A DNA stretch of 34,961 bases from a virus. The translations under genes and the position numbers were made by a program. Position 1 is the first letter of the stretch. Each line of letters starts with the position of its first letter. Shown piece by piece: positions 1-34,961 of the stretch. The DNA lies in IMG/VR virus record IMGVR_UViG_3300025896_000087, positions 1-34,961 of that record. The stretch is one strand, 5' to 3'. A model generated the notes under the pieces. The model was not told the DNA's origin. It saw only the letters and a program-made list of their open reading frames with translations, and ran no database searches.

Positions 1-63
1 TAGGTACGTTCCCGCACGCATGACCTTATCGCGGCCCAACGCCTCTACGCGGTGATTGCGGAG
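1..63 (-). repeat. Terminal homologous segment, left copy
   Basis: Aligns without gaps to 34899-34961: 45 of 63 bases and 17 of 21 codons' residues identical, in the same reading frame. Too diverged for a simple assembly overlap of identical reads, but consistent with two variants of the same gene region meeting at the ends. Confidence 0.8.
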
Positions 64-348
64 CATCTGCATCTCGCGCACCTCGCAATGTCGGCTAAAC
101 GAGTCCCACCACACAGACAGGTTGAGCGAGAGCGGTTCGCAGGGTTTAGTGCAAAGCGCATGGATCGGGATTCTGGCCCATTGTGCGCCGTTCTCTAGCA
201 TCACTTGGAACATCGGCACTCGGGCGGGTTCAGCGCGAAACCCAAACACGGTGCAAAGCGTGAATTTGTCAAACCCGCTCTGTTGATCGTACAGGAACTC
301 ATTACGGACGTAGGCCGTGGTGTACGGCGTGTCTACGACAAAACTCAC
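1..348 (-). CDS. Conserved phage protein of unknown function, N-terminal part (3' end cut by window start)
   Basis: Open from a GTG at 348 down to base 1, 116 codons, with no stop before the window edge. The GTG has an AGAGGGG Shine-Dalgarno about 5 bases upstream and overlaps the TGA of the upstream gene by four bases (GTGA), so the start is well supported. The protein is soluble-looking and rich in Trp, Cys and Arg; no catalytic motif was recognised. Its last 21 visible codons match, 17 of 21 residues, the first 21 codons of the partial gene at the other window end (34689-34961), in the same strand and frame. The simplest reading is that both are pieces of one gene of about 185 codons spanning the ends of a circular or permuted genome. 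Function unknown. Confidence 0.75.
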   Translation of the reverse strand, partial: MSFVVDTPYTTAYVRNEFLYDQQSGFDKFTLCTVFGFRAEPARVPMFQVMLENGAQWARIPIHALCTKPCEPLSLNLSVWWDSFSRHCEVREMQMLRNHRVEALGRDKVMRAGTYL

Positions 349-629
349 ACCAACCCCTCTTTGCGTAACGTAACGATGGTACGCACCACGCCCTCAAGAT
401 GGGCAAGGCGCACATAGTCGCGGTCAAGGTCGGTGTTGGCGCGGCGATCAATCGCGTCGTGGCACGCACTACACGCCCACGCGCCGATCAAGTCATCAGA
501 CTTGATGCCCATGCCGCTAATTCCTGCAAGCCGGTAATGCGCCAGCACGGTCGTTTCGTTGTTGAAGTTGCAGATGTTAGGGAGGCGCACCATGCAGTTA
601 CGTCCCTTGGCTTCAGTTCGCAGACTCAT
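345..629 (-). CDS. YbcO-like (DUF1364) putative nuclease
   Basis: 94 aa. The residue pattern R-x-C-x-V-R-L-P-x-x-C-N-F-N-x-E-T-x-V-L-A-H-Y-R near the N-terminus, then a central A-C-S-A-C-H-D-x-I-D-R-R, is the signature of the DUF1364/YbcO family found in lambdoid recombination regions. YbcO is described as a putative HNH-like nuclease; the Cys/His pairs here (C-x2-C-H) fit a metal-bound fold. The length equals the family norm. The start overlaps the end of the NinB-like gene by 17 bases and the stop shares GTGA with the next gene, so it is translated as part of the leftward early operon. Placement beside NinB, YqaJ and an annealing protein supports a recombination or DNA-processing role. Substrate and activity are inferred from the family only. 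Confidence 0.85.
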   Translation of the reverse strand: MSLRTEAKGRNCMVRLPNICNFNNETTVLAHYRLAGISGMGIKSDDLIGAWACSACHDAIDRRANTDLDRDYVRLAHLEGVVRTIVTLRKEGLV

Positions 630-1026
630 ACACCGGCTCCGGTATAGTTATACCCATATCTATGCAGCGGCTCTCAAGGAATGTGAGGTATTCGCTGAAT
701 TCTTGTTTGGTCAGCGCCGAGGATCGTTTGAGCGGTCGCATACGTTTACGCCCAAACCCTTCCAGCATTTCCCAACCGAAACACTCTCCGAGGAAGTATT
801 CGTGCAGGTCATCGCGTGTCCAACCTGCTAATGCCTCACCGCCGCCCTCAAGGATTGCGGGGTACGCTACGCCCCAGAGAAAGGCGTTCTGCTGATTGGT
901 GCGGGGCTTCTTCCACTCGGTAATCTCTATCGCCCACGTCTTGTCAGACGATAGCCCTTGCACCATGCGGATCGCCGCATTGGCTAACTGCTCTGGCGTA
1001 GTGCCTTTGGCAAAGATACGTTTCAC
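613..1026 (-). CDS. NinB-like phage recombination protein
   Basis: 137 aa from the GTG at 1026. That GTG is chosen over one at 1044 because it shares GTGA with the upstream stop and sits 7 bases after AGAGG. The segment I-E-I-T-E-W-K-K-P-R-T-N-Q-Q-N, followed by a Trp-rich helix and a basic R-K-R-M-R-P-L-K-R-S-S stretch, resembles the NinB/Orf group, where an initial beta strand precedes an RS-x-x-QN motif. Lambda NinB (Orf) binds single-stranded DNA and helps load recombinases. Neighbours are YbcO-like, YqaJ and Sak3-like genes, which fits. Sequence similarity to NinB is moderate, so a different small DNA-binding recombination protein remains possible. Confidence 0.65.
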   Translation of the reverse strand: MKRIFAKGTTPEQLANAAIRMVQGLSSDKTWAIEITEWKKPRTNQQNAFLWGVAYPAILEGGGEALAGWTRDDLHEYFLGECFGWEMLEGFGRKRMRPLKRSSALTKQEFSEYLTFLESRCIDMGITIPEPVYESAN

Positions 1027-1685
1027 GCGCTGGCCTCTAGCCACTCACGGGCGTATTCCACTTCCATGTAGTCGCGGAACCACGGGCCACCGCGAGTGAA
1101 ATGGACAGCGATAGGGTTGGGGCAATGGTCTTTGGTATGCCACCCCTCAAGGTAGTTCCACGCTATCGGCAAGGAGCCGATGGACTCGTCCTTTAGCCAT
1201 TCAAAACGGTGCAGGAACATTCCACTCTCCTTGTTCACGACATCGGGTGTCAACGCCTTGACCTCGGGGTGCGAACAGTTCATAAACATGAACGATGACC
1301 AGTTCTTTCGTGGATATTGATGCTGCGCCTTGTTGTCCATCTTGACCTTTTCAAACGGCCTGTAATCGTGCTGTACCACAAAGCACGCTTTTGCCCCGTC
1401 GGCGTAGTCCATCAGTCCCGCAATGTCCCCCCGGAAAAGAAAGTCGCAGTCTACAAACACCGCCCAGCCGTTGTATCCGGCGAGGTATGGGGTCAAGAAG
1501 CGGGTAAACGAAAACTCCGTAGACGAAAGCGGATCAAACTCCCGCGTGTAAAGTCCACGCTCCCGAAGTTCTGATTGCTTGATGGGCTGGATGTCCAGCG
1601 GGATAGAGGAGTGCTTCAGTAGGCTTTTGCGGCATACCTGATACGCGATGTCCTCGCGGCTGTCCCAACCGATAAATACCTTCAC
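1023..1685 (-). CDS. GT8-like family glycosyltransferase
   Basis: 220 aa starting at GTG 1685, which shares GTGA with the upstream gene. The protein begins with a short hydrophobic strand followed by G-W-D-S-R-E. It carries V-F-V-D-C-D-F-L-F at about residues 76-84, the D-x-D metal/nucleotide-sugar site of GT-A fold enzymes. A later W-N-Y-L-E-G-W and a C-terminal A-V-H-F-T-R-G-G-P-W match the ending of phage GT8-like proteins. Such enzymes transfer a sugar from a nucleotide donor. In phages the acceptor may be DNA bases, virion protein or host envelope glycan, and nothing here decides which. It sits inside a recombination operon, which makes DNA or an early host target worth considering. Confidence 0.75.
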   Translation of the reverse strand: MKVFIGWDSREDIAYQVCRKSLLKHSSIPLDIQPIKQSELRERGLYTREFDPLSSTEFSFTRFLTPYLAGYNGWAVFVDCDFLFRGDIAGLMDYADGAKACFVVQHDYRPFEKVKMDNKAQHQYPRKNWSSFMFMNCSHPEVKALTPDVVNKESGMFLHRFEWLKDESIGSLPIAWNYLEGWHTKDHCPNPIAVHFTRGGPWFRDYMEVEYAREWLEASA

Positions 1686-2149
1686 AGTTTTTCCTCAAAG
1701 TTTAAGTAGCGCCAGCCGAGATACTCGGGCATCAACGCATAAACATCGTAATCGTAACCCCGTTGGCGGTCAGGTAAACGTCGGATCAGCCACTCGGGGC
1801 GTGTCGTTGCAACATCTACAAGGGCCGCAACGGTCATGCTTTTGTTGACGATGTAGTAGTAGTCAGGGCGTGGATCAGCCGCGTCAAATGATTTCTTCGC
1901 ACAGATCGCAGCGTACTCAAAGGGCCATGCCTGATAATCAAAATCGTGTTTGACGTGCTTAACTTCTATCCGCTTGCCCGAGGCGTAGATGTCACCCTTG
2001 TCTGCGTACTCTGCTCGGTCGGCAAAGTCTTTAGCCATGCGGCGTTTAGGTAACGTCACCGTATGCCCGATGTTGAGCAAGTAAGTCGCCACTACGATCT
2101 CCGCAGGGCGACTTGCTCGGAACCTTGACTCAAAGTCAGAAGGGTTCAT
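1682..2149 (-). CDS. PD-(D/E)XK-like putative nuclease
   Basis: 155 aa from ATG 2149, with GGAG about 8 bases upstream. After an N-terminal helix (A-E-I-V-V-A-T-Y-L-L) there is K-G-D-I-Y-A-S-G-K-R-I-E-V-K at about residues 50-65, the D-x(n)-E-x-K arrangement of the PD-(D/E)XK nuclease core. Length and simple architecture resemble small phage restriction-endonuclease-like proteins. It overlaps the upstream small gene by 14 bases and the glycosyltransferase by four. Position among exonuclease and annealing genes suggests a role in DNA processing or host DNA degradation. The motif is visible; the activity is inferred. Confidence 0.55.
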   Translation of the reverse strand: MNPSDFESRFRASRPAEIVVATYLLNIGHTVTLPKRRMAKDFADRAEYADKGDIYASGKRIEVKHVKHDFDYQAWPFEYAAICAKKSFDAADPRPDYYYIVNKSMTVAALVDVATTRPEWLIRRLPDRQRGYDYDVYALMPEYLGWRYLNFEEKL

Positions 2150-2414
2150 CCAGATCGCTCCAATTGTCCTCGGTAATCTGTTTCTGCGCCGGGACTTTCG
2201 GCTCGGCCTTGCGTGGGCCGCCCTTCGCGGCGGTCTTGGGTTCTACCTTCAGCGACAGGAACTTGTCGCCCGACTTCTTGCTCTCGCGTATCCAGCCCGA
2301 GATGTTGTAGTCCACGCCCGCGACCGCGATGCTGCCTCGGTAGTCAGGACGCTTTGGGTTGTCGCCCTTGTCGTTCTTAAAGAGGACACCGCTGTTGTCG
2401 TATTGATTGTTCAC
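2136..2414 (-). CDS. Small DUF736-like protein, possible DNA-binding accessory
   Basis: 92 aa from GTG 2414, GTGA-coupled to the exonuclease gene. The N-terminal half has the pattern S-G-V-L-F-K-N-D-K-G-D-N-P-K-R-P-D-Y-R-G followed by a G-W-I-R-E-S-K-K-S-G-D-K-F-L-S-L-K-V strand pair. This resembles small phage/plasmid proteins of the DUF736 type, beta-rich and often next to recombination genes. The C-terminal third is Lys/Pro/Ala-rich with an acidic tail (D-N-W-S-D-L-D-E-P-F) that recalls the acidic tip of single-strand DNA-binding proteins, although no OB-fold can be confirmed by eye. Its place between exonuclease and nuclease genes fits a DNA-metabolism accessory role. Confidence 0.55.
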   Translation of the reverse strand: MNNQYDNSGVLFKNDKGDNPKRPDYRGSIAVAGVDYNISGWIRESKKSGDKFLSLKVEPKTAAKGGPRKAEPKVPAQKQITEDNWSDLDEPF

Positions 2415-3061
2415 AGTTTCACCTTTTGTAATTGCTCAACCTTACTTTCCAATTCACCGAGGAACTTACGCACCTCGGCCTCTAACTCCGCGATGCGTGT
2501 AGCGTCACGCGCCACACGCACGATCAGCAGTTGCAGATGCTCGGGTAGGCGTGGGTCATAACTACAGAATTCACACCACGGCGCACCTGTCACCGCCATC
2601 TGCCATTGCATTTGGGTGACGTACTTCTCGGGCGGCTTACCCGCAAGGACGTATTCCAAATGCGTAGCCGTGTTTGGACACTTAATCTCTATTAGCCCCT
2701 CACCCACAAACCCGTCAGGAGACGCGCCAGAGCCGGGTATGTCGTGGTGCGGGATAAACCCCACCTCCTCCACCAACTCGCCTGTCTTGGCGCTGTATGC
2801 GGCCCTAGCGTGGGGTTCCTGCTCCGTCCCCCACTCCATCGCGGCGTTGCTAAACATTTCGGTGGGCTTGCCCGTGAGGCGTTCGCAGATCAACTGCGCC
2901 ATGTAGTTCTCGCGTGATGCGCCATAGCCTTTGGCGGTCTTGGCTATCAAGTCAACCACGCGGCTGGCGGTCACTTTGCCAAGGCGTGCGGCAAACCATT
3001 CTTCGGTGCGCTGTTCCATCGTGCCGCCCTGTAATCGGTCGGTGACTATTGCTTTTTTCAT
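2411..3061 (-). CDS. YqaJ-like viral recombinase / lambda-type exonuclease
   Basis: About 216 aa. ATG at 3061 is chosen because it overlaps the upstream TGA by four bases (ATGA); ATG 3019 is an alternative that puts R-T-E-E-W right at the N-terminus. Visible motifs are the family opening E-E-W-F-A-A-R-L-G-K-V-T-A-S-R, the metal site S-P-D-G then L-I-E-I-K-C-P, and the downstream Y-V-T-Q-M-Q-W-Q-M helix. These are the hallmarks of the YqaJ/lambda Exo family, 5'-3' exonucleases that resect double-stranded ends. The C-terminus is a short coiled coil. Two genes upstream lies a DUF1071/Sak3-like annealing protein, giving the usual exonuclease plus annealing pair for single-strand-annealing recombination. 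Confidence 0.88.
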   Translation of the reverse strand: MKKAIVTDRLQGGTMEQRTEEWFAARLGKVTASRVVDLIAKTAKGYGASRENYMAQLICERLTGKPTEMFSNAAMEWGTEQEPHARAAYSAKTGELVEEVGFIPHHDIPGSGASPDGFVGEGLIEIKCPNTATHLEYVLAGKPPEKYVTQMQWQMAVTGAPWCEFCSYDPRLPEHLQLLIVRVARDATRIAELEAEVRKFLGELESKVEQLQKVKL

Positions 3062-3318
3062 TTGTTTATTTCGCGGATGTCCGAAGCGCACATTCTTGCT
3101 CCCGCCGCTTTTCCGGGGTGTCCATCGTCATCCCATAAATCTGCAAGGTCGTCACACAATTCTGCACACGCTTCCCGCTCGGCTGCGGCAACGAGGGCGG
3201 CGAATCGTTCAACGTCCATACATAACGGCATGATTGATTCCTTTTTTTGGTGTGGACTGTGGCGGCCTGTCGCCGCTCCTGCCTCTCGCGCCATGCGGAT
3301 GATGTCATCGTGAGTCAT
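3058..3318 (-). CDS. Small unknown phage protein
   Basis: 86 aa, joined by ATGA overlaps to the annealing-protein gene upstream and the exonuclease gene downstream, so it is part of a strictly coupled block. It contains D-D-I-I-R-M-A-R-E-A-G-A near the start and a helical segment with F-A-A-L-V-A-A-A-E-R-E-A-C-A-E-L-C-D. This pattern is common in short phage proteins whose function is not known. An internal ATG precedes M-P-L-C-M-D-V-E-R-F, so a shorter form is possible. No catalytic motif is visible. Confidence 0.7.
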   Translation of the reverse strand: MTHDDIIRMAREAGAATGRHSPHQKKESIMPLCMDVERFAALVAAAEREACAELCDDLADLWDDDGHPGKAAGARMCASDIREINK

Positions 3319-3848
3319 GCGGCCTCCGGCCCGGTCAGTTCCTTCTTGCGGGCGGTAAACGCATCAATGTGCGTCATGCGCTGCTCTTTGGTGAGCCGCT
3401 TAAACAACTTGGTCAGTTCGTCCAGCGAGTTTGCACCCCCGATTAGGTTGATAAGGTCGGGGTCTACTTGTGGCGCTGACCCTTCCGGCAAGTCCTCGCC
3501 CGCGTAGATGTAAAGGCCAAGGCCAAACATGGCGATGCACTTGGCAAGGCAACGCATGATCGCGGTGTTGACCGAAAACGCATCCGGGTTCTGGATCGCT
3601 CGGTTGCGGTTGTCCATCACCGGCAACACGCACGTTTTAGTGTCGCCTTTGATTGTCACGCTCACCTTAACCATCGCGCTGCCGTCTGGAAGATACATTG
3701 CGGGCCGATCACCGTATTCGTGTGCGTACCACCGAGCAGCCGGGTCAATCTTTAACACCTCGGCCCATGCCCACGCCCATGACAGATAAGACAGGTTGCC
3801 CTTCTTCTCCACATGGTCATTGACGTTAATTTTTAGTAATTCGCTCAT
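3315..3848 (-). CDS. Sak3-like (DUF1071) single-strand annealing protein
   Basis: 177 aa from ATG 3848, with AGGTGG upstream. The motif N-L-S-Y-L-S-W-A-W-A-W-A near residue 18 and the central V-N-T-A-I-M-R-C-L-A-K-C-I-A-M-F-G-L-G-L-Y-x-Y-A-G-E-D-L-P block are the defining features of DUF1071, a phage annealing family classed with Sak3. Such proteins coat resected single strands and pair them with homologous DNA. They usually work with an exonuclease, and here a YqaJ-type exonuclease is encoded two genes downstream. ATGA coupling to the following gene is seen. The family assignment is strong; biochemical activity is by family. Confidence 0.85.
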   Translation of the reverse strand: MSELLKINVNDHVEKKGNLSYLSWAWAWAEVLKIDPAARWYAHEYGDRPAMYLPDGSAMVKVSVTIKGDTKTCVLPVMDNRNRAIQNPDAFSVNTAIMRCLAKCIAMFGLGLYIYAGEDLPEGSAPQVDPDLINLIGGANSLDELTKLFKRLTKEQRMTHIDAFTARKKELTGPEAA

Positions 3849-4002
3849 AGCCCACCTTTGTCAGTTCTTCGTTAATAATGCTGGTCAGTTCAGCGAGTGC
3901 GGCGTTGCACCGTTCAATCCGTTCTTCTTCGTCCCGCTGCTGTAGTTCTAAATCCTGCTGATGCCACCAACTGCCGTCATCGTCCCAAGGGTTAGTTTCC
4001 AT
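3826..4002 (-). CDS. Short acidic/coiled-coil unknown protein
   Basis: 58 aa. ATG 4002 is preferred over an upstream TTG because GGAGG lies about 9 bases before it. The N-terminus is D/W-rich (N-P-W-D-D-D-G-S-W-W-H), followed by an E/R/Q-rich helix and a short C-terminal helix. The 3' end runs 23 bases into the annealing-protein gene, suggesting coupled translation. No family recognised. Confidence 0.55.
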   Translation of the reverse strand: METNPWDDDGSWWHQQDLELQQRDEEERIERCNAALAELTSIINEELTKVGYERITKN

Positions 4003-4117
4003 TGCGTGCGTCCTCCGCAACCGTGCAACCGCCGTCGCATTTGTCTACGGTCGCGGAAATCAACATGACAACCGTTAACGCAATCGCAAGGATGATGAAA
4101 CGATCTATGTTTCGCAT
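3992..4117 (-). CDS. Tiny single-pass membrane protein (41 aa)
   Basis: 41 aa reading ATG at 4117 to TAA at 3992-3994. The start lies 3 bases after the stop of the preceding gene with GAGGA just upstream, and the 3' end overlaps the next gene by 11 bases, so it fits the operon exactly. Residues 7-24 (F-I-I-L-A-I-A-L-T-V-V-M-L-I-S-A-T-V) form a clear transmembrane helix, followed by a short tail with two Cys (C-D-G-G-C). It is below the usual gene-calling length and easily missed. The role is unknown; tiny early membrane proteins in phages can act as superinfection-exclusion or host-takeover factors, which is speculation here. Confidence 0.6.
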   Translation of the reverse strand: MRNIDRFIILAIALTVVMLISATVDKCDGGCTVAEDARNGN

Positions 4118-4120
4118 GGG

Positions 4121-4411
4121 TCAGTCCTCGTAGGAATGGGAATCGTCAAACGCTTCGCGGGCCGATGCGGCAATGTAGTCGCGCACGGCTTTCTCTAACA
4201 CGGCTTCTTCAGCGCCGGTCAGCGCATACTTGTCAGCCTTAATGCGGCAGGAGACGTATTCGTTACCGTCAGCCTCGGGGTAATACCCAATCAGCCACAC
4301 GGCTTCTATTTCTAGTTCTTCGGTGTTGTCGTAAGCGTCGTAGTGGAAATCAATTTCTACGCACCAGTAGGTGCCGAGTAAGTAGAGTTCTGTGGTAGCG
4401 GTGTGAGACAT
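4121..4411 (-). CDS. Acidic unknown phage protein
   Basis: 96 aa from ATG 4411 with AGGAG 8-9 bases upstream. It begins M-S-H-T-A-T-T-E-L-Y-L-L-G and is strongly acidic, with beta-strand-like segments (Y-W-C-V-E-I-D-F-H-Y) and a C-terminal helix ending in an acidic/His tail. The opening resembles other short phage early proteins of unknown role. Second gene of the leftward operon; no motif supports a function. Confidence 0.65.
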   Translation of the reverse strand: MSHTATTELYLLGTYWCVEIDFHYDAYDNTEELEIEAVWLIGYYPEADGNEYVSCRIKADKYALTGAEEAVLEKAVRDYIAASAREAFDDSHSYED

Positions 4412-4439
4412 ATCTGTTGCTCCTGTTGTGAGAAGCGGC

Positions 4440-4697
4440 TTACGCCGCCCCCTTTGTAAGTGTTTTAATTAGATTTATGCGGGAAACAGGCATGCCATTG
4501 AGATACCAACGAACGGTTGCCCAATTTTTTAATTTCGCGCGACCGCTGCAAAGTAACGCATATGCAGAAACTTGATAACCGTTGATTACGATGCGGTATT
4601 GATGTTGTGGCACGTTTACGTCAAACAATCTGCAATTCGCCAAATTTGTTATTGCGTTGGCTTCAACATTTGCAAGTATGTCAGTTAAATTGTTCAT
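4440..4697 (-). CDS. First gene of the leftward early operon, unknown
   Basis: 85 aa from ATG 4697 with AGGAAAG 6 bases upstream. The ATG lies about 45 bases downstream of the leftward promoter's -10, making this the promoter-proximal gene. The protein has an N-terminal helix, then a mixed beta/alpha body with W-x-T-V-R-W-Y-L-N-G-M-P-V-S-R. Base composition is more A/T-rich than the surrounding genes, as often seen for phage early genes acquired by transfer. No family recognised. Confidence 0.6.
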   Translation of the reverse strand: MNNLTDILANVEANAITNLANCRLFDVNVPQHQYRIVINGYQVSAYALLCSGRAKLKNWATVRWYLNGMPVSRINLIKTLTKGAA

Positions 4698-4741
4698 TAT
4701 GCTTTCCTGTCTGTGGATGCGTTGTTTCTGTCAACGAGGCC

Positions 4742-4759
4742 AGTTTAGCAAACTAAACA
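4742..4759. promoter_or_regulatory. Operator O1 for a Cro-like repressor
   Basis: 18-bp palindrome of the form AGTTTA-N6-TAAACA; the inner bases also pair, giving GTTTAG CAAA CTAAAC. It overlaps the leftward promoter. The same layout recurs at 4787-4804, 45 bp away centre to centre. Two matching dyads flanked by divergent genes, one encoding a Cro-like protein, is the expected arrangement of repressor sites. Confidence 0.6.
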
Positions 4760-4769
4760 GCCTTGTCAA
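4742..4769 (-). promoter_or_regulatory. Leftward early promoter (sigma70-like)
   Basis: On the minus strand TTGACA (4769-4764, a perfect -35) is followed after 16 bases by TAAACT (4747-4742, 4 of 6 matches to TATAAT). It points at the early operon beginning at 4697. The -10 and most of the spacer are covered by the palindromic operator at 4742-4759, so binding of a repressor there should block it. Confidence 0.6.
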
Positions 4770-4786
4770 CACCCCTAGCGAAAAAA

Positions 4787-4804
4787 AGTTTAAGCGTCTA
4801 AACT
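4787..4804. promoter_or_regulatory. Operator O2 upstream of the Cro-like gene
   Basis: 18-bp dyad AGTTTA-AGCGTC-TAAACT with perfect 6-bp arms, ending 7 bases before the ATG of the Cro-like gene at 4812. Its arms match O1. Binding here would sit on the start region of the Cro-like transcript, suggesting autorepression. No convincing rightward -10/-35 pair for that gene was found beyond a TTGTCA at 4763-4768. Confidence 0.55.
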
Positions 4805-4811
4805 CCCGGCG

Positions 4812-4979
4812 ATGAACATCCAGAAATTGATAAACAAGTACGGTAGCCAACAGGCGGTCGCCAAGGCTTTTGGCGTGACAAAAGGCGCAGTTAGCCAATG
4901 GGTGCGCTCTGGGGCGATCCCGGCGGCTCGGTTGTGGCAATTGAAGGCAGGGCTGGTAAAGCCCCCAAAGGCCCGCTAA
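4812..4979 (+). CDS. Cro-like helix-turn-helix repressor (55 aa)
   Basis: 55 aa, ATG 4812 to TAA 4977-4979. The sequence opens M-N-I-Q-K-L-I-N-K-Y-G-S-Q-Q-A-V-A-K-A-F-G-V then T-K-G-A-V-S-Q-W, the helix-turn-helix and recognition helix of P22-type Cro (DNA-binding transcriptional regulator Cro family). I-P-A-A-R-L-W-Q-L closes the fold. The gene diverges from the leftward operon, and two AGTTTA-N6-TAAAC operators lie between them. It probably represses its own and the leftward promoter. No CI-type repressor is seen nearby. No strong ribosome-binding site precedes the ATG, so translation may be weak or leaderless. Confidence 0.85.
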   Translation: MNIQKLINKYGSQQAVAKAFGVTKGAVSQWVRSGAIPAARLWQLKAGLVKPPKAR

Positions 4980-5008
4980 TGCGGTTTGCGGAGGCCAGAA
5001 ACGACAAA

Positions 5009-5021
5009 CCCCCGAAGGGGG
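5009..5021 (+). terminator. GC-rich hairpin after the Cro-like gene, possible terminator or pause site
   Basis: CCCCC GAA GGGGG forms a perfect 5-bp stem with a 3-base loop, 30 bases after the Cro-like stop. No T-run follows, so it is not a canonical intrinsic terminator. It sits directly upstream of a rightward promoter candidate and could insulate it. Confidence 0.3.
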
Positions 5022-5032
5022 ACCACGGGGGC

Positions 5033-5061
5033 TTGACGTGGCCGGTCGGCGGCCTTACGCT
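5033..5061 (+). promoter_or_regulatory. Rightward promoter candidate
   Basis: TTGACG at 5033-5038 (5 of 6 for -35), exactly 17 bases, then TACGCT at 5056-5061 (a weak -10). It points toward the plus-strand operon that begins at 5374 and would give an untranslated leader of about 300 bases. No better pair was seen between 4980 and 5373. Confidence 0.45.
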
Positions 5062-5114
5062 GAAATTGCACTTTAAGCGTGATGGAAGTCTGACTGACTG
5101 TTCTAGTCCTGTCA

Positions 5115-5259
5115 ACCACCCCACCACGCCAGATGCTCGGTTGATTGCTCTGGACGGGGAAACAACGCGCAGAGCCAACTTAAACCTAGACCGGGGTGGT
5201 GAGCCTCTAGGCGCGCAGCGTATTGTCGGGAAGCGCGAATCACAGCGGGGAAACCCGTG
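5115..5259 (+). ncRNA. Leader with strong RNA-fold potential (possible structured RNA)
   Basis: ACCACCCC (5115-5122) pairs with GGGGTGGT (5193-5200). Inside it GCTCTG (5147-5152) pairs with CAGAGC (5170-5175). Just downstream CGGG-GAAA-CCCG (5246-5257) is a GNRA-tetraloop hairpin. This is consistent with a folded leader RNA in the otherwise gene-poor stretch 4980-5373. An alternative is a 93-aa ORF from ATG 4979 (TAATG overlap with the Cro-like gene) to the TGA at 5258-5260. It has no recognisable family and the opposite strand is also open, so coding is not favoured but not excluded. Confidence 0.35.
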
Positions 5260-5284
5260 AAAAGTAGCCGACAGCAGGGTGGCT

Positions 5285-5361
5285 CCAATAGTCATCAATA
5301 CTCTGCGCGATTCCGTATAGGTGCTTTTTCCCTATACCGTGCAGAGTTCACCAATAGTCAT
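5285..5361. repeat. Inverted repeat flanked by 11-bp direct repeats, upstream of the rightward operon
   Basis: CCAATAGTCAT occurs at 5285-5295 and again at 5351-5361. Between them are nested inverted arms: ACTCTGC (5300-5306) with GCAGAGT (5341-5347), and GTATAGG (5315-5321) with CCTATAC (5331-5337) around a short T-rich loop. The element ends 12 bases before the GTG start at 5374. It could be a protein-binding operator, an RNA switch on the leader, or a replication-origin-like site. Confidence 0.6.
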
Positions 5362-5373
5362 AGGGGGTAAGAG

Positions 5374-5907
5374 GTGAAGGAACTAGATACCGAAGCATGG
5401 GAAAGATGGAAGGCATACCGAACTGCTATCCGTAAGCCGATCAAACCGGCTTCGGAACAGGCCATGAAGTTAAAACTTCAGCGGTATGGTGATGATCAGG
5501 CAGCGGTGGTAGATCAGTCCATCAGCAACCAATGGCAAGGGTTGTTTGACCTGAAAAAAACAAAACCGGCGTTTGGCGAAAAACCCGTTAAGTCTGAAAA
5601 ACAAATGGCGGCTGACCAGTCATGGTTTGAGAACGCCAAAGCCTACGCCGCAAAGGGTTGGGAACAAGAACCACCGACGCCTTTCAATCGCTTAAAACTT
5701 TGTGACGCGCTGTGGGCGAGGTACACCGTAGAACCCGGCCCGAATACGCAGGACTACATGGTGTGGCTCAAGGATACGGTCGCGTTACACTTACGCTCGG
5801 CTAACGCTGCTGACGTTCTGGGTGATCCGGGTTTACGGGCGATGGTATGGTGCTTTTTTGGGAAAAACGGCATTGACAGGCTCAAAGCAAAAGCCGCTCA
5901 CGGATGA
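5374..5907 (+). CDS. Replication-protein-like early gene (weak resemblance to replisome organiser tails)
   Basis: 177 aa from GTG 5374, with AGGGGG about 7 bases upstream. The opening W-E-R-W-K-A-Y-R-T-A-I-R-K-P-I-K followed by A-V-V-D-Q-S-I-S-N-Q-W-Q-G-L-F resembles the C-terminal tail often seen in phage replisome organiser or helicase-loader proteins, where such helices precede a Lys/Pro-rich linker. Here that segment is at the N-terminus, followed by a second helical domain (N-R-L-K-L-C-D-A-L-W-A-R-Y). As first gene of the rightward operon behind a repeat element, a role in replication initiation is plausible but not demonstrated. No ATPase motif is present. Confidence 0.6.
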   Translation: MKELDTEAWERWKAYRTAIRKPIKPASEQAMKLKLQRYGDDQAAVVDQSISNQWQGLFDLKKTKPAFGEKPVKSEKQMAADQSWFENAKAYAAKGWEQEPPTPFNRLKLCDALWARYTVEPGPNTQDYMVWLKDTVALHLRSANAADVLGDPGLRAMVWCFFGKNGIDRLKAKAAHG

Positions 5908-6073
5908 CGAGATCGCGGCCCTATGGCCCGGTCTAGTTTGTTATAAAGCAGTTTATGAGTTCGCTCGTGCTATTGAGAAACACCACGCCATTACCGAAGA
6001 AGATCAGGGTATGTCGGGAGTGCAAGCAGACGTTCGTGACACCCGAGACGTTACGCAAGCACCGCAGAATTGA
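5873..6073 (+). CDS. Small unknown phage protein with F-A-R-A-I-E-K-H-H motif
   Basis: About 66 aa if translation starts at TTG 5873; the frame is open from GTG 5822, and no ATG precedes the conserved part, so the start is uncertain. Residues L-T-D-D-E-I-A-A-L-W-P then V-Y-E-F-A-R-A-I-E-K-H-H recall short phage proteins that end at F-A-R-A-I-E-x-x-H-G-I. It overlaps the preceding gene by 35 bases and the following zinc-finger-like gene by 119 bases. The overlapped C-terminal tail (E-E-D-Q-G-M onward) shows no recognisable motif and may simply run out to the next stop. Confidence 0.5.
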   Translation: MTGSKQKPLTDDEIAALWPGLVCYKAVYEFARAIEKHHAITEEDQGMSGVQADVRDTRDVTQAPQN

Positions 6074-6173
6074 CGGTAATTGCCGTACTCCCGAGCAACT
6101 GAAAGCGGTAGGGTTTGTGAAGACCCCGAAAGGCTGGAAAATGACAATCACCCCGCCGAACTCTAACCGATGA
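5955..6173 (+). CDS. Small zinc-finger-like protein
   Basis: 72 aa, ATG 5955. Contains C-R-E-C-K-Q-T-F-V-T-P-E-T-L-R-K-H-R and a later Cys (G-N-C-R-T-P-E), giving a C-x2-C-x(12)-H-x(6)-C arrangement typical of a single treble-clef or C2HC zinc finger. The tail G-F-V-K-T-P-K-G-W-K is also seen in short phage proteins. Such proteins usually bind DNA or act as adaptors. The TGA at 6171-6173 shares ATGA with the next tiny gene. It overlaps the preceding gene by 119 bases in a different frame, so the first 20 residues are less certain than the zinc-binding part. Confidence 0.65.
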   Translation: MSSLVLLRNTTPLPKKIRVCRECKQTFVTPETLRKHRRIDGNCRTPEQLKAVGFVKTPKGWKMTITPPNSNR

Positions 6174-6289
6174 GTTGGTTACCCACCCTGATCGTCGCAT
6201 CGGTGTGTTATCTCACGACAACACTCCTGAACGGGACGTTGATGGATGCGGTGTTGATGTACCTACTGCTATTGATCGCAAACCGATGA
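6170..6289 (+). CDS. Tiny membrane protein (39 aa)
   Basis: 39 aa with four-base ATGA overlaps at both ends: with the zinc-finger-like gene before it (6170-6173) and the nuclease gene after it (6286-6289). Two such junctions make chance unlikely. The sequence is almost wholly hydrophobic with two segments (L-P-T-L-I-V-A-S-V-C-Y-L and A-V-L-M-Y-L-L-L-L-I-A), suggesting a hairpin or single long membrane insertion. Function unknown. Confidence 0.65.
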   Translation: MSWLPTLIVASVCYLTTTLLNGTLMDAVLMYLLLLIANR

Positions 6290-6603
6290 GATACGCGAGA
6301 CGCCGAGACGGAAACGACAGCGAGGTCGGGCAAGCCCTGACGGCGGCAGGGTTTACCGTCCACGACTTTGCCGGGGCAGGTTATGTTCCCGATAGGCTTG
6401 TTACTCGCCCGCTTCCTGACGGGCGGCTCTGGGTGTGTTGGGTAGAGATCAAGGTCAAGGACGGCAAACTACGCCCTAGCCAAGAGAAATTCGCCGAGAT
6501 ATTTGAACCTCGGGGAGAGTTCTACGTCGCCCGTGACGCAAAGGTCGCAGTGATAGAACTTATCGGTCGCTGGCTGGAGGCGTGTGGCCCTCAAGAGGGC
6601 TAA
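6286..6603 (+). CDS. VRR-NUC-like nuclease
   Basis: 105 aa from ATG 6286, chosen because it overlaps the stop of the 39-aa gene (ATGA). The same frame stays open upstream to 6175 but carries no conserved sequence there. After R-Y-A-R-R-R-D-G-N-D-S-E-V, a D-R-L-V-T-R-P segment precedes C-W-V-E-I-K-V-K-D-G-K-L-R-P-S-Q-E-K-F. The E-I-K followed by S-x-x-Q is the VRR-NUC/PD-(D/E)XK signature found in small phage Holliday-junction-resolvase-like nucleases. Likely role: structure-specific DNA cleavage during recombination or packaging. Its 3' end overlaps, tail to tail, the opposite-strand methyltransferase by 44 bases. Confidence 0.75.
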   Translation: MRYARRRDGNDSEVGQALTAAGFTVHDFAGAGYVPDRLVTRPLPDGRLWVCWVEIKVKDGKLRPSQEKFAEIFEPRGEFYVARDAKVAVIELIGRWLEACGPQEG

Positions 6604-7114
6604 CCAATACCCAGAACCCCGGCCCCATGAGCCGGTGCGCCTGTAGGTGCAAAATCTCAAACCGCTTGCAGAGGTGCGGGAGCCACCAAGAGGGCGGGGC
6701 TTGGATCAGGTGGGCGTTCCTGCCGTCCGATAACACCTTGACCGCCGCCCCGGTATGGATACTGAAAAAACCATAACGCTTAACGATACGCATTAACTCG
6801 TCCAACACGGCATCTAGGCGATCTGGCTCTATGTGTTCCAACACGTCAATGCAGCACACAAGGTCGGCTGACTGTGGCTCACCGTACTCGGGGAACGCCG
6901 GGTCGTAGGCAGAATACGCAATCTCCAGTTTCTCGGCTTCCAGCGCCTTGCGGAGATTTTGCTTACCCGCCCCGTAATCGTGGAGCGACTGCCATTTGTT
7001 GTTACGCAGTAGTTCCGCAACAAGAGGCGCAAAGGCAATAGACGCCACGCCATAGTTGGGGTTCATGTGCAATTTGACTTGTTCTTGGCGGTATTCGTCA
7101 GAAATCGTGTCCAT
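6560..7114 (-). CDS. Class I SAM-dependent methyltransferase-like protein
   Basis: 184 aa on the minus strand inside an otherwise plus-strand block, from ATG 7114 with AAGG about 8 bases upstream. Motif I appears as L-H-D-Y-G-A-G-K-Q-N-L near residue 45, and the post-motif segment is V-C-C-I-D-V-L-E-H-I-E-P near residue 90, as in Rossmann-fold methyltransferases of the Methyltransf_11/23 type. The substrate is unknown. An isolated reversed gene suggests a later insertion (moron) with its own promoter. A palindromic GCTATAGC lies in the 60-base divergent gap to the next gene but gives no clear promoter by eye. Confidence 0.75.
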   Translation of the reverse strand: MDTISDEYRQEQVKLHMNPNYGVASIAFAPLVAELLRNNKWQSLHDYGAGKQNLRKALEAEKLEIAYSAYDPAFPEYGEPQSADLVCCIDVLEHIEPDRLDAVLDELMRIVKRYGFFSIHTGAAVKVLSDGRNAHLIQAPPSWWLPHLCKRFEILHLQAHRLMGPGFWVLVSPLEGHTPPASDR

Positions 7115-7174
7115 GTTGCAACCTTATCACAAACGCTATAGCCTCGGAATGAAGCCTATTCTTGGGGTAATTCC

Positions 7175-7330
7175 ATGCCTGACACTCGCAAAGATAAACT
7201 GATGGCGGCGCTTGATGCGTTGGATGACGACAACGAAGCGCACGAAAAGGCCGAGGAAAAGGACGAGGACGAGGGCAAGAAGCCCAAGCGGAAGGCCAAG
7301 AAATCCAAACTCTACGAGATGATGCAGTAA
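7175..7330 (+). CDS. Short highly charged protein
   Basis: 51 aa, ATG 7175, GGGG about 8 bases upstream; TAA overlaps the next ATG (TAATG). An acidic middle (D-D-D-N-E-A-H-E-K-A-E-E-K-D-E-D-E) is followed by a basic run (K-K-P-K-R-K-A-K-K-S-K) and a short Y-E-M-M-Q end. Likely disordered, possibly nucleic-acid-binding. No family recognised. Confidence 0.55.
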   Translation: MPDTRKDKLMAALDALDDDNEAHEKAEEKDEDEGKKPKRKAKKSKLYEMMQ

Positions 7331-7698
7331 TGGCAAGCCACGACAAGTCAGCCGCGCTATTCGTTGTGACGATGTTTCACAGCGCCACGGTCACGCACCT
7401 TCAGCACCTTGCCACCAAGTCCTACGCTCAGCACAAGGCACTTGGGCATTACTACGAGGCCATCGTTGACCTTGTGGACGCATGGGCCGAGGCGTATCAG
7501 GGCCGCTATGGCCTGATCCCGAACTACTCCATGGAAGCGCATTTCAGCAAAGAGCCAAAAGCCTACGCCGACAAACTGCTGGAGTTCCTTGACGAAATCC
7601 GCAACGTCCTTCCAAAAGACCCCGAACTCGTCAACCTGTTTGATGCGGTCGTGGACGAAGTGTTGTCTCTACGCTACAAACTGACCAACCTTTCGTGA
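7330..7698 (+). CDS. DUF5856-like helical protein
   Basis: 122 aa, starting in a TAATG overlap with the charged small gene. The run A-L-F-V-V-T-M-F-H-S-A-T-V-T-H-L-Q-H-L-A, then S-Y-A-Q-H-K-A-L-G-H-Y-Y-E-A-I-V-D-L-V-D, matches the DUF5856 family found in aquatic phages. It is all helical, with His/Glu spacing like ferritin/Dps four-helix bundles. Whether it binds iron or DNA is unknown. It precedes the morphogenesis block by one base, which suggests co-transcription with virion genes. Confidence 0.75.
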   Translation: MASHDKSAALFVVTMFHSATVTHLQHLATKSYAQHKALGHYYEAIVDLVDAWAEAYQGRYGLIPNYSMEAHFSKEPKAYADKLLEFLDEIRNVLPKDPELVNLFDAVVDEVLSLRYKLTNLS

Positions 7699-7699
7699 T

Positions 7700-9154
7700 A
7701 TGGCGGCTGATCGCAACAGACTTGCTGCTGCGTTAGCGTACGAGCAGGAACGCCGACGGCGGCTGGCAGAGGTTGTCCCAACGCCCGGCCCGGTCACGGC
7801 TGCACCAACCTCGCCAAACCTCCGACGCGACCTAGAGAACCTGTCCATTGGCTTTGGTGAAGGCATCACCAACCAGTTGGAAGGGCTAAAGGGCATCGTG
7901 ACCGACCCTATCGGATCGGCTAAAGCGGGCTACGAAACCGTTAAAGGCGTTGTGCGCGACCCGTCCGTGTTAGCCGAAGCCCTACGCCAAACAGGCCAGA
8001 AAGCGATGAGCGGCCCGTTGGGAGCGGGTGAGGTCATTGGCGAGATGGTCAATCCAATAAGAAGTGGCGGCGTTGGGAAACGGGACATTTTTATTGGTGA
8101 AAACGCAAGAACTTGGGACGCTGCCGCCGCCAAACGTGCCGAGGAAATGGAAGCGGCTGGGATAGACCCGGAAACAATTTGGCGCGAAACAGGCACCTTC
8201 CGAGCGCCTGATAATCGGTTACGGCAAGAAATTAGCGATGTTGGCGCACGATTGGCACAAGAATCGGAAACAGGGTTGCCAGCAAATGTGGCTTTTGAGC
8301 ATCCCGGCGGGCTGTACGAGGCATATCCCGAAATCGGTCAGCAAACCACTATTCGCACAAAGCAAGCATTAGAAGGCAGGGCAACTGGCGCTTACAATCG
8401 GAACACTCAATCAGTAATGTTCGGAGAGTCAGCCCCGCAATCACCGGACGATCTAACCTCAATTGGGCTGCATGAACTTCAGCACGCCGTTCAGCATAGA
8501 GAAGACTTTGGCCGGGGCGGGATGCCAGCACTTGCGCGTAGGTTTTTACAAGAAGATATGCAACGTCGGTATGCCCCATATTCAAGTGATTTGGGACAAA
8601 GAAGCAGGGCAAGCGCGTTAAGTGGTGCCGCTTACCGGGCGCAGTACGCGCAACACTTGGAAAATTTGCAACGGAAAGACAACATCAAGCCGCGTCAACT
8701 AACCAGAATGTCAGATTGGTATAAGTACGGTTCTGAAATTTCACGACAAATGGCAGAGGACGGATATGGGTGGCAGATGCCCGCGAAGGCAGGGCCAAAC
8801 CGTGATTTCTGGATTAAAGGCGCTGTACGCCGTATGCAACGTATGATTGAAGCCGATCGCCCAGACATGCGAAACGCAGCGGAAATTATGCCGCCGGAAG
8901 AAGCGAAAAAAATTCTGCGGAAAACCGATAAAGTGTTTAGAAAGACGCAGGAAAGCGCAATTGCGGCTGGAAAAATTGACGACCTAAAACGCACGTTAGA
9001 GGAAAAATCGGATTACGAATTGTATCGCCGGTTAGGGGGCGAAGCAGAGGCGTTTTTAGTAGAAAAGCGAAGGAACCTTACCCCGCAACAACGGCGAGAA
9101 ACATTCCCCCAATATGATGTTCCGCTAAACGAAATTATTATTACTCGCAGATAG
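7700..9154 (+). CDS. Mosaic virion-type protein with LPD23/HExxH metallopeptidase-like region
   Basis: 484 aa from ATG 7700, one base after the previous stop. Residues 1-118 are an amphipathic, Gly/Ala-rich segment (F-G-E-G-I-T-N-Q-L-E-G-L-K-G-I, then P-L-G-A-G-E-V-I-G-E-M) like the N-terminal carriers of phage internal virion proteins. From about residue 128 the protein changes: R-T-W-D-A-A-A-A-K-R-A-E-E-M, W-R-E-T-G-T-F-R, and an H-E-L-Q-H zincin-like site at residues 258-262. This is the arrangement of LPD23-type large polyvalent protein domains. Codons also become more A/T-ended from about 8050, supporting domain acquisition. It may be an injected enzyme; proteolysis is inferred only from H-E-x-x-H. 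Confidence 0.7.
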   Translation: MAADRNRLAAALAYEQERRRRLAEVVPTPGPVTAAPTSPNLRRDLENLSIGFGEGITNQLEGLKGIVTDPIGSAKAGYETVKGVVRDPSVLAEALRQTGQKAMSGPLGAGEVIGEMVNPIRSGGVGKRDIFIGENARTWDAAAAKRAEEMEAAGIDPETIWRETGTFRAPDNRLRQEISDVGARLAQESETGLPANVAFEHPGGLYEAYPEIGQQTTIRTKQALEGRATGAYNRNTQSVMFGESAPQSPDDLTSIGLHELQHAVQHREDFGRGGMPALARRFLQEDMQRRYAPYSSDLGQRSRASALSGAAYRAQYAQHLENLQRKDNIKPRQLTRMSDWYKYGSEISRQMAEDGYGWQMPAKAGPNRDFWIKGAVRRMQRMIEADRPDMRNAAEIMPPEEAKKILRKTDKVFRKTQESAIAAGKIDDLKRTLEEKSDYELYRRLGGEAEAFLVEKRRNLTPQQRRETFPQYDVPLNEIIITRR

Positions 9155-9156
9155 TT

Positions 9157-9324
9157 ATGCCTAGCACTTCCGACAAACAACGACGGTTCATGGCTGCGGC
9201 GGCACACGACCCCGCTTTCGCTAAACGGGTAGGCATACCTCAGAGTGTAGCCAAGGACTTCAACCAAGCCGACAAAGGCAAGAAACTTGCGGCAGCCATG
9301 CGCAATATGCCGAAGAAGGGCTAA
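9157..9324 (+). CDS. Short basic conserved phage protein
   Basis: 55 aa from ATG 9157 to a TAA that overlaps the next ATG (TAATG). The sequence M-P-S-T-S-D-K-Q-R-R-F-M-A-A-A-A-H-D-P-A-F-A-K then G-I-P-Q-S-V-A-K-D-F and a basic tail is a pattern found in many small phage proteins near packaging genes. No enzymatic motif; possibly DNA-associated. Confidence 0.65.
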   Translation: MPSTSDKQRRFMAAAAHDPAFAKRVGIPQSVAKDFNQADKGKKLAAAMRNMPKKG

Positions 9325-9953
9325 TGATTCGCGCGCTGACGCTTTGGTATGTCTATGAACTGATAGACCCTAGATCGGGCGAGGTTTTTTACGTCGGCAA
9401 AGGGAAAGGAAACCGCATAGACGAACACGAAAAGGAAGCGCAAAACGGGTATCCCTCGTACAAATGCAACAAAATTAGGTCTATCTGGGAAGATGGGCAC
9501 GAAATCATTAAGCAAAAGGTTGCCGAGTTCTGGGACGAAGATGCCGCATACGAACATGAGGAAGAACGGATTGTCAGCATAGGGTTAGACAACCTGACAA
9601 ACATCACGGGTGGCGGAAAACGCAAGCCAACCCCATATCAAGTACCGAAAAAGGGAAAATCTAAAGGCAAGCGATGGATATCAAAAGCCGCCCTGCAAGA
9701 CGTTACTTGTTGGAAGATCGTGCGTGGGTGGACAGGCTGGGTTGCTGCTTGGTTAAAAAGACCGAACCCAACAGACGTATTGACGGTCACATCCCCATCA
9801 GCATTGACGAAAGTTGCGACTGAAGGCTTGGTAAACAAACTAATTCCTGCCGCAATAAAGCATTTAAGTGAAAACCCTAAAAACCATCCAGAACTGATAG
9901 AATTGTTGCGTCCTTGGAACATTGAATTAAGATTTGAGCGAATTGAATCGTGA
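9324..9953 (+). CDS. GIY-YIG nuclease (possible homing-type)
   Basis: 209 aa, TAATG-coupled. The N-terminus W-Y-V-Y-E-L-I-D-P-R-S-G-E-V-F-Y-V-G-K-G-K-G-N-R carries the GIY-YIG equivalents (Y-V-Y and Y-V-G). It is followed by an H-E-K-E helix, K-I-R-S-I-W, a conserved Glu in E-E-E-R-I, and L-T-N-I-T-G-G-G, as in the LEM-3-like subgroup. The C-terminal 100 residues are a basic, less conserved region probably used for DNA recognition. It lies directly before the terminase genes, a common site for phage homing nucleases, and is more A/T-rich than the terminase. GTGA overlap possibilities at its end tie it to the small terminase gene. Confidence 0.8.
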   Translation: MIRALTLWYVYELIDPRSGEVFYVGKGKGNRIDEHEKEAQNGYPSYKCNKIRSIWEDGHEIIKQKVAEFWDEDAAYEHEEERIVSIGLDNLTNITGGGKRKPTPYQVPKKGKSKGKRWISKAALQDVTCWKIVRGWTGWVAAWLKRPNPTDVLTVTSPSALTKVATEGLVNKLIPAAIKHLSENPKNHPELIELLRPWNIELRFERIES

Positions 9954-9955
9954 CA

Positions 9956-10363
9956 ATGGCTAAACGCGCACAAACACGGGTAAGCGAACGCACCGGGTTG
10001 CCAAAACAAGGGCATCAAGGTGAGGGGGGTGGACGGCCCCCTTTTGAGATCAATTACGATGACGTTGAACGCCTCGGTAAAATGAAATGCACGCAGGAGG
10101 AAATCGCTGCATTTCTCGGGTGCAGCGTTGATACGTTGACGCGGGACGAAAAGTTTTGCGGCATATATAAAAGAGCAATGGAGAACGGCAAGATGTCGTT
10201 GCGCCGTCGCCAATGGGAGGCAGCCGAGGCTGGCAATACGACCATGCTTGTATGGCTAGGAAAGCAGTATCTCGGACAGCGCGACAAACAGGAGGTCACG
10301 GGCGAAAACGGTGGCCCCCAGAAAACAGAACAAGTAATCCGTTGGGGCAAGCCGATTGACTGA
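9956..10363 (+). CDS. terS: Terminase small subunit (TerS)
   Basis: 135 aa from ATG 9956; a GTG at 9950 sharing GTGA with the nuclease stop is an alternative. A basic Gly/Pro-rich N-terminus (G-G-G-R-P-P-F) leads to a helix-turn-helix K-C-T-Q-E-E-I-A-A-F-L-G-C-S-V-D-T-L-T-R, then a helical M-S-L-R-R-R-Q-W-E-A-A-E and M-L-V-W-L-G-K-Q-Y-L-G-Q-R-D, the usual end of phage small terminases. It recognises the packaging site and loads the large subunit, whose gene starts in its last codons. Position and domain order make the assignment good. Confidence 0.85.
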   Translation: MAKRAQTRVSERTGLPKQGHQGEGGGRPPFEINYDDVERLGKMKCTQEEIAAFLGCSVDTLTRDEKFCGIYKRAMENGKMSLRRRQWEAAEAGNTTMLVWLGKQYLGQRDKQEVTGENGGPQKTEQVIRWGKPID

Positions 10364-11691
10364 CATCCTGCTGCCCTACAACCCTCGGCGGGCTTTCCTG
10401 CCGTTTCACGATAGGAGCAAGCGGTGGGCGTGTTTAGTCGCCCACCGCCGCAGGTGCGGGTAAAACCGTAGCAGCCGTCAACGACATCATTCGGGCAGCC
10501 GCGATGTACCAAGCCCCCAATGGGCTATTCGGCTACGTCGCCCCCTACCAGAACCAAGCACGGCGTATCGCCTTTGACTATTTCAAGTATTACTCCGCGC
10601 CGATTGCGAGAGAAGTCAACGAAACGTTGATGATGATTACGCTAACCAATGGGGCCAAGATCGGCCTATTTGGAGCAGACAACGCAGATGCAATGCGCGG
10701 CCTTGGTTTCTCGGGCCTGTATCTTGACGAGTACGGTGACTTCAAACCGAGCGTATTCGGGAACGTCTTGAGAGCGTCTCTGTCAGACAAGCAAGGATGG
10801 TGCGTTTTCGCGGGTACGCCAAAGGGCAAGAATCAGTTTTGGCAAATATATCAGACCGCCCAACGCAGCCCCGAGGAATGGTTCCTGTTGCGCCTACCGG
10901 CAAGTCAGTCCCGGCTACTCCCGGAATCGGAGTTAGCCGCCGCTAGAGCGCAGTTGACCGAGGATCAGTACCTACAGGAGTACGAGTGCAGTTTTGAGGC
11001 TGCCATCCTCGGTGCTTTTTACGGGCGAGAGTTGCGCGAGGCGCAGGATCAAGGCCGTATCGGCTTTGTCCCCGTGGACGAGCATTTACCTGTACATACC
11101 GCATGGGACTTGGGCTACAAGGACGACACCGCGTGCTGGTTCTATCAGGTCGTGGGCGGTGAGATTCACCTCGTGGACTTCTTCAGCATCTCGGGTGCGT
11201 CCATCGCTGACCTCGCGGGCATCATCCGTGACCGAGGATACCGATACGGCAAGCATTGGCTCCCGCATGACGCCAAGGCCAAGACGCTCGCATCAGGCGG
11301 CAAAAGCATCATTGAGCAGTTAGCCGAGTTCCTCGGGATCAGCAAACTTGCCATCGTGCCTGACCTCTCGGTGCAGGACGGTATCCAAGCGGTACGTCAG
11401 ATGCTCCCACGAGTATGGTTTGACAAACGCTGTGAAGATGGTATTGAAGCCTTGAGGCAATATCAGCGAGAATACGACGAGGACAAAAAGGCGTTTCGGC
11501 ATACACCTCGTCACGACTGGACGAGTCACCCTGCTGATGCCTTTCGGATGTTAGCGATTGCGTGGCGACAAGAGCCGACGAATGTCACCCCGCTGGAACC
11601 GAAGGCGTTGATCGTCGGGCCGCAAAATCAGGTCACCCTTAACGATATGTGGGCGGCGCATGACCGTTCGCCCCGGAGAGCGAGAATATGA
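10356..11691 (+). CDS. terL: Terminase large subunit, reading frame broken by a +1 shift in Walker A
   Basis: Packaging ATPase/nuclease. The first part reads from TTG 10356 (L-T-D-I-L-L-P-Y-N-P-R-R-A-F-L-P-F-H) to A-H-R-R-R-C-G and meets TAA at 10461-10463. Skipping one base there restores K-T-V-A-A-V-N-D and runs on to 11691, for about 444 aa in total. The join rebuilds the Walker A motif R-R-x-C-G-K-T exactly. Walker B is L-Y-L-D-E at about residues 121-125, and nuclease aspartates lie in T-A-W-D-L-G (about 251) and H-P-A-D-A-F (about 394). Without the N-terminal piece the downstream ORF (ATG 10504) has no Walker A. Explanations: one extra G in GGG (sequencing error or real mutation), or programmed +1 frameshifting at GGG-TAA. 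Confidence 0.85.
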
Positions 11692-11993
11692 GCGGAGTTC
11701 TAAATCCCTACAAGTATGCGTATGAGACGGTTGCCGCCTCGCAGACCGCGCAGGTTTTGGGTGGCACGGGCGCTGCGGGCGATTACCTGCACCGCATCGT
11801 TGTCACCGTCACGGCAACCGGCACTAGCACGTTGAGCGTTATTGATGGCAGCACGACCATCCTAACGATGGCGGCAAACACGCCTGTTGGTGTTTACAGC
11901 CTTGAACTCAACGTAGCCGCTGCGACTGGCCCGTGGAAGATCACGACGGGAGCGGGCGCGACGGTGCTTGCCGTTGGCCTCTTTAGCGCCTAA
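11688..11993 (+). CDS. Small beta-rich unknown protein after terL
   Basis: 101 aa, ATGA-coupled to terL and TAATG-coupled to the next gene. It starts M-S-G-V-L-N-P-Y-K-Y-A and continues with Thr/Val/Ala-rich strands (V-V-T-V-T-A-T-G-T-S-T-L) typical of small virion or decoration proteins. No family recognised. Its location among morphogenesis genes suggests a structural role. Confidence 0.65.
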   Translation: MSGVLNPYKYAYETVAASQTAQVLGGTGAAGDYLHRIVVTVTATGTSTLSVIDGSTTILTMAANTPVGVYSLELNVAAATGPWKITTGAGATVLAVGLFSA

Positions 11994-12166
11994 TGGACGG
12001 CAGACGCAAAGCAGGTTTGTACGCTCACATTCTCGCTAAACGCGAGCGCATTGCTGCCGGTAGCGGTGAGCGGATGAAGCGCCCCGGCGAGGAAGGCCGT
12101 CCAACCGCTGCTGACTTTAAGCAAGCCGCCAAAACTGCCAAACCAGAGAACAAAGGTTACGCATGA
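11993..12166 (+). CDS. Short basic unknown protein
   Basis: 57 aa between ATG 11993 (TAATG overlap) and TGA 12164-12166 (ATGA overlap with the next gene). Rich in Arg/Lys (M-D-G-R-R-K-A-G then A-K-R-E-R-I-A-A-G-S-G-E-R-M). Overlap junctions at both ends support a real gene. No function can be read. Confidence 0.6.
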   Translation: MDGRRKAGLYAHILAKRERIAAGSGERMKRPGEEGRPTAADFKQAAKTAKPENKGYA

Positions 12167-12453
12167 GTGCAGCGTGGCAGCGTAGCGAGGGAAAGAACCC
12201 GAAGGGCGGTCTAAACGCCAAGGGTCGTGCTTCCTATAAAGCCGAGACAGGCGGGACGCTCAAGCCTCCCGTGAAGTCAGGCGACAACCCACGCCGCGCA
12301 TCGTTCCTCGCCCGCATGGGCAACATGCCGGGGCCGATGGAAAAGAACGGTGAGCCGACCCGCCTCGCCCTCGCTCTCCGCGCATGGGGCGCGTCTAGCA
12401 AAGAGGACGCAAAAGCCAAGGCGAAGGCAATTAGCGCAAGGAATAAAGCGTAA
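12163..12453 (+). CDS. DUF6321-like small basic protein
   Basis: 96 aa, ATGA-coupled before and TAATG-coupled to the portal gene. The string A-W-Q-R-S-E-G-K-N-P-K-G-G-L-N-A-K-G-R-A and later S-G-D-N-P-R-R-A-S-F-L-A-R-M is the characteristic sequence of a conserved basic phage protein (DUF6321-like), commonly found next to packaging or portal genes. Probably binds DNA or the capsid interior. Exact role unknown. Confidence 0.7.
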   Translation: MSAAWQRSEGKNPKGGLNAKGRASYKAETGGTLKPPVKSGDNPRRASFLARMGNMPGPMEKNGEPTRLALALRAWGASSKEDAKAKAKAISARNKA

Positions 12454-14711
12454 TGGAACAGCCGGTCAGTTCAGAACTTGAGAAGTATTTGCGCCTAATT
12501 GGGCAGTACGACAACGAGTTTGCCAAGTGGCAAGCGCGTACCAAAAAACTCATCAAGCGTTACCGTGACGATACGCGGGGACAGTCGGGCAATGAGACGG
12601 CGAAGTTCAATATCCTTTGGAGCAACGTCCAAACGCTGATCCCCGCTGTCTACGCCAAACTTCCGAAGGCCGACGTATCCCGCCGCTTCGGTGACAACGA
12701 CCAAGTAGGCCGTGTCGCCGCAAGCCTCATTGAACGGGCGTTGGACTTTGAGATTGAGCATTACCCCGACTTCCGCTCCACGATGCGCTATTGCGTAGAG
12801 GATCGGTTCCTCGGCGGTCGCGGCGTGGCATGGGTGCGTTATGAACCGCACGTTAGCCCGATTGGCGTGGAGGACGATGGCTACCAAGTCACCGAGGACA
12901 TTGAGCGCGGTGAGGGTGCGCCACCCGACCTAGAAGAAATTGACTACGAGTGCGCCCCGGTGGATTACGTCCATTGGAAGGACTTTGGACACTCACAGGC
13001 CCGAACGTGGGAAGAAGTCGGACAGGTATGGCGCTGGGTCTACATGACCCGCGAAGCCCTCGCTGAACGCTTTGGCGATGAGATGGCCCGTCGCATCCCG
13101 ATGGATCAGGGGCCAGATCAGTTAAACGCCTACCGCGACAGCAAGCGTCAACAGAACCTCGCAAAGATATGTGAGTTGTGGGACAAGGAGACGCTGAAGG
13201 TCTACTGGTTCTGTAAGGGTATGCCGCAGGTCATTGACGTGCGCGACGACCCGCTCGGCCTTGAGGGCTTTTTCCCGTGCCCGAAACCGCTATACGCGAC
13301 CACGACCTCGGACAACCTTGTCCCGGTTCCCGACTTTGTGCTGTACCAAGATCAGGCGATGGAGTTGGACATTCTGTCCGACCGCATTGATGGCTTGGTC
13401 AAGGCGCTGCGTGTGCGTGGCGTGTATGACGCATCGCAGCCCGCCCTCCAGCGTTTGATGACCGAGGGCGACAACAACGCCCTGATCCCGGTGGACAAGT
13501 GGGCGGCGTTTAGCGAGAAGGGTGGATTACGAGGCAGCATTGACCTGCTCCCGTTGGACACGCTCGCCCAAGCCCTGCTGCAATGCTATCAAGCCCGCGC
13601 TGACATCAAGGGCCAGATATACGAGATCACCGGCATCGCCGACATCATCCGTGGTCAGTCGGCTGCAAGTGAGACGGCGACCGCGCAGCAGATCAAGGGC
13701 CAATACGCAGGGCTACGCCTACGCTCTATGCAGGAGGATGTGGCGCTATTCGCCACAGAGGTTATTCGGCTCAAGGCGCAGATCATGTGCCTCAAGTACC
13801 AGCCCAAGACCATTTTGGAGTACGCCGCTGCCAACCAGATGAGCGAGCAGGATCAGCAGTTGATCCCGCAAGCCCTCCAGTTGTTGCAGAACAAGCCGCT
13901 GCGTAACTTCCGCATTGACATCGCTGCCGACAGCCTTGTGCAGATTGATGAGATGCAGAACAAGCGCGACCGGCTGGAGTTCTTGCAAGCGTTCGGTGGC
14001 TTCTTGCAGCAAGCCCTGCCCGTGGGCCAAAACGCTCCCGAGATGGTGCCGGTCATGGTTGACCTGCTCAAGTTTGGCGTACAGGCGTTCAAGACCGCTC
14101 GCCCGCTTGAAGGGTCGTTGGATCAGGCGTTGGAGCAAATGAAACAGTCTGCCGCACAGCCAAAAGGCAACCCAGAGGCCGAAGCCGCGCAAGCGCAAGT
14201 GCAAGCCGAGATGCAAAAAACGCAAATGGCAATGCAAGCCGACGCTGCCAAGACGCAAGCGCAGATGCAAATGGAACAGGCCAAGATGCAGCAGGAAGTT
14301 GCGTTGGAGCAGCAGAAGCAGCAGTTTGAGGCGCAACTCAAGGCGCAGGAACTCCAACAGAAAGAGCAGATGGAGCGGTTCAAGGCCGAACTGGACGCTG
14401 CTACGAAGGTCATGGTGGCGCGTATTCAGGCCAACCCCGGCTTGGACATCCCGATGCTGGAAGCGCAGCAGCAGGTCACAGAGCGCGTGGTGCAGGACAT
14501 GGGCGCAGAGGTCAAGGCCGCGATGGATCGCCTTGCCATGCTGTACGAGAACATGGCCTCCGCGCAGTCTGAGGGTATGTCGGGCATCCGTGCTGCCCTT
14601 ACGTCGCTGACGGCTCCGAAGCGCATCATCCGTGGCCCTGATGGGCGTGCGGTGGGCGTGGAAGCCGTGCAGCAGACCGTAGAGATGGCACCGCAGATGA
14701 GGCCGCAGTAA
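12453..14711 (+). CDS. Portal protein
   Basis: 752 aa, TAATG start. N-terminal helices (F-N-I-L-W-S-N-V-Q-T-L-I-P-A-V-Y-A-K-L-P) and a D-Y-V-H-W-K-D-F segment resemble portal proteins of P22-type and uncultured marine podoviruses. The central T-G-I-A-D-I-I-R-G-Q-S-A-A-S-E-T-A-T-A-Q-Q-I-K motif is the conserved portal crown/stem region. The C-terminal third is a long Gln/Ala/Met-rich coiled coil (about residues 560-660) that probably forms the barrel reaching into the capsid. The portal forms the dodecameric DNA channel and docks the terminase. Length is near the upper range because of this extended barrel. Confidence 0.9.
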   Translation: MEQPVSSELEKYLRLIGQYDNEFAKWQARTKKLIKRYRDDTRGQSGNETAKFNILWSNVQTLIPAVYAKLPKADVSRRFGDNDQVGRVAASLIERALDFEIEHYPDFRSTMRYCVEDRFLGGRGVAWVRYEPHVSPIGVEDDGYQVTEDIERGEGAPPDLEEIDYECAPVDYVHWKDFGHSQARTWEEVGQVWRWVYMTREALAERFGDEMARRIPMDQGPDQLNAYRDSKRQQNLAKICELWDKETLKVYWFCKGMPQVIDVRDDPLGLEGFFPCPKPLYATTTSDNLVPVPDFVLYQDQAMELDILSDRIDGLVKALRVRGVYDASQPALQRLMTEGDNNALIPVDKWAAFSEKGGLRGSIDLLPLDTLAQALLQCYQARADIKGQIYEITGIADIIRGQSAASETATAQQIKGQYAGLRLRSMQEDVALFATEVIRLKAQIMCLKYQPKTILEYAAANQMSEQDQQLIPQALQLLQNKPLRNFRIDIAADSLVQIDEMQNKRDRLEFLQAFGGFLQQALPVGQNAPEMVPVMVDLLKFGVQAFKTARPLEGSLDQALEQMKQSAAQPKGNPEAEAAQAQVQAEMQKTQMAMQADAAKTQAQMQMEQAKMQQEVALEQQKQQFEAQLKAQELQQKEQMERFKAELDAATKVMVARIQANPGLDIPMLEAQQQVTERVVQDMGAEVKAAMDRLAMLYENMASAQSEGMSGIRAALTSLTAPKRIIRGPDGRAVGVEAVQQTVEMAPQMRPQ

Positions 14712-14908
14712 TGGCGACCGTACAGACAACCCGTGGCGAGATGGATGAAACCGACCTTGTGAAGAAGGAAGGCGCAATTGAGAACGACCACGAATTTACA
14801 AAGTGGGTGGAATACTGGTTTGAGAATGAACTTGTCCACAGGTCGGTTCATGTCCACTTAAAGCAAGTCCCCGCGCTATTCCCAGAATTGGAGAAGTTCA
14901 ATGGCTAA
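14711..14908 (+). CDS. Short conserved unknown protein
   Basis: 65 aa, TAATG-coupled to the portal gene and overlapping the next gene by 8 bases. Contains G-E-M-D-E-T-D-L-V-K-K-E-G, then W-V-E-Y-W-F-x-N-E-L-V-H-R-S-V-H-V, ending L-F-P-E-L. This compact pattern recurs after portal genes in related phages as far as I recall. Function unknown, perhaps a virion accessory. Confidence 0.65.
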   Translation: MATVQTTRGEMDETDLVKKEGAIENDHEFTKWVEYWFENELVHRSVHVHLKQVPALFPELEKFNG

Positions 14909-15356
14909 CACACAGGCAATGTGTACCTCGTTCAAGGTAGAAATCCTTGGCGGCGTTCACGCAATCGGCACCCCGCCGACCCGCGCCACGACGGCAAAGG
15001 ATACGTTTAAGGCGGCGCTGTTCCTCGCCTCGGCTACGCTAAACGCTGGCACGCAAACTTACAGCACCACGGGTGAAGTATCAGGAGCAGGTTACTCGGC
15101 GGGCGGCATTACCGTCACGAACGCCACAGCCCCGACCTCTAGCGGTACGACGGCGTATTGGACGCCCTCGGCCTCGCTGACGTATTCAAGCGTCACGCTG
15201 ACCACCGCCTTTGATGCCGTCCTTATTTACAACAGCACGCAGGGAGACAAGGCCGTTGCCGTGTATACGTTTGGCAGTCAGACCGTGACGAGCGGTAACT
15301 TTATTCTGACCATGCCGACGAACGACGCGACCACCGCCCTTCTTCGTATCGCGTGA
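14901..15356 (+). CDS. Ser/Thr-rich putative virion protein
   Basis: 151 aa beginning M-A-N-T-Q-A-M-C-T-S-F-K-V-E-I-L-G-G-V-H. It has short Thr/Ser/Ala-rich strands throughout (for example A-S-L-T-Y-S-S-V-T-L-T-T-A-F-D-A) and ends L-L-R-I-A. Composition suggests an all-beta decoration or fibre-like structural protein. Strong use of third-position C/G like the capsid genes implies high expression. No named family recognised. Confidence 0.7.
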   Translation: MANTQAMCTSFKVEILGGVHAIGTPPTRATTAKDTFKAALFLASATLNAGTQTYSTTGEVSGAGYSAGGITVTNATAPTSSGTTAYWTPSASLTYSSVTLTTAFDAVLIYNSTQGDKAVAVYTFGSQTVTSGNFILTMPTNDATTALLRIA

Positions 15357-15362
15357 TGAACC

Positions 15363-16079
15363 GTGGCGAAAGGCCCGTGGGACACAGGTACTTGGGATGA
15401 CGCGCAATGGGACAGTCTCCCGGTCACCAGCAATGTCGGAACTGGCGGCGTTGGTAACCTTGGCGTATCCCGATCCGATGCCCTCGTCGGAGAAACCGCC
15501 ACGGGCGAAACCGGCACGCTCACCGCGCAAGCAACCCGCGCAATCAGCGGCGAAAGCGCGACGGGAGCGACGGGTAACGTCGGAGCAAGCGTTGAGGCGG
15601 GCCTTACGGGCGTCACCGCTACCGGACAAATTGGAGACGAAGCCGATGAAATTACAGTCGCTCTATCGGGCGTGGGCGCGAATGGCGCGTTGGGCCAAGT
15701 CCAATCTACGCCATCCTTCGGGCTTACCGGCGTGGAAGCGACGACAAGCGTCGGAGATGTCACACCTAGTGTCACCCCCATCGTCATCGTCACGGGCGAC
15801 TCGCACGAAGGCGACAAAAAGCGCACTAAAAAGTGGAAAGACGAGCAAGAAGCGCGGGAAAGACGCAAGCGCGAACTGATAGAGGTATACGAGGAACTAG
15901 TAGAAGGTAGACCAACGGTCGCAGCGGCACTTGTTAAGCCTTATGTAGAGGCCAAAGCACGCCGAACTGCCGAACCGACGATAGATTGGAACCGATTACT
16001 GACCGATTTGGAGCGAGTGGAAGCGATTTACCGCGAACACCGCGAAATGGATGACGAGGACGTATTGTTACTGCTATGA
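15363..16079 (+). CDS. Protein with five exact-length 20-residue Gly/Thr repeats and charged tail
   Basis: 238 aa from GTG 15363; no ATG is available in frame. Residues 1-19 are W/D-rich (W-D-T-G-T-W-D-D-A-Q-W-D). Residues 40-139 are five consecutive 20-residue units of consensus L-x-G-x-x-A-T-G-x-x-G-x-V, and residues 20-39 look like a decayed sixth. This fits a beta-helical or fibre-like stalk. The C-terminal 90 residues are helical and highly charged (K-K-R-T-K-K-W-K-D-E-Q-E). ATGA couples it to the next gene. Probably a virion fibre or capsid-bound stalk; role inferred from repeat architecture only. Confidence 0.65.
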   Translation: MAKGPWDTGTWDDAQWDSLPVTSNVGTGGVGNLGVSRSDALVGETATGETGTLTAQATRAISGESATGATGNVGASVEAGLTGVTATGQIGDEADEITVALSGVGANGALGQVQSTPSFGLTGVEATTSVGDVTPSVTPIVIVTGDSHEGDKKRTKKWKDEQEARERRKRELIEVYEELVEGRPTVAAALVKPYVEAKARRTAEPTIDWNRLLTDLERVEAIYREHREMDDEDVLLLL

Positions 16080-16423
16080 AACGGACATGGGTTTACGTTG
16101 ACGGCGAGATGGTAGAGAAGAAACGCGACGAAAAAGGGCGTTATCACTACCTATTCCCCGAATTTAAGCCGTACAAGTCCATGATTGACGGTCGGATGAT
16201 TACGTCCCGCGAGCAACACCGTCGCCACCTCAAGGCGAACAACTGCATTGAGGTCGGCAACGAAGACCCGCTGAAGCATGGCCCAAAACAGGGCAAGAAA
16301 AACCAGCGGGTAGAGGTGCTACGGCACCAATTAGCGAATATGACTCACGCCGAGGCCACAAAGATCATGGCTCGTCTGCGCGATGACCTACGGTTCACTA
16401 ACAATCCCCACAGGAACAGGTGA
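16076..16423 (+). CDS. Conserved basic unknown phage protein
   Basis: 115 aa, ATGA-coupled to the repeat protein gene. Contains Y-K-S-M-I-D-G-R-M-I-T-S-R-E-Q-H-R-R-H-L-K-A-N-N-C-I-E-V-G-N-E, a highly patterned block seen in short phage proteins preceding scaffold genes, followed by Lys/Gln-rich linker and a C-terminal helix. The I-D-G-R-x-I-x-S-R-x-x-H part suggests nucleic-acid or virion binding, but no enzymatic motif is apparent. Confidence 0.65.
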   Translation: MKRTWVYVDGEMVEKKRDEKGRYHYLFPEFKPYKSMIDGRMITSREQHRRHLKANNCIEVGNEDPLKHGPKQGKKNQRVEVLRHQLANMTHAEATKIMARLRDDLRFTNNPHRNR

Positions 16424-16428
16424 CTTTT

Positions 16429-17418
16429 ATGGATCAGACCGAAACCACACCGGCAACCCCGGAAGTTGAGGCCGCAGACCGCAAGGAACTGTTGGCGCAG
16501 CAGTTTGAGGCCGCAGAACGCGGTGACGATGTAGCCCCGTCAGGCCGTGACAATAAGGGCCGTTTTGCCGCCAAGTCGCAGCCCGCGCCGGAATCGCAAG
16601 AACCCGCCGAAGAACCCGTTTGGGCCAAGCCGCCCGCGTCGTGGAAGAAGGATTACCACGATGTTTGGATGACGGCTGACCCCAAAATGCGCGAATACGC
16701 ATGGCAGCGAGAAGAACAGATGCGAAAGGGCGTGGAACCGCTCTTGACCAAGGCGCAGTTTGCCGATGCGATGAATCAGGCGCTTGAGCCATACCTTCCG
16801 ACCATTCAGGGTCTTGGACTCAAGCCCGAACAGGCTGTCGCAGCGTTGGCACAGGCCGATTACACGCTACGCACCGCCCCGCCCGACCAGCGTTACCAAT
16901 ACCTCGTCAACCTTGCCGCGCAGTACGGCATCAACCTCAACGCAACAGGTCAGGCTGGTCAGCAGCCGCAGACCACGGTTGATCCGCTCGTTTGGCAGTT
17001 ACAGAACGAACTGAATAACGTCCGTGGCGAGGTCATGGGCTGGAAACAACAGCAGGAAATGGCAGAGAACCAAACCTTGCTATCCGAAATCAACAGTTTC
17101 GCCGACAAAGCGGAACATTTTGAGGAAGCGCGTCCGACAATGATTCAGTTACTCCAGAGCGGAGTGGCAGAAACATTGGAAGATGCTTACGATAAGGCTA
17201 TTCGCCTTAATGAGGACTTGTTTAATCGCGTGCAGTCAGCCCGACAGGCAGAAGTGGCTGCTAAACAGGCCCAAGAGAAAAACAGGGCAGCGAAAGCCGC
17301 CCGAGCAGCAGCGGTCAGCGTCAGAGGTTCTACACCCGGAACCAACACGGCTCCCAAAGCACATAGTCGCCGCGCTCTACTGGAGGAAGCGTTTGATGAA
17401 TCCAGTTCGCGGTTGTAA
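16429..17418 (+). CDS. Scaffolding protein
   Basis: 329 aa from ATG 16429, AGGTGA about 5 bases upstream; a GTG at 16420 is an alternative. The protein is acidic and Gln/Ala/Glu-rich, almost wholly helical, with no hydrophobic core. It has a disordered start (T-E-T-T-P-A-T-P-E-V-E-A) and a P-P-A-S-W-K-K-D-Y-H-D-V-W motif that recurs in podovirus scaffold proteins. It ends in a basic region (S-R-R-A-L-L-E-E-A-F), as in scaffolds whose C-terminus binds the coat. Position directly before the major capsid gene supports the call. It would assemble the procapsid and then leave or be degraded. Confidence 0.8.
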   Translation: MDQTETTPATPEVEAADRKELLAQQFEAAERGDDVAPSGRDNKGRFAAKSQPAPESQEPAEEPVWAKPPASWKKDYHDVWMTADPKMREYAWQREEQMRKGVEPLLTKAQFADAMNQALEPYLPTIQGLGLKPEQAVAALAQADYTLRTAPPDQRYQYLVNLAAQYGINLNATGQAGQQPQTTVDPLVWQLQNELNNVRGEVMGWKQQQEMAENQTLLSEINSFADKAEHFEEARPTMIQLLQSGVAETLEDAYDKAIRLNEDLFNRVQSARQAEVAAKQAQEKNRAAKAARAAAVSVRGSTPGTNTAPKAHSRRALLEEAFDESSSRL

Positions 17419-17440
17419 TTAACTGATAAGGAGTAATTAA

Positions 17441-18460
17441 ATGTCTTTTGCAAACTCCAGTATCAGCGACATCATTGCTACTAACATTCAGAGCCGTAGT
17501 GGTGAACTCGCTGATAACGTGACGAACAACAATGCGTTGCTTCGTCGCCTGAAGGAGCGCGGGAACGTCAAGACGTTCTCGGGCGGTAACGTGATCCTTC
17601 AGGAAATCATGTACAACGACAACACGACCAATAACACGAATTCTTATTCGGGTTACGAAGTGTTGAACGTCGGTCAGAACTCGCCCATCTCGGCGGCCCA
17701 GTTCAGCATCAAGCAGTACGCAAGTGCTGTGTCAATCTCGGGCCTTGAGATGATCCAGAACAGCGGCAAGGAAGCGATCATTGACCTCCTTGACGGTCGT
17801 ATGGAAGTGGCTGAAGCGCAGTTGGCGAACCGCATCAGCGGTGACCTGTACGGCGACGGCACGGGCAACGCGGGCAAGAACCTTGACGGTCTTGCTGCGG
17901 CGGTGCCGGATGTCCCGACCTCTGGCACCTACGGCGGCATCAACCGCGCCGTGTGGACGTTCTGGCAGTCGGTGGCTTACTCGGGCCTGACCAATGGTGG
18001 CGCGGCTGTGACCTACTCCAACATCCAGCAGTATATGGATGCGGTGGCGGTTCAGTTGATTCGTGGCACCGACAAGCCTGACCTGATCGTTGCCGACAAC
18101 AACTACTATCGTCTGTACCTCCAGTCGCTTCAGGCGATTCAGCGTATTACCGATAGCGGTTCTGGCATGGCGGGCGCGGGCTTTGCCGCCCTCAAGTATT
18201 ACGGCGCGGGCATGGCCTCCGACGTGGTGCTGGACGGTGGTATCGGTTCGTCCTCGTACAACAGCGGCGCTGGCAATGCGAACCATATGTGGTTCCTCAA
18301 CACCAAGTATCTGCACTTCCGTCCTCACAAGGATCGGAACTTTGTGCCGATTGGTGGTGAGCGTCAGGCCGTCAACCAAGACGCCATTGTTAAACTGATT
18401 GGCTGGGCCGGTAACTTGACCTGCTCGGGCAGCCAGTTCCAAGGCGTTCTGATCGCCTAA
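17441..18460 (+). CDS. Major capsid protein
   Basis: 339 aa from ATG 17441 with a full AAGGAG at 17428-17433, the strongest ribosome-binding site in the block. The N-terminal I-A-T-N-I-Q-S-R-S-G-E-L-A-D-N-V-T-N-N-N-A-L-L-R-R-L, the E-loop-like F-S-G-G-N-V-I-L-Q-E-I-M-Y, and the D-L-I-V-A-D-N-N-Y-Y axial segment are consistent with an HK97-fold coat protein of marine podovirus type. Third codon positions are strongly G/C biased, as expected for the most expressed gene. It follows the scaffold gene and precedes a decoration protein. There is no internal protease domain and no prohead protease gene is seen. Confidence 0.9.
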   Translation: MSFANSSISDIIATNIQSRSGELADNVTNNNALLRRLKERGNVKTFSGGNVILQEIMYNDNTTNNTNSYSGYEVLNVGQNSPISAAQFSIKQYASAVSISGLEMIQNSGKEAIIDLLDGRMEVAEAQLANRISGDLYGDGTGNAGKNLDGLAAAVPDVPTSGTYGGINRAVWTFWQSVAYSGLTNGGAAVTYSNIQQYMDAVAVQLIRGTDKPDLIVADNNYYRLYLQSLQAIQRITDSGSGMAGAGFAALKYYGAGMASDVVLDGGIGSSSYNSGAGNANHMWFLNTKYLHFRPHKDRNFVPIGGERQAVNQDAIVKLIGWAGNLTCSGSQFQGVLIA

Positions 18461-18475
18461 TAGGAGTACACGAAA

Positions 18476-18958
18476 ATGCCAGTTATTGTTAATGGGTTCG
18501 CGTACCCTTCCCTGACCGACACGCAGAGTTCTCCTGCTGTCAATGTGGGTACGATGGTAACGCTTGATGACGGTGGTACTGCGGTGTATGTCCGTGCTGC
18601 CTCCAACATCTCGCAGTACAACGCAGTCTGCATCCCCAACACCAACATCGCCACGAACGCGACGACCGCCCGTGTTGCCAGCACCAAGCGTGTTGGCTTC
18701 GCGCAGGTGTCCATCGCCTCGGGTGACTACGGCTGGGTTCAGACCGGCGGTAAGGTGCGTGTCAATGTGTCGGCTTCCTGCCTCCCGGCGGTGGCCCTCT
18801 ACACGACCAGCACCGAAGGCGTGTTGGACGATGCTACGGTGTCGGGTGCGTTGGTGGCTGGCGTGGTCACGGAAGTGACTGCCTCGGCGACCTCTGCCAT
18901 GACGGCTGTGGCGGCGTTCACGATGGTTATCCCGGTCCCGGCTAACGTGACCCCGTAA
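18476..18958 (+). CDS. Head decoration-like protein
   Basis: 160 aa, ATG 18476 with AGGAG about 8 bases upstream, 15 bases after the capsid stop. Ala/Thr/Val-rich beta protein with V-G-T-M-V-T-L-D-D-G-G-T-A-V-Y-V-R-A, then Y-G-W-V-Q-T-G-G-K-V-R-V-N-V, the DUF2190-like barrel found in capsid-decorating proteins. Location and strong ribosome-binding site suggest abundant virion incorporation, probably stabilising the head. Confidence 0.75.
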   Translation: MPVIVNGFAYPSLTDTQSSPAVNVGTMVTLDDGGTAVYVRAASNISQYNAVCIPNTNIATNATTARVASTKRVGFAQVSIASGDYGWVQTGGKVRVNVSASCLPAVALYTTSTEGVLDDATVSGALVAGVVTEVTASATSAMTAVAAFTMVIPVPANVTP

Positions 18959-18960
18959 CC

Positions 18961-19740
18961 ATGAAAAAACTGGAACTTACGGTACAGGCTGCGGGCGATC
19001 CTGCCGAATTGGCAGAGAACGTGCGTTCAGCCCTGTCCCGTGGGCTTCCAGAGTTGGCCCCCGCTCCTTGCGTCCACGACGGTACGTTTGTGTGCGTAGC
19101 GAGCGGGTGGTCAATGCCCTCGTTTATTGATGAGATTAAGGAAGAACGCAAAAAGGGTCGCCCCATTGTGGCGGTCAAGGCCGCGCACGACTTTTTGTGC
19201 GACAACGGCGTAGAGCCTGACTTGTGGGTCAACCTTGACCCGCGTGACCGCACTAGCGGTATCCAAAAGGCCAACGACCGCACGACCTACCTTGTAGCCT
19301 CGCGCTGCCCGCCCGTGACGTTTGACCACTTAAAAGGCCGCAAGGTCGTTTTGTGGCACTCATGGACGGAAGGCCCAGAGATGAAGGCGATGGGTGGCGG
19401 CAAATTAGCGATTGGCGGCGGCACGACCTCGGGTATGCGTGCCATTAACATTGGCTACCTACTCGGTTTCCGCAACTTTGTGTTGTACGGGTACGACAGT
19501 TGTAACCGTGCAGACGGTATTAAGCGATTTACGGGCGAAATGACTGGCCCAACGCTAGATGTGTATGTGGGCGACGGCCCCGAAAAGCGTAAATTTACTT
19601 GCAACGCCGCAATGGCACAGCAAGCCAACGAATTCCAGATGATTTTTACGGTGATGCCGGACATTACCGTAGAGGCCAAGGGGCCGGGACTGATTGCGGC
19701 AATTCTCGCCGAACGAAAAGTCCTGAACTTGGTAGCCTGA
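18961..19740 (+). CDS. MptE-like (DUF115) Rossmann enzyme, possible glycan/pterin transferase
   Basis: 259 aa from ATG 18961, two bases after the decoration gene. The core has V-C-V-A-S-G-W-S-M-P-S-F, P-I-V-A-V-K-A-A-H-D-F-L and G-V-E-P-D-L-W-V-N-L-D-P-R-D. This is the pattern of the 6-hydroxymethylpterin pyrophosphokinase MptE-like/DUF115 fold, also shared by motility-associated glycosyltransferases. A later G-G-G-T-T-S-G-M-R-A-I-N-I-G-Y-L-L-G-F matches the second family block. In phages this fold is found in virion regions with unknown substrates. It lies among head genes, so modification of capsid or decoration proteins is one possibility. No signal peptide. Confidence 0.65.
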   Translation: MKKLELTVQAAGDPAELAENVRSALSRGLPELAPAPCVHDGTFVCVASGWSMPSFIDEIKEERKKGRPIVAVKAAHDFLCDNGVEPDLWVNLDPRDRTSGIQKANDRTTYLVASRCPPVTFDHLKGRKVVLWHSWTEGPEMKAMGGGKLAIGGGTTSGMRAINIGYLLGFRNFVLYGYDSCNRADGIKRFTGEMTGPTLDVYVGDGPEKRKFTCNAAMAQQANEFQMIFTVMPDITVEAKGPGLIAAILAERKVLNLVA

Positions 19741-20567
19741 TGGCGATACCCTCCCGAGTTCTTGGCGCAGGGGTAGATAGCCTAAAAACCGTTTCCATTT
19801 GCGGTGACGGTATAAGCACTTTATCGGCTGCCGGAACCTCGGCGGGCAATGCCACGACAATTTCGTATGTTTATACGAATGTCTCCACGGTGACTTCGGG
19901 TTCGGGCGTTAAGTTGCCCAAAGCCGAAATGGGCGAAACAGTCATCATTAAAAACAGCGGCGCAAACCCGTTGACGGTTTATCCCTACAGCGCCACCGAT
20001 ACAATTAACGCAGCAGGGTACGGCACAATCAGTTCTGGTTGCTCGGCCTTGTTTTTTGCGACGAGCAATACGTTGTGGGAGGAACTACAGGGCTTTGGAC
20101 GCTCGGTTCCGATCCTGCATTACGGTGCGTTTTCGGATACCACCATACAGACGGCGGCATCCATTAACACCGCGTATGCCATGACGTTTAACACGACCGA
20201 CAGCAGCAACGGTGTCTCTATCGGCTCGCCAACCTCTAGGCTAGTTGTTGCCAACCAAGGCGTTTACAACGTGCAGTTTTCGGCACAGTTGGACGAAACC
20301 TCGGGCGGCACAGCAAACGTCTATATCTGGTTGCGGAAGAACGGCAGCAATGTCGCCAACACCGCCAGCACGATTGCTATCCAAGGTACGGCAGCCCGAA
20401 CGGTTGCAGCATGGAATTTTGTTATTCAGTTAGAACCAACGAATTACGTGGAATTGATGTGGGCTACTGATTCCACGAACGCTAGAATCCTATCAGCCAC
20501 CGCCACAAGCGTGTGGCCCGCGATTCCGTCAGTTATTTGCACGATCACACAGGTCAACAACCTGTAA
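19740..20567 (+). CDS. Virion protein with C1q/TNF-like C-terminal domain
   Basis: 275 aa; ATG 19740 overlaps the preceding TGA (TGATG). The frame is open further upstream, but that part lies antagonistically over the preceding gene. Residues 1-120 are Thr/Ser/Gly-rich, including K-L-P-K-A-E-M-G-E-T-V-I-I-K-N-S-G-A-N-P-L-T-V-Y-P, a phage beta-sandwich motif. Residues 125-270 show alternating strands such as G-V-Y-N-V-Q-F-S-A-Q-L-D and A-N-V-Y-I-W-L-R-K-N-G, typical of C1q/TNF-like jelly rolls used in head fibres and receptor-binding knobs. Probably surface-exposed. Confidence 0.7.
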   Translation: MAIPSRVLGAGVDSLKTVSICGDGISTLSAAGTSAGNATTISYVYTNVSTVTSGSGVKLPKAEMGETVIIKNSGANPLTVYPYSATDTINAAGYGTISSGCSALFFATSNTLWEELQGFGRSVPILHYGAFSDTTIQTAASINTAYAMTFNTTDSSNGVSIGSPTSRLVVANQGVYNVQFSAQLDETSGGTANVYIWLRKNGSNVANTASTIAIQGTAARTVAAWNFVIQLEPTNYVELMWATDSTNARILSATATSVWPAIPSVICTITQVNNL

Positions 20568-20588
20568 TTTCCCCACAGGAGAACGACG

Positions 20589-21134
20589 ATGCCCCTTGAT
20601 AGCGATGTAGCCAACGGTGATTCACAGTTGCACGTTGAGTTTTATGTGTCCGAACTGAAGGGATACGAAGGTAAGCCGTTTGTGCGGATTACTATTCCCG
20701 GAGACAAAAACACCATTATTGAGCAGCCGGTACGCGAGGATCACAAACAGCGATTCCCGCGCCAATGGCTGTATTTCCAAATGACGCAGAATGAGCAAGA
20801 CGCTCCTGCCATTGGTATATCGCTAGAAGAATGGTCAAAGGACGACCCGGATGGGGTCAGCAAGGCATGGATTGAAGAATTACGCATTTTGAAGTTCCAG
20901 ACGGTTGAGCAGGTTGCCGCCGCCTCGGACTTGCAGTTGCAGCGCATCGGAATGGGTGGCGCTGGACTGCGTGAGCGGGCCAAGAATTACATCACCCGCA
21001 AGAACCGCAGCGAGACTGCGGAGGAATTGGACAACACCAAGAAGCAGTTGGCAGAACTTCAGGCGCAGATGGCTGAATTGTTGGCTGATCGCCCGCGCCG
21101 AGGCCGACCGCCGAAGGTACAAAAAGAGGCATAG
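20589..21134 (+). CDS. Virion-region protein with coiled coil and AT-hook-like tail
   Basis: 181 aa, ATG 20589 with AGGAGA about 8 bases upstream. The N-terminal beta domain (H-V-E-F-Y-V-S-E-L-K-G-Y-E-G-K-P-F-V-R-I) leads to a helical middle (F-Q-T-V-E-Q-V-A-A-A-S-D-L-Q-L-Q-R-I-G-M-G-G) that resembles a helix-hairpin-helix. A coiled coil (E-E-L-D-N-T-K-K-Q-L-A-E-L-Q-A-Q-M) follows, and the end is R-R-G-R-P-P-K, an AT-hook core. Family unknown to me; related phages keep a similar gene before the adaptor. May bind DNA inside the head or bridge head and tail. Confidence 0.6.
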   Translation: MPLDSDVANGDSQLHVEFYVSELKGYEGKPFVRITIPGDKNTIIEQPVREDHKQRFPRQWLYFQMTQNEQDAPAIGISLEEWSKDDPDGVSKAWIEELRILKFQTVEQVAAASDLQLQRIGMGGAGLRERAKNYITRKNRSETAEELDNTKKQLAELQAQMAELLADRPRRGRPPKVQKEA

Positions 21135-21137
21135 CGT

Positions 21138-22043
21138 ATGGCAACGATGCTGCAACTCGTCCAGCAAGTGACGGGTGAATTGGGCCTTCCCGTACCGGCA
21201 ACGGTCGCGGGCAACCCCAACCAAGACGTTTCCCAGATTCTTGCGTTGATGAACGCTTGTGGGTACGAGTTGTTGCGTCGGGCTGATTGGCGACAGTTGA
21301 CCAAGCAGCATACGTTTTACACCGAAGCGACTTCTATCACGGGGTCGTGGACAACGGCCTCTACAACGCTCACGGTTGCCTCTAGCGCCGGGATTGACAC
21401 GACCTATCAGGTATCGGGTCAGGGCATCCCGAACGCAACTTATGTGACCTCGGTGCCGAACTCAACCTCGGTTACGATCAATTATTACCCGACTGAGGCG
21501 GGAGTGGGCGCGGCGCTTAACTTCCAAAAGGTAAAGTATGCGCTGCCCGCTGATTACGTTTCGTCGGTCAACCGCACGCATTGGGATAAGTCCAAGCGTT
21601 GGGAAATGCTTGGCCCCGAGTCGCCGCAGCAATGGGAATGGCTGCTCTCGGGCTATATCTCTACCGGCCCCCGTATCCGCTGGCGTTTGCTTGGCGAATA
21701 CTTCCAGATTTGGCCCGGTGTCAACGCCGGGGAGTTGCTCGGCTTTGAGTACCGTAGTGCGGCGTGGGCGATTGGCGCAGATGGCGTGCCAAAAAACTCG
21801 TTTACCGCTGACAACGACATCACGATTTACCCAGATCGCGTTGTAGTCCTTGGTACAAAACTTAAGTATTTTGAGGCCAAGGGTTTTGACACGACCGCGA
21901 TTTTCCGCGATTACATTAGCGAACTTGAAACCGCCATCGCGCAAGACACGGCGGCGGCTAACCTGTCCTTCGCCCCGCGTCCGGGTACGGTGTTGATCGG
22001 CTACGACAACATTCCTGACAGCGGCTACGGGTACGACAACTAA
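21138..22043 (+). CDS. Head-tail adaptor / tail tubular protein A-like
   Basis: 301 aa from ATG 21138, three bases after the previous stop and TAATG-coupled to the next gene. It opens with an alpha-helical segment (M-L-Q-L-V-Q-Q-V-T-G-E-L-G-L-P-V-P) and R-A-D-W-R-Q-L-T. A beta insert follows, then Y-A-L-P-A-D-Y-V-S-S-V, G-P-R-I-R-W-R-L-L-G-E-Y and F-E-Y-R-S. These are hallmarks of podovirus adaptors that ring the portal bottom. It ends in a helix and short Gly/Tyr tail. The next gene is nozzle-like, as in the usual adaptor-nozzle order. Confidence 0.8.
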   Translation: MATMLQLVQQVTGELGLPVPATVAGNPNQDVSQILALMNACGYELLRRADWRQLTKQHTFYTEATSITGSWTTASTTLTVASSAGIDTTYQVSGQGIPNATYVTSVPNSTSVTINYYPTEAGVGAALNFQKVKYALPADYVSSVNRTHWDKSKRWEMLGPESPQQWEWLLSGYISTGPRIRWRLLGEYFQIWPGVNAGELLGFEYRSAAWAIGADGVPKNSFTADNDITIYPDRVVVLGTKLKYFEAKGFDTTAIFRDYISELETAIAQDTAAANLSFAPRPGTVLIGYDNIPDSGYGYDN

Positions 22044-23608
22044 TGGCACGGGCGGCCCGACGTTTAGTTCAACAGGCAAGGGCCAATGTGGCTTCCTTGC
22101 CCGCACCCGTGGGCGGCTGGAACGCACGCGATTCGTTAGCCAATATGGCTCCAACGGACGCTGTGCAATTAGAGAACTATTTTCCGGGGGTCAGCAACGT
22201 CAATCTGCGTGGTGGGTTCAGTAAACACGCGACCGGCTTGCCAGATGACGTAGAAACGCTGGCGACCTATGCCGGTGCCACGGCTAACAAACTCTTTGCC
22301 TTTTCAGACGGCAAAATCTACGACGTAACCACAGCCGGTGCGGTAGGCGCTGCGGCAGTAAGCGGGTTGACCAATGCCCGATGGGAATACACCAACGTCA
22401 CGACTTCGGGCGGTAACTATCTCTATGCCGCAAATGGCGTAGACAAGCCGCTCCTTTACAACGGCTCAACATGGACAGCCATTGACGGCGCTTCCACGCC
22501 CGCCATTACAGGCGTCACGACTACGACGCTGACCTGCCCGACGCTTTTCAAGAACCGAATGTGGTTTATTGAGAAGAACACGCTGAAAGCATGGTATTTG
22601 CCGACTGCCAGCGTAGGCGGTGCAGCGCAGCAGTTTGATCTGTCTGCTGTCGCACGTTTGGGCGGTTATTTGGTTGCGATGGCGTCATGGACGATTGATG
22701 CGGGCTACGGCGTGGATGACAACCTTGTGTTTGTAACGAGCAAGGGCGAGGTTATCGTTTATCGCGGCACCGACCCGGCTTCGGCTTCTACTTGGGCGGT
22801 CATCGGTAACTGGATTGTGGGTTCGCCCATCGGCAACCGCTGTCTGATGAAGTATGGCGGCGACCTGCTTATTCTGACGCTAGATGGCTTGCTCCCGCTT
22901 GCCTCTGCGCTGCAATCCTCTCGCCTTGACCCCAACGTAGCCCTGTCAGACAAGATTCAAGGTGCATTTGCGGCGGCGGCTGCGCTGTATGGCAGCAATT
23001 TCGGGTGGTCAATGATCTATAACCCGAAAAACAATGCGCTGATTGTAAACGTGCCGGTGAGCGAAGGCGCACAAGAGCAGTTCGTAATGAACAACATCAC
23101 GAAAGCGTGGTGCAAGTTTACGAATTGGAAAGCCTTTCAGTTTGCCCTGCTCAACGACGAACTGTACTTCGGTGCCGCTGGGTATGTCGCAAAGGCGTGG
23201 ACAACGGGTTCCACCGAATACATGGACGATACGTCAAACATCGTCGGCAAGGCGCTACAAGCGTTTAACTACTTTGAGACGCGGGGCGTAAAGAAAATCT
23301 TTACCCGTGCGCGTCCGTCTTTGTTCACCAACAGCACCCCCTCGGTCACAATCGGCATAAATGTGGATTTCAACATTGCCGATAACTTGGCCCCGTTGTC
23401 GTTTACGCCATCACCCGTAGGTTTATGGGGTACGGGGCTGTGGGACGTGGCGGTTTGGGGTTCTGACTTGGAAGTACAGAACAACTGGCAGGGTGTGACA
23501 GGCGTGGGTTATTGCGGTGCCGTGCAGTTGCAGAGCAGCAGCAAGCAAACGGCGATTCAATGGGCATCAACTGACGTGGTGTTTCAACTCGGATGGGCTG
23601 GCATATAA
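22043..23608 (+). CDS. Tail nozzle / stabilisation protein (P22 gp10-like role)
   Basis: 521 aa, TAATG start. P-A-P-V-G-G-W-N-A-R-D-S-L-A-N-M, then A-V-Q-L-E-N-Y-F-P-G, is the standard opening of podovirus tail nozzle/stabilisation proteins. A series of beta-blade-like segments follows (L-F-A-F-S-D-G-K-I-Y-D-V and Y-L-Y-A-A-N-G-V-D-K-P-L). L-T-L-D-G-L-L-P-L-A-S-A-L and F-Q-L-G-W match the family's C-terminal core. It should form the beta-propeller nozzle attached below the adaptor ring and close the DNA channel. Confidence 0.85.
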   Translation: MARAARRLVQQARANVASLPAPVGGWNARDSLANMAPTDAVQLENYFPGVSNVNLRGGFSKHATGLPDDVETLATYAGATANKLFAFSDGKIYDVTTAGAVGAAAVSGLTNARWEYTNVTTSGGNYLYAANGVDKPLLYNGSTWTAIDGASTPAITGVTTTTLTCPTLFKNRMWFIEKNTLKAWYLPTASVGGAAQQFDLSAVARLGGYLVAMASWTIDAGYGVDDNLVFVTSKGEVIVYRGTDPASASTWAVIGNWIVGSPIGNRCLMKYGGDLLILTLDGLLPLASALQSSRLDPNVALSDKIQGAFAAAAALYGSNFGWSMIYNPKNNALIVNVPVSEGAQEQFVMNNITKAWCKFTNWKAFQFALLNDELYFGAAGYVAKAWTTGSTEYMDDTSNIVGKALQAFNYFETRGVKKIFTRARPSLFTNSTPSVTIGINVDFNIADNLAPLSFTPSPVGLWGTGLWDVAVWGSDLEVQNNWQGVTGVGYCGAVQLQSSSKQTAIQWASTDVVFQLGWAGI

Positions 23609-24036
23609 CAAGCGGCCCCGATGTGGGCGAATGGGTGTGTCAACACACGGGCGGCGGCTATCACGCCGAACGCTCCAACGCCCTTGGCCTAAAGAAAGGC
23701 GACGAGTTGGTATGTGGCGTGGTGTACGAGAACTGGAACGGGCGATCTATTGTCTGCCATATCGCGTTTCTTGATCGCCTGACCCCGACCTACCTTGCCG
23801 CCGTTTTTGATTATCCGTTCAACGTCTGCGGGGTTGACAAAATCATCGCCCCCGTGAGCAGCGGGAACGTGAAAGCGTTAAAACTTGTGAGTAATATGGG
23901 TTTCACCGAGGAAGCGCGTCTAAAGGATGCCGACACCAACGGTGATATTGTTTTCCTGACCATGACACGCGATGCGTGTCGTTTTTTAGGACACCGTTAT
24001 GGGCAAAAAATCGCCAGCACCTCCACCGGCACCTGA
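23593..24036 (+). CDS. GNAT-like N-acetyltransferase
   Basis: 147 aa, ATG 23593, overlapping the nozzle gene by 16 bases and the next gene by 38. Central beta strands (V-C-G-V-V-Y-E-N-W-N-G and C-H-I-A-F-L-D-R-L-T-P-T-Y) lead to S-S-G-N-V-K-A-L-K-L-V-S-N-M-G-F, the acetyl-CoA/helix region of GNAT proteins, and V-F-L-T-M-T-R-D-A-C-R-F-L-G-H-R-Y, a typical ending of phage GNAT-like proteins placed after tail nozzle genes. The catalytic acceptor is unknown. In phages such proteins may be virion-borne modifiers or structural derivatives of the fold. Confidence 0.7.
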   Translation: MGWHITSGPDVGEWVCQHTGGGYHAERSNALGLKKGDELVCGVVYENWNGRSIVCHIAFLDRLTPTYLAAVFDYPFNVCGVDKIIAPVSSGNVKALKLVSNMGFTEEARLKDADTNGDIVFLTMTRDACRFLGHRYGQKIASTSTGT

Positions 24037-26110
24037 TTACGCCGGAGCCGCGCAACAGCAGGGCCAAGCCAACCTTGAGGCCGCACGCCTCACGGCACGC
24101 CTTTCTAACCCCAACATCAGCACGCCCCTTGGTGGGCAGCGCGTGACGTTTGGTCGTGAGACGTTTGACCAATCGGGTTACGACAAGGCTATGGCTGACT
24201 ACAACAAGCAGTTGGAGGCGTACAACGCTGCCAAGGCTTCAGGTCAGCCGTTCCAGCCTTCAGGTGGGCAAGCGCCGGGTGGTTTGCCGACTAGCCCATT
24301 TACCGGCCCCACCTACGATCAAGAAGATCGCGTTCGTACTGGCCTGACCGATGAACAAGAAACGCTGATGGGCGGGTTCCGCGCACAGCCGCAGGGTGGC
24401 CTAACTTACGACCCCAATACGGGGATGCCGGTTGCGCCAACCAAGCAACAGTTTACAAGTCGCACCGATTTGGATACGCCGTTTATTGAGCAGTACCTAA
24501 CCGAAGATGCAGAGAAAACCCTTAAAGCGCAGCAGAGGGTTGAGTTGGCATTGTCTGGCCTTGGCGAACAAGCCATCACCAAAGTTGGCAAAATTTATGG
24601 CGATACATTCCGACCGGAAGGATTGCCCGAGCAGCAGTTTAGGTTTGGCGGTTACGGCGAACTGCCGACTACGCCAGATTTGGCCTCCATGGGTCAGTTT
24701 CAGCGTGGGTTTGAACGTGAAGCGTTGCCCAATGCCCCTGACATTACGGCAATGGGCCGTGCGGGCGCAGGAGCGTCGGTTCAGGGCGTTAATTACGGCC
24801 CACAGGCGGGTTTATACGGCTTCGCGGGCGGTGGCCCTGCCGCACCAACCGAGATTGCTGGGGCTGATTTGTCTATGGCAGGGCGCGTTGCCGGTGGCCC
24901 ACAAGCGGGACAGTACGGTTTCGCACAGGGTTTTGTACCTGCCGAACGGTTAGCGCAGTCTATTGACGTTTCTGGACTCGCCCAACTTCCGGTAGGCGCA
25001 GGAACGACCGCGCAACAAGCGATCATGTCGCGTGTCTCGCCGCAGTTGCAGCGGGATCGCGCTGCCCTTGAAAACCAACTTCGCAACCAAGGTTTGACGC
25101 CGGGTGGCGAAGCGTACAACCGCGAAATTGAGTTGTTTAATCAGCGGGCTAACGACCTTGTTCAACAAGCCGCGCTGCAAGGCATCAATTTGGATGCCCA
25201 GATGCGGGCGCAGGGCTTTAGCGAGCGCCAGATTCAAGCCGAACTTGCCAATCAAGCGCGTCAGGCGCAGTTTGGCATGGGTACAACACAAGCGCAGTTG
25301 GCGAATCAGGCTGTTGGACAAAACTTCCAACAGGGACTTGCCGCACAACAGGCTGCCAATCAGGCCCAAGCACAGGCTTTCCAACAGCAGTTGCAGACGG
25401 GTCAGTTCGGACGCGAAGCGCAGCAGATGGCGTTCCAGATGGGGCAATCGGCGCAAGATATGTACAACCGCGCCGTGCAGCAGAACTTTGCTCAAGGGAT
25501 GTCGTCTGCCGAAGCGCAGAACCGCGCCGCACAACAGGTGTTTGGGCAGCAGGTTGCCGCTCAAGAGTTGCAGAATCAGGCGTTGGCGCAAAACCAAGCC
25601 GCCGCGATGCAGCAGTATCAAGCGCAGTTGGGCCGTCAGGCGCAGGGCTTTGGTCAGCAGATGGATATGGCTGGCCTTTACAATGCCTCGCTTGCCGCAC
25701 AGCAGCAGTCGGCTTTGCAACAGGCTCAAGCCGCTGCCGCACTCCAGTCGCAAGGGTTCAATCAAGCACAAGCCGCCGCAGCGTTCCAGAACGCACAGCG
25801 TCAAGCCGCGTTGCAAGAGCAGTTGGCGCTACGCGCACAGCCGCTCAACGAAATCGCTGCGATCATGGGTGGCGCACAGGTGCAGATGCCGCAGTTCCAA
25901 GCCTACCAAGGCGCGGAAGTGGGAGCCGCACCAATCTTTGGCGCGACACAGGCGGCAGGAAACTTTGCACAACAGAACTACCAAAACCAGATGGCGGGTT
26001 ACAACGCCCAAATGGGATTGTTGGGTGGAGTCGCCGGGTTAGCCGGTTCCGCACTCGGCGGCCCAATCGGCGGCGGCATCGCCAAATCGTTATTTGGAAA
26101 GGGAGGTTAA
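23999..26110 (+). CDS. Large Ala/Gln-rich internal virion protein
   Basis: 703 aa from ATG 23999. The opening M-G-K-K-S-P-A-P-P-P-A-P-D-Y leads to a Gly/Pro-rich region with a repeated G-P-Q-A-G-x-Y-G-F-A at about residues 264 and 299. Then comes a very long helical segment (about 350-610) rich in Q, A and N without hydrophobic packing. The C-terminus has a G-G-V-A-G-L-A-G-S-A-L-G-G-P-I-G-G-G-I membrane-insertion-like patch. This composition is common for podovirus ejection or tail-core proteins, which thread through the tail into the host envelope. No enzymatic domain is evident. Identity with any named P22 ejection protein cannot be shown by eye. Confidence 0.7.
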   Translation: MGKKSPAPPPAPDYAGAAQQQGQANLEAARLTARLSNPNISTPLGGQRVTFGRETFDQSGYDKAMADYNKQLEAYNAAKASGQPFQPSGGQAPGGLPTSPFTGPTYDQEDRVRTGLTDEQETLMGGFRAQPQGGLTYDPNTGMPVAPTKQQFTSRTDLDTPFIEQYLTEDAEKTLKAQQRVELALSGLGEQAITKVGKIYGDTFRPEGLPEQQFRFGGYGELPTTPDLASMGQFQRGFEREALPNAPDITAMGRAGAGASVQGVNYGPQAGLYGFAGGGPAAPTEIAGADLSMAGRVAGGPQAGQYGFAQGFVPAERLAQSIDVSGLAQLPVGAGTTAQQAIMSRVSPQLQRDRAALENQLRNQGLTPGGEAYNREIELFNQRANDLVQQAALQGINLDAQMRAQGFSERQIQAELANQARQAQFGMGTTQAQLANQAVGQNFQQGLAAQQAANQAQAQAFQQQLQTGQFGREAQQMAFQMGQSAQDMYNRAVQQNFAQGMSSAEAQNRAAQQVFGQQVAAQELQNQALAQNQAAAMQQYQAQLGRQAQGFGQQMDMAGLYNASLAAQQQSALQQAQAAAALQSQGFNQAQAAAAFQNAQRQAALQEQLALRAQPLNEIAAIMGGAQVQMPQFQAYQGAEVGAAPIFGATQAAGNFAQQNYQNQMAGYNAQMGLLGGVAGLAGSALGGPIGGGIAKSLFGKGG

Positions 26111-26113
26111 AAC

Positions 26114-26389
26114 ATGAGAACGCCCTACCAATCGTTTAATGCACCCGCCACGATGAACGGGGGTCGCGGTCAGCGCCTAGCGCGTATGTTGCAGATGCAG
26201 GGCCAGAGCCAGCAGATCAGCAACAACGCTGGCGCACAGACCGATATGCAGTACAACCCGCCGCAGAACGCCGCAGACATGAACCCTGCCCCGCGTCAGT
26301 TTGCTCGGATGTACCCGCGCAAACCCAAGACCCCCGGCATGGTGAACCCGCAGGGCGGCCCGGACAGAGGGAGTTTTGAGAATGGCTGA
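26114..26389 (+). CDS. Small Gln/Asn/Pro-rich virion-region protein
   Basis: 91 aa, ATG 26114, GGGAGG about 8 bases upstream. Basic, low-complexity sequence with M-L-Q-M-Q-G-Q-S-Q-Q and several Pro/Arg patches; no predicted globular core. The last 8 bases overlap the next gene. Probably an accessory of the internal virion protein group. Confidence 0.6.
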   Translation: MRTPYQSFNAPATMNGGRGQRLARMLQMQGQSQQISNNAGAQTDMQYNPPQNAADMNPAPRQFARMYPRKPKTPGMVNPQGGPDRGSFENG

Positions 26390-27587
26390 ATACGTTTCAA
26401 CATTTAGGATGCCATCCGAATACGAGCGTGCGGCGATGGAAGCCCGCCGCCGTCAGCGCATGGCAGAAATGCTTGCTCAACAGGCGTACAACCCAATGGA
26501 GTTTCAGGGTGCGCCGATCCCTAAAGCAGCCCCGTTTGTGCAGGGACTTCAGGCGTTTTTGACAGCGCGTCAGTTGCGTAAAGCAGAGGAAGCCGAAAAA
26601 GAGGCTAAAGCGACAGAATCCGATTACGCCAAACGTCTTGCTGGACGTATGGGCGGCGTATCGGAGTTGCCTGATTACGGCACCCCCGAACAACAGATGG
26701 CACGTATTGACGCAGAGGAAGCCGCGCAGCGTGCATCGGGACAGTTACAGGAAGTTACGCCGACCGCGCAGTACCGCTTCAATCCGCAAGAAGCGTTAGA
26801 GATGGCCTCTACGGAAGTTGGCACAGCGGCGCTGAAGAACCGCCCGTTGATGGCGCAGCGTCTTGCCAAAATGTTGGAGACGCCAGAGGGTGAAGAATTT
26901 TATGCGCCGGTTTTGGGCGCTGATAACAAATACGTTCAATTTGGAAAACGTGGCGGCAACCGTGTTTCAACGATTGCTGGCCCAGCGGAATCAAAAATTG
27001 GCAAACCTTCGCCCGGCGACTTTACTCCGGCGAGCATTGCAAAATTTGCCACTTCGGGGAATTACGCAGATTTGGTTCCAATTCCTCGGCCCGCTCCGGT
27101 TACTAACATCAATATGCCATCTGAAGGTGAGCGTAAAGATGCGTATAACCTAGCCAGAGTGGTCAATGCGGCTAGCACGATTAACGCAGCCACAAGAGCC
27201 GAGCCGGGAGCAGTTACGCCGGGGCTAAAAGAAGCAACTGTTTCGGCATTGCCGGGTGTTGACGAAGCGTCATATCTTGCGCAGTCGCCGCAGCGTCAGG
27301 TCGTAACCGCCGCACAAACGGACATGATTGATGCGTTGCTGACCTTGGCAACCGGCGCGGCTTATACAAAAGAACAGTTGGCAGGACAACGCGCTGCCAT
27401 ATTGCCAAGATTTGGAGAGTCAAAGGAAAGCATTGACGCCAAAAAGAAGCGCGTTAGAGATTTGGCAACGGCGGCGAGAATTCGTGCGGGCCGTGCGTGG
27501 ACGCCGGAAATGGATAAAGCAATTGAAACGGCATTTGGGCCGGTTGAAGAAGAACCCATTACCGATTTGCCGCCGCGTCCGAGGTAA
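26382..27587 (+). CDS. Internal virion / ejection-type protein
   Basis: 401 aa from ATG 26382, which has GAGGGAG about 9 bases upstream; an in-frame TTG at 26376 is disregarded. The N-terminal half is helical and charged, with tandem A/E/K-rich stretches (A-E-E-A-E-K-E-A-K-A). The C-terminal R-K-D-A-Y-N-L-A-R-V-V-N-A-A to A-A-R-I-R-A-G-R-A-W block is a conserved-looking helical domain. It lies between two other candidate ejection proteins and is of similar composition. Codons in the middle become more A/T-rich than the start. Specific function unknown. Confidence 0.65.
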   Translation: MAEYVSTFRMPSEYERAAMEARRRQRMAEMLAQQAYNPMEFQGAPIPKAAPFVQGLQAFLTARQLRKAEEAEKEAKATESDYAKRLAGRMGGVSELPDYGTPEQQMARIDAEEAAQRASGQLQEVTPTAQYRFNPQEALEMASTEVGTAALKNRPLMAQRLAKMLETPEGEEFYAPVLGADNKYVQFGKRGGNRVSTIAGPAESKIGKPSPGDFTPASIAKFATSGNYADLVPIPRPAPVTNINMPSEGERKDAYNLARVVNAASTINAATRAEPGAVTPGLKEATVSALPGVDEASYLAQSPQRQVVTAAQTDMIDALLTLATGAAYTKEQLAGQRAAILPRFGESKESIDAKKKRVRDLATAARIRAGRAWTPEMDKAIETAFGPVEEEPITDLPPRPR

Positions 27588-27592
27588 TCGCA

Positions 27593-29557
27593 ATGCCAAA
27601 ATTTAGAATTGAAGGTGAAGTTTACGACGCGGCATCGCCTGAAGAAGCGTACAAAAAACACGATCAGGCTATGGCTCGTCGCGTTGAGTACAACCGTGGT
27701 GCAAATATGCCAACGGCGGCGCGTGCGGGTTTAACGGCAGCACAGGGCGCTACGTTTAACTTTGCTGACGAACTGGCTGGCGCTTTGGCAATGCAGGGCG
27801 CTTCCGAAGCACAGCGTGGCGCAGCAATGGCGGGAATCCGCACCCCATCTGTAGACCCTATGTCGCTTTACGACCCTGCTAAACAGCGTGTGTTAGGCGC
27901 GACAGAATCGTTTGCTCGGGAGCGTCCGGGCGCAGCAGTAACGTCAGAAATTTTGGGCGCTGCATCAACTCTCCCATTGACGATGGGCGCATCAGCAGTT
28001 CCGGCTACGGCTGGCATGATTACCCGTGGCGCAAGATTCTTGCGTCCCATTGTTGGGCAAAGCGCATTAAGCGCGGTCGGTTCAACCGAAGCCGAAACGC
28101 CAGAGGATTTCTCTGCGGAAGTTGCTAAAAAGACGGCAGAGGGTACGTTGTACGGCGGTGCGTTTGGCGCTGGCGGCAAAACCCTTGGTGTATTGGGGAG
28201 GCAGATTGGCCCCCGCTTGCCCGGTGTAGGTGGGCAATTTGCTACAACCCCGGCTCGGGAACGTCTCGCGCAACTGTTAGAGCGTGATGCGGAAGCCCGC
28301 ATTATGTCAGGCGGCGACCCGATCACGATTGCAGAAACCCGGTTGCGTAAGTTTGGCCCAGATGCGCCACTTGCCGTAACAGGTCGGGAAACCACCGAAG
28401 AACTTGGTTTGCTGCGTAACCTTCCGGGCGCACAGCAGCGCATGATTGACGCCGAGACACGCCGTATTCAAGCCCAACGCGGCCCGTCGTTGGTTGAGGG
28501 CGCTGAAGCGGCAATAGACGCACAAGGCGTGCCGTTCCGCGCAACGGTGCAACAGTTTTCTCAAGATGCGCGTGCGAAATCAGCGCCGTTTTATCAGCAG
28601 TTAGAAGGCCAAGAGTTTGTTGTAGATAAAGAATTGGCTGACCTAATCGCCCGATCCCGTAAAACTTTTGCTGATGCGGAAGAACTTGCGGCGGTGCGCG
28701 GTATGCCCGCCAAACTTGACCTTGGCACTTTGCGACCGGGTGACAGAGTGCCGTTTGAGGTATTGGATAACCTTAAGCGCACGCTGTACGACATTGAAGA
28801 AGCCGCAAAGGGTGAGTTTGGTAAGTCAACGGAAAAAAGCCGTGCCTATACCCAGTTGCGTCGTAGCCTCATTGCAAAACTTGACGAACTGTCGCCAAAG
28901 GACGCCAAAGGTCAGAGCATTTACCGTCAGGCCCGACAAGCGTTTGAAGGTGAAGCGCAATTAGAAAGCGCAATGCGGCGTGGACGTGATGCGTTAAAAG
29001 AGGACGCGGAAGAACTTGCCGCAACAATGGCTGATTTGGAACCGTCGCAACTTGAAGCGTTCCGCATGGGTGCGGTGCAGGGTATTCGTGACTTGGCAGG
29101 AACAGGGGCGGGGCAGACTCGGCTGCTGAACTTGTACAAAGAACCAACCTTGCAAGCCAAACTGCGAACCATCTTTGGCAATGACTTCCGCAAGTTTCAG
29201 AAAGCCATTTTGCAGCAAGAGGAAATCCGTCGCGTTGAACGTGCGGGTCAAGGCTCGCAGACGTTTAAGTTAGGCGCACGCGCAGAGGATCAGGGAGCCA
29301 TGATGGACGCCCTTGACCTTGCCCAATCGGCACAGGCTGGCGGTTTGCCGCTTGTGGAGCGCGTCAGCCGCAAGTTCTCGCAGTTGCGTATGCCTGAACA
29401 ATCGCGGAAAGAATTGGCAAGACTATTATTGTTGCGCGGCGAACCTGCCGCAGCAGAACTTCGTGACATGAGATCGTTTATGGAACGCCGTCGCCGTCAG
29501 CAAGCCCTTGCAGGGCAGTTGTCAGGTCGTACTGGTGCATTGGCTGGACAGGAGTAA
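27593..29557 (+). CDS. Large ejection-type internal virion protein
   Basis: 654 aa, ATG 27593. The first 45 residues contain a short motif (M-P-K-F-R-I-E-G-E-V-Y-D-A-A-S-P-E-E-A-Y) like the small adaptor domains at the start of phage virion proteins. It is followed by Gly/Ala-rich possibly membrane-inserting segments (L-G-A-A-S-T-L-P-L-T-M-G-A-S-A-V-P-A-T-A-G-M). The rest is a long helical body with many charged residues ending in R-R-R-Q-Q-A-L-A-G-Q-L-S. Size, composition and position before the tail fibre fit a podovirus ejection protein that crosses the host envelope with the DNA. Confidence 0.7.
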   Translation: MPKFRIEGEVYDAASPEEAYKKHDQAMARRVEYNRGANMPTAARAGLTAAQGATFNFADELAGALAMQGASEAQRGAAMAGIRTPSVDPMSLYDPAKQRVLGATESFARERPGAAVTSEILGAASTLPLTMGASAVPATAGMITRGARFLRPIVGQSALSAVGSTEAETPEDFSAEVAKKTAEGTLYGGAFGAGGKTLGVLGRQIGPRLPGVGGQFATTPARERLAQLLERDAEARIMSGGDPITIAETRLRKFGPDAPLAVTGRETTEELGLLRNLPGAQQRMIDAETRRIQAQRGPSLVEGAEAAIDAQGVPFRATVQQFSQDARAKSAPFYQQLEGQEFVVDKELADLIARSRKTFADAEELAAVRGMPAKLDLGTLRPGDRVPFEVLDNLKRTLYDIEEAAKGEFGKSTEKSRAYTQLRRSLIAKLDELSPKDAKGQSIYRQARQAFEGEAQLESAMRRGRDALKEDAEELAATMADLEPSQLEAFRMGAVQGIRDLAGTGAGQTRLLNLYKEPTLQAKLRTIFGNDFRKFQKAILQQEEIRRVERAGQGSQTFKLGARAEDQGAMMDALDLAQSAQAGGLPLVERVSRKFSQLRMPEQSRKELARLLLLRGEPAAAELRDMRSFMERRRRQQALAGQLSGRTGALAGQE

Positions 29558-29563
29558 ACACAG

Positions 29564-31522
29564 ATGTCTTTCAACGGCTCGGGTTCGTTCTTAATCAATA
29601 CCGCCGGTCAGCCAGTCGTTTCTGGCACCGTCATTTCATCCACCGCGTTTAACGCGCTGACAGCCGATTTGGCGACGGGTCTTTCCACCTGTATCACCAA
29701 GGACGGGCAGACCACCGTTACCGCCAACATCCCGATGTCTAACTACAAGTTCACGGGACTTGGCGCGGGGTCTGCGGCAACCGACTCGGCTAACCTTTCG
29801 CAGGTTCAGTCCTCGGTCGTCAAACTGCTTGCCTCCGTCTCTGGCGCTGACACCATCACGGCTGTCGGATCGCCCACGGTCACGGCGTATGCCGCCGGTC
29901 AGATGTTTTACTTCATCGCGGCGGGCGATAACACCACGACCGTCACGCTCAACATTGACGGACTTGGCGCAAAGGCTGTGACCCGTGACGGCTCGGTAGC
30001 CCTTGCAGCGGGCGACATTAAGAGCGGTGAGGTTGTAGTCGTTGTGTACGACGGCACCCGCTTCCAAGTCGTCTCGCAAATAAACAGCACGGGTAACGCG
30101 ACCTTCGCCAACGTTTCCATTACCTCGGCGCTGAACGTCGGTGGCGTGGCGACTTTTACAAGCAACCCTGTCCTCTCCGGCGGAACCGCCAACGGCGTGC
30201 TGTATCTGAATGGCAGCAAGGTGGCGACGAGTGGGACGGCGTTATTGTTTAACGGGGTAAACCTTGACTTAAATCCGGCATCTGGAAACCCCAATATTTC
30301 GCTTCGTTCTGGTAACACTTATCGCGGATATATTGAAGGAGATTCAAGTGGCGGCCTTTCTTTTGGAGCCGGGCCATCTGCGACGATTTATGCAACGCTA
30401 ACTTCTGCTGGAAACCTCGGCATCGGGACGAGTTCGCCTGCGGCCAAGTTGGATGTAAATGGCGGCGGCAGTTTTTCCGGCACTATCGCTGCAATTTTGC
30501 CGTCTGTGGTTGGAAGCATTACCGCACGCAACTCATCTACAACTGCTGCCGAACTGCACATTCGTCCCAACAGCGGCAAAAGCGGTTGGCTTTCGTTCAC
30601 AGAAGATTCAGTTGCTGACCGTTGGGTATTGGGTACTGCCGCAGGTAATGGCAGTCTGATATTTGGAACTGGCAACCCAAGCGGCTACACCGAGCGTATG
30701 CGCCTCGACTCCTCCGGCAACCTTGGCATCGGGACGACGACTATTGGAAGCCGATTGACGATTGGCGACCCCGGCACGGGCTTGTCGTTTACCAACGCTG
30801 CGTCTGGCAACTTCAACATTGGCCTGCTTGCTGGCACCGGCTCTGCGCTGGCGTATGTTTACCAACGCGCTAATTCTGACTTGCTGTTTGGCACCAACAA
30901 CACCGAACGCGCCCGCATCACGAGCGGGGGGTATAGCAAGTTTAGTAATGATGGAACTTATTACGGAAGCACATCCTCTTATCACGAACTTCGTCAAACG
31001 GGAACCGGAGTCGGTGCTGTTGTTAGCGCAAGCAACGCATCGTATGCAAACGACATTTTGTATGTCACTGCTTCACGTAATACCACGAATAATACTTTTT
31101 ATTATTTGTCGTGTTATAACGATGGTGGCGCTAACTATCGGATGCGCGTTGCCGACTCTGGCAACGTAACTAATGTCAATGGCTCATACGGCACAATCTC
31201 TGATGCCAAGATGAAAACCGACATTGTGGACGCGGGTTCACAGTGGGCTGACATCAAGGGCTTGCGTTTTCGTAAGTTCAAGATGAAGGACGATCCGTCT
31301 GGAATCATGCAGTTAGGTGTCGTCGCGCAGGAAGTGGAGCAAGTATCTCCGGGGCTTGTGGAAGAACACGCCGACCGAGACGGAGATGGTAACGACCTTG
31401 GTACTACCACCAAATCTGTCAAAACTTCTATTTTACTGATGAAAGCCGCCGTCGCCTTGCAAGAAGCAATGGCCCGTATTGAACAGTTGGAAACCAAAGT
31501 CGCCGCATTGGAGAGTAAGTAA
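29564..31522 (+). CDS. Tail fibre with C-terminal S74 chaperone-protease domain
   Basis: 652 aa, ATG 29564. N-terminal virion-anchor-like region (F-N-G-S-G-S-F-L-I-N-T-A-G-Q-P-V). The shaft has two N-L-G-I-G-T repeats near residues 285 and 387, a beta-helix fibre motif. The last 110 residues are a Peptidase_S74 domain: I-S-D-A-K-M-K-T-D-I carries the Ser546/Lys551 dyad, followed by L-G-V-V-A-Q-E-V-E-Q-V-S-P and a coiled-coil end. S74 domains trimerise fibres and then cut themselves off. Bases 30240-31200 are visibly more A/T-rich than the ends of the gene, consistent with an exchanged receptor-binding module. Confidence 0.88.
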   Translation: MSFNGSGSFLINTAGQPVVSGTVISSTAFNALTADLATGLSTCITKDGQTTVTANIPMSNYKFTGLGAGSAATDSANLSQVQSSVVKLLASVSGADTITAVGSPTVTAYAAGQMFYFIAAGDNTTTVTLNIDGLGAKAVTRDGSVALAAGDIKSGEVVVVVYDGTRFQVVSQINSTGNATFANVSITSALNVGGVATFTSNPVLSGGTANGVLYLNGSKVATSGTALLFNGVNLDLNPASGNPNISLRSGNTYRGYIEGDSSGGLSFGAGPSATIYATLTSAGNLGIGTSSPAAKLDVNGGGSFSGTIAAILPSVVGSITARNSSTTAAELHIRPNSGKSGWLSFTEDSVADRWVLGTAAGNGSLIFGTGNPSGYTERMRLDSSGNLGIGTTTIGSRLTIGDPGTGLSFTNAASGNFNIGLLAGTGSALAYVYQRANSDLLFGTNNTERARITSGGYSKFSNDGTYYGSTSSYHELRQTGTGVGAVVSASNASYANDILYVTASRNTTNNTFYYLSCYNDGGANYRMRVADSGNVTNVNGSYGTISDAKMKTDIVDAGSQWADIKGLRFRKFKMKDDPSGIMQLGVVAQEVEQVSPGLVEEHADRDGDGNDLGTTTKSVKTSILLMKAAVALQEAMARIEQLETKVAALESK

Positions 31523-31680
31523 TGTCCGACGCAAAGTTAGAAATGTCGCTAGAGGAGGCCGTCGCGGTGGTCAATCTCCTTGGGTCACTCCCTACCTCGC
31601 AAGGCGCACACCCGCTCTGGCAGAAACTGAAGGCGCAGGTGGAGGCGCAGTTGCCGCCTACGGAAGAAACCAAGCAATGA
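31522..31680 (+). CDS. Short acidic unknown protein
   Basis: 52 aa, ATG 31522 overlapping the fibre TAA (TAATG), TGA 31678-31680 sharing ATGA with the next gene. Sequence M-S-D-A-K-L-E-M-S-L-E-E-A-V-A-V-V-N-L-L-G-S-L then a Gln/Pro/Glu tail. Both junctions support coding. No family recognised; first gene of the lysis neighbourhood. Confidence 0.65.
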   Translation: MSDAKLEMSLEEAVAVVNLLGSLPTSQGAHPLWQKLKAQVEAQLPPTEETKQ

Positions 31681-31949
31681 ACACCGCGTTTCTCGTCATT
31701 TTTATCGGCCTCCAGATTGCTGACATCTGGACAACGCTGACGGCGCTGAAACACGGCGGGAGGGAGTTAAACCCCTTCCTCGCCAAACTGTTTGAGCGGT
31801 TTGATGCGCTGACCGTGATGGTGGCGGTAAAACTGACGGGCGTGTGGGCATTGTGGTACGCCAACCTTTGGGGACTCACGGCAATCATGTGCATTGCCTA
31901 TATGTGGGTCGTATTTCATAACCTAGACGAGATTTACGGCAGCAAGTGA
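31677..31949 (+). CDS. Three-helix membrane protein (DUF5658-like)
   Basis: 90 aa from ATG 31677 (ATGA overlap). The reading frame is open upstream but lies over the preceding gene, so the overlap start is preferred. Hydrophobic spans: residues 4-16, 44-60 and 63-80. The L-Q-I-A-D-I-W-T-T-L-T-A-L-K-H-G-G-R-E-L-N-P-F-L segment, with T-x-x-x-L-K-x-G-G-x-E-x-N-P, is the DUF5658-like signature of small membrane proteins. Placed just before the holin and endolysin genes, so a lysis accessory or pinholin-like role is possible but unproven. Confidence 0.7.
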   Translation: MNTAFLVIFIGLQIADIWTTLTALKHGGRELNPFLAKLFERFDALTVMVAVKLTGVWALWYANLWGLTAIMCIAYMWVVFHNLDEIYGSK

Positions 31950-31950
31950 C

Positions 31951-32193
31951 ATGGAAGGACAGTTTTTGTTCAACATCATCGTAGGTGTCGCGGGCCTCTT
32001 TGGCGGTTGGATACTGAACAACATTTCCCGATCCATAGACAAATTGGATGAAGACGTGCGTGAGATGCCGCACACCTATATCACGCAGGACGCCTATAAC
32101 CGCGACCAAGCCCGATATCAGCGCGACATTGACGACATTAAGAATATGCTAGGCAAGATATTTGACCGTCTTGAGGACAAGGCTGACAAATGA
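31951..32193 (+). CDS. Small membrane-anchored coiled-coil protein, possible lysis accessory
   Basis: 80 aa, ATG 31951, ATGA-coupled to the holin gene. One N-terminal membrane helix (I-I-V-G-V-A-G-L-F-G-G-W-I-L), then a charged coiled coil with R-D-I-D-D-I-K-N-M-L-G-K-I-F-D-R-L. The architecture is like an inner-membrane spanin (Rz-like) or other lysis regulator. No paired lipoprotein Rz1-like gene was found inside it, so spanin identity is uncertain. Confidence 0.6.
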   Translation: MEGQFLFNIIVGVAGLFGGWILNNISRSIDKLDEDVREMPHTYITQDAYNRDQARYQRDIDDIKNMLGKIFDRLEDKADK

Positions 32194-32732
32194 TTCCTGC
32201 CGCGCTGCTGCCTATCGTCAAACCTCTCCTTGCTAATGGCCTTGGGCTAGTGGCAAACGCTGTCCTTGCCAAAGGCAAAAAGGTGGTAGAGGACAAGTTA
32301 GGCGTGGAACTGAAGCCCGATATGTCGCCCGAGGACATGGCAAAGGTTCAGATGGCGCAGATGGAACACGAAGAAGAACTGCTGCGCCTAAGGATTGAGG
32401 AAAACAAATTAGACCTTGCTGAATTAGAACTGCGACTCAAGGATACGGATTCGGCGCGGGAGCGGGAGGTTGCGATTGCTACCTCTGATAAAGCCCCTCT
32501 GTTGAATAAAATCGTGACTCCCGTTCTCGCGCTGTTCATCTTGCTGCTGACTTTTGTACTGTTTGGCGTTGTCATGTTTGACAACACGCCTGTAGAGACT
32601 TCCCGCAAAGACATTTTGATTTACGTCCTTGGCGTACTTTCTGCCATCGCCACGCAGATCGTGTCGTACTACTTCGGCAGCAGTCAGGGCAGCAAGGACA
32701 AGGCTGATCAGTTACGGGACGCCCTCAAATGA
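32190..32732 (+). CDS. Holin (3TM-type)
   Basis: 180 aa, ATGA-coupled both to the preceding gene and to the endolysin. An N-terminal hydrophobic stretch (I-P-A-A-L-L-P-I-V-K-P-L-L) precedes a charged coiled middle (M-E-H-E-E-E-L-L-R-L-R-I-E-E-N-K). Then come two strong membrane helices: V-T-P-V-L-A-L-F-I-L-L-L-T-F-V-L-F-G-V-V at about 109-130, and a second around I-L-I-Y-V-L-G-V-L-S-A-I. This is the arrangement of the 3-TM holin family. It would make the inner-membrane hole that releases the M15 endolysin. Family membership and endolysin adjacency give good support. Confidence 0.8.
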   Translation: MIPAALLPIVKPLLANGLGLVANAVLAKGKKVVEDKLGVELKPDMSPEDMAKVQMAQMEHEEELLRLRIEENKLDLAELELRLKDTDSAREREVAIATSDKAPLLNKIVTPVLALFILLLTFVLFGVVMFDNTPVETSRKDILIYVLGVLSAIATQIVSYYFGSSQGSKDKADQLRDALK

Positions 32733-33112
32733 GCAACGTCGCTGAACAAGCCGCTTTCTTGCTTGACGTATGCCGTCTCATTAACCGCGCTACAGAACTT
32801 GGTTTCGTGGTGACGGCGGGTGAACTCTATCGCACCCCTGAACAGCAACAGATATACGTCAAAACTGGGCGTTCCCGCACGATGAACTCACTTCACCTCC
32901 AGCGCCGTGCCGTAGACCTTAACTTCTTCAAAGATAATGAGTTATGCTACGACAAGGCCGTTCTGGCTCCCCTAGGGGCTTACTGGGAGAGTCTGCATCC
33001 ACTTAATTCGTGGGGCGGGAACGGCGTGAAATTGGTGGATACACCGCATTTCAGCCGAGGAGTGGGGAAGCCCGAATGGCAAAGAAAGACCGATACAAAG
33101 CCGTCCAAATAA
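32729..33112 (+). CDS. M15-type peptidase endolysin
   Basis: 127 aa, ATGA-coupled to the holin. Zinc ligands of the M15 (VanY/L-alanyl-D-glutamate peptidase-like) fold are visible: S-L-H-L-Q-R-R-A-V-D with His56 and Asp63, then D-T-P-H-F with His107. The Y-W-E (Glu87) and W-G-G segments match the catalytic loop. The enzyme cuts peptide stems of peptidoglycan. Length fits a single-domain phage endolysin of Gram-negative hosts; no signal peptide, so export depends on the holin. Confidence 0.88.
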   Translation: MSNVAEQAAFLLDVCRLINRATELGFVVTAGELYRTPEQQQIYVKTGRSRTMNSLHLQRRAVDLNFFKDNELCYDKAVLAPLGAYWESLHPLNSWGGNGVKLVDTPHFSRGVGKPEWQRKTDTKPSK

Positions 33113-33309
33113 ACGACGGAACATGGTATCGCATTAAGGGTTATACCCACGCCGAATGTTGCGACTGCGCGTTAGTCCACAAAGAACAATACCGATTAGT
33201 GGACGGTCATCTGGAGTGGATGGCTGAACGTGATGACGAGGCCACCAAGGCCCGCCGAAAGGAACTCGGCATCAAGGTTACTCGCAATGCCAAAATACAC
33301 AAGCGATGA
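33076..33309 (+). CDS. Small Cys/His-containing unknown protein
   Basis: 77 aa from ATG 33076, GGGGAAG about 6 bases upstream; overlaps the endolysin end by 37 bases and the next gene by 23. Contains H-A-E-C-C-D-C-A-L-V-H-K-E-Q-Y-R-L-V-D-G-H-L-E-W, with a C-C-x-C-x3-H cluster that may hold a zinc ion, and a basic tail. A short version of this pattern is common in phage genes after lysis. Function unknown. Confidence 0.6.
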   Translation: MAKKDRYKAVQINDGTWYRIKGYTHAECCDCALVHKEQYRLVDGHLEWMAERDDEATKARRKELGIKVTRNAKIHKR

Positions 33310-34282
33310 CGAGTTTATAGAGGCTTGGAATCGGCTACAAAGCCCATCCAAAGTCGCCAAATTCTTCGGCATGGATTCCCGCTCTGCGCATCTACGCCGT
33401 CGCTCTATGGAAGCGAAATACGGGATCACGCTAGAAGCCTCGTTTAGGCAGAACCAAGACGGTCCCAAAACCACGGCGGGTAATCGCGCTAATCAACTTG
33501 CCGCCGAACGCGCTAGGAAGTACGAGCGCGATATGGTGGAGGAGATTAAAGACGGCGTGGTGCTGATCGCCTCGGACTGCCACTATTGGCCCGGTATCGT
33601 CACCGAGGCACACCAAGCCCTCTGTCGGTTAGCCAAGGAACTTGGTCCGAAAATGGTCATCCTGAACGGTGACGTTTTGGACGGTGCGCGTATCTCCCGC
33701 CACGCCCGCATCATGTGGGAAAAGCAGCCGATGGTGAAGGACGAGATCGGCGCGGTGCAGGATCGGGTCGCAGAGATTGAGCGTGCGGCAGATAAGGCCA
33801 AACTGCTCCGTACCATCGGCAACCACGACGCTCGGTTTGAAAATTACCTATCCACCCGTGTCGGTGAGTTTGAAGAAATGACCGGCATGACGCTGTTGGA
33901 TTACCTGCCACGCTGGCGGGCCGGGTGGTGCGTGCATATCAACCAAAACACGGAAGGTTGGCTGACCGTCCGACACCGCCCTGTATCCGGCGGGGTTCAC
34001 GCCGCCTATAACAGCACCCTACGCTCTGGCGTCCACTATGCCCACGGACACCTCCACAAGTTGCAGGTAACGCCGTGGGGCGATTACAGGGGCCGTCGTT
34101 ACGGTATAGACACCGGCACCCTTGCGGAGCCGGAAGGGCCGCAGTTTAACTATACGGAGGCAGGGCCGCTTAACTGGGCGTCAGGCTTTGCCGTTCTGAC
34201 CTTCCACAAGGGTCTGCTGCTCCAGCCCGAACTTTGCGTCATAGAACGCGGTGAAGCATGGTTTCGGGGCAAGAAGATATAA
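33287..34282 (+). CDS. HTH-fused calcineurin-like phosphoesterase
   Basis: 331 aa from ATG 33287, AAGG about 10 bases upstream. Residues 5-45 look like a helix-turn-helix (S-P-S-K-V-A-K-F-F-G-M-D-S-R-S-A-H-L-R-R-R). Then comes the metallophosphoesterase core: I-A-S-D-C-H-Y (Asp97, His99), V-I-L-N-G-D-V (Asp129), I-G-N-H-D (178-181) and a late H-G-H-L-H. All main metal ligands are present, so the enzyme is likely active on nucleotides, nucleic acids or phosphoproteins. An HTH joined to this fold suggests action on DNA. Last clear gene of the rightward block. Confidence 0.85.
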   Translation: MPKYTSDDEFIEAWNRLQSPSKVAKFFGMDSRSAHLRRRSMEAKYGITLEASFRQNQDGPKTTAGNRANQLAAERARKYERDMVEEIKDGVVLIASDCHYWPGIVTEAHQALCRLAKELGPKMVILNGDVLDGARISRHARIMWEKQPMVKDEIGAVQDRVAEIERAADKAKLLRTIGNHDARFENYLSTRVGEFEEMTGMTLLDYLPRWRAGWCVHINQNTEGWLTVRHRPVSGGVHAAYNSTLRSGVHYAHGHLHKLQVTPWGDYRGRRYGIDTGTLAEPEGPQFNYTEAGPLNWASGFAVLTFHKGLLLQPELCVIERGEAWFRGKKI

Positions 34283-34446
34283 GGCCCGAACCGTGCGCCC
34301 GGTGCGTGTTCTGTTGCCCGTGGAATGGACAGGGCTGGGGCTGCGCCCATGACAGCGTAAACGGCCTCCTAGAGGGGGTCGTTAAGTGTCAGGGGAAATA
34401 CTTTTTGCAGTTTCAACCGTGGACTTTGCCAACTCGGCTGCAATGA
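34258..34446 (+). CDS. Cys-rich small ORF overlapping convergent genes (tentative)
   Basis: 62 aa, ATG 34258, overlapping the phosphoesterase 3' end by 25 bases; GGTGAAG lies just before the ATG. Contains C-A-R-C-V-F-C-C-P-W-N-G-Q-G-W-G-C and a later K-C, enough for one zinc-binding site. Its last 65 bases run opposite the minus-strand gene at 34382-34588. If real it closes the rightward operon; if not, this is the intergenic stretch where the two operons meet, with only a weak CCTC-CTA-GAGG hairpin and no T-run. Confidence 0.4.
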   Translation: MVSGQEDIRPEPCARCVFCCPWNGQGWGCAHDSVNGLLEGVVKCQGKYFLQFQPWTLPTRLQ

Positions 34447-34588
34447 TGTCGGCCTCTACGCTAAACCCGCACTTTCGGAGCGTCCATAGCACCTCCTGTA
34501 GGGTCGGCGGTTTGCGCTGCCCGTAGGCCCAAGGCGCACGCTCTAATTCGGCTTTCCACGCCCCCGGTGGGCTTTCGTTGTCTATCAC
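34382..34588 (-). CDS. Short unknown early protein, last gene of the leftward operon
   Basis: 68 aa from GTG 34588, with GGAGGG 7 bases upstream, a strong ribosome-binding site. GTGA overlaps the stop of the 38-aa gene. The middle P-T-L-Q-E-V-L-W-T-L-R-K-C-G-F-S-V-E-A-D-I-I-A-A-E-L-A is a well-formed helical pair. Function unknown. It converges with the rightward operon. Confidence 0.65.
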   Translation of the reverse strand: MIDNESPPGAWKAELERAPWAYGQRKPPTLQEVLWTLRKCGFSVEADIIAAELAKSTVETAKSISPDT

Positions 34589-34701
34589 CAGTATTCCCTC
34601 CCCGTGCCGCGCTTACAGGCCCACATAGGCGGTGGAACGCGCCGCCAGTTGTCGTGGTAAACCCTCGTCCAGAACCGCCGTATACGCTTTAGGAGCCGCA
34701 T
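34585..34701 (-). CDS. Tiny Arg/Trp-rich basic protein (38 aa)
   Basis: 38 aa, ATG 34701 with GGAGG about 4 bases upstream. It overlaps the end of the preceding gene by 13 bases and shares GTGA with the next. The N-terminus is strongly basic and aromatic (M-R-L-L-K-R-I-R-R-F-W-T-R-V-Y), then P-P-P-M-W-A-C-K-R-G. Too short for automatic callers but placed exactly in the operon. Could bind nucleic acid or membrane; unknown. Confidence 0.5.
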   Translation of the reverse strand: MRLLKRIRRFWTRVYHDNWRRVPPPMWACKRGTGREYW

Positions 34702-34961
34702 AAACCCTCCACGCTATAGTTGGTACTCGGTGACTTCCAATCCCTCGGTACGTCGCCCGTAATCCATGACGGGTCTTTCCACAGCAATCGGTTATTCGGG
34801 TAGGCAATCCATGGGCCGGTGTCTAGCGCAATGATGTGGTGATCCTTGCTCTGGTCAGGCACCTCGCTCCAGCCGCCGTCGCACCAGAATACCGTCATTA
34901 AGTACGTCCCCGCCCGCTGCACCCCGTCGCGGCCAATGGCCTTGACCCGGTGGTTACGCAG
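34689..34961 (-). CDS. Conserved phage protein of unknown function, C-terminal part (5' end beyond window end)
   Basis: Open from base 34961 down to TAA at 34689-34691, 90 codons plus stop; the start lies outside the window. It contains Y-L-M-T-V-F-W-C-D-G-G-W-S-E-V-P-D-Q-S-K, H-H-I-I-A-L-D-T-G-P-W-I-A-Y-P-N-N-R and W-K-D-P-S-W-I-T-G-D. These read like the continuation of the partial protein at 1-348. Its first 21 codons match the last 21 of that piece. If the window closes into a circle, the two join in frame. No function recognised. Confidence 0.75.
   Translation of the reverse strand: MRNHRVKAIGRDGVQRAGTYLMTVFWCDGGWSEVPDQSKDHHIIALDTGPWIAYPNNRLLWKDPSWITGDVPRDWKSPSTNYSVEGLCGS
34899..34961 (-). 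repeat. Terminal homologous segment, right copy
   Basis: Partner of 1-63. Both copies encode L-R-N-H-R-V-x-A-x-G-R-D-x-V-x-R-A-G-T-Y-L. Most changes are at third positions or conservative, as expected for coding alleles. Confidence 0.8.

Follow-up and report, generated by a model that had tools for sequence, protein, structure and literature searches.

How can a virus make a working large terminase (TerL) from a gene that is interrupted inside the coding sequence of its Walker A motif? The window, that is the whole stretch of DNA analysed here, comes from IMG/VR, where it is a linear virus record 34,961 bases long; terS, terL and all features within them lie on the plus strand. The terminase small subunit gene (terS, 9950–10363, PHROG 309) is followed by the 5' part of terL (10356–10451), which starts at a TTG overlapping the terS stop and ends at the codon we propose as a take-off site. 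Frame 0 from the TTG at 10356 reads ...RWACLVAHRRRCG and then meets a TAA at 10461–10463, and a second frame is open from GGT AAA ACC at 10459 to 11691, its protein beginning GKTVAAVND. The 5' part reads LTDILLPYNPRRAFLPFHDRSKRWACLVAHRR, as in intact relatives, and the peptide of the ~31 codons preceding the proposed take-off is a normal TerL N-terminus, whilst the protein encoded downstream has matches to Terminase_6N and Terminase_6C in Pfam and to PHROG large terminases. An earlier note on this DNA had described a large terminase split at Walker A between two such frames, both of which we see, and had remarked that the downstream frame has no Walker A of its own. This is borne out: the GKT frame contains an in-frame TAG at 10435–10437 with no start codon between it and GKT, so the downstream frame alone cannot make Walker A, and the longest listed open-reading frame of the window is without the motif.

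Alignment to intact relatives locates the interruption precisely, the window reading CGC CGC (RR), AGGT, then GCG GGT AAA ACC (A-G-K-T). What appears as +1 in the window comes from a 4-nt insert that precedes the Walker A glycine by one codon, with no extra G in the GGG run. This insert, AGGT (10452–10455), is a gap in the coding sequence that intact relatives do not have; its last three bases, GGT, form the proposed landing triplet, and the 3' part of terL (10456–11691) resumes with GCG (A) and GGT AAA ACC (GKT) and continues through the remaining ATPase and nuclease. Amongst 80 relatives of the downstream protein collected from viral contigs, most have an unbroken AHRRA|GKT and seven carry the same interruption (protein identity 93%, 73% and 72%). 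With further inserted genes gathered by pattern scans and by a search with a neighbouring HNH protein, the interruption was found in ~60 contigs from many samples, 43 of them non-redundant, all being metagenomic contigs from uncultured viruses of bacteria. Its occurrence in so many other contigs rules out chance and assembly error alike.

The inserts differ in length but not in place. In all 43 genes they separate the second arginine codon from GCN, and they measure 4 nt in 24 genes (AGGT, TAGT, TAGA), 5 nt in 13 (AGGGT, AAGGT, TAAGT, TAGGT), 6 nt in one and 7 nt in five (AAACCGT, AGATCGT). The single 6-nt insert, TAATGT directly after CGA in L264, is in frame, yet it starts with UAA. Taking out the insert, whatever its length, yields AHRRAGKT and an uninterrupted Walker A, and the distance from RR to GKT shows no length change in 54 intact relatives. 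A stop (TAG or TAA) stands directly after the take-off codon in seven of the 43 genes, from several lineages, the others having AGG, AAG, AAA or AGA there. Gaps that share one position but span 4, 5, 6 (UAA included) or 7 nt go beyond simple frame retention, and a single frameshift cannot serve all classes; ribosomal bypass, which can skip a gap of any length or frame at one point, fits best.

The codons bordering the gap are also restricted. The proposed take-off codon, CGC (Arg) at 10449–10451 in the window, is CGU, CGC or CGA in 43 of 43 inserted genes and never CGG, AGA or AGG, codons that occupy this place in 8 of 54 intact genes (p 0.008, kinship ignored). The insert ends in NGT in 42 of 43 genes and in AGA in the remaining one, the landing triplet before the resume codon being GGT in 32, CGT in five, AGT in four, TGT in one and AGA in one, G always being the second base and U or A the third. 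Take-off and landing match in full only in the 7-nt class (CGA to CGU) and would pair at two of three positions elsewhere; a full match, usual in bypassing, is not always needed (PMC5009743). A tRNA-Arg with anticodon ICG could re-pair with the landing triplet at two or three positions. No tRNA gene that could assist was found in the window.

Directly 5' of the take-off codon lies an element that accompanies the insert throughout the family. In the window it consists of AGGAG, an internal Shine-Dalgarno-like (SD) site at 10413–10417 able to pair with the anti-SD, and a 10-bp stem-loop at 10421–10448, GCGGTGGGCG-TGTTTAGT-CGCCCACCGC (arms 10421–10430 and 10439–10448, loop 10431–10438), with a fold z-score of -3.8 and only 0–1 of 200 shuffles as good or better. 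All inserted genes have an SD-like GGAG, AGGAG, GAGG or GAGGG a few bases 5' of a stem-loop with the consensus CGGTGGGC...GCYCACCG, which reaches the last arginine codon or stops one base short of it, so that a candidate stimulator in cis, as expected for bypassing, is present in 43 of 43. Anti-SD pairing reaches -5.9 kcal/mol or better in every one of these genes, against a median of 0.1 in the 54 intact genes, and L261 has GAGG where most have GGAG, which argues that complementarity to the anti-SD is kept rather than one word. Because some loci were found by patterns containing parts of the element, the association was also counted on sets without such patterns: SD and hairpin occur together in 3 of 3 inserted and 0 of 45 intact genes among the protein-found relatives, in 38 of 38 inserted genes from a scan that fixed neither SD nor stem codons beyond the protein, and in 48 of 48 inserted versus 1 of 47 intact genes of the tree set. 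Eight phylogenetically independent pairs all point in one direction (p ~0.008).

Comparison of codon usage shows that the element is constrained as nucleotide sequence. The fraction of identical codons within it is 0.71 in inserted versus 0.41 in intact genes, with the flanks before and after alike; CGG and CAC are each constant at 1.00 and GCC at 0.94, and the synonymous constraint is limited to the SD and stem-loop codons. The stem codons (Trp, Ala, His, Arg) leave little synonymous freedom for compensatory change. The hairpin sequence occurs in some intact terL genes too, and L214 has the complete SD-hairpin element without an insert whilst nested among 5-nt inserted relatives, possibly a precise loss of the insert. 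We also considered a second short hairpin, CCGC-AGGT-GCGG, with the insert as its loop; convincing as it looks in the window, neither L066 and L071 nor the other insert classes preserve it. Rfam gave no match in the window, and no copy of the SD-hairpin element was present in the phage genome collection.

Both halves of the split gene are under purifying selection. Between inserted genes the downstream part has dN/dS of 0.05–0.17 where dS can be estimated, its frames of 387–412 codons are open in all genes that a contig end does not truncate, and the protein sequence of the frame-0 part is conserved. Scored against a profile of intact TerL, the product of a hop over the insert reaches 221.2 bits, three products of a +1 shift 214.7–216.1 bits and a chain begun at the first ATG downstream 125 bits; the margin of 5–6 bits of hop over +1 is small and only supportive.

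The insert is further linked to a nuclease gene in the family. A profile search on genes with enough flank found terS and terL separated by an HNH_3 (PF13392) gene in 19 of 45 inserted and 0 of 43 intact cases (Fisher 3.6e-7). The gene is absent from the window and from 26 of the 45 inserted genes; amongst the independent pairs, 4–5 of 8 differ as expected and none in the opposite direction, which is not significant (p ~0.125). The 26 closest relatives of the HNH protein found in viral contigs (57–100% identity) all precede an inserted terL, and relatives below 50% identity have other locations. One of these, a more distant HNH gene (44%) at 2501–3060 of L273, stands directly upstream of an uninterrupted terL (HRRAGKT) and is an exception to the linkage. 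The window has another endonuclease gene just upstream of terS (9324–9953), a LEM-3-like GIY-YIG (PF22945, E 5e-14), with relatives in the same place before both intact (L010, L014) and inserted terL (L213, L228, L237). As it also stands beside intact terL it is not associated with the insert, and we rejected it as the linked nuclease. The genes upstream of terS (6560–9154 in the window, and the same region of relatives) vary between close relatives and include a minus-strand methyltransferase, an LPD23-domain protein, a ParB-like protein and other cargo, next to the packaging genes.

Inserted and intact alleles are interleaved in the TerL tree, a quick tree with SH-aLRT support only, in which well supported branches force at least eight changes. 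The sister of the window, L002, is intact and shares 99% protein identity in TerL. Compared with its close intact relatives L010 and L004, the window shows 93–100% identity on the terS side, 66–76% within 10380–10472 and at least 90% just after; such a drop flanked by high identity shows the exchange of a patch of ~95 nt, and the same patch separates the window from L002. The family resembles T4 mobA in that an endonuclease gene adjoins the gapped gene and inheritance is patchy with co-converted flanks.

From these comparisons of sequence we propose, with a probability of roughly three in four, that the Walker A region of this terL is a homing-cassette resistance allele tolerated by programmed bypass. 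The cassette, whole in relatives, would comprise the HNH_3 gene between terS and terL together with an altered 5' end of terL carrying the 4–7 nt insert. The HNH enzyme would cut the uninterrupted Walker A coding sequence, and the insert presumably destroys the target of the endonuclease and so protects the allele. Ribosomes would decode as far as the CGN (Arg) codon, where the peptidyl-tRNA would detach; the mRNA would then move by 4 nt in the window, and by 5, 6 or 7 nt in relatives, until the tRNA finds a new partner in the NGU triplet at the end of the insert, whereupon decoding would resume at GCN to give AHRRAGKT. By bypassing the insert in this way the ribosomes would let the phage keep an essential motor. 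With the hairpin folded, AGGAG may come to lie ~3–5 nt from the codon in the P site, and a forward move of 4–7 nt could ease the strain of this spacing.

Other ways of reading the locus differ either in how the ribosome passes the gap or in why the gap is there. The earlier note had proposed recoding, and recoding as the likely remedy stands, but not the form it gave it, a prfB-like +1 slip from GGG to GGT on GGG-TAA. Such a programmed +1 frameshift, which in the window and in relatives with 4-nt inserts would move the ribosome by one base on CGC, AGG or GGG ahead of the stop and give the P-loop one extra residue, draws on the fact that 4 nt equals +1 modulo 3 and on an SD-like site and following stop that recall prfB. 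We nevertheless judge it unlikely, as the 5-nt and 6-nt classes share the SD-hairpin element and the insertion point and need another shift or none, and 5-, 6- and 7-nt inserts at the same point in sister genes are beyond any single +1 slip; across related terL genes, moreover, GGG-TAA is not conserved, being AGG-TAA in L066 and L071, where a slip would lose the Walker A glycine. The constant RR to GKT distance of the 54 intact relatives, and the slightly poorer fit of +1 products to the intact profile, also argue against it. More improbable still is a TerL made as two chains, the first short and N-terminal, the second large and initiated internally from AGGAG and the GTG codons of the stem, for which there is a precedent in the T4 topoisomerase, split by an HNH insertion into genes 39 and 60 and working as two chains (PMC3014915), and for which the 5-nt class offers AGGAG-N6-GTG in frame with GKT. 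In the window and its close 4-nt relatives, however, a TAG or TAA shuts the GKT frame and none of the usual start codons follows it ahead of GKT; in L264 GKT is preceded by a stop and two codons. Internal starts would put unrelated residues (SPTAAGA, PPPKGA, TAEDRA) before GKT, and frame 0 conserves the AHRR sequence that forms the N-terminal half of Walker A. For the 5-nt genes themselves (L201–L203, L209–L225) an internal start giving MGVFS.PPPKGAGKT is possible besides the hop; reinitiation at the stem GTG, as a general account, fits this class only.

That terL is simply broken, whether as a pseudogene or through a mutated assembly or sequencing error, seems scarcely credible to us. Only metagenomic contigs carry the insert, neither an inserted terL of this pattern nor the hairpin occurring in bacterial genome contigs (GTDB), and the phage collection had no match for this stretch; against this stand the recurrence of the same site in independent contigs and the low dN/dS of long open frames downstream of it. 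The same observations speak against the two other possibilities raised in the earlier note, an extra G introduced by sequencing, where we find a 4-nt insert instead, and a disabling mutation. A real bypass that regulates terL, in the timing or dose of packaging, with the HNH gene an incidental neighbour, is a possibility we hold in greater regard than these, albeit a doubtful one: more than half of the inserted genes are without the HNH gene and the element persists there, and a role of this kind has been proposed for the putative phiHau3 terminase bypass (PMC5009743), yet the patchy, polymorphic distribution, the swapping of patches and the exclusive HNH linkage resemble homing more than conserved control.

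The inserted terL genes form a natural series of putative bypass sites, with gaps of four lengths and of several sequences, accompanied by intact sister alleles that share 99% protein identity and by a linked HNH gene, which makes both the requirements of a ribosome hop and the spread of such hops as by-products of homing directly testable. The T4 gene 60 bypass was called apparently unique to T4 in a 2010 review (PMC3014915), and we found no description of these inserted terL genes in the open-licence papers searched. Annotation pipelines will label such terminases as frameshifted or broken.

Amongst known systems, T4 mobA and gene 60 share with the inserted terL genes an HNH gene beside an essential phage gene with an untranslated insert absent from relatives, and help from a 5' stem-loop and an SD-like site. 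A 2011 paper from the Shub laboratory reportedly argued that mobA and the 50-nt sequence are one mobile cassette. Gene 60 has a 50-nt bypass beside the HNH gene mobA, the insert being thought protective against that nuclease (PMC5009743, PMC3014915); here the gap is 4–7 nt and the gene is terL, CGN take-off and NGU landing replace the matched GGA codons, the hairpin lies 5' of take-off with no visible hairpin in the gap, and there are dozens of natural variants rather than one phage. The terL of phiHau3 (L376, JX182369, 2602–2640) is likewise interrupted inside Walker A, at the same spot of an unrelated TerL, by a 10-nt insert, TTACTCCGGT, between GGC and AAG GAC of KGWG|KDP, with an HNH gene ~1.4 kb upstream. 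BroPlease (L378, ON526970) also has a 10-nt insert (pattern TTAC[TC]CCGGT), which is absent from Alsaber in our alignment; at this spot the annotations of BroPlease and of GreenWeasel divide the terminase into two genes. The gap in phiHau3 and BroPlease ends in GGT, plausibly readable by the tRNA of the preceding GGC. This system differs in its TerL branch, in its GGC to GGT codons and in a UUA codon within the gap, its putative bypass having been tied to UUA decoding (PMC5009743), and no SD-hairpin element of the present type was seen in it.

The likeness to prfB and other +1 sites lies in an SD-like site 5' of the shift and in forward movement, and an SD spacing of 3 nt, which favours forward slippage there (PMC5009743), is close to the looped-out spacing proposed here. 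The terL inserts depart from these sites in their multi-base gaps of several lengths, in the hairpin between SD and site and in that a stop is not required; GGG-TAA or AGG-TAA occurs only in part of the 4-nt class and the other classes need other shifts. In T4 genes 38 and 25 a hairpin between SD and AUG shortens the effective spacing, from 22 to 5 nt in gene 38 (PMC3014915), in the same manner as we propose between SD and codon, but in initiation and not elongation. The byps of Magnusiomyces capitatus mitochondria are also short bypassed inserts with take-off and landing not always matched, but they are mitochondrial and context independent (PMC5009743). Judged from sequence, the inserted terL family probably works like the T4 and phiHau3 systems and differs from them in gap length, in the rule for take-off and landing and in the SD-hairpin layout. 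On balance we lean towards regarding it as a new class of short, frame-independent bypass that is driven by an SD-hairpin-takeoff arrangement, re-pairs at two of three positions and is maintained within an essential phage gene as the mark of resistance belonging to an HNH homing cassette; on this view it has arisen more than once at the Walker A of TerL, here and independently in phiHau3.
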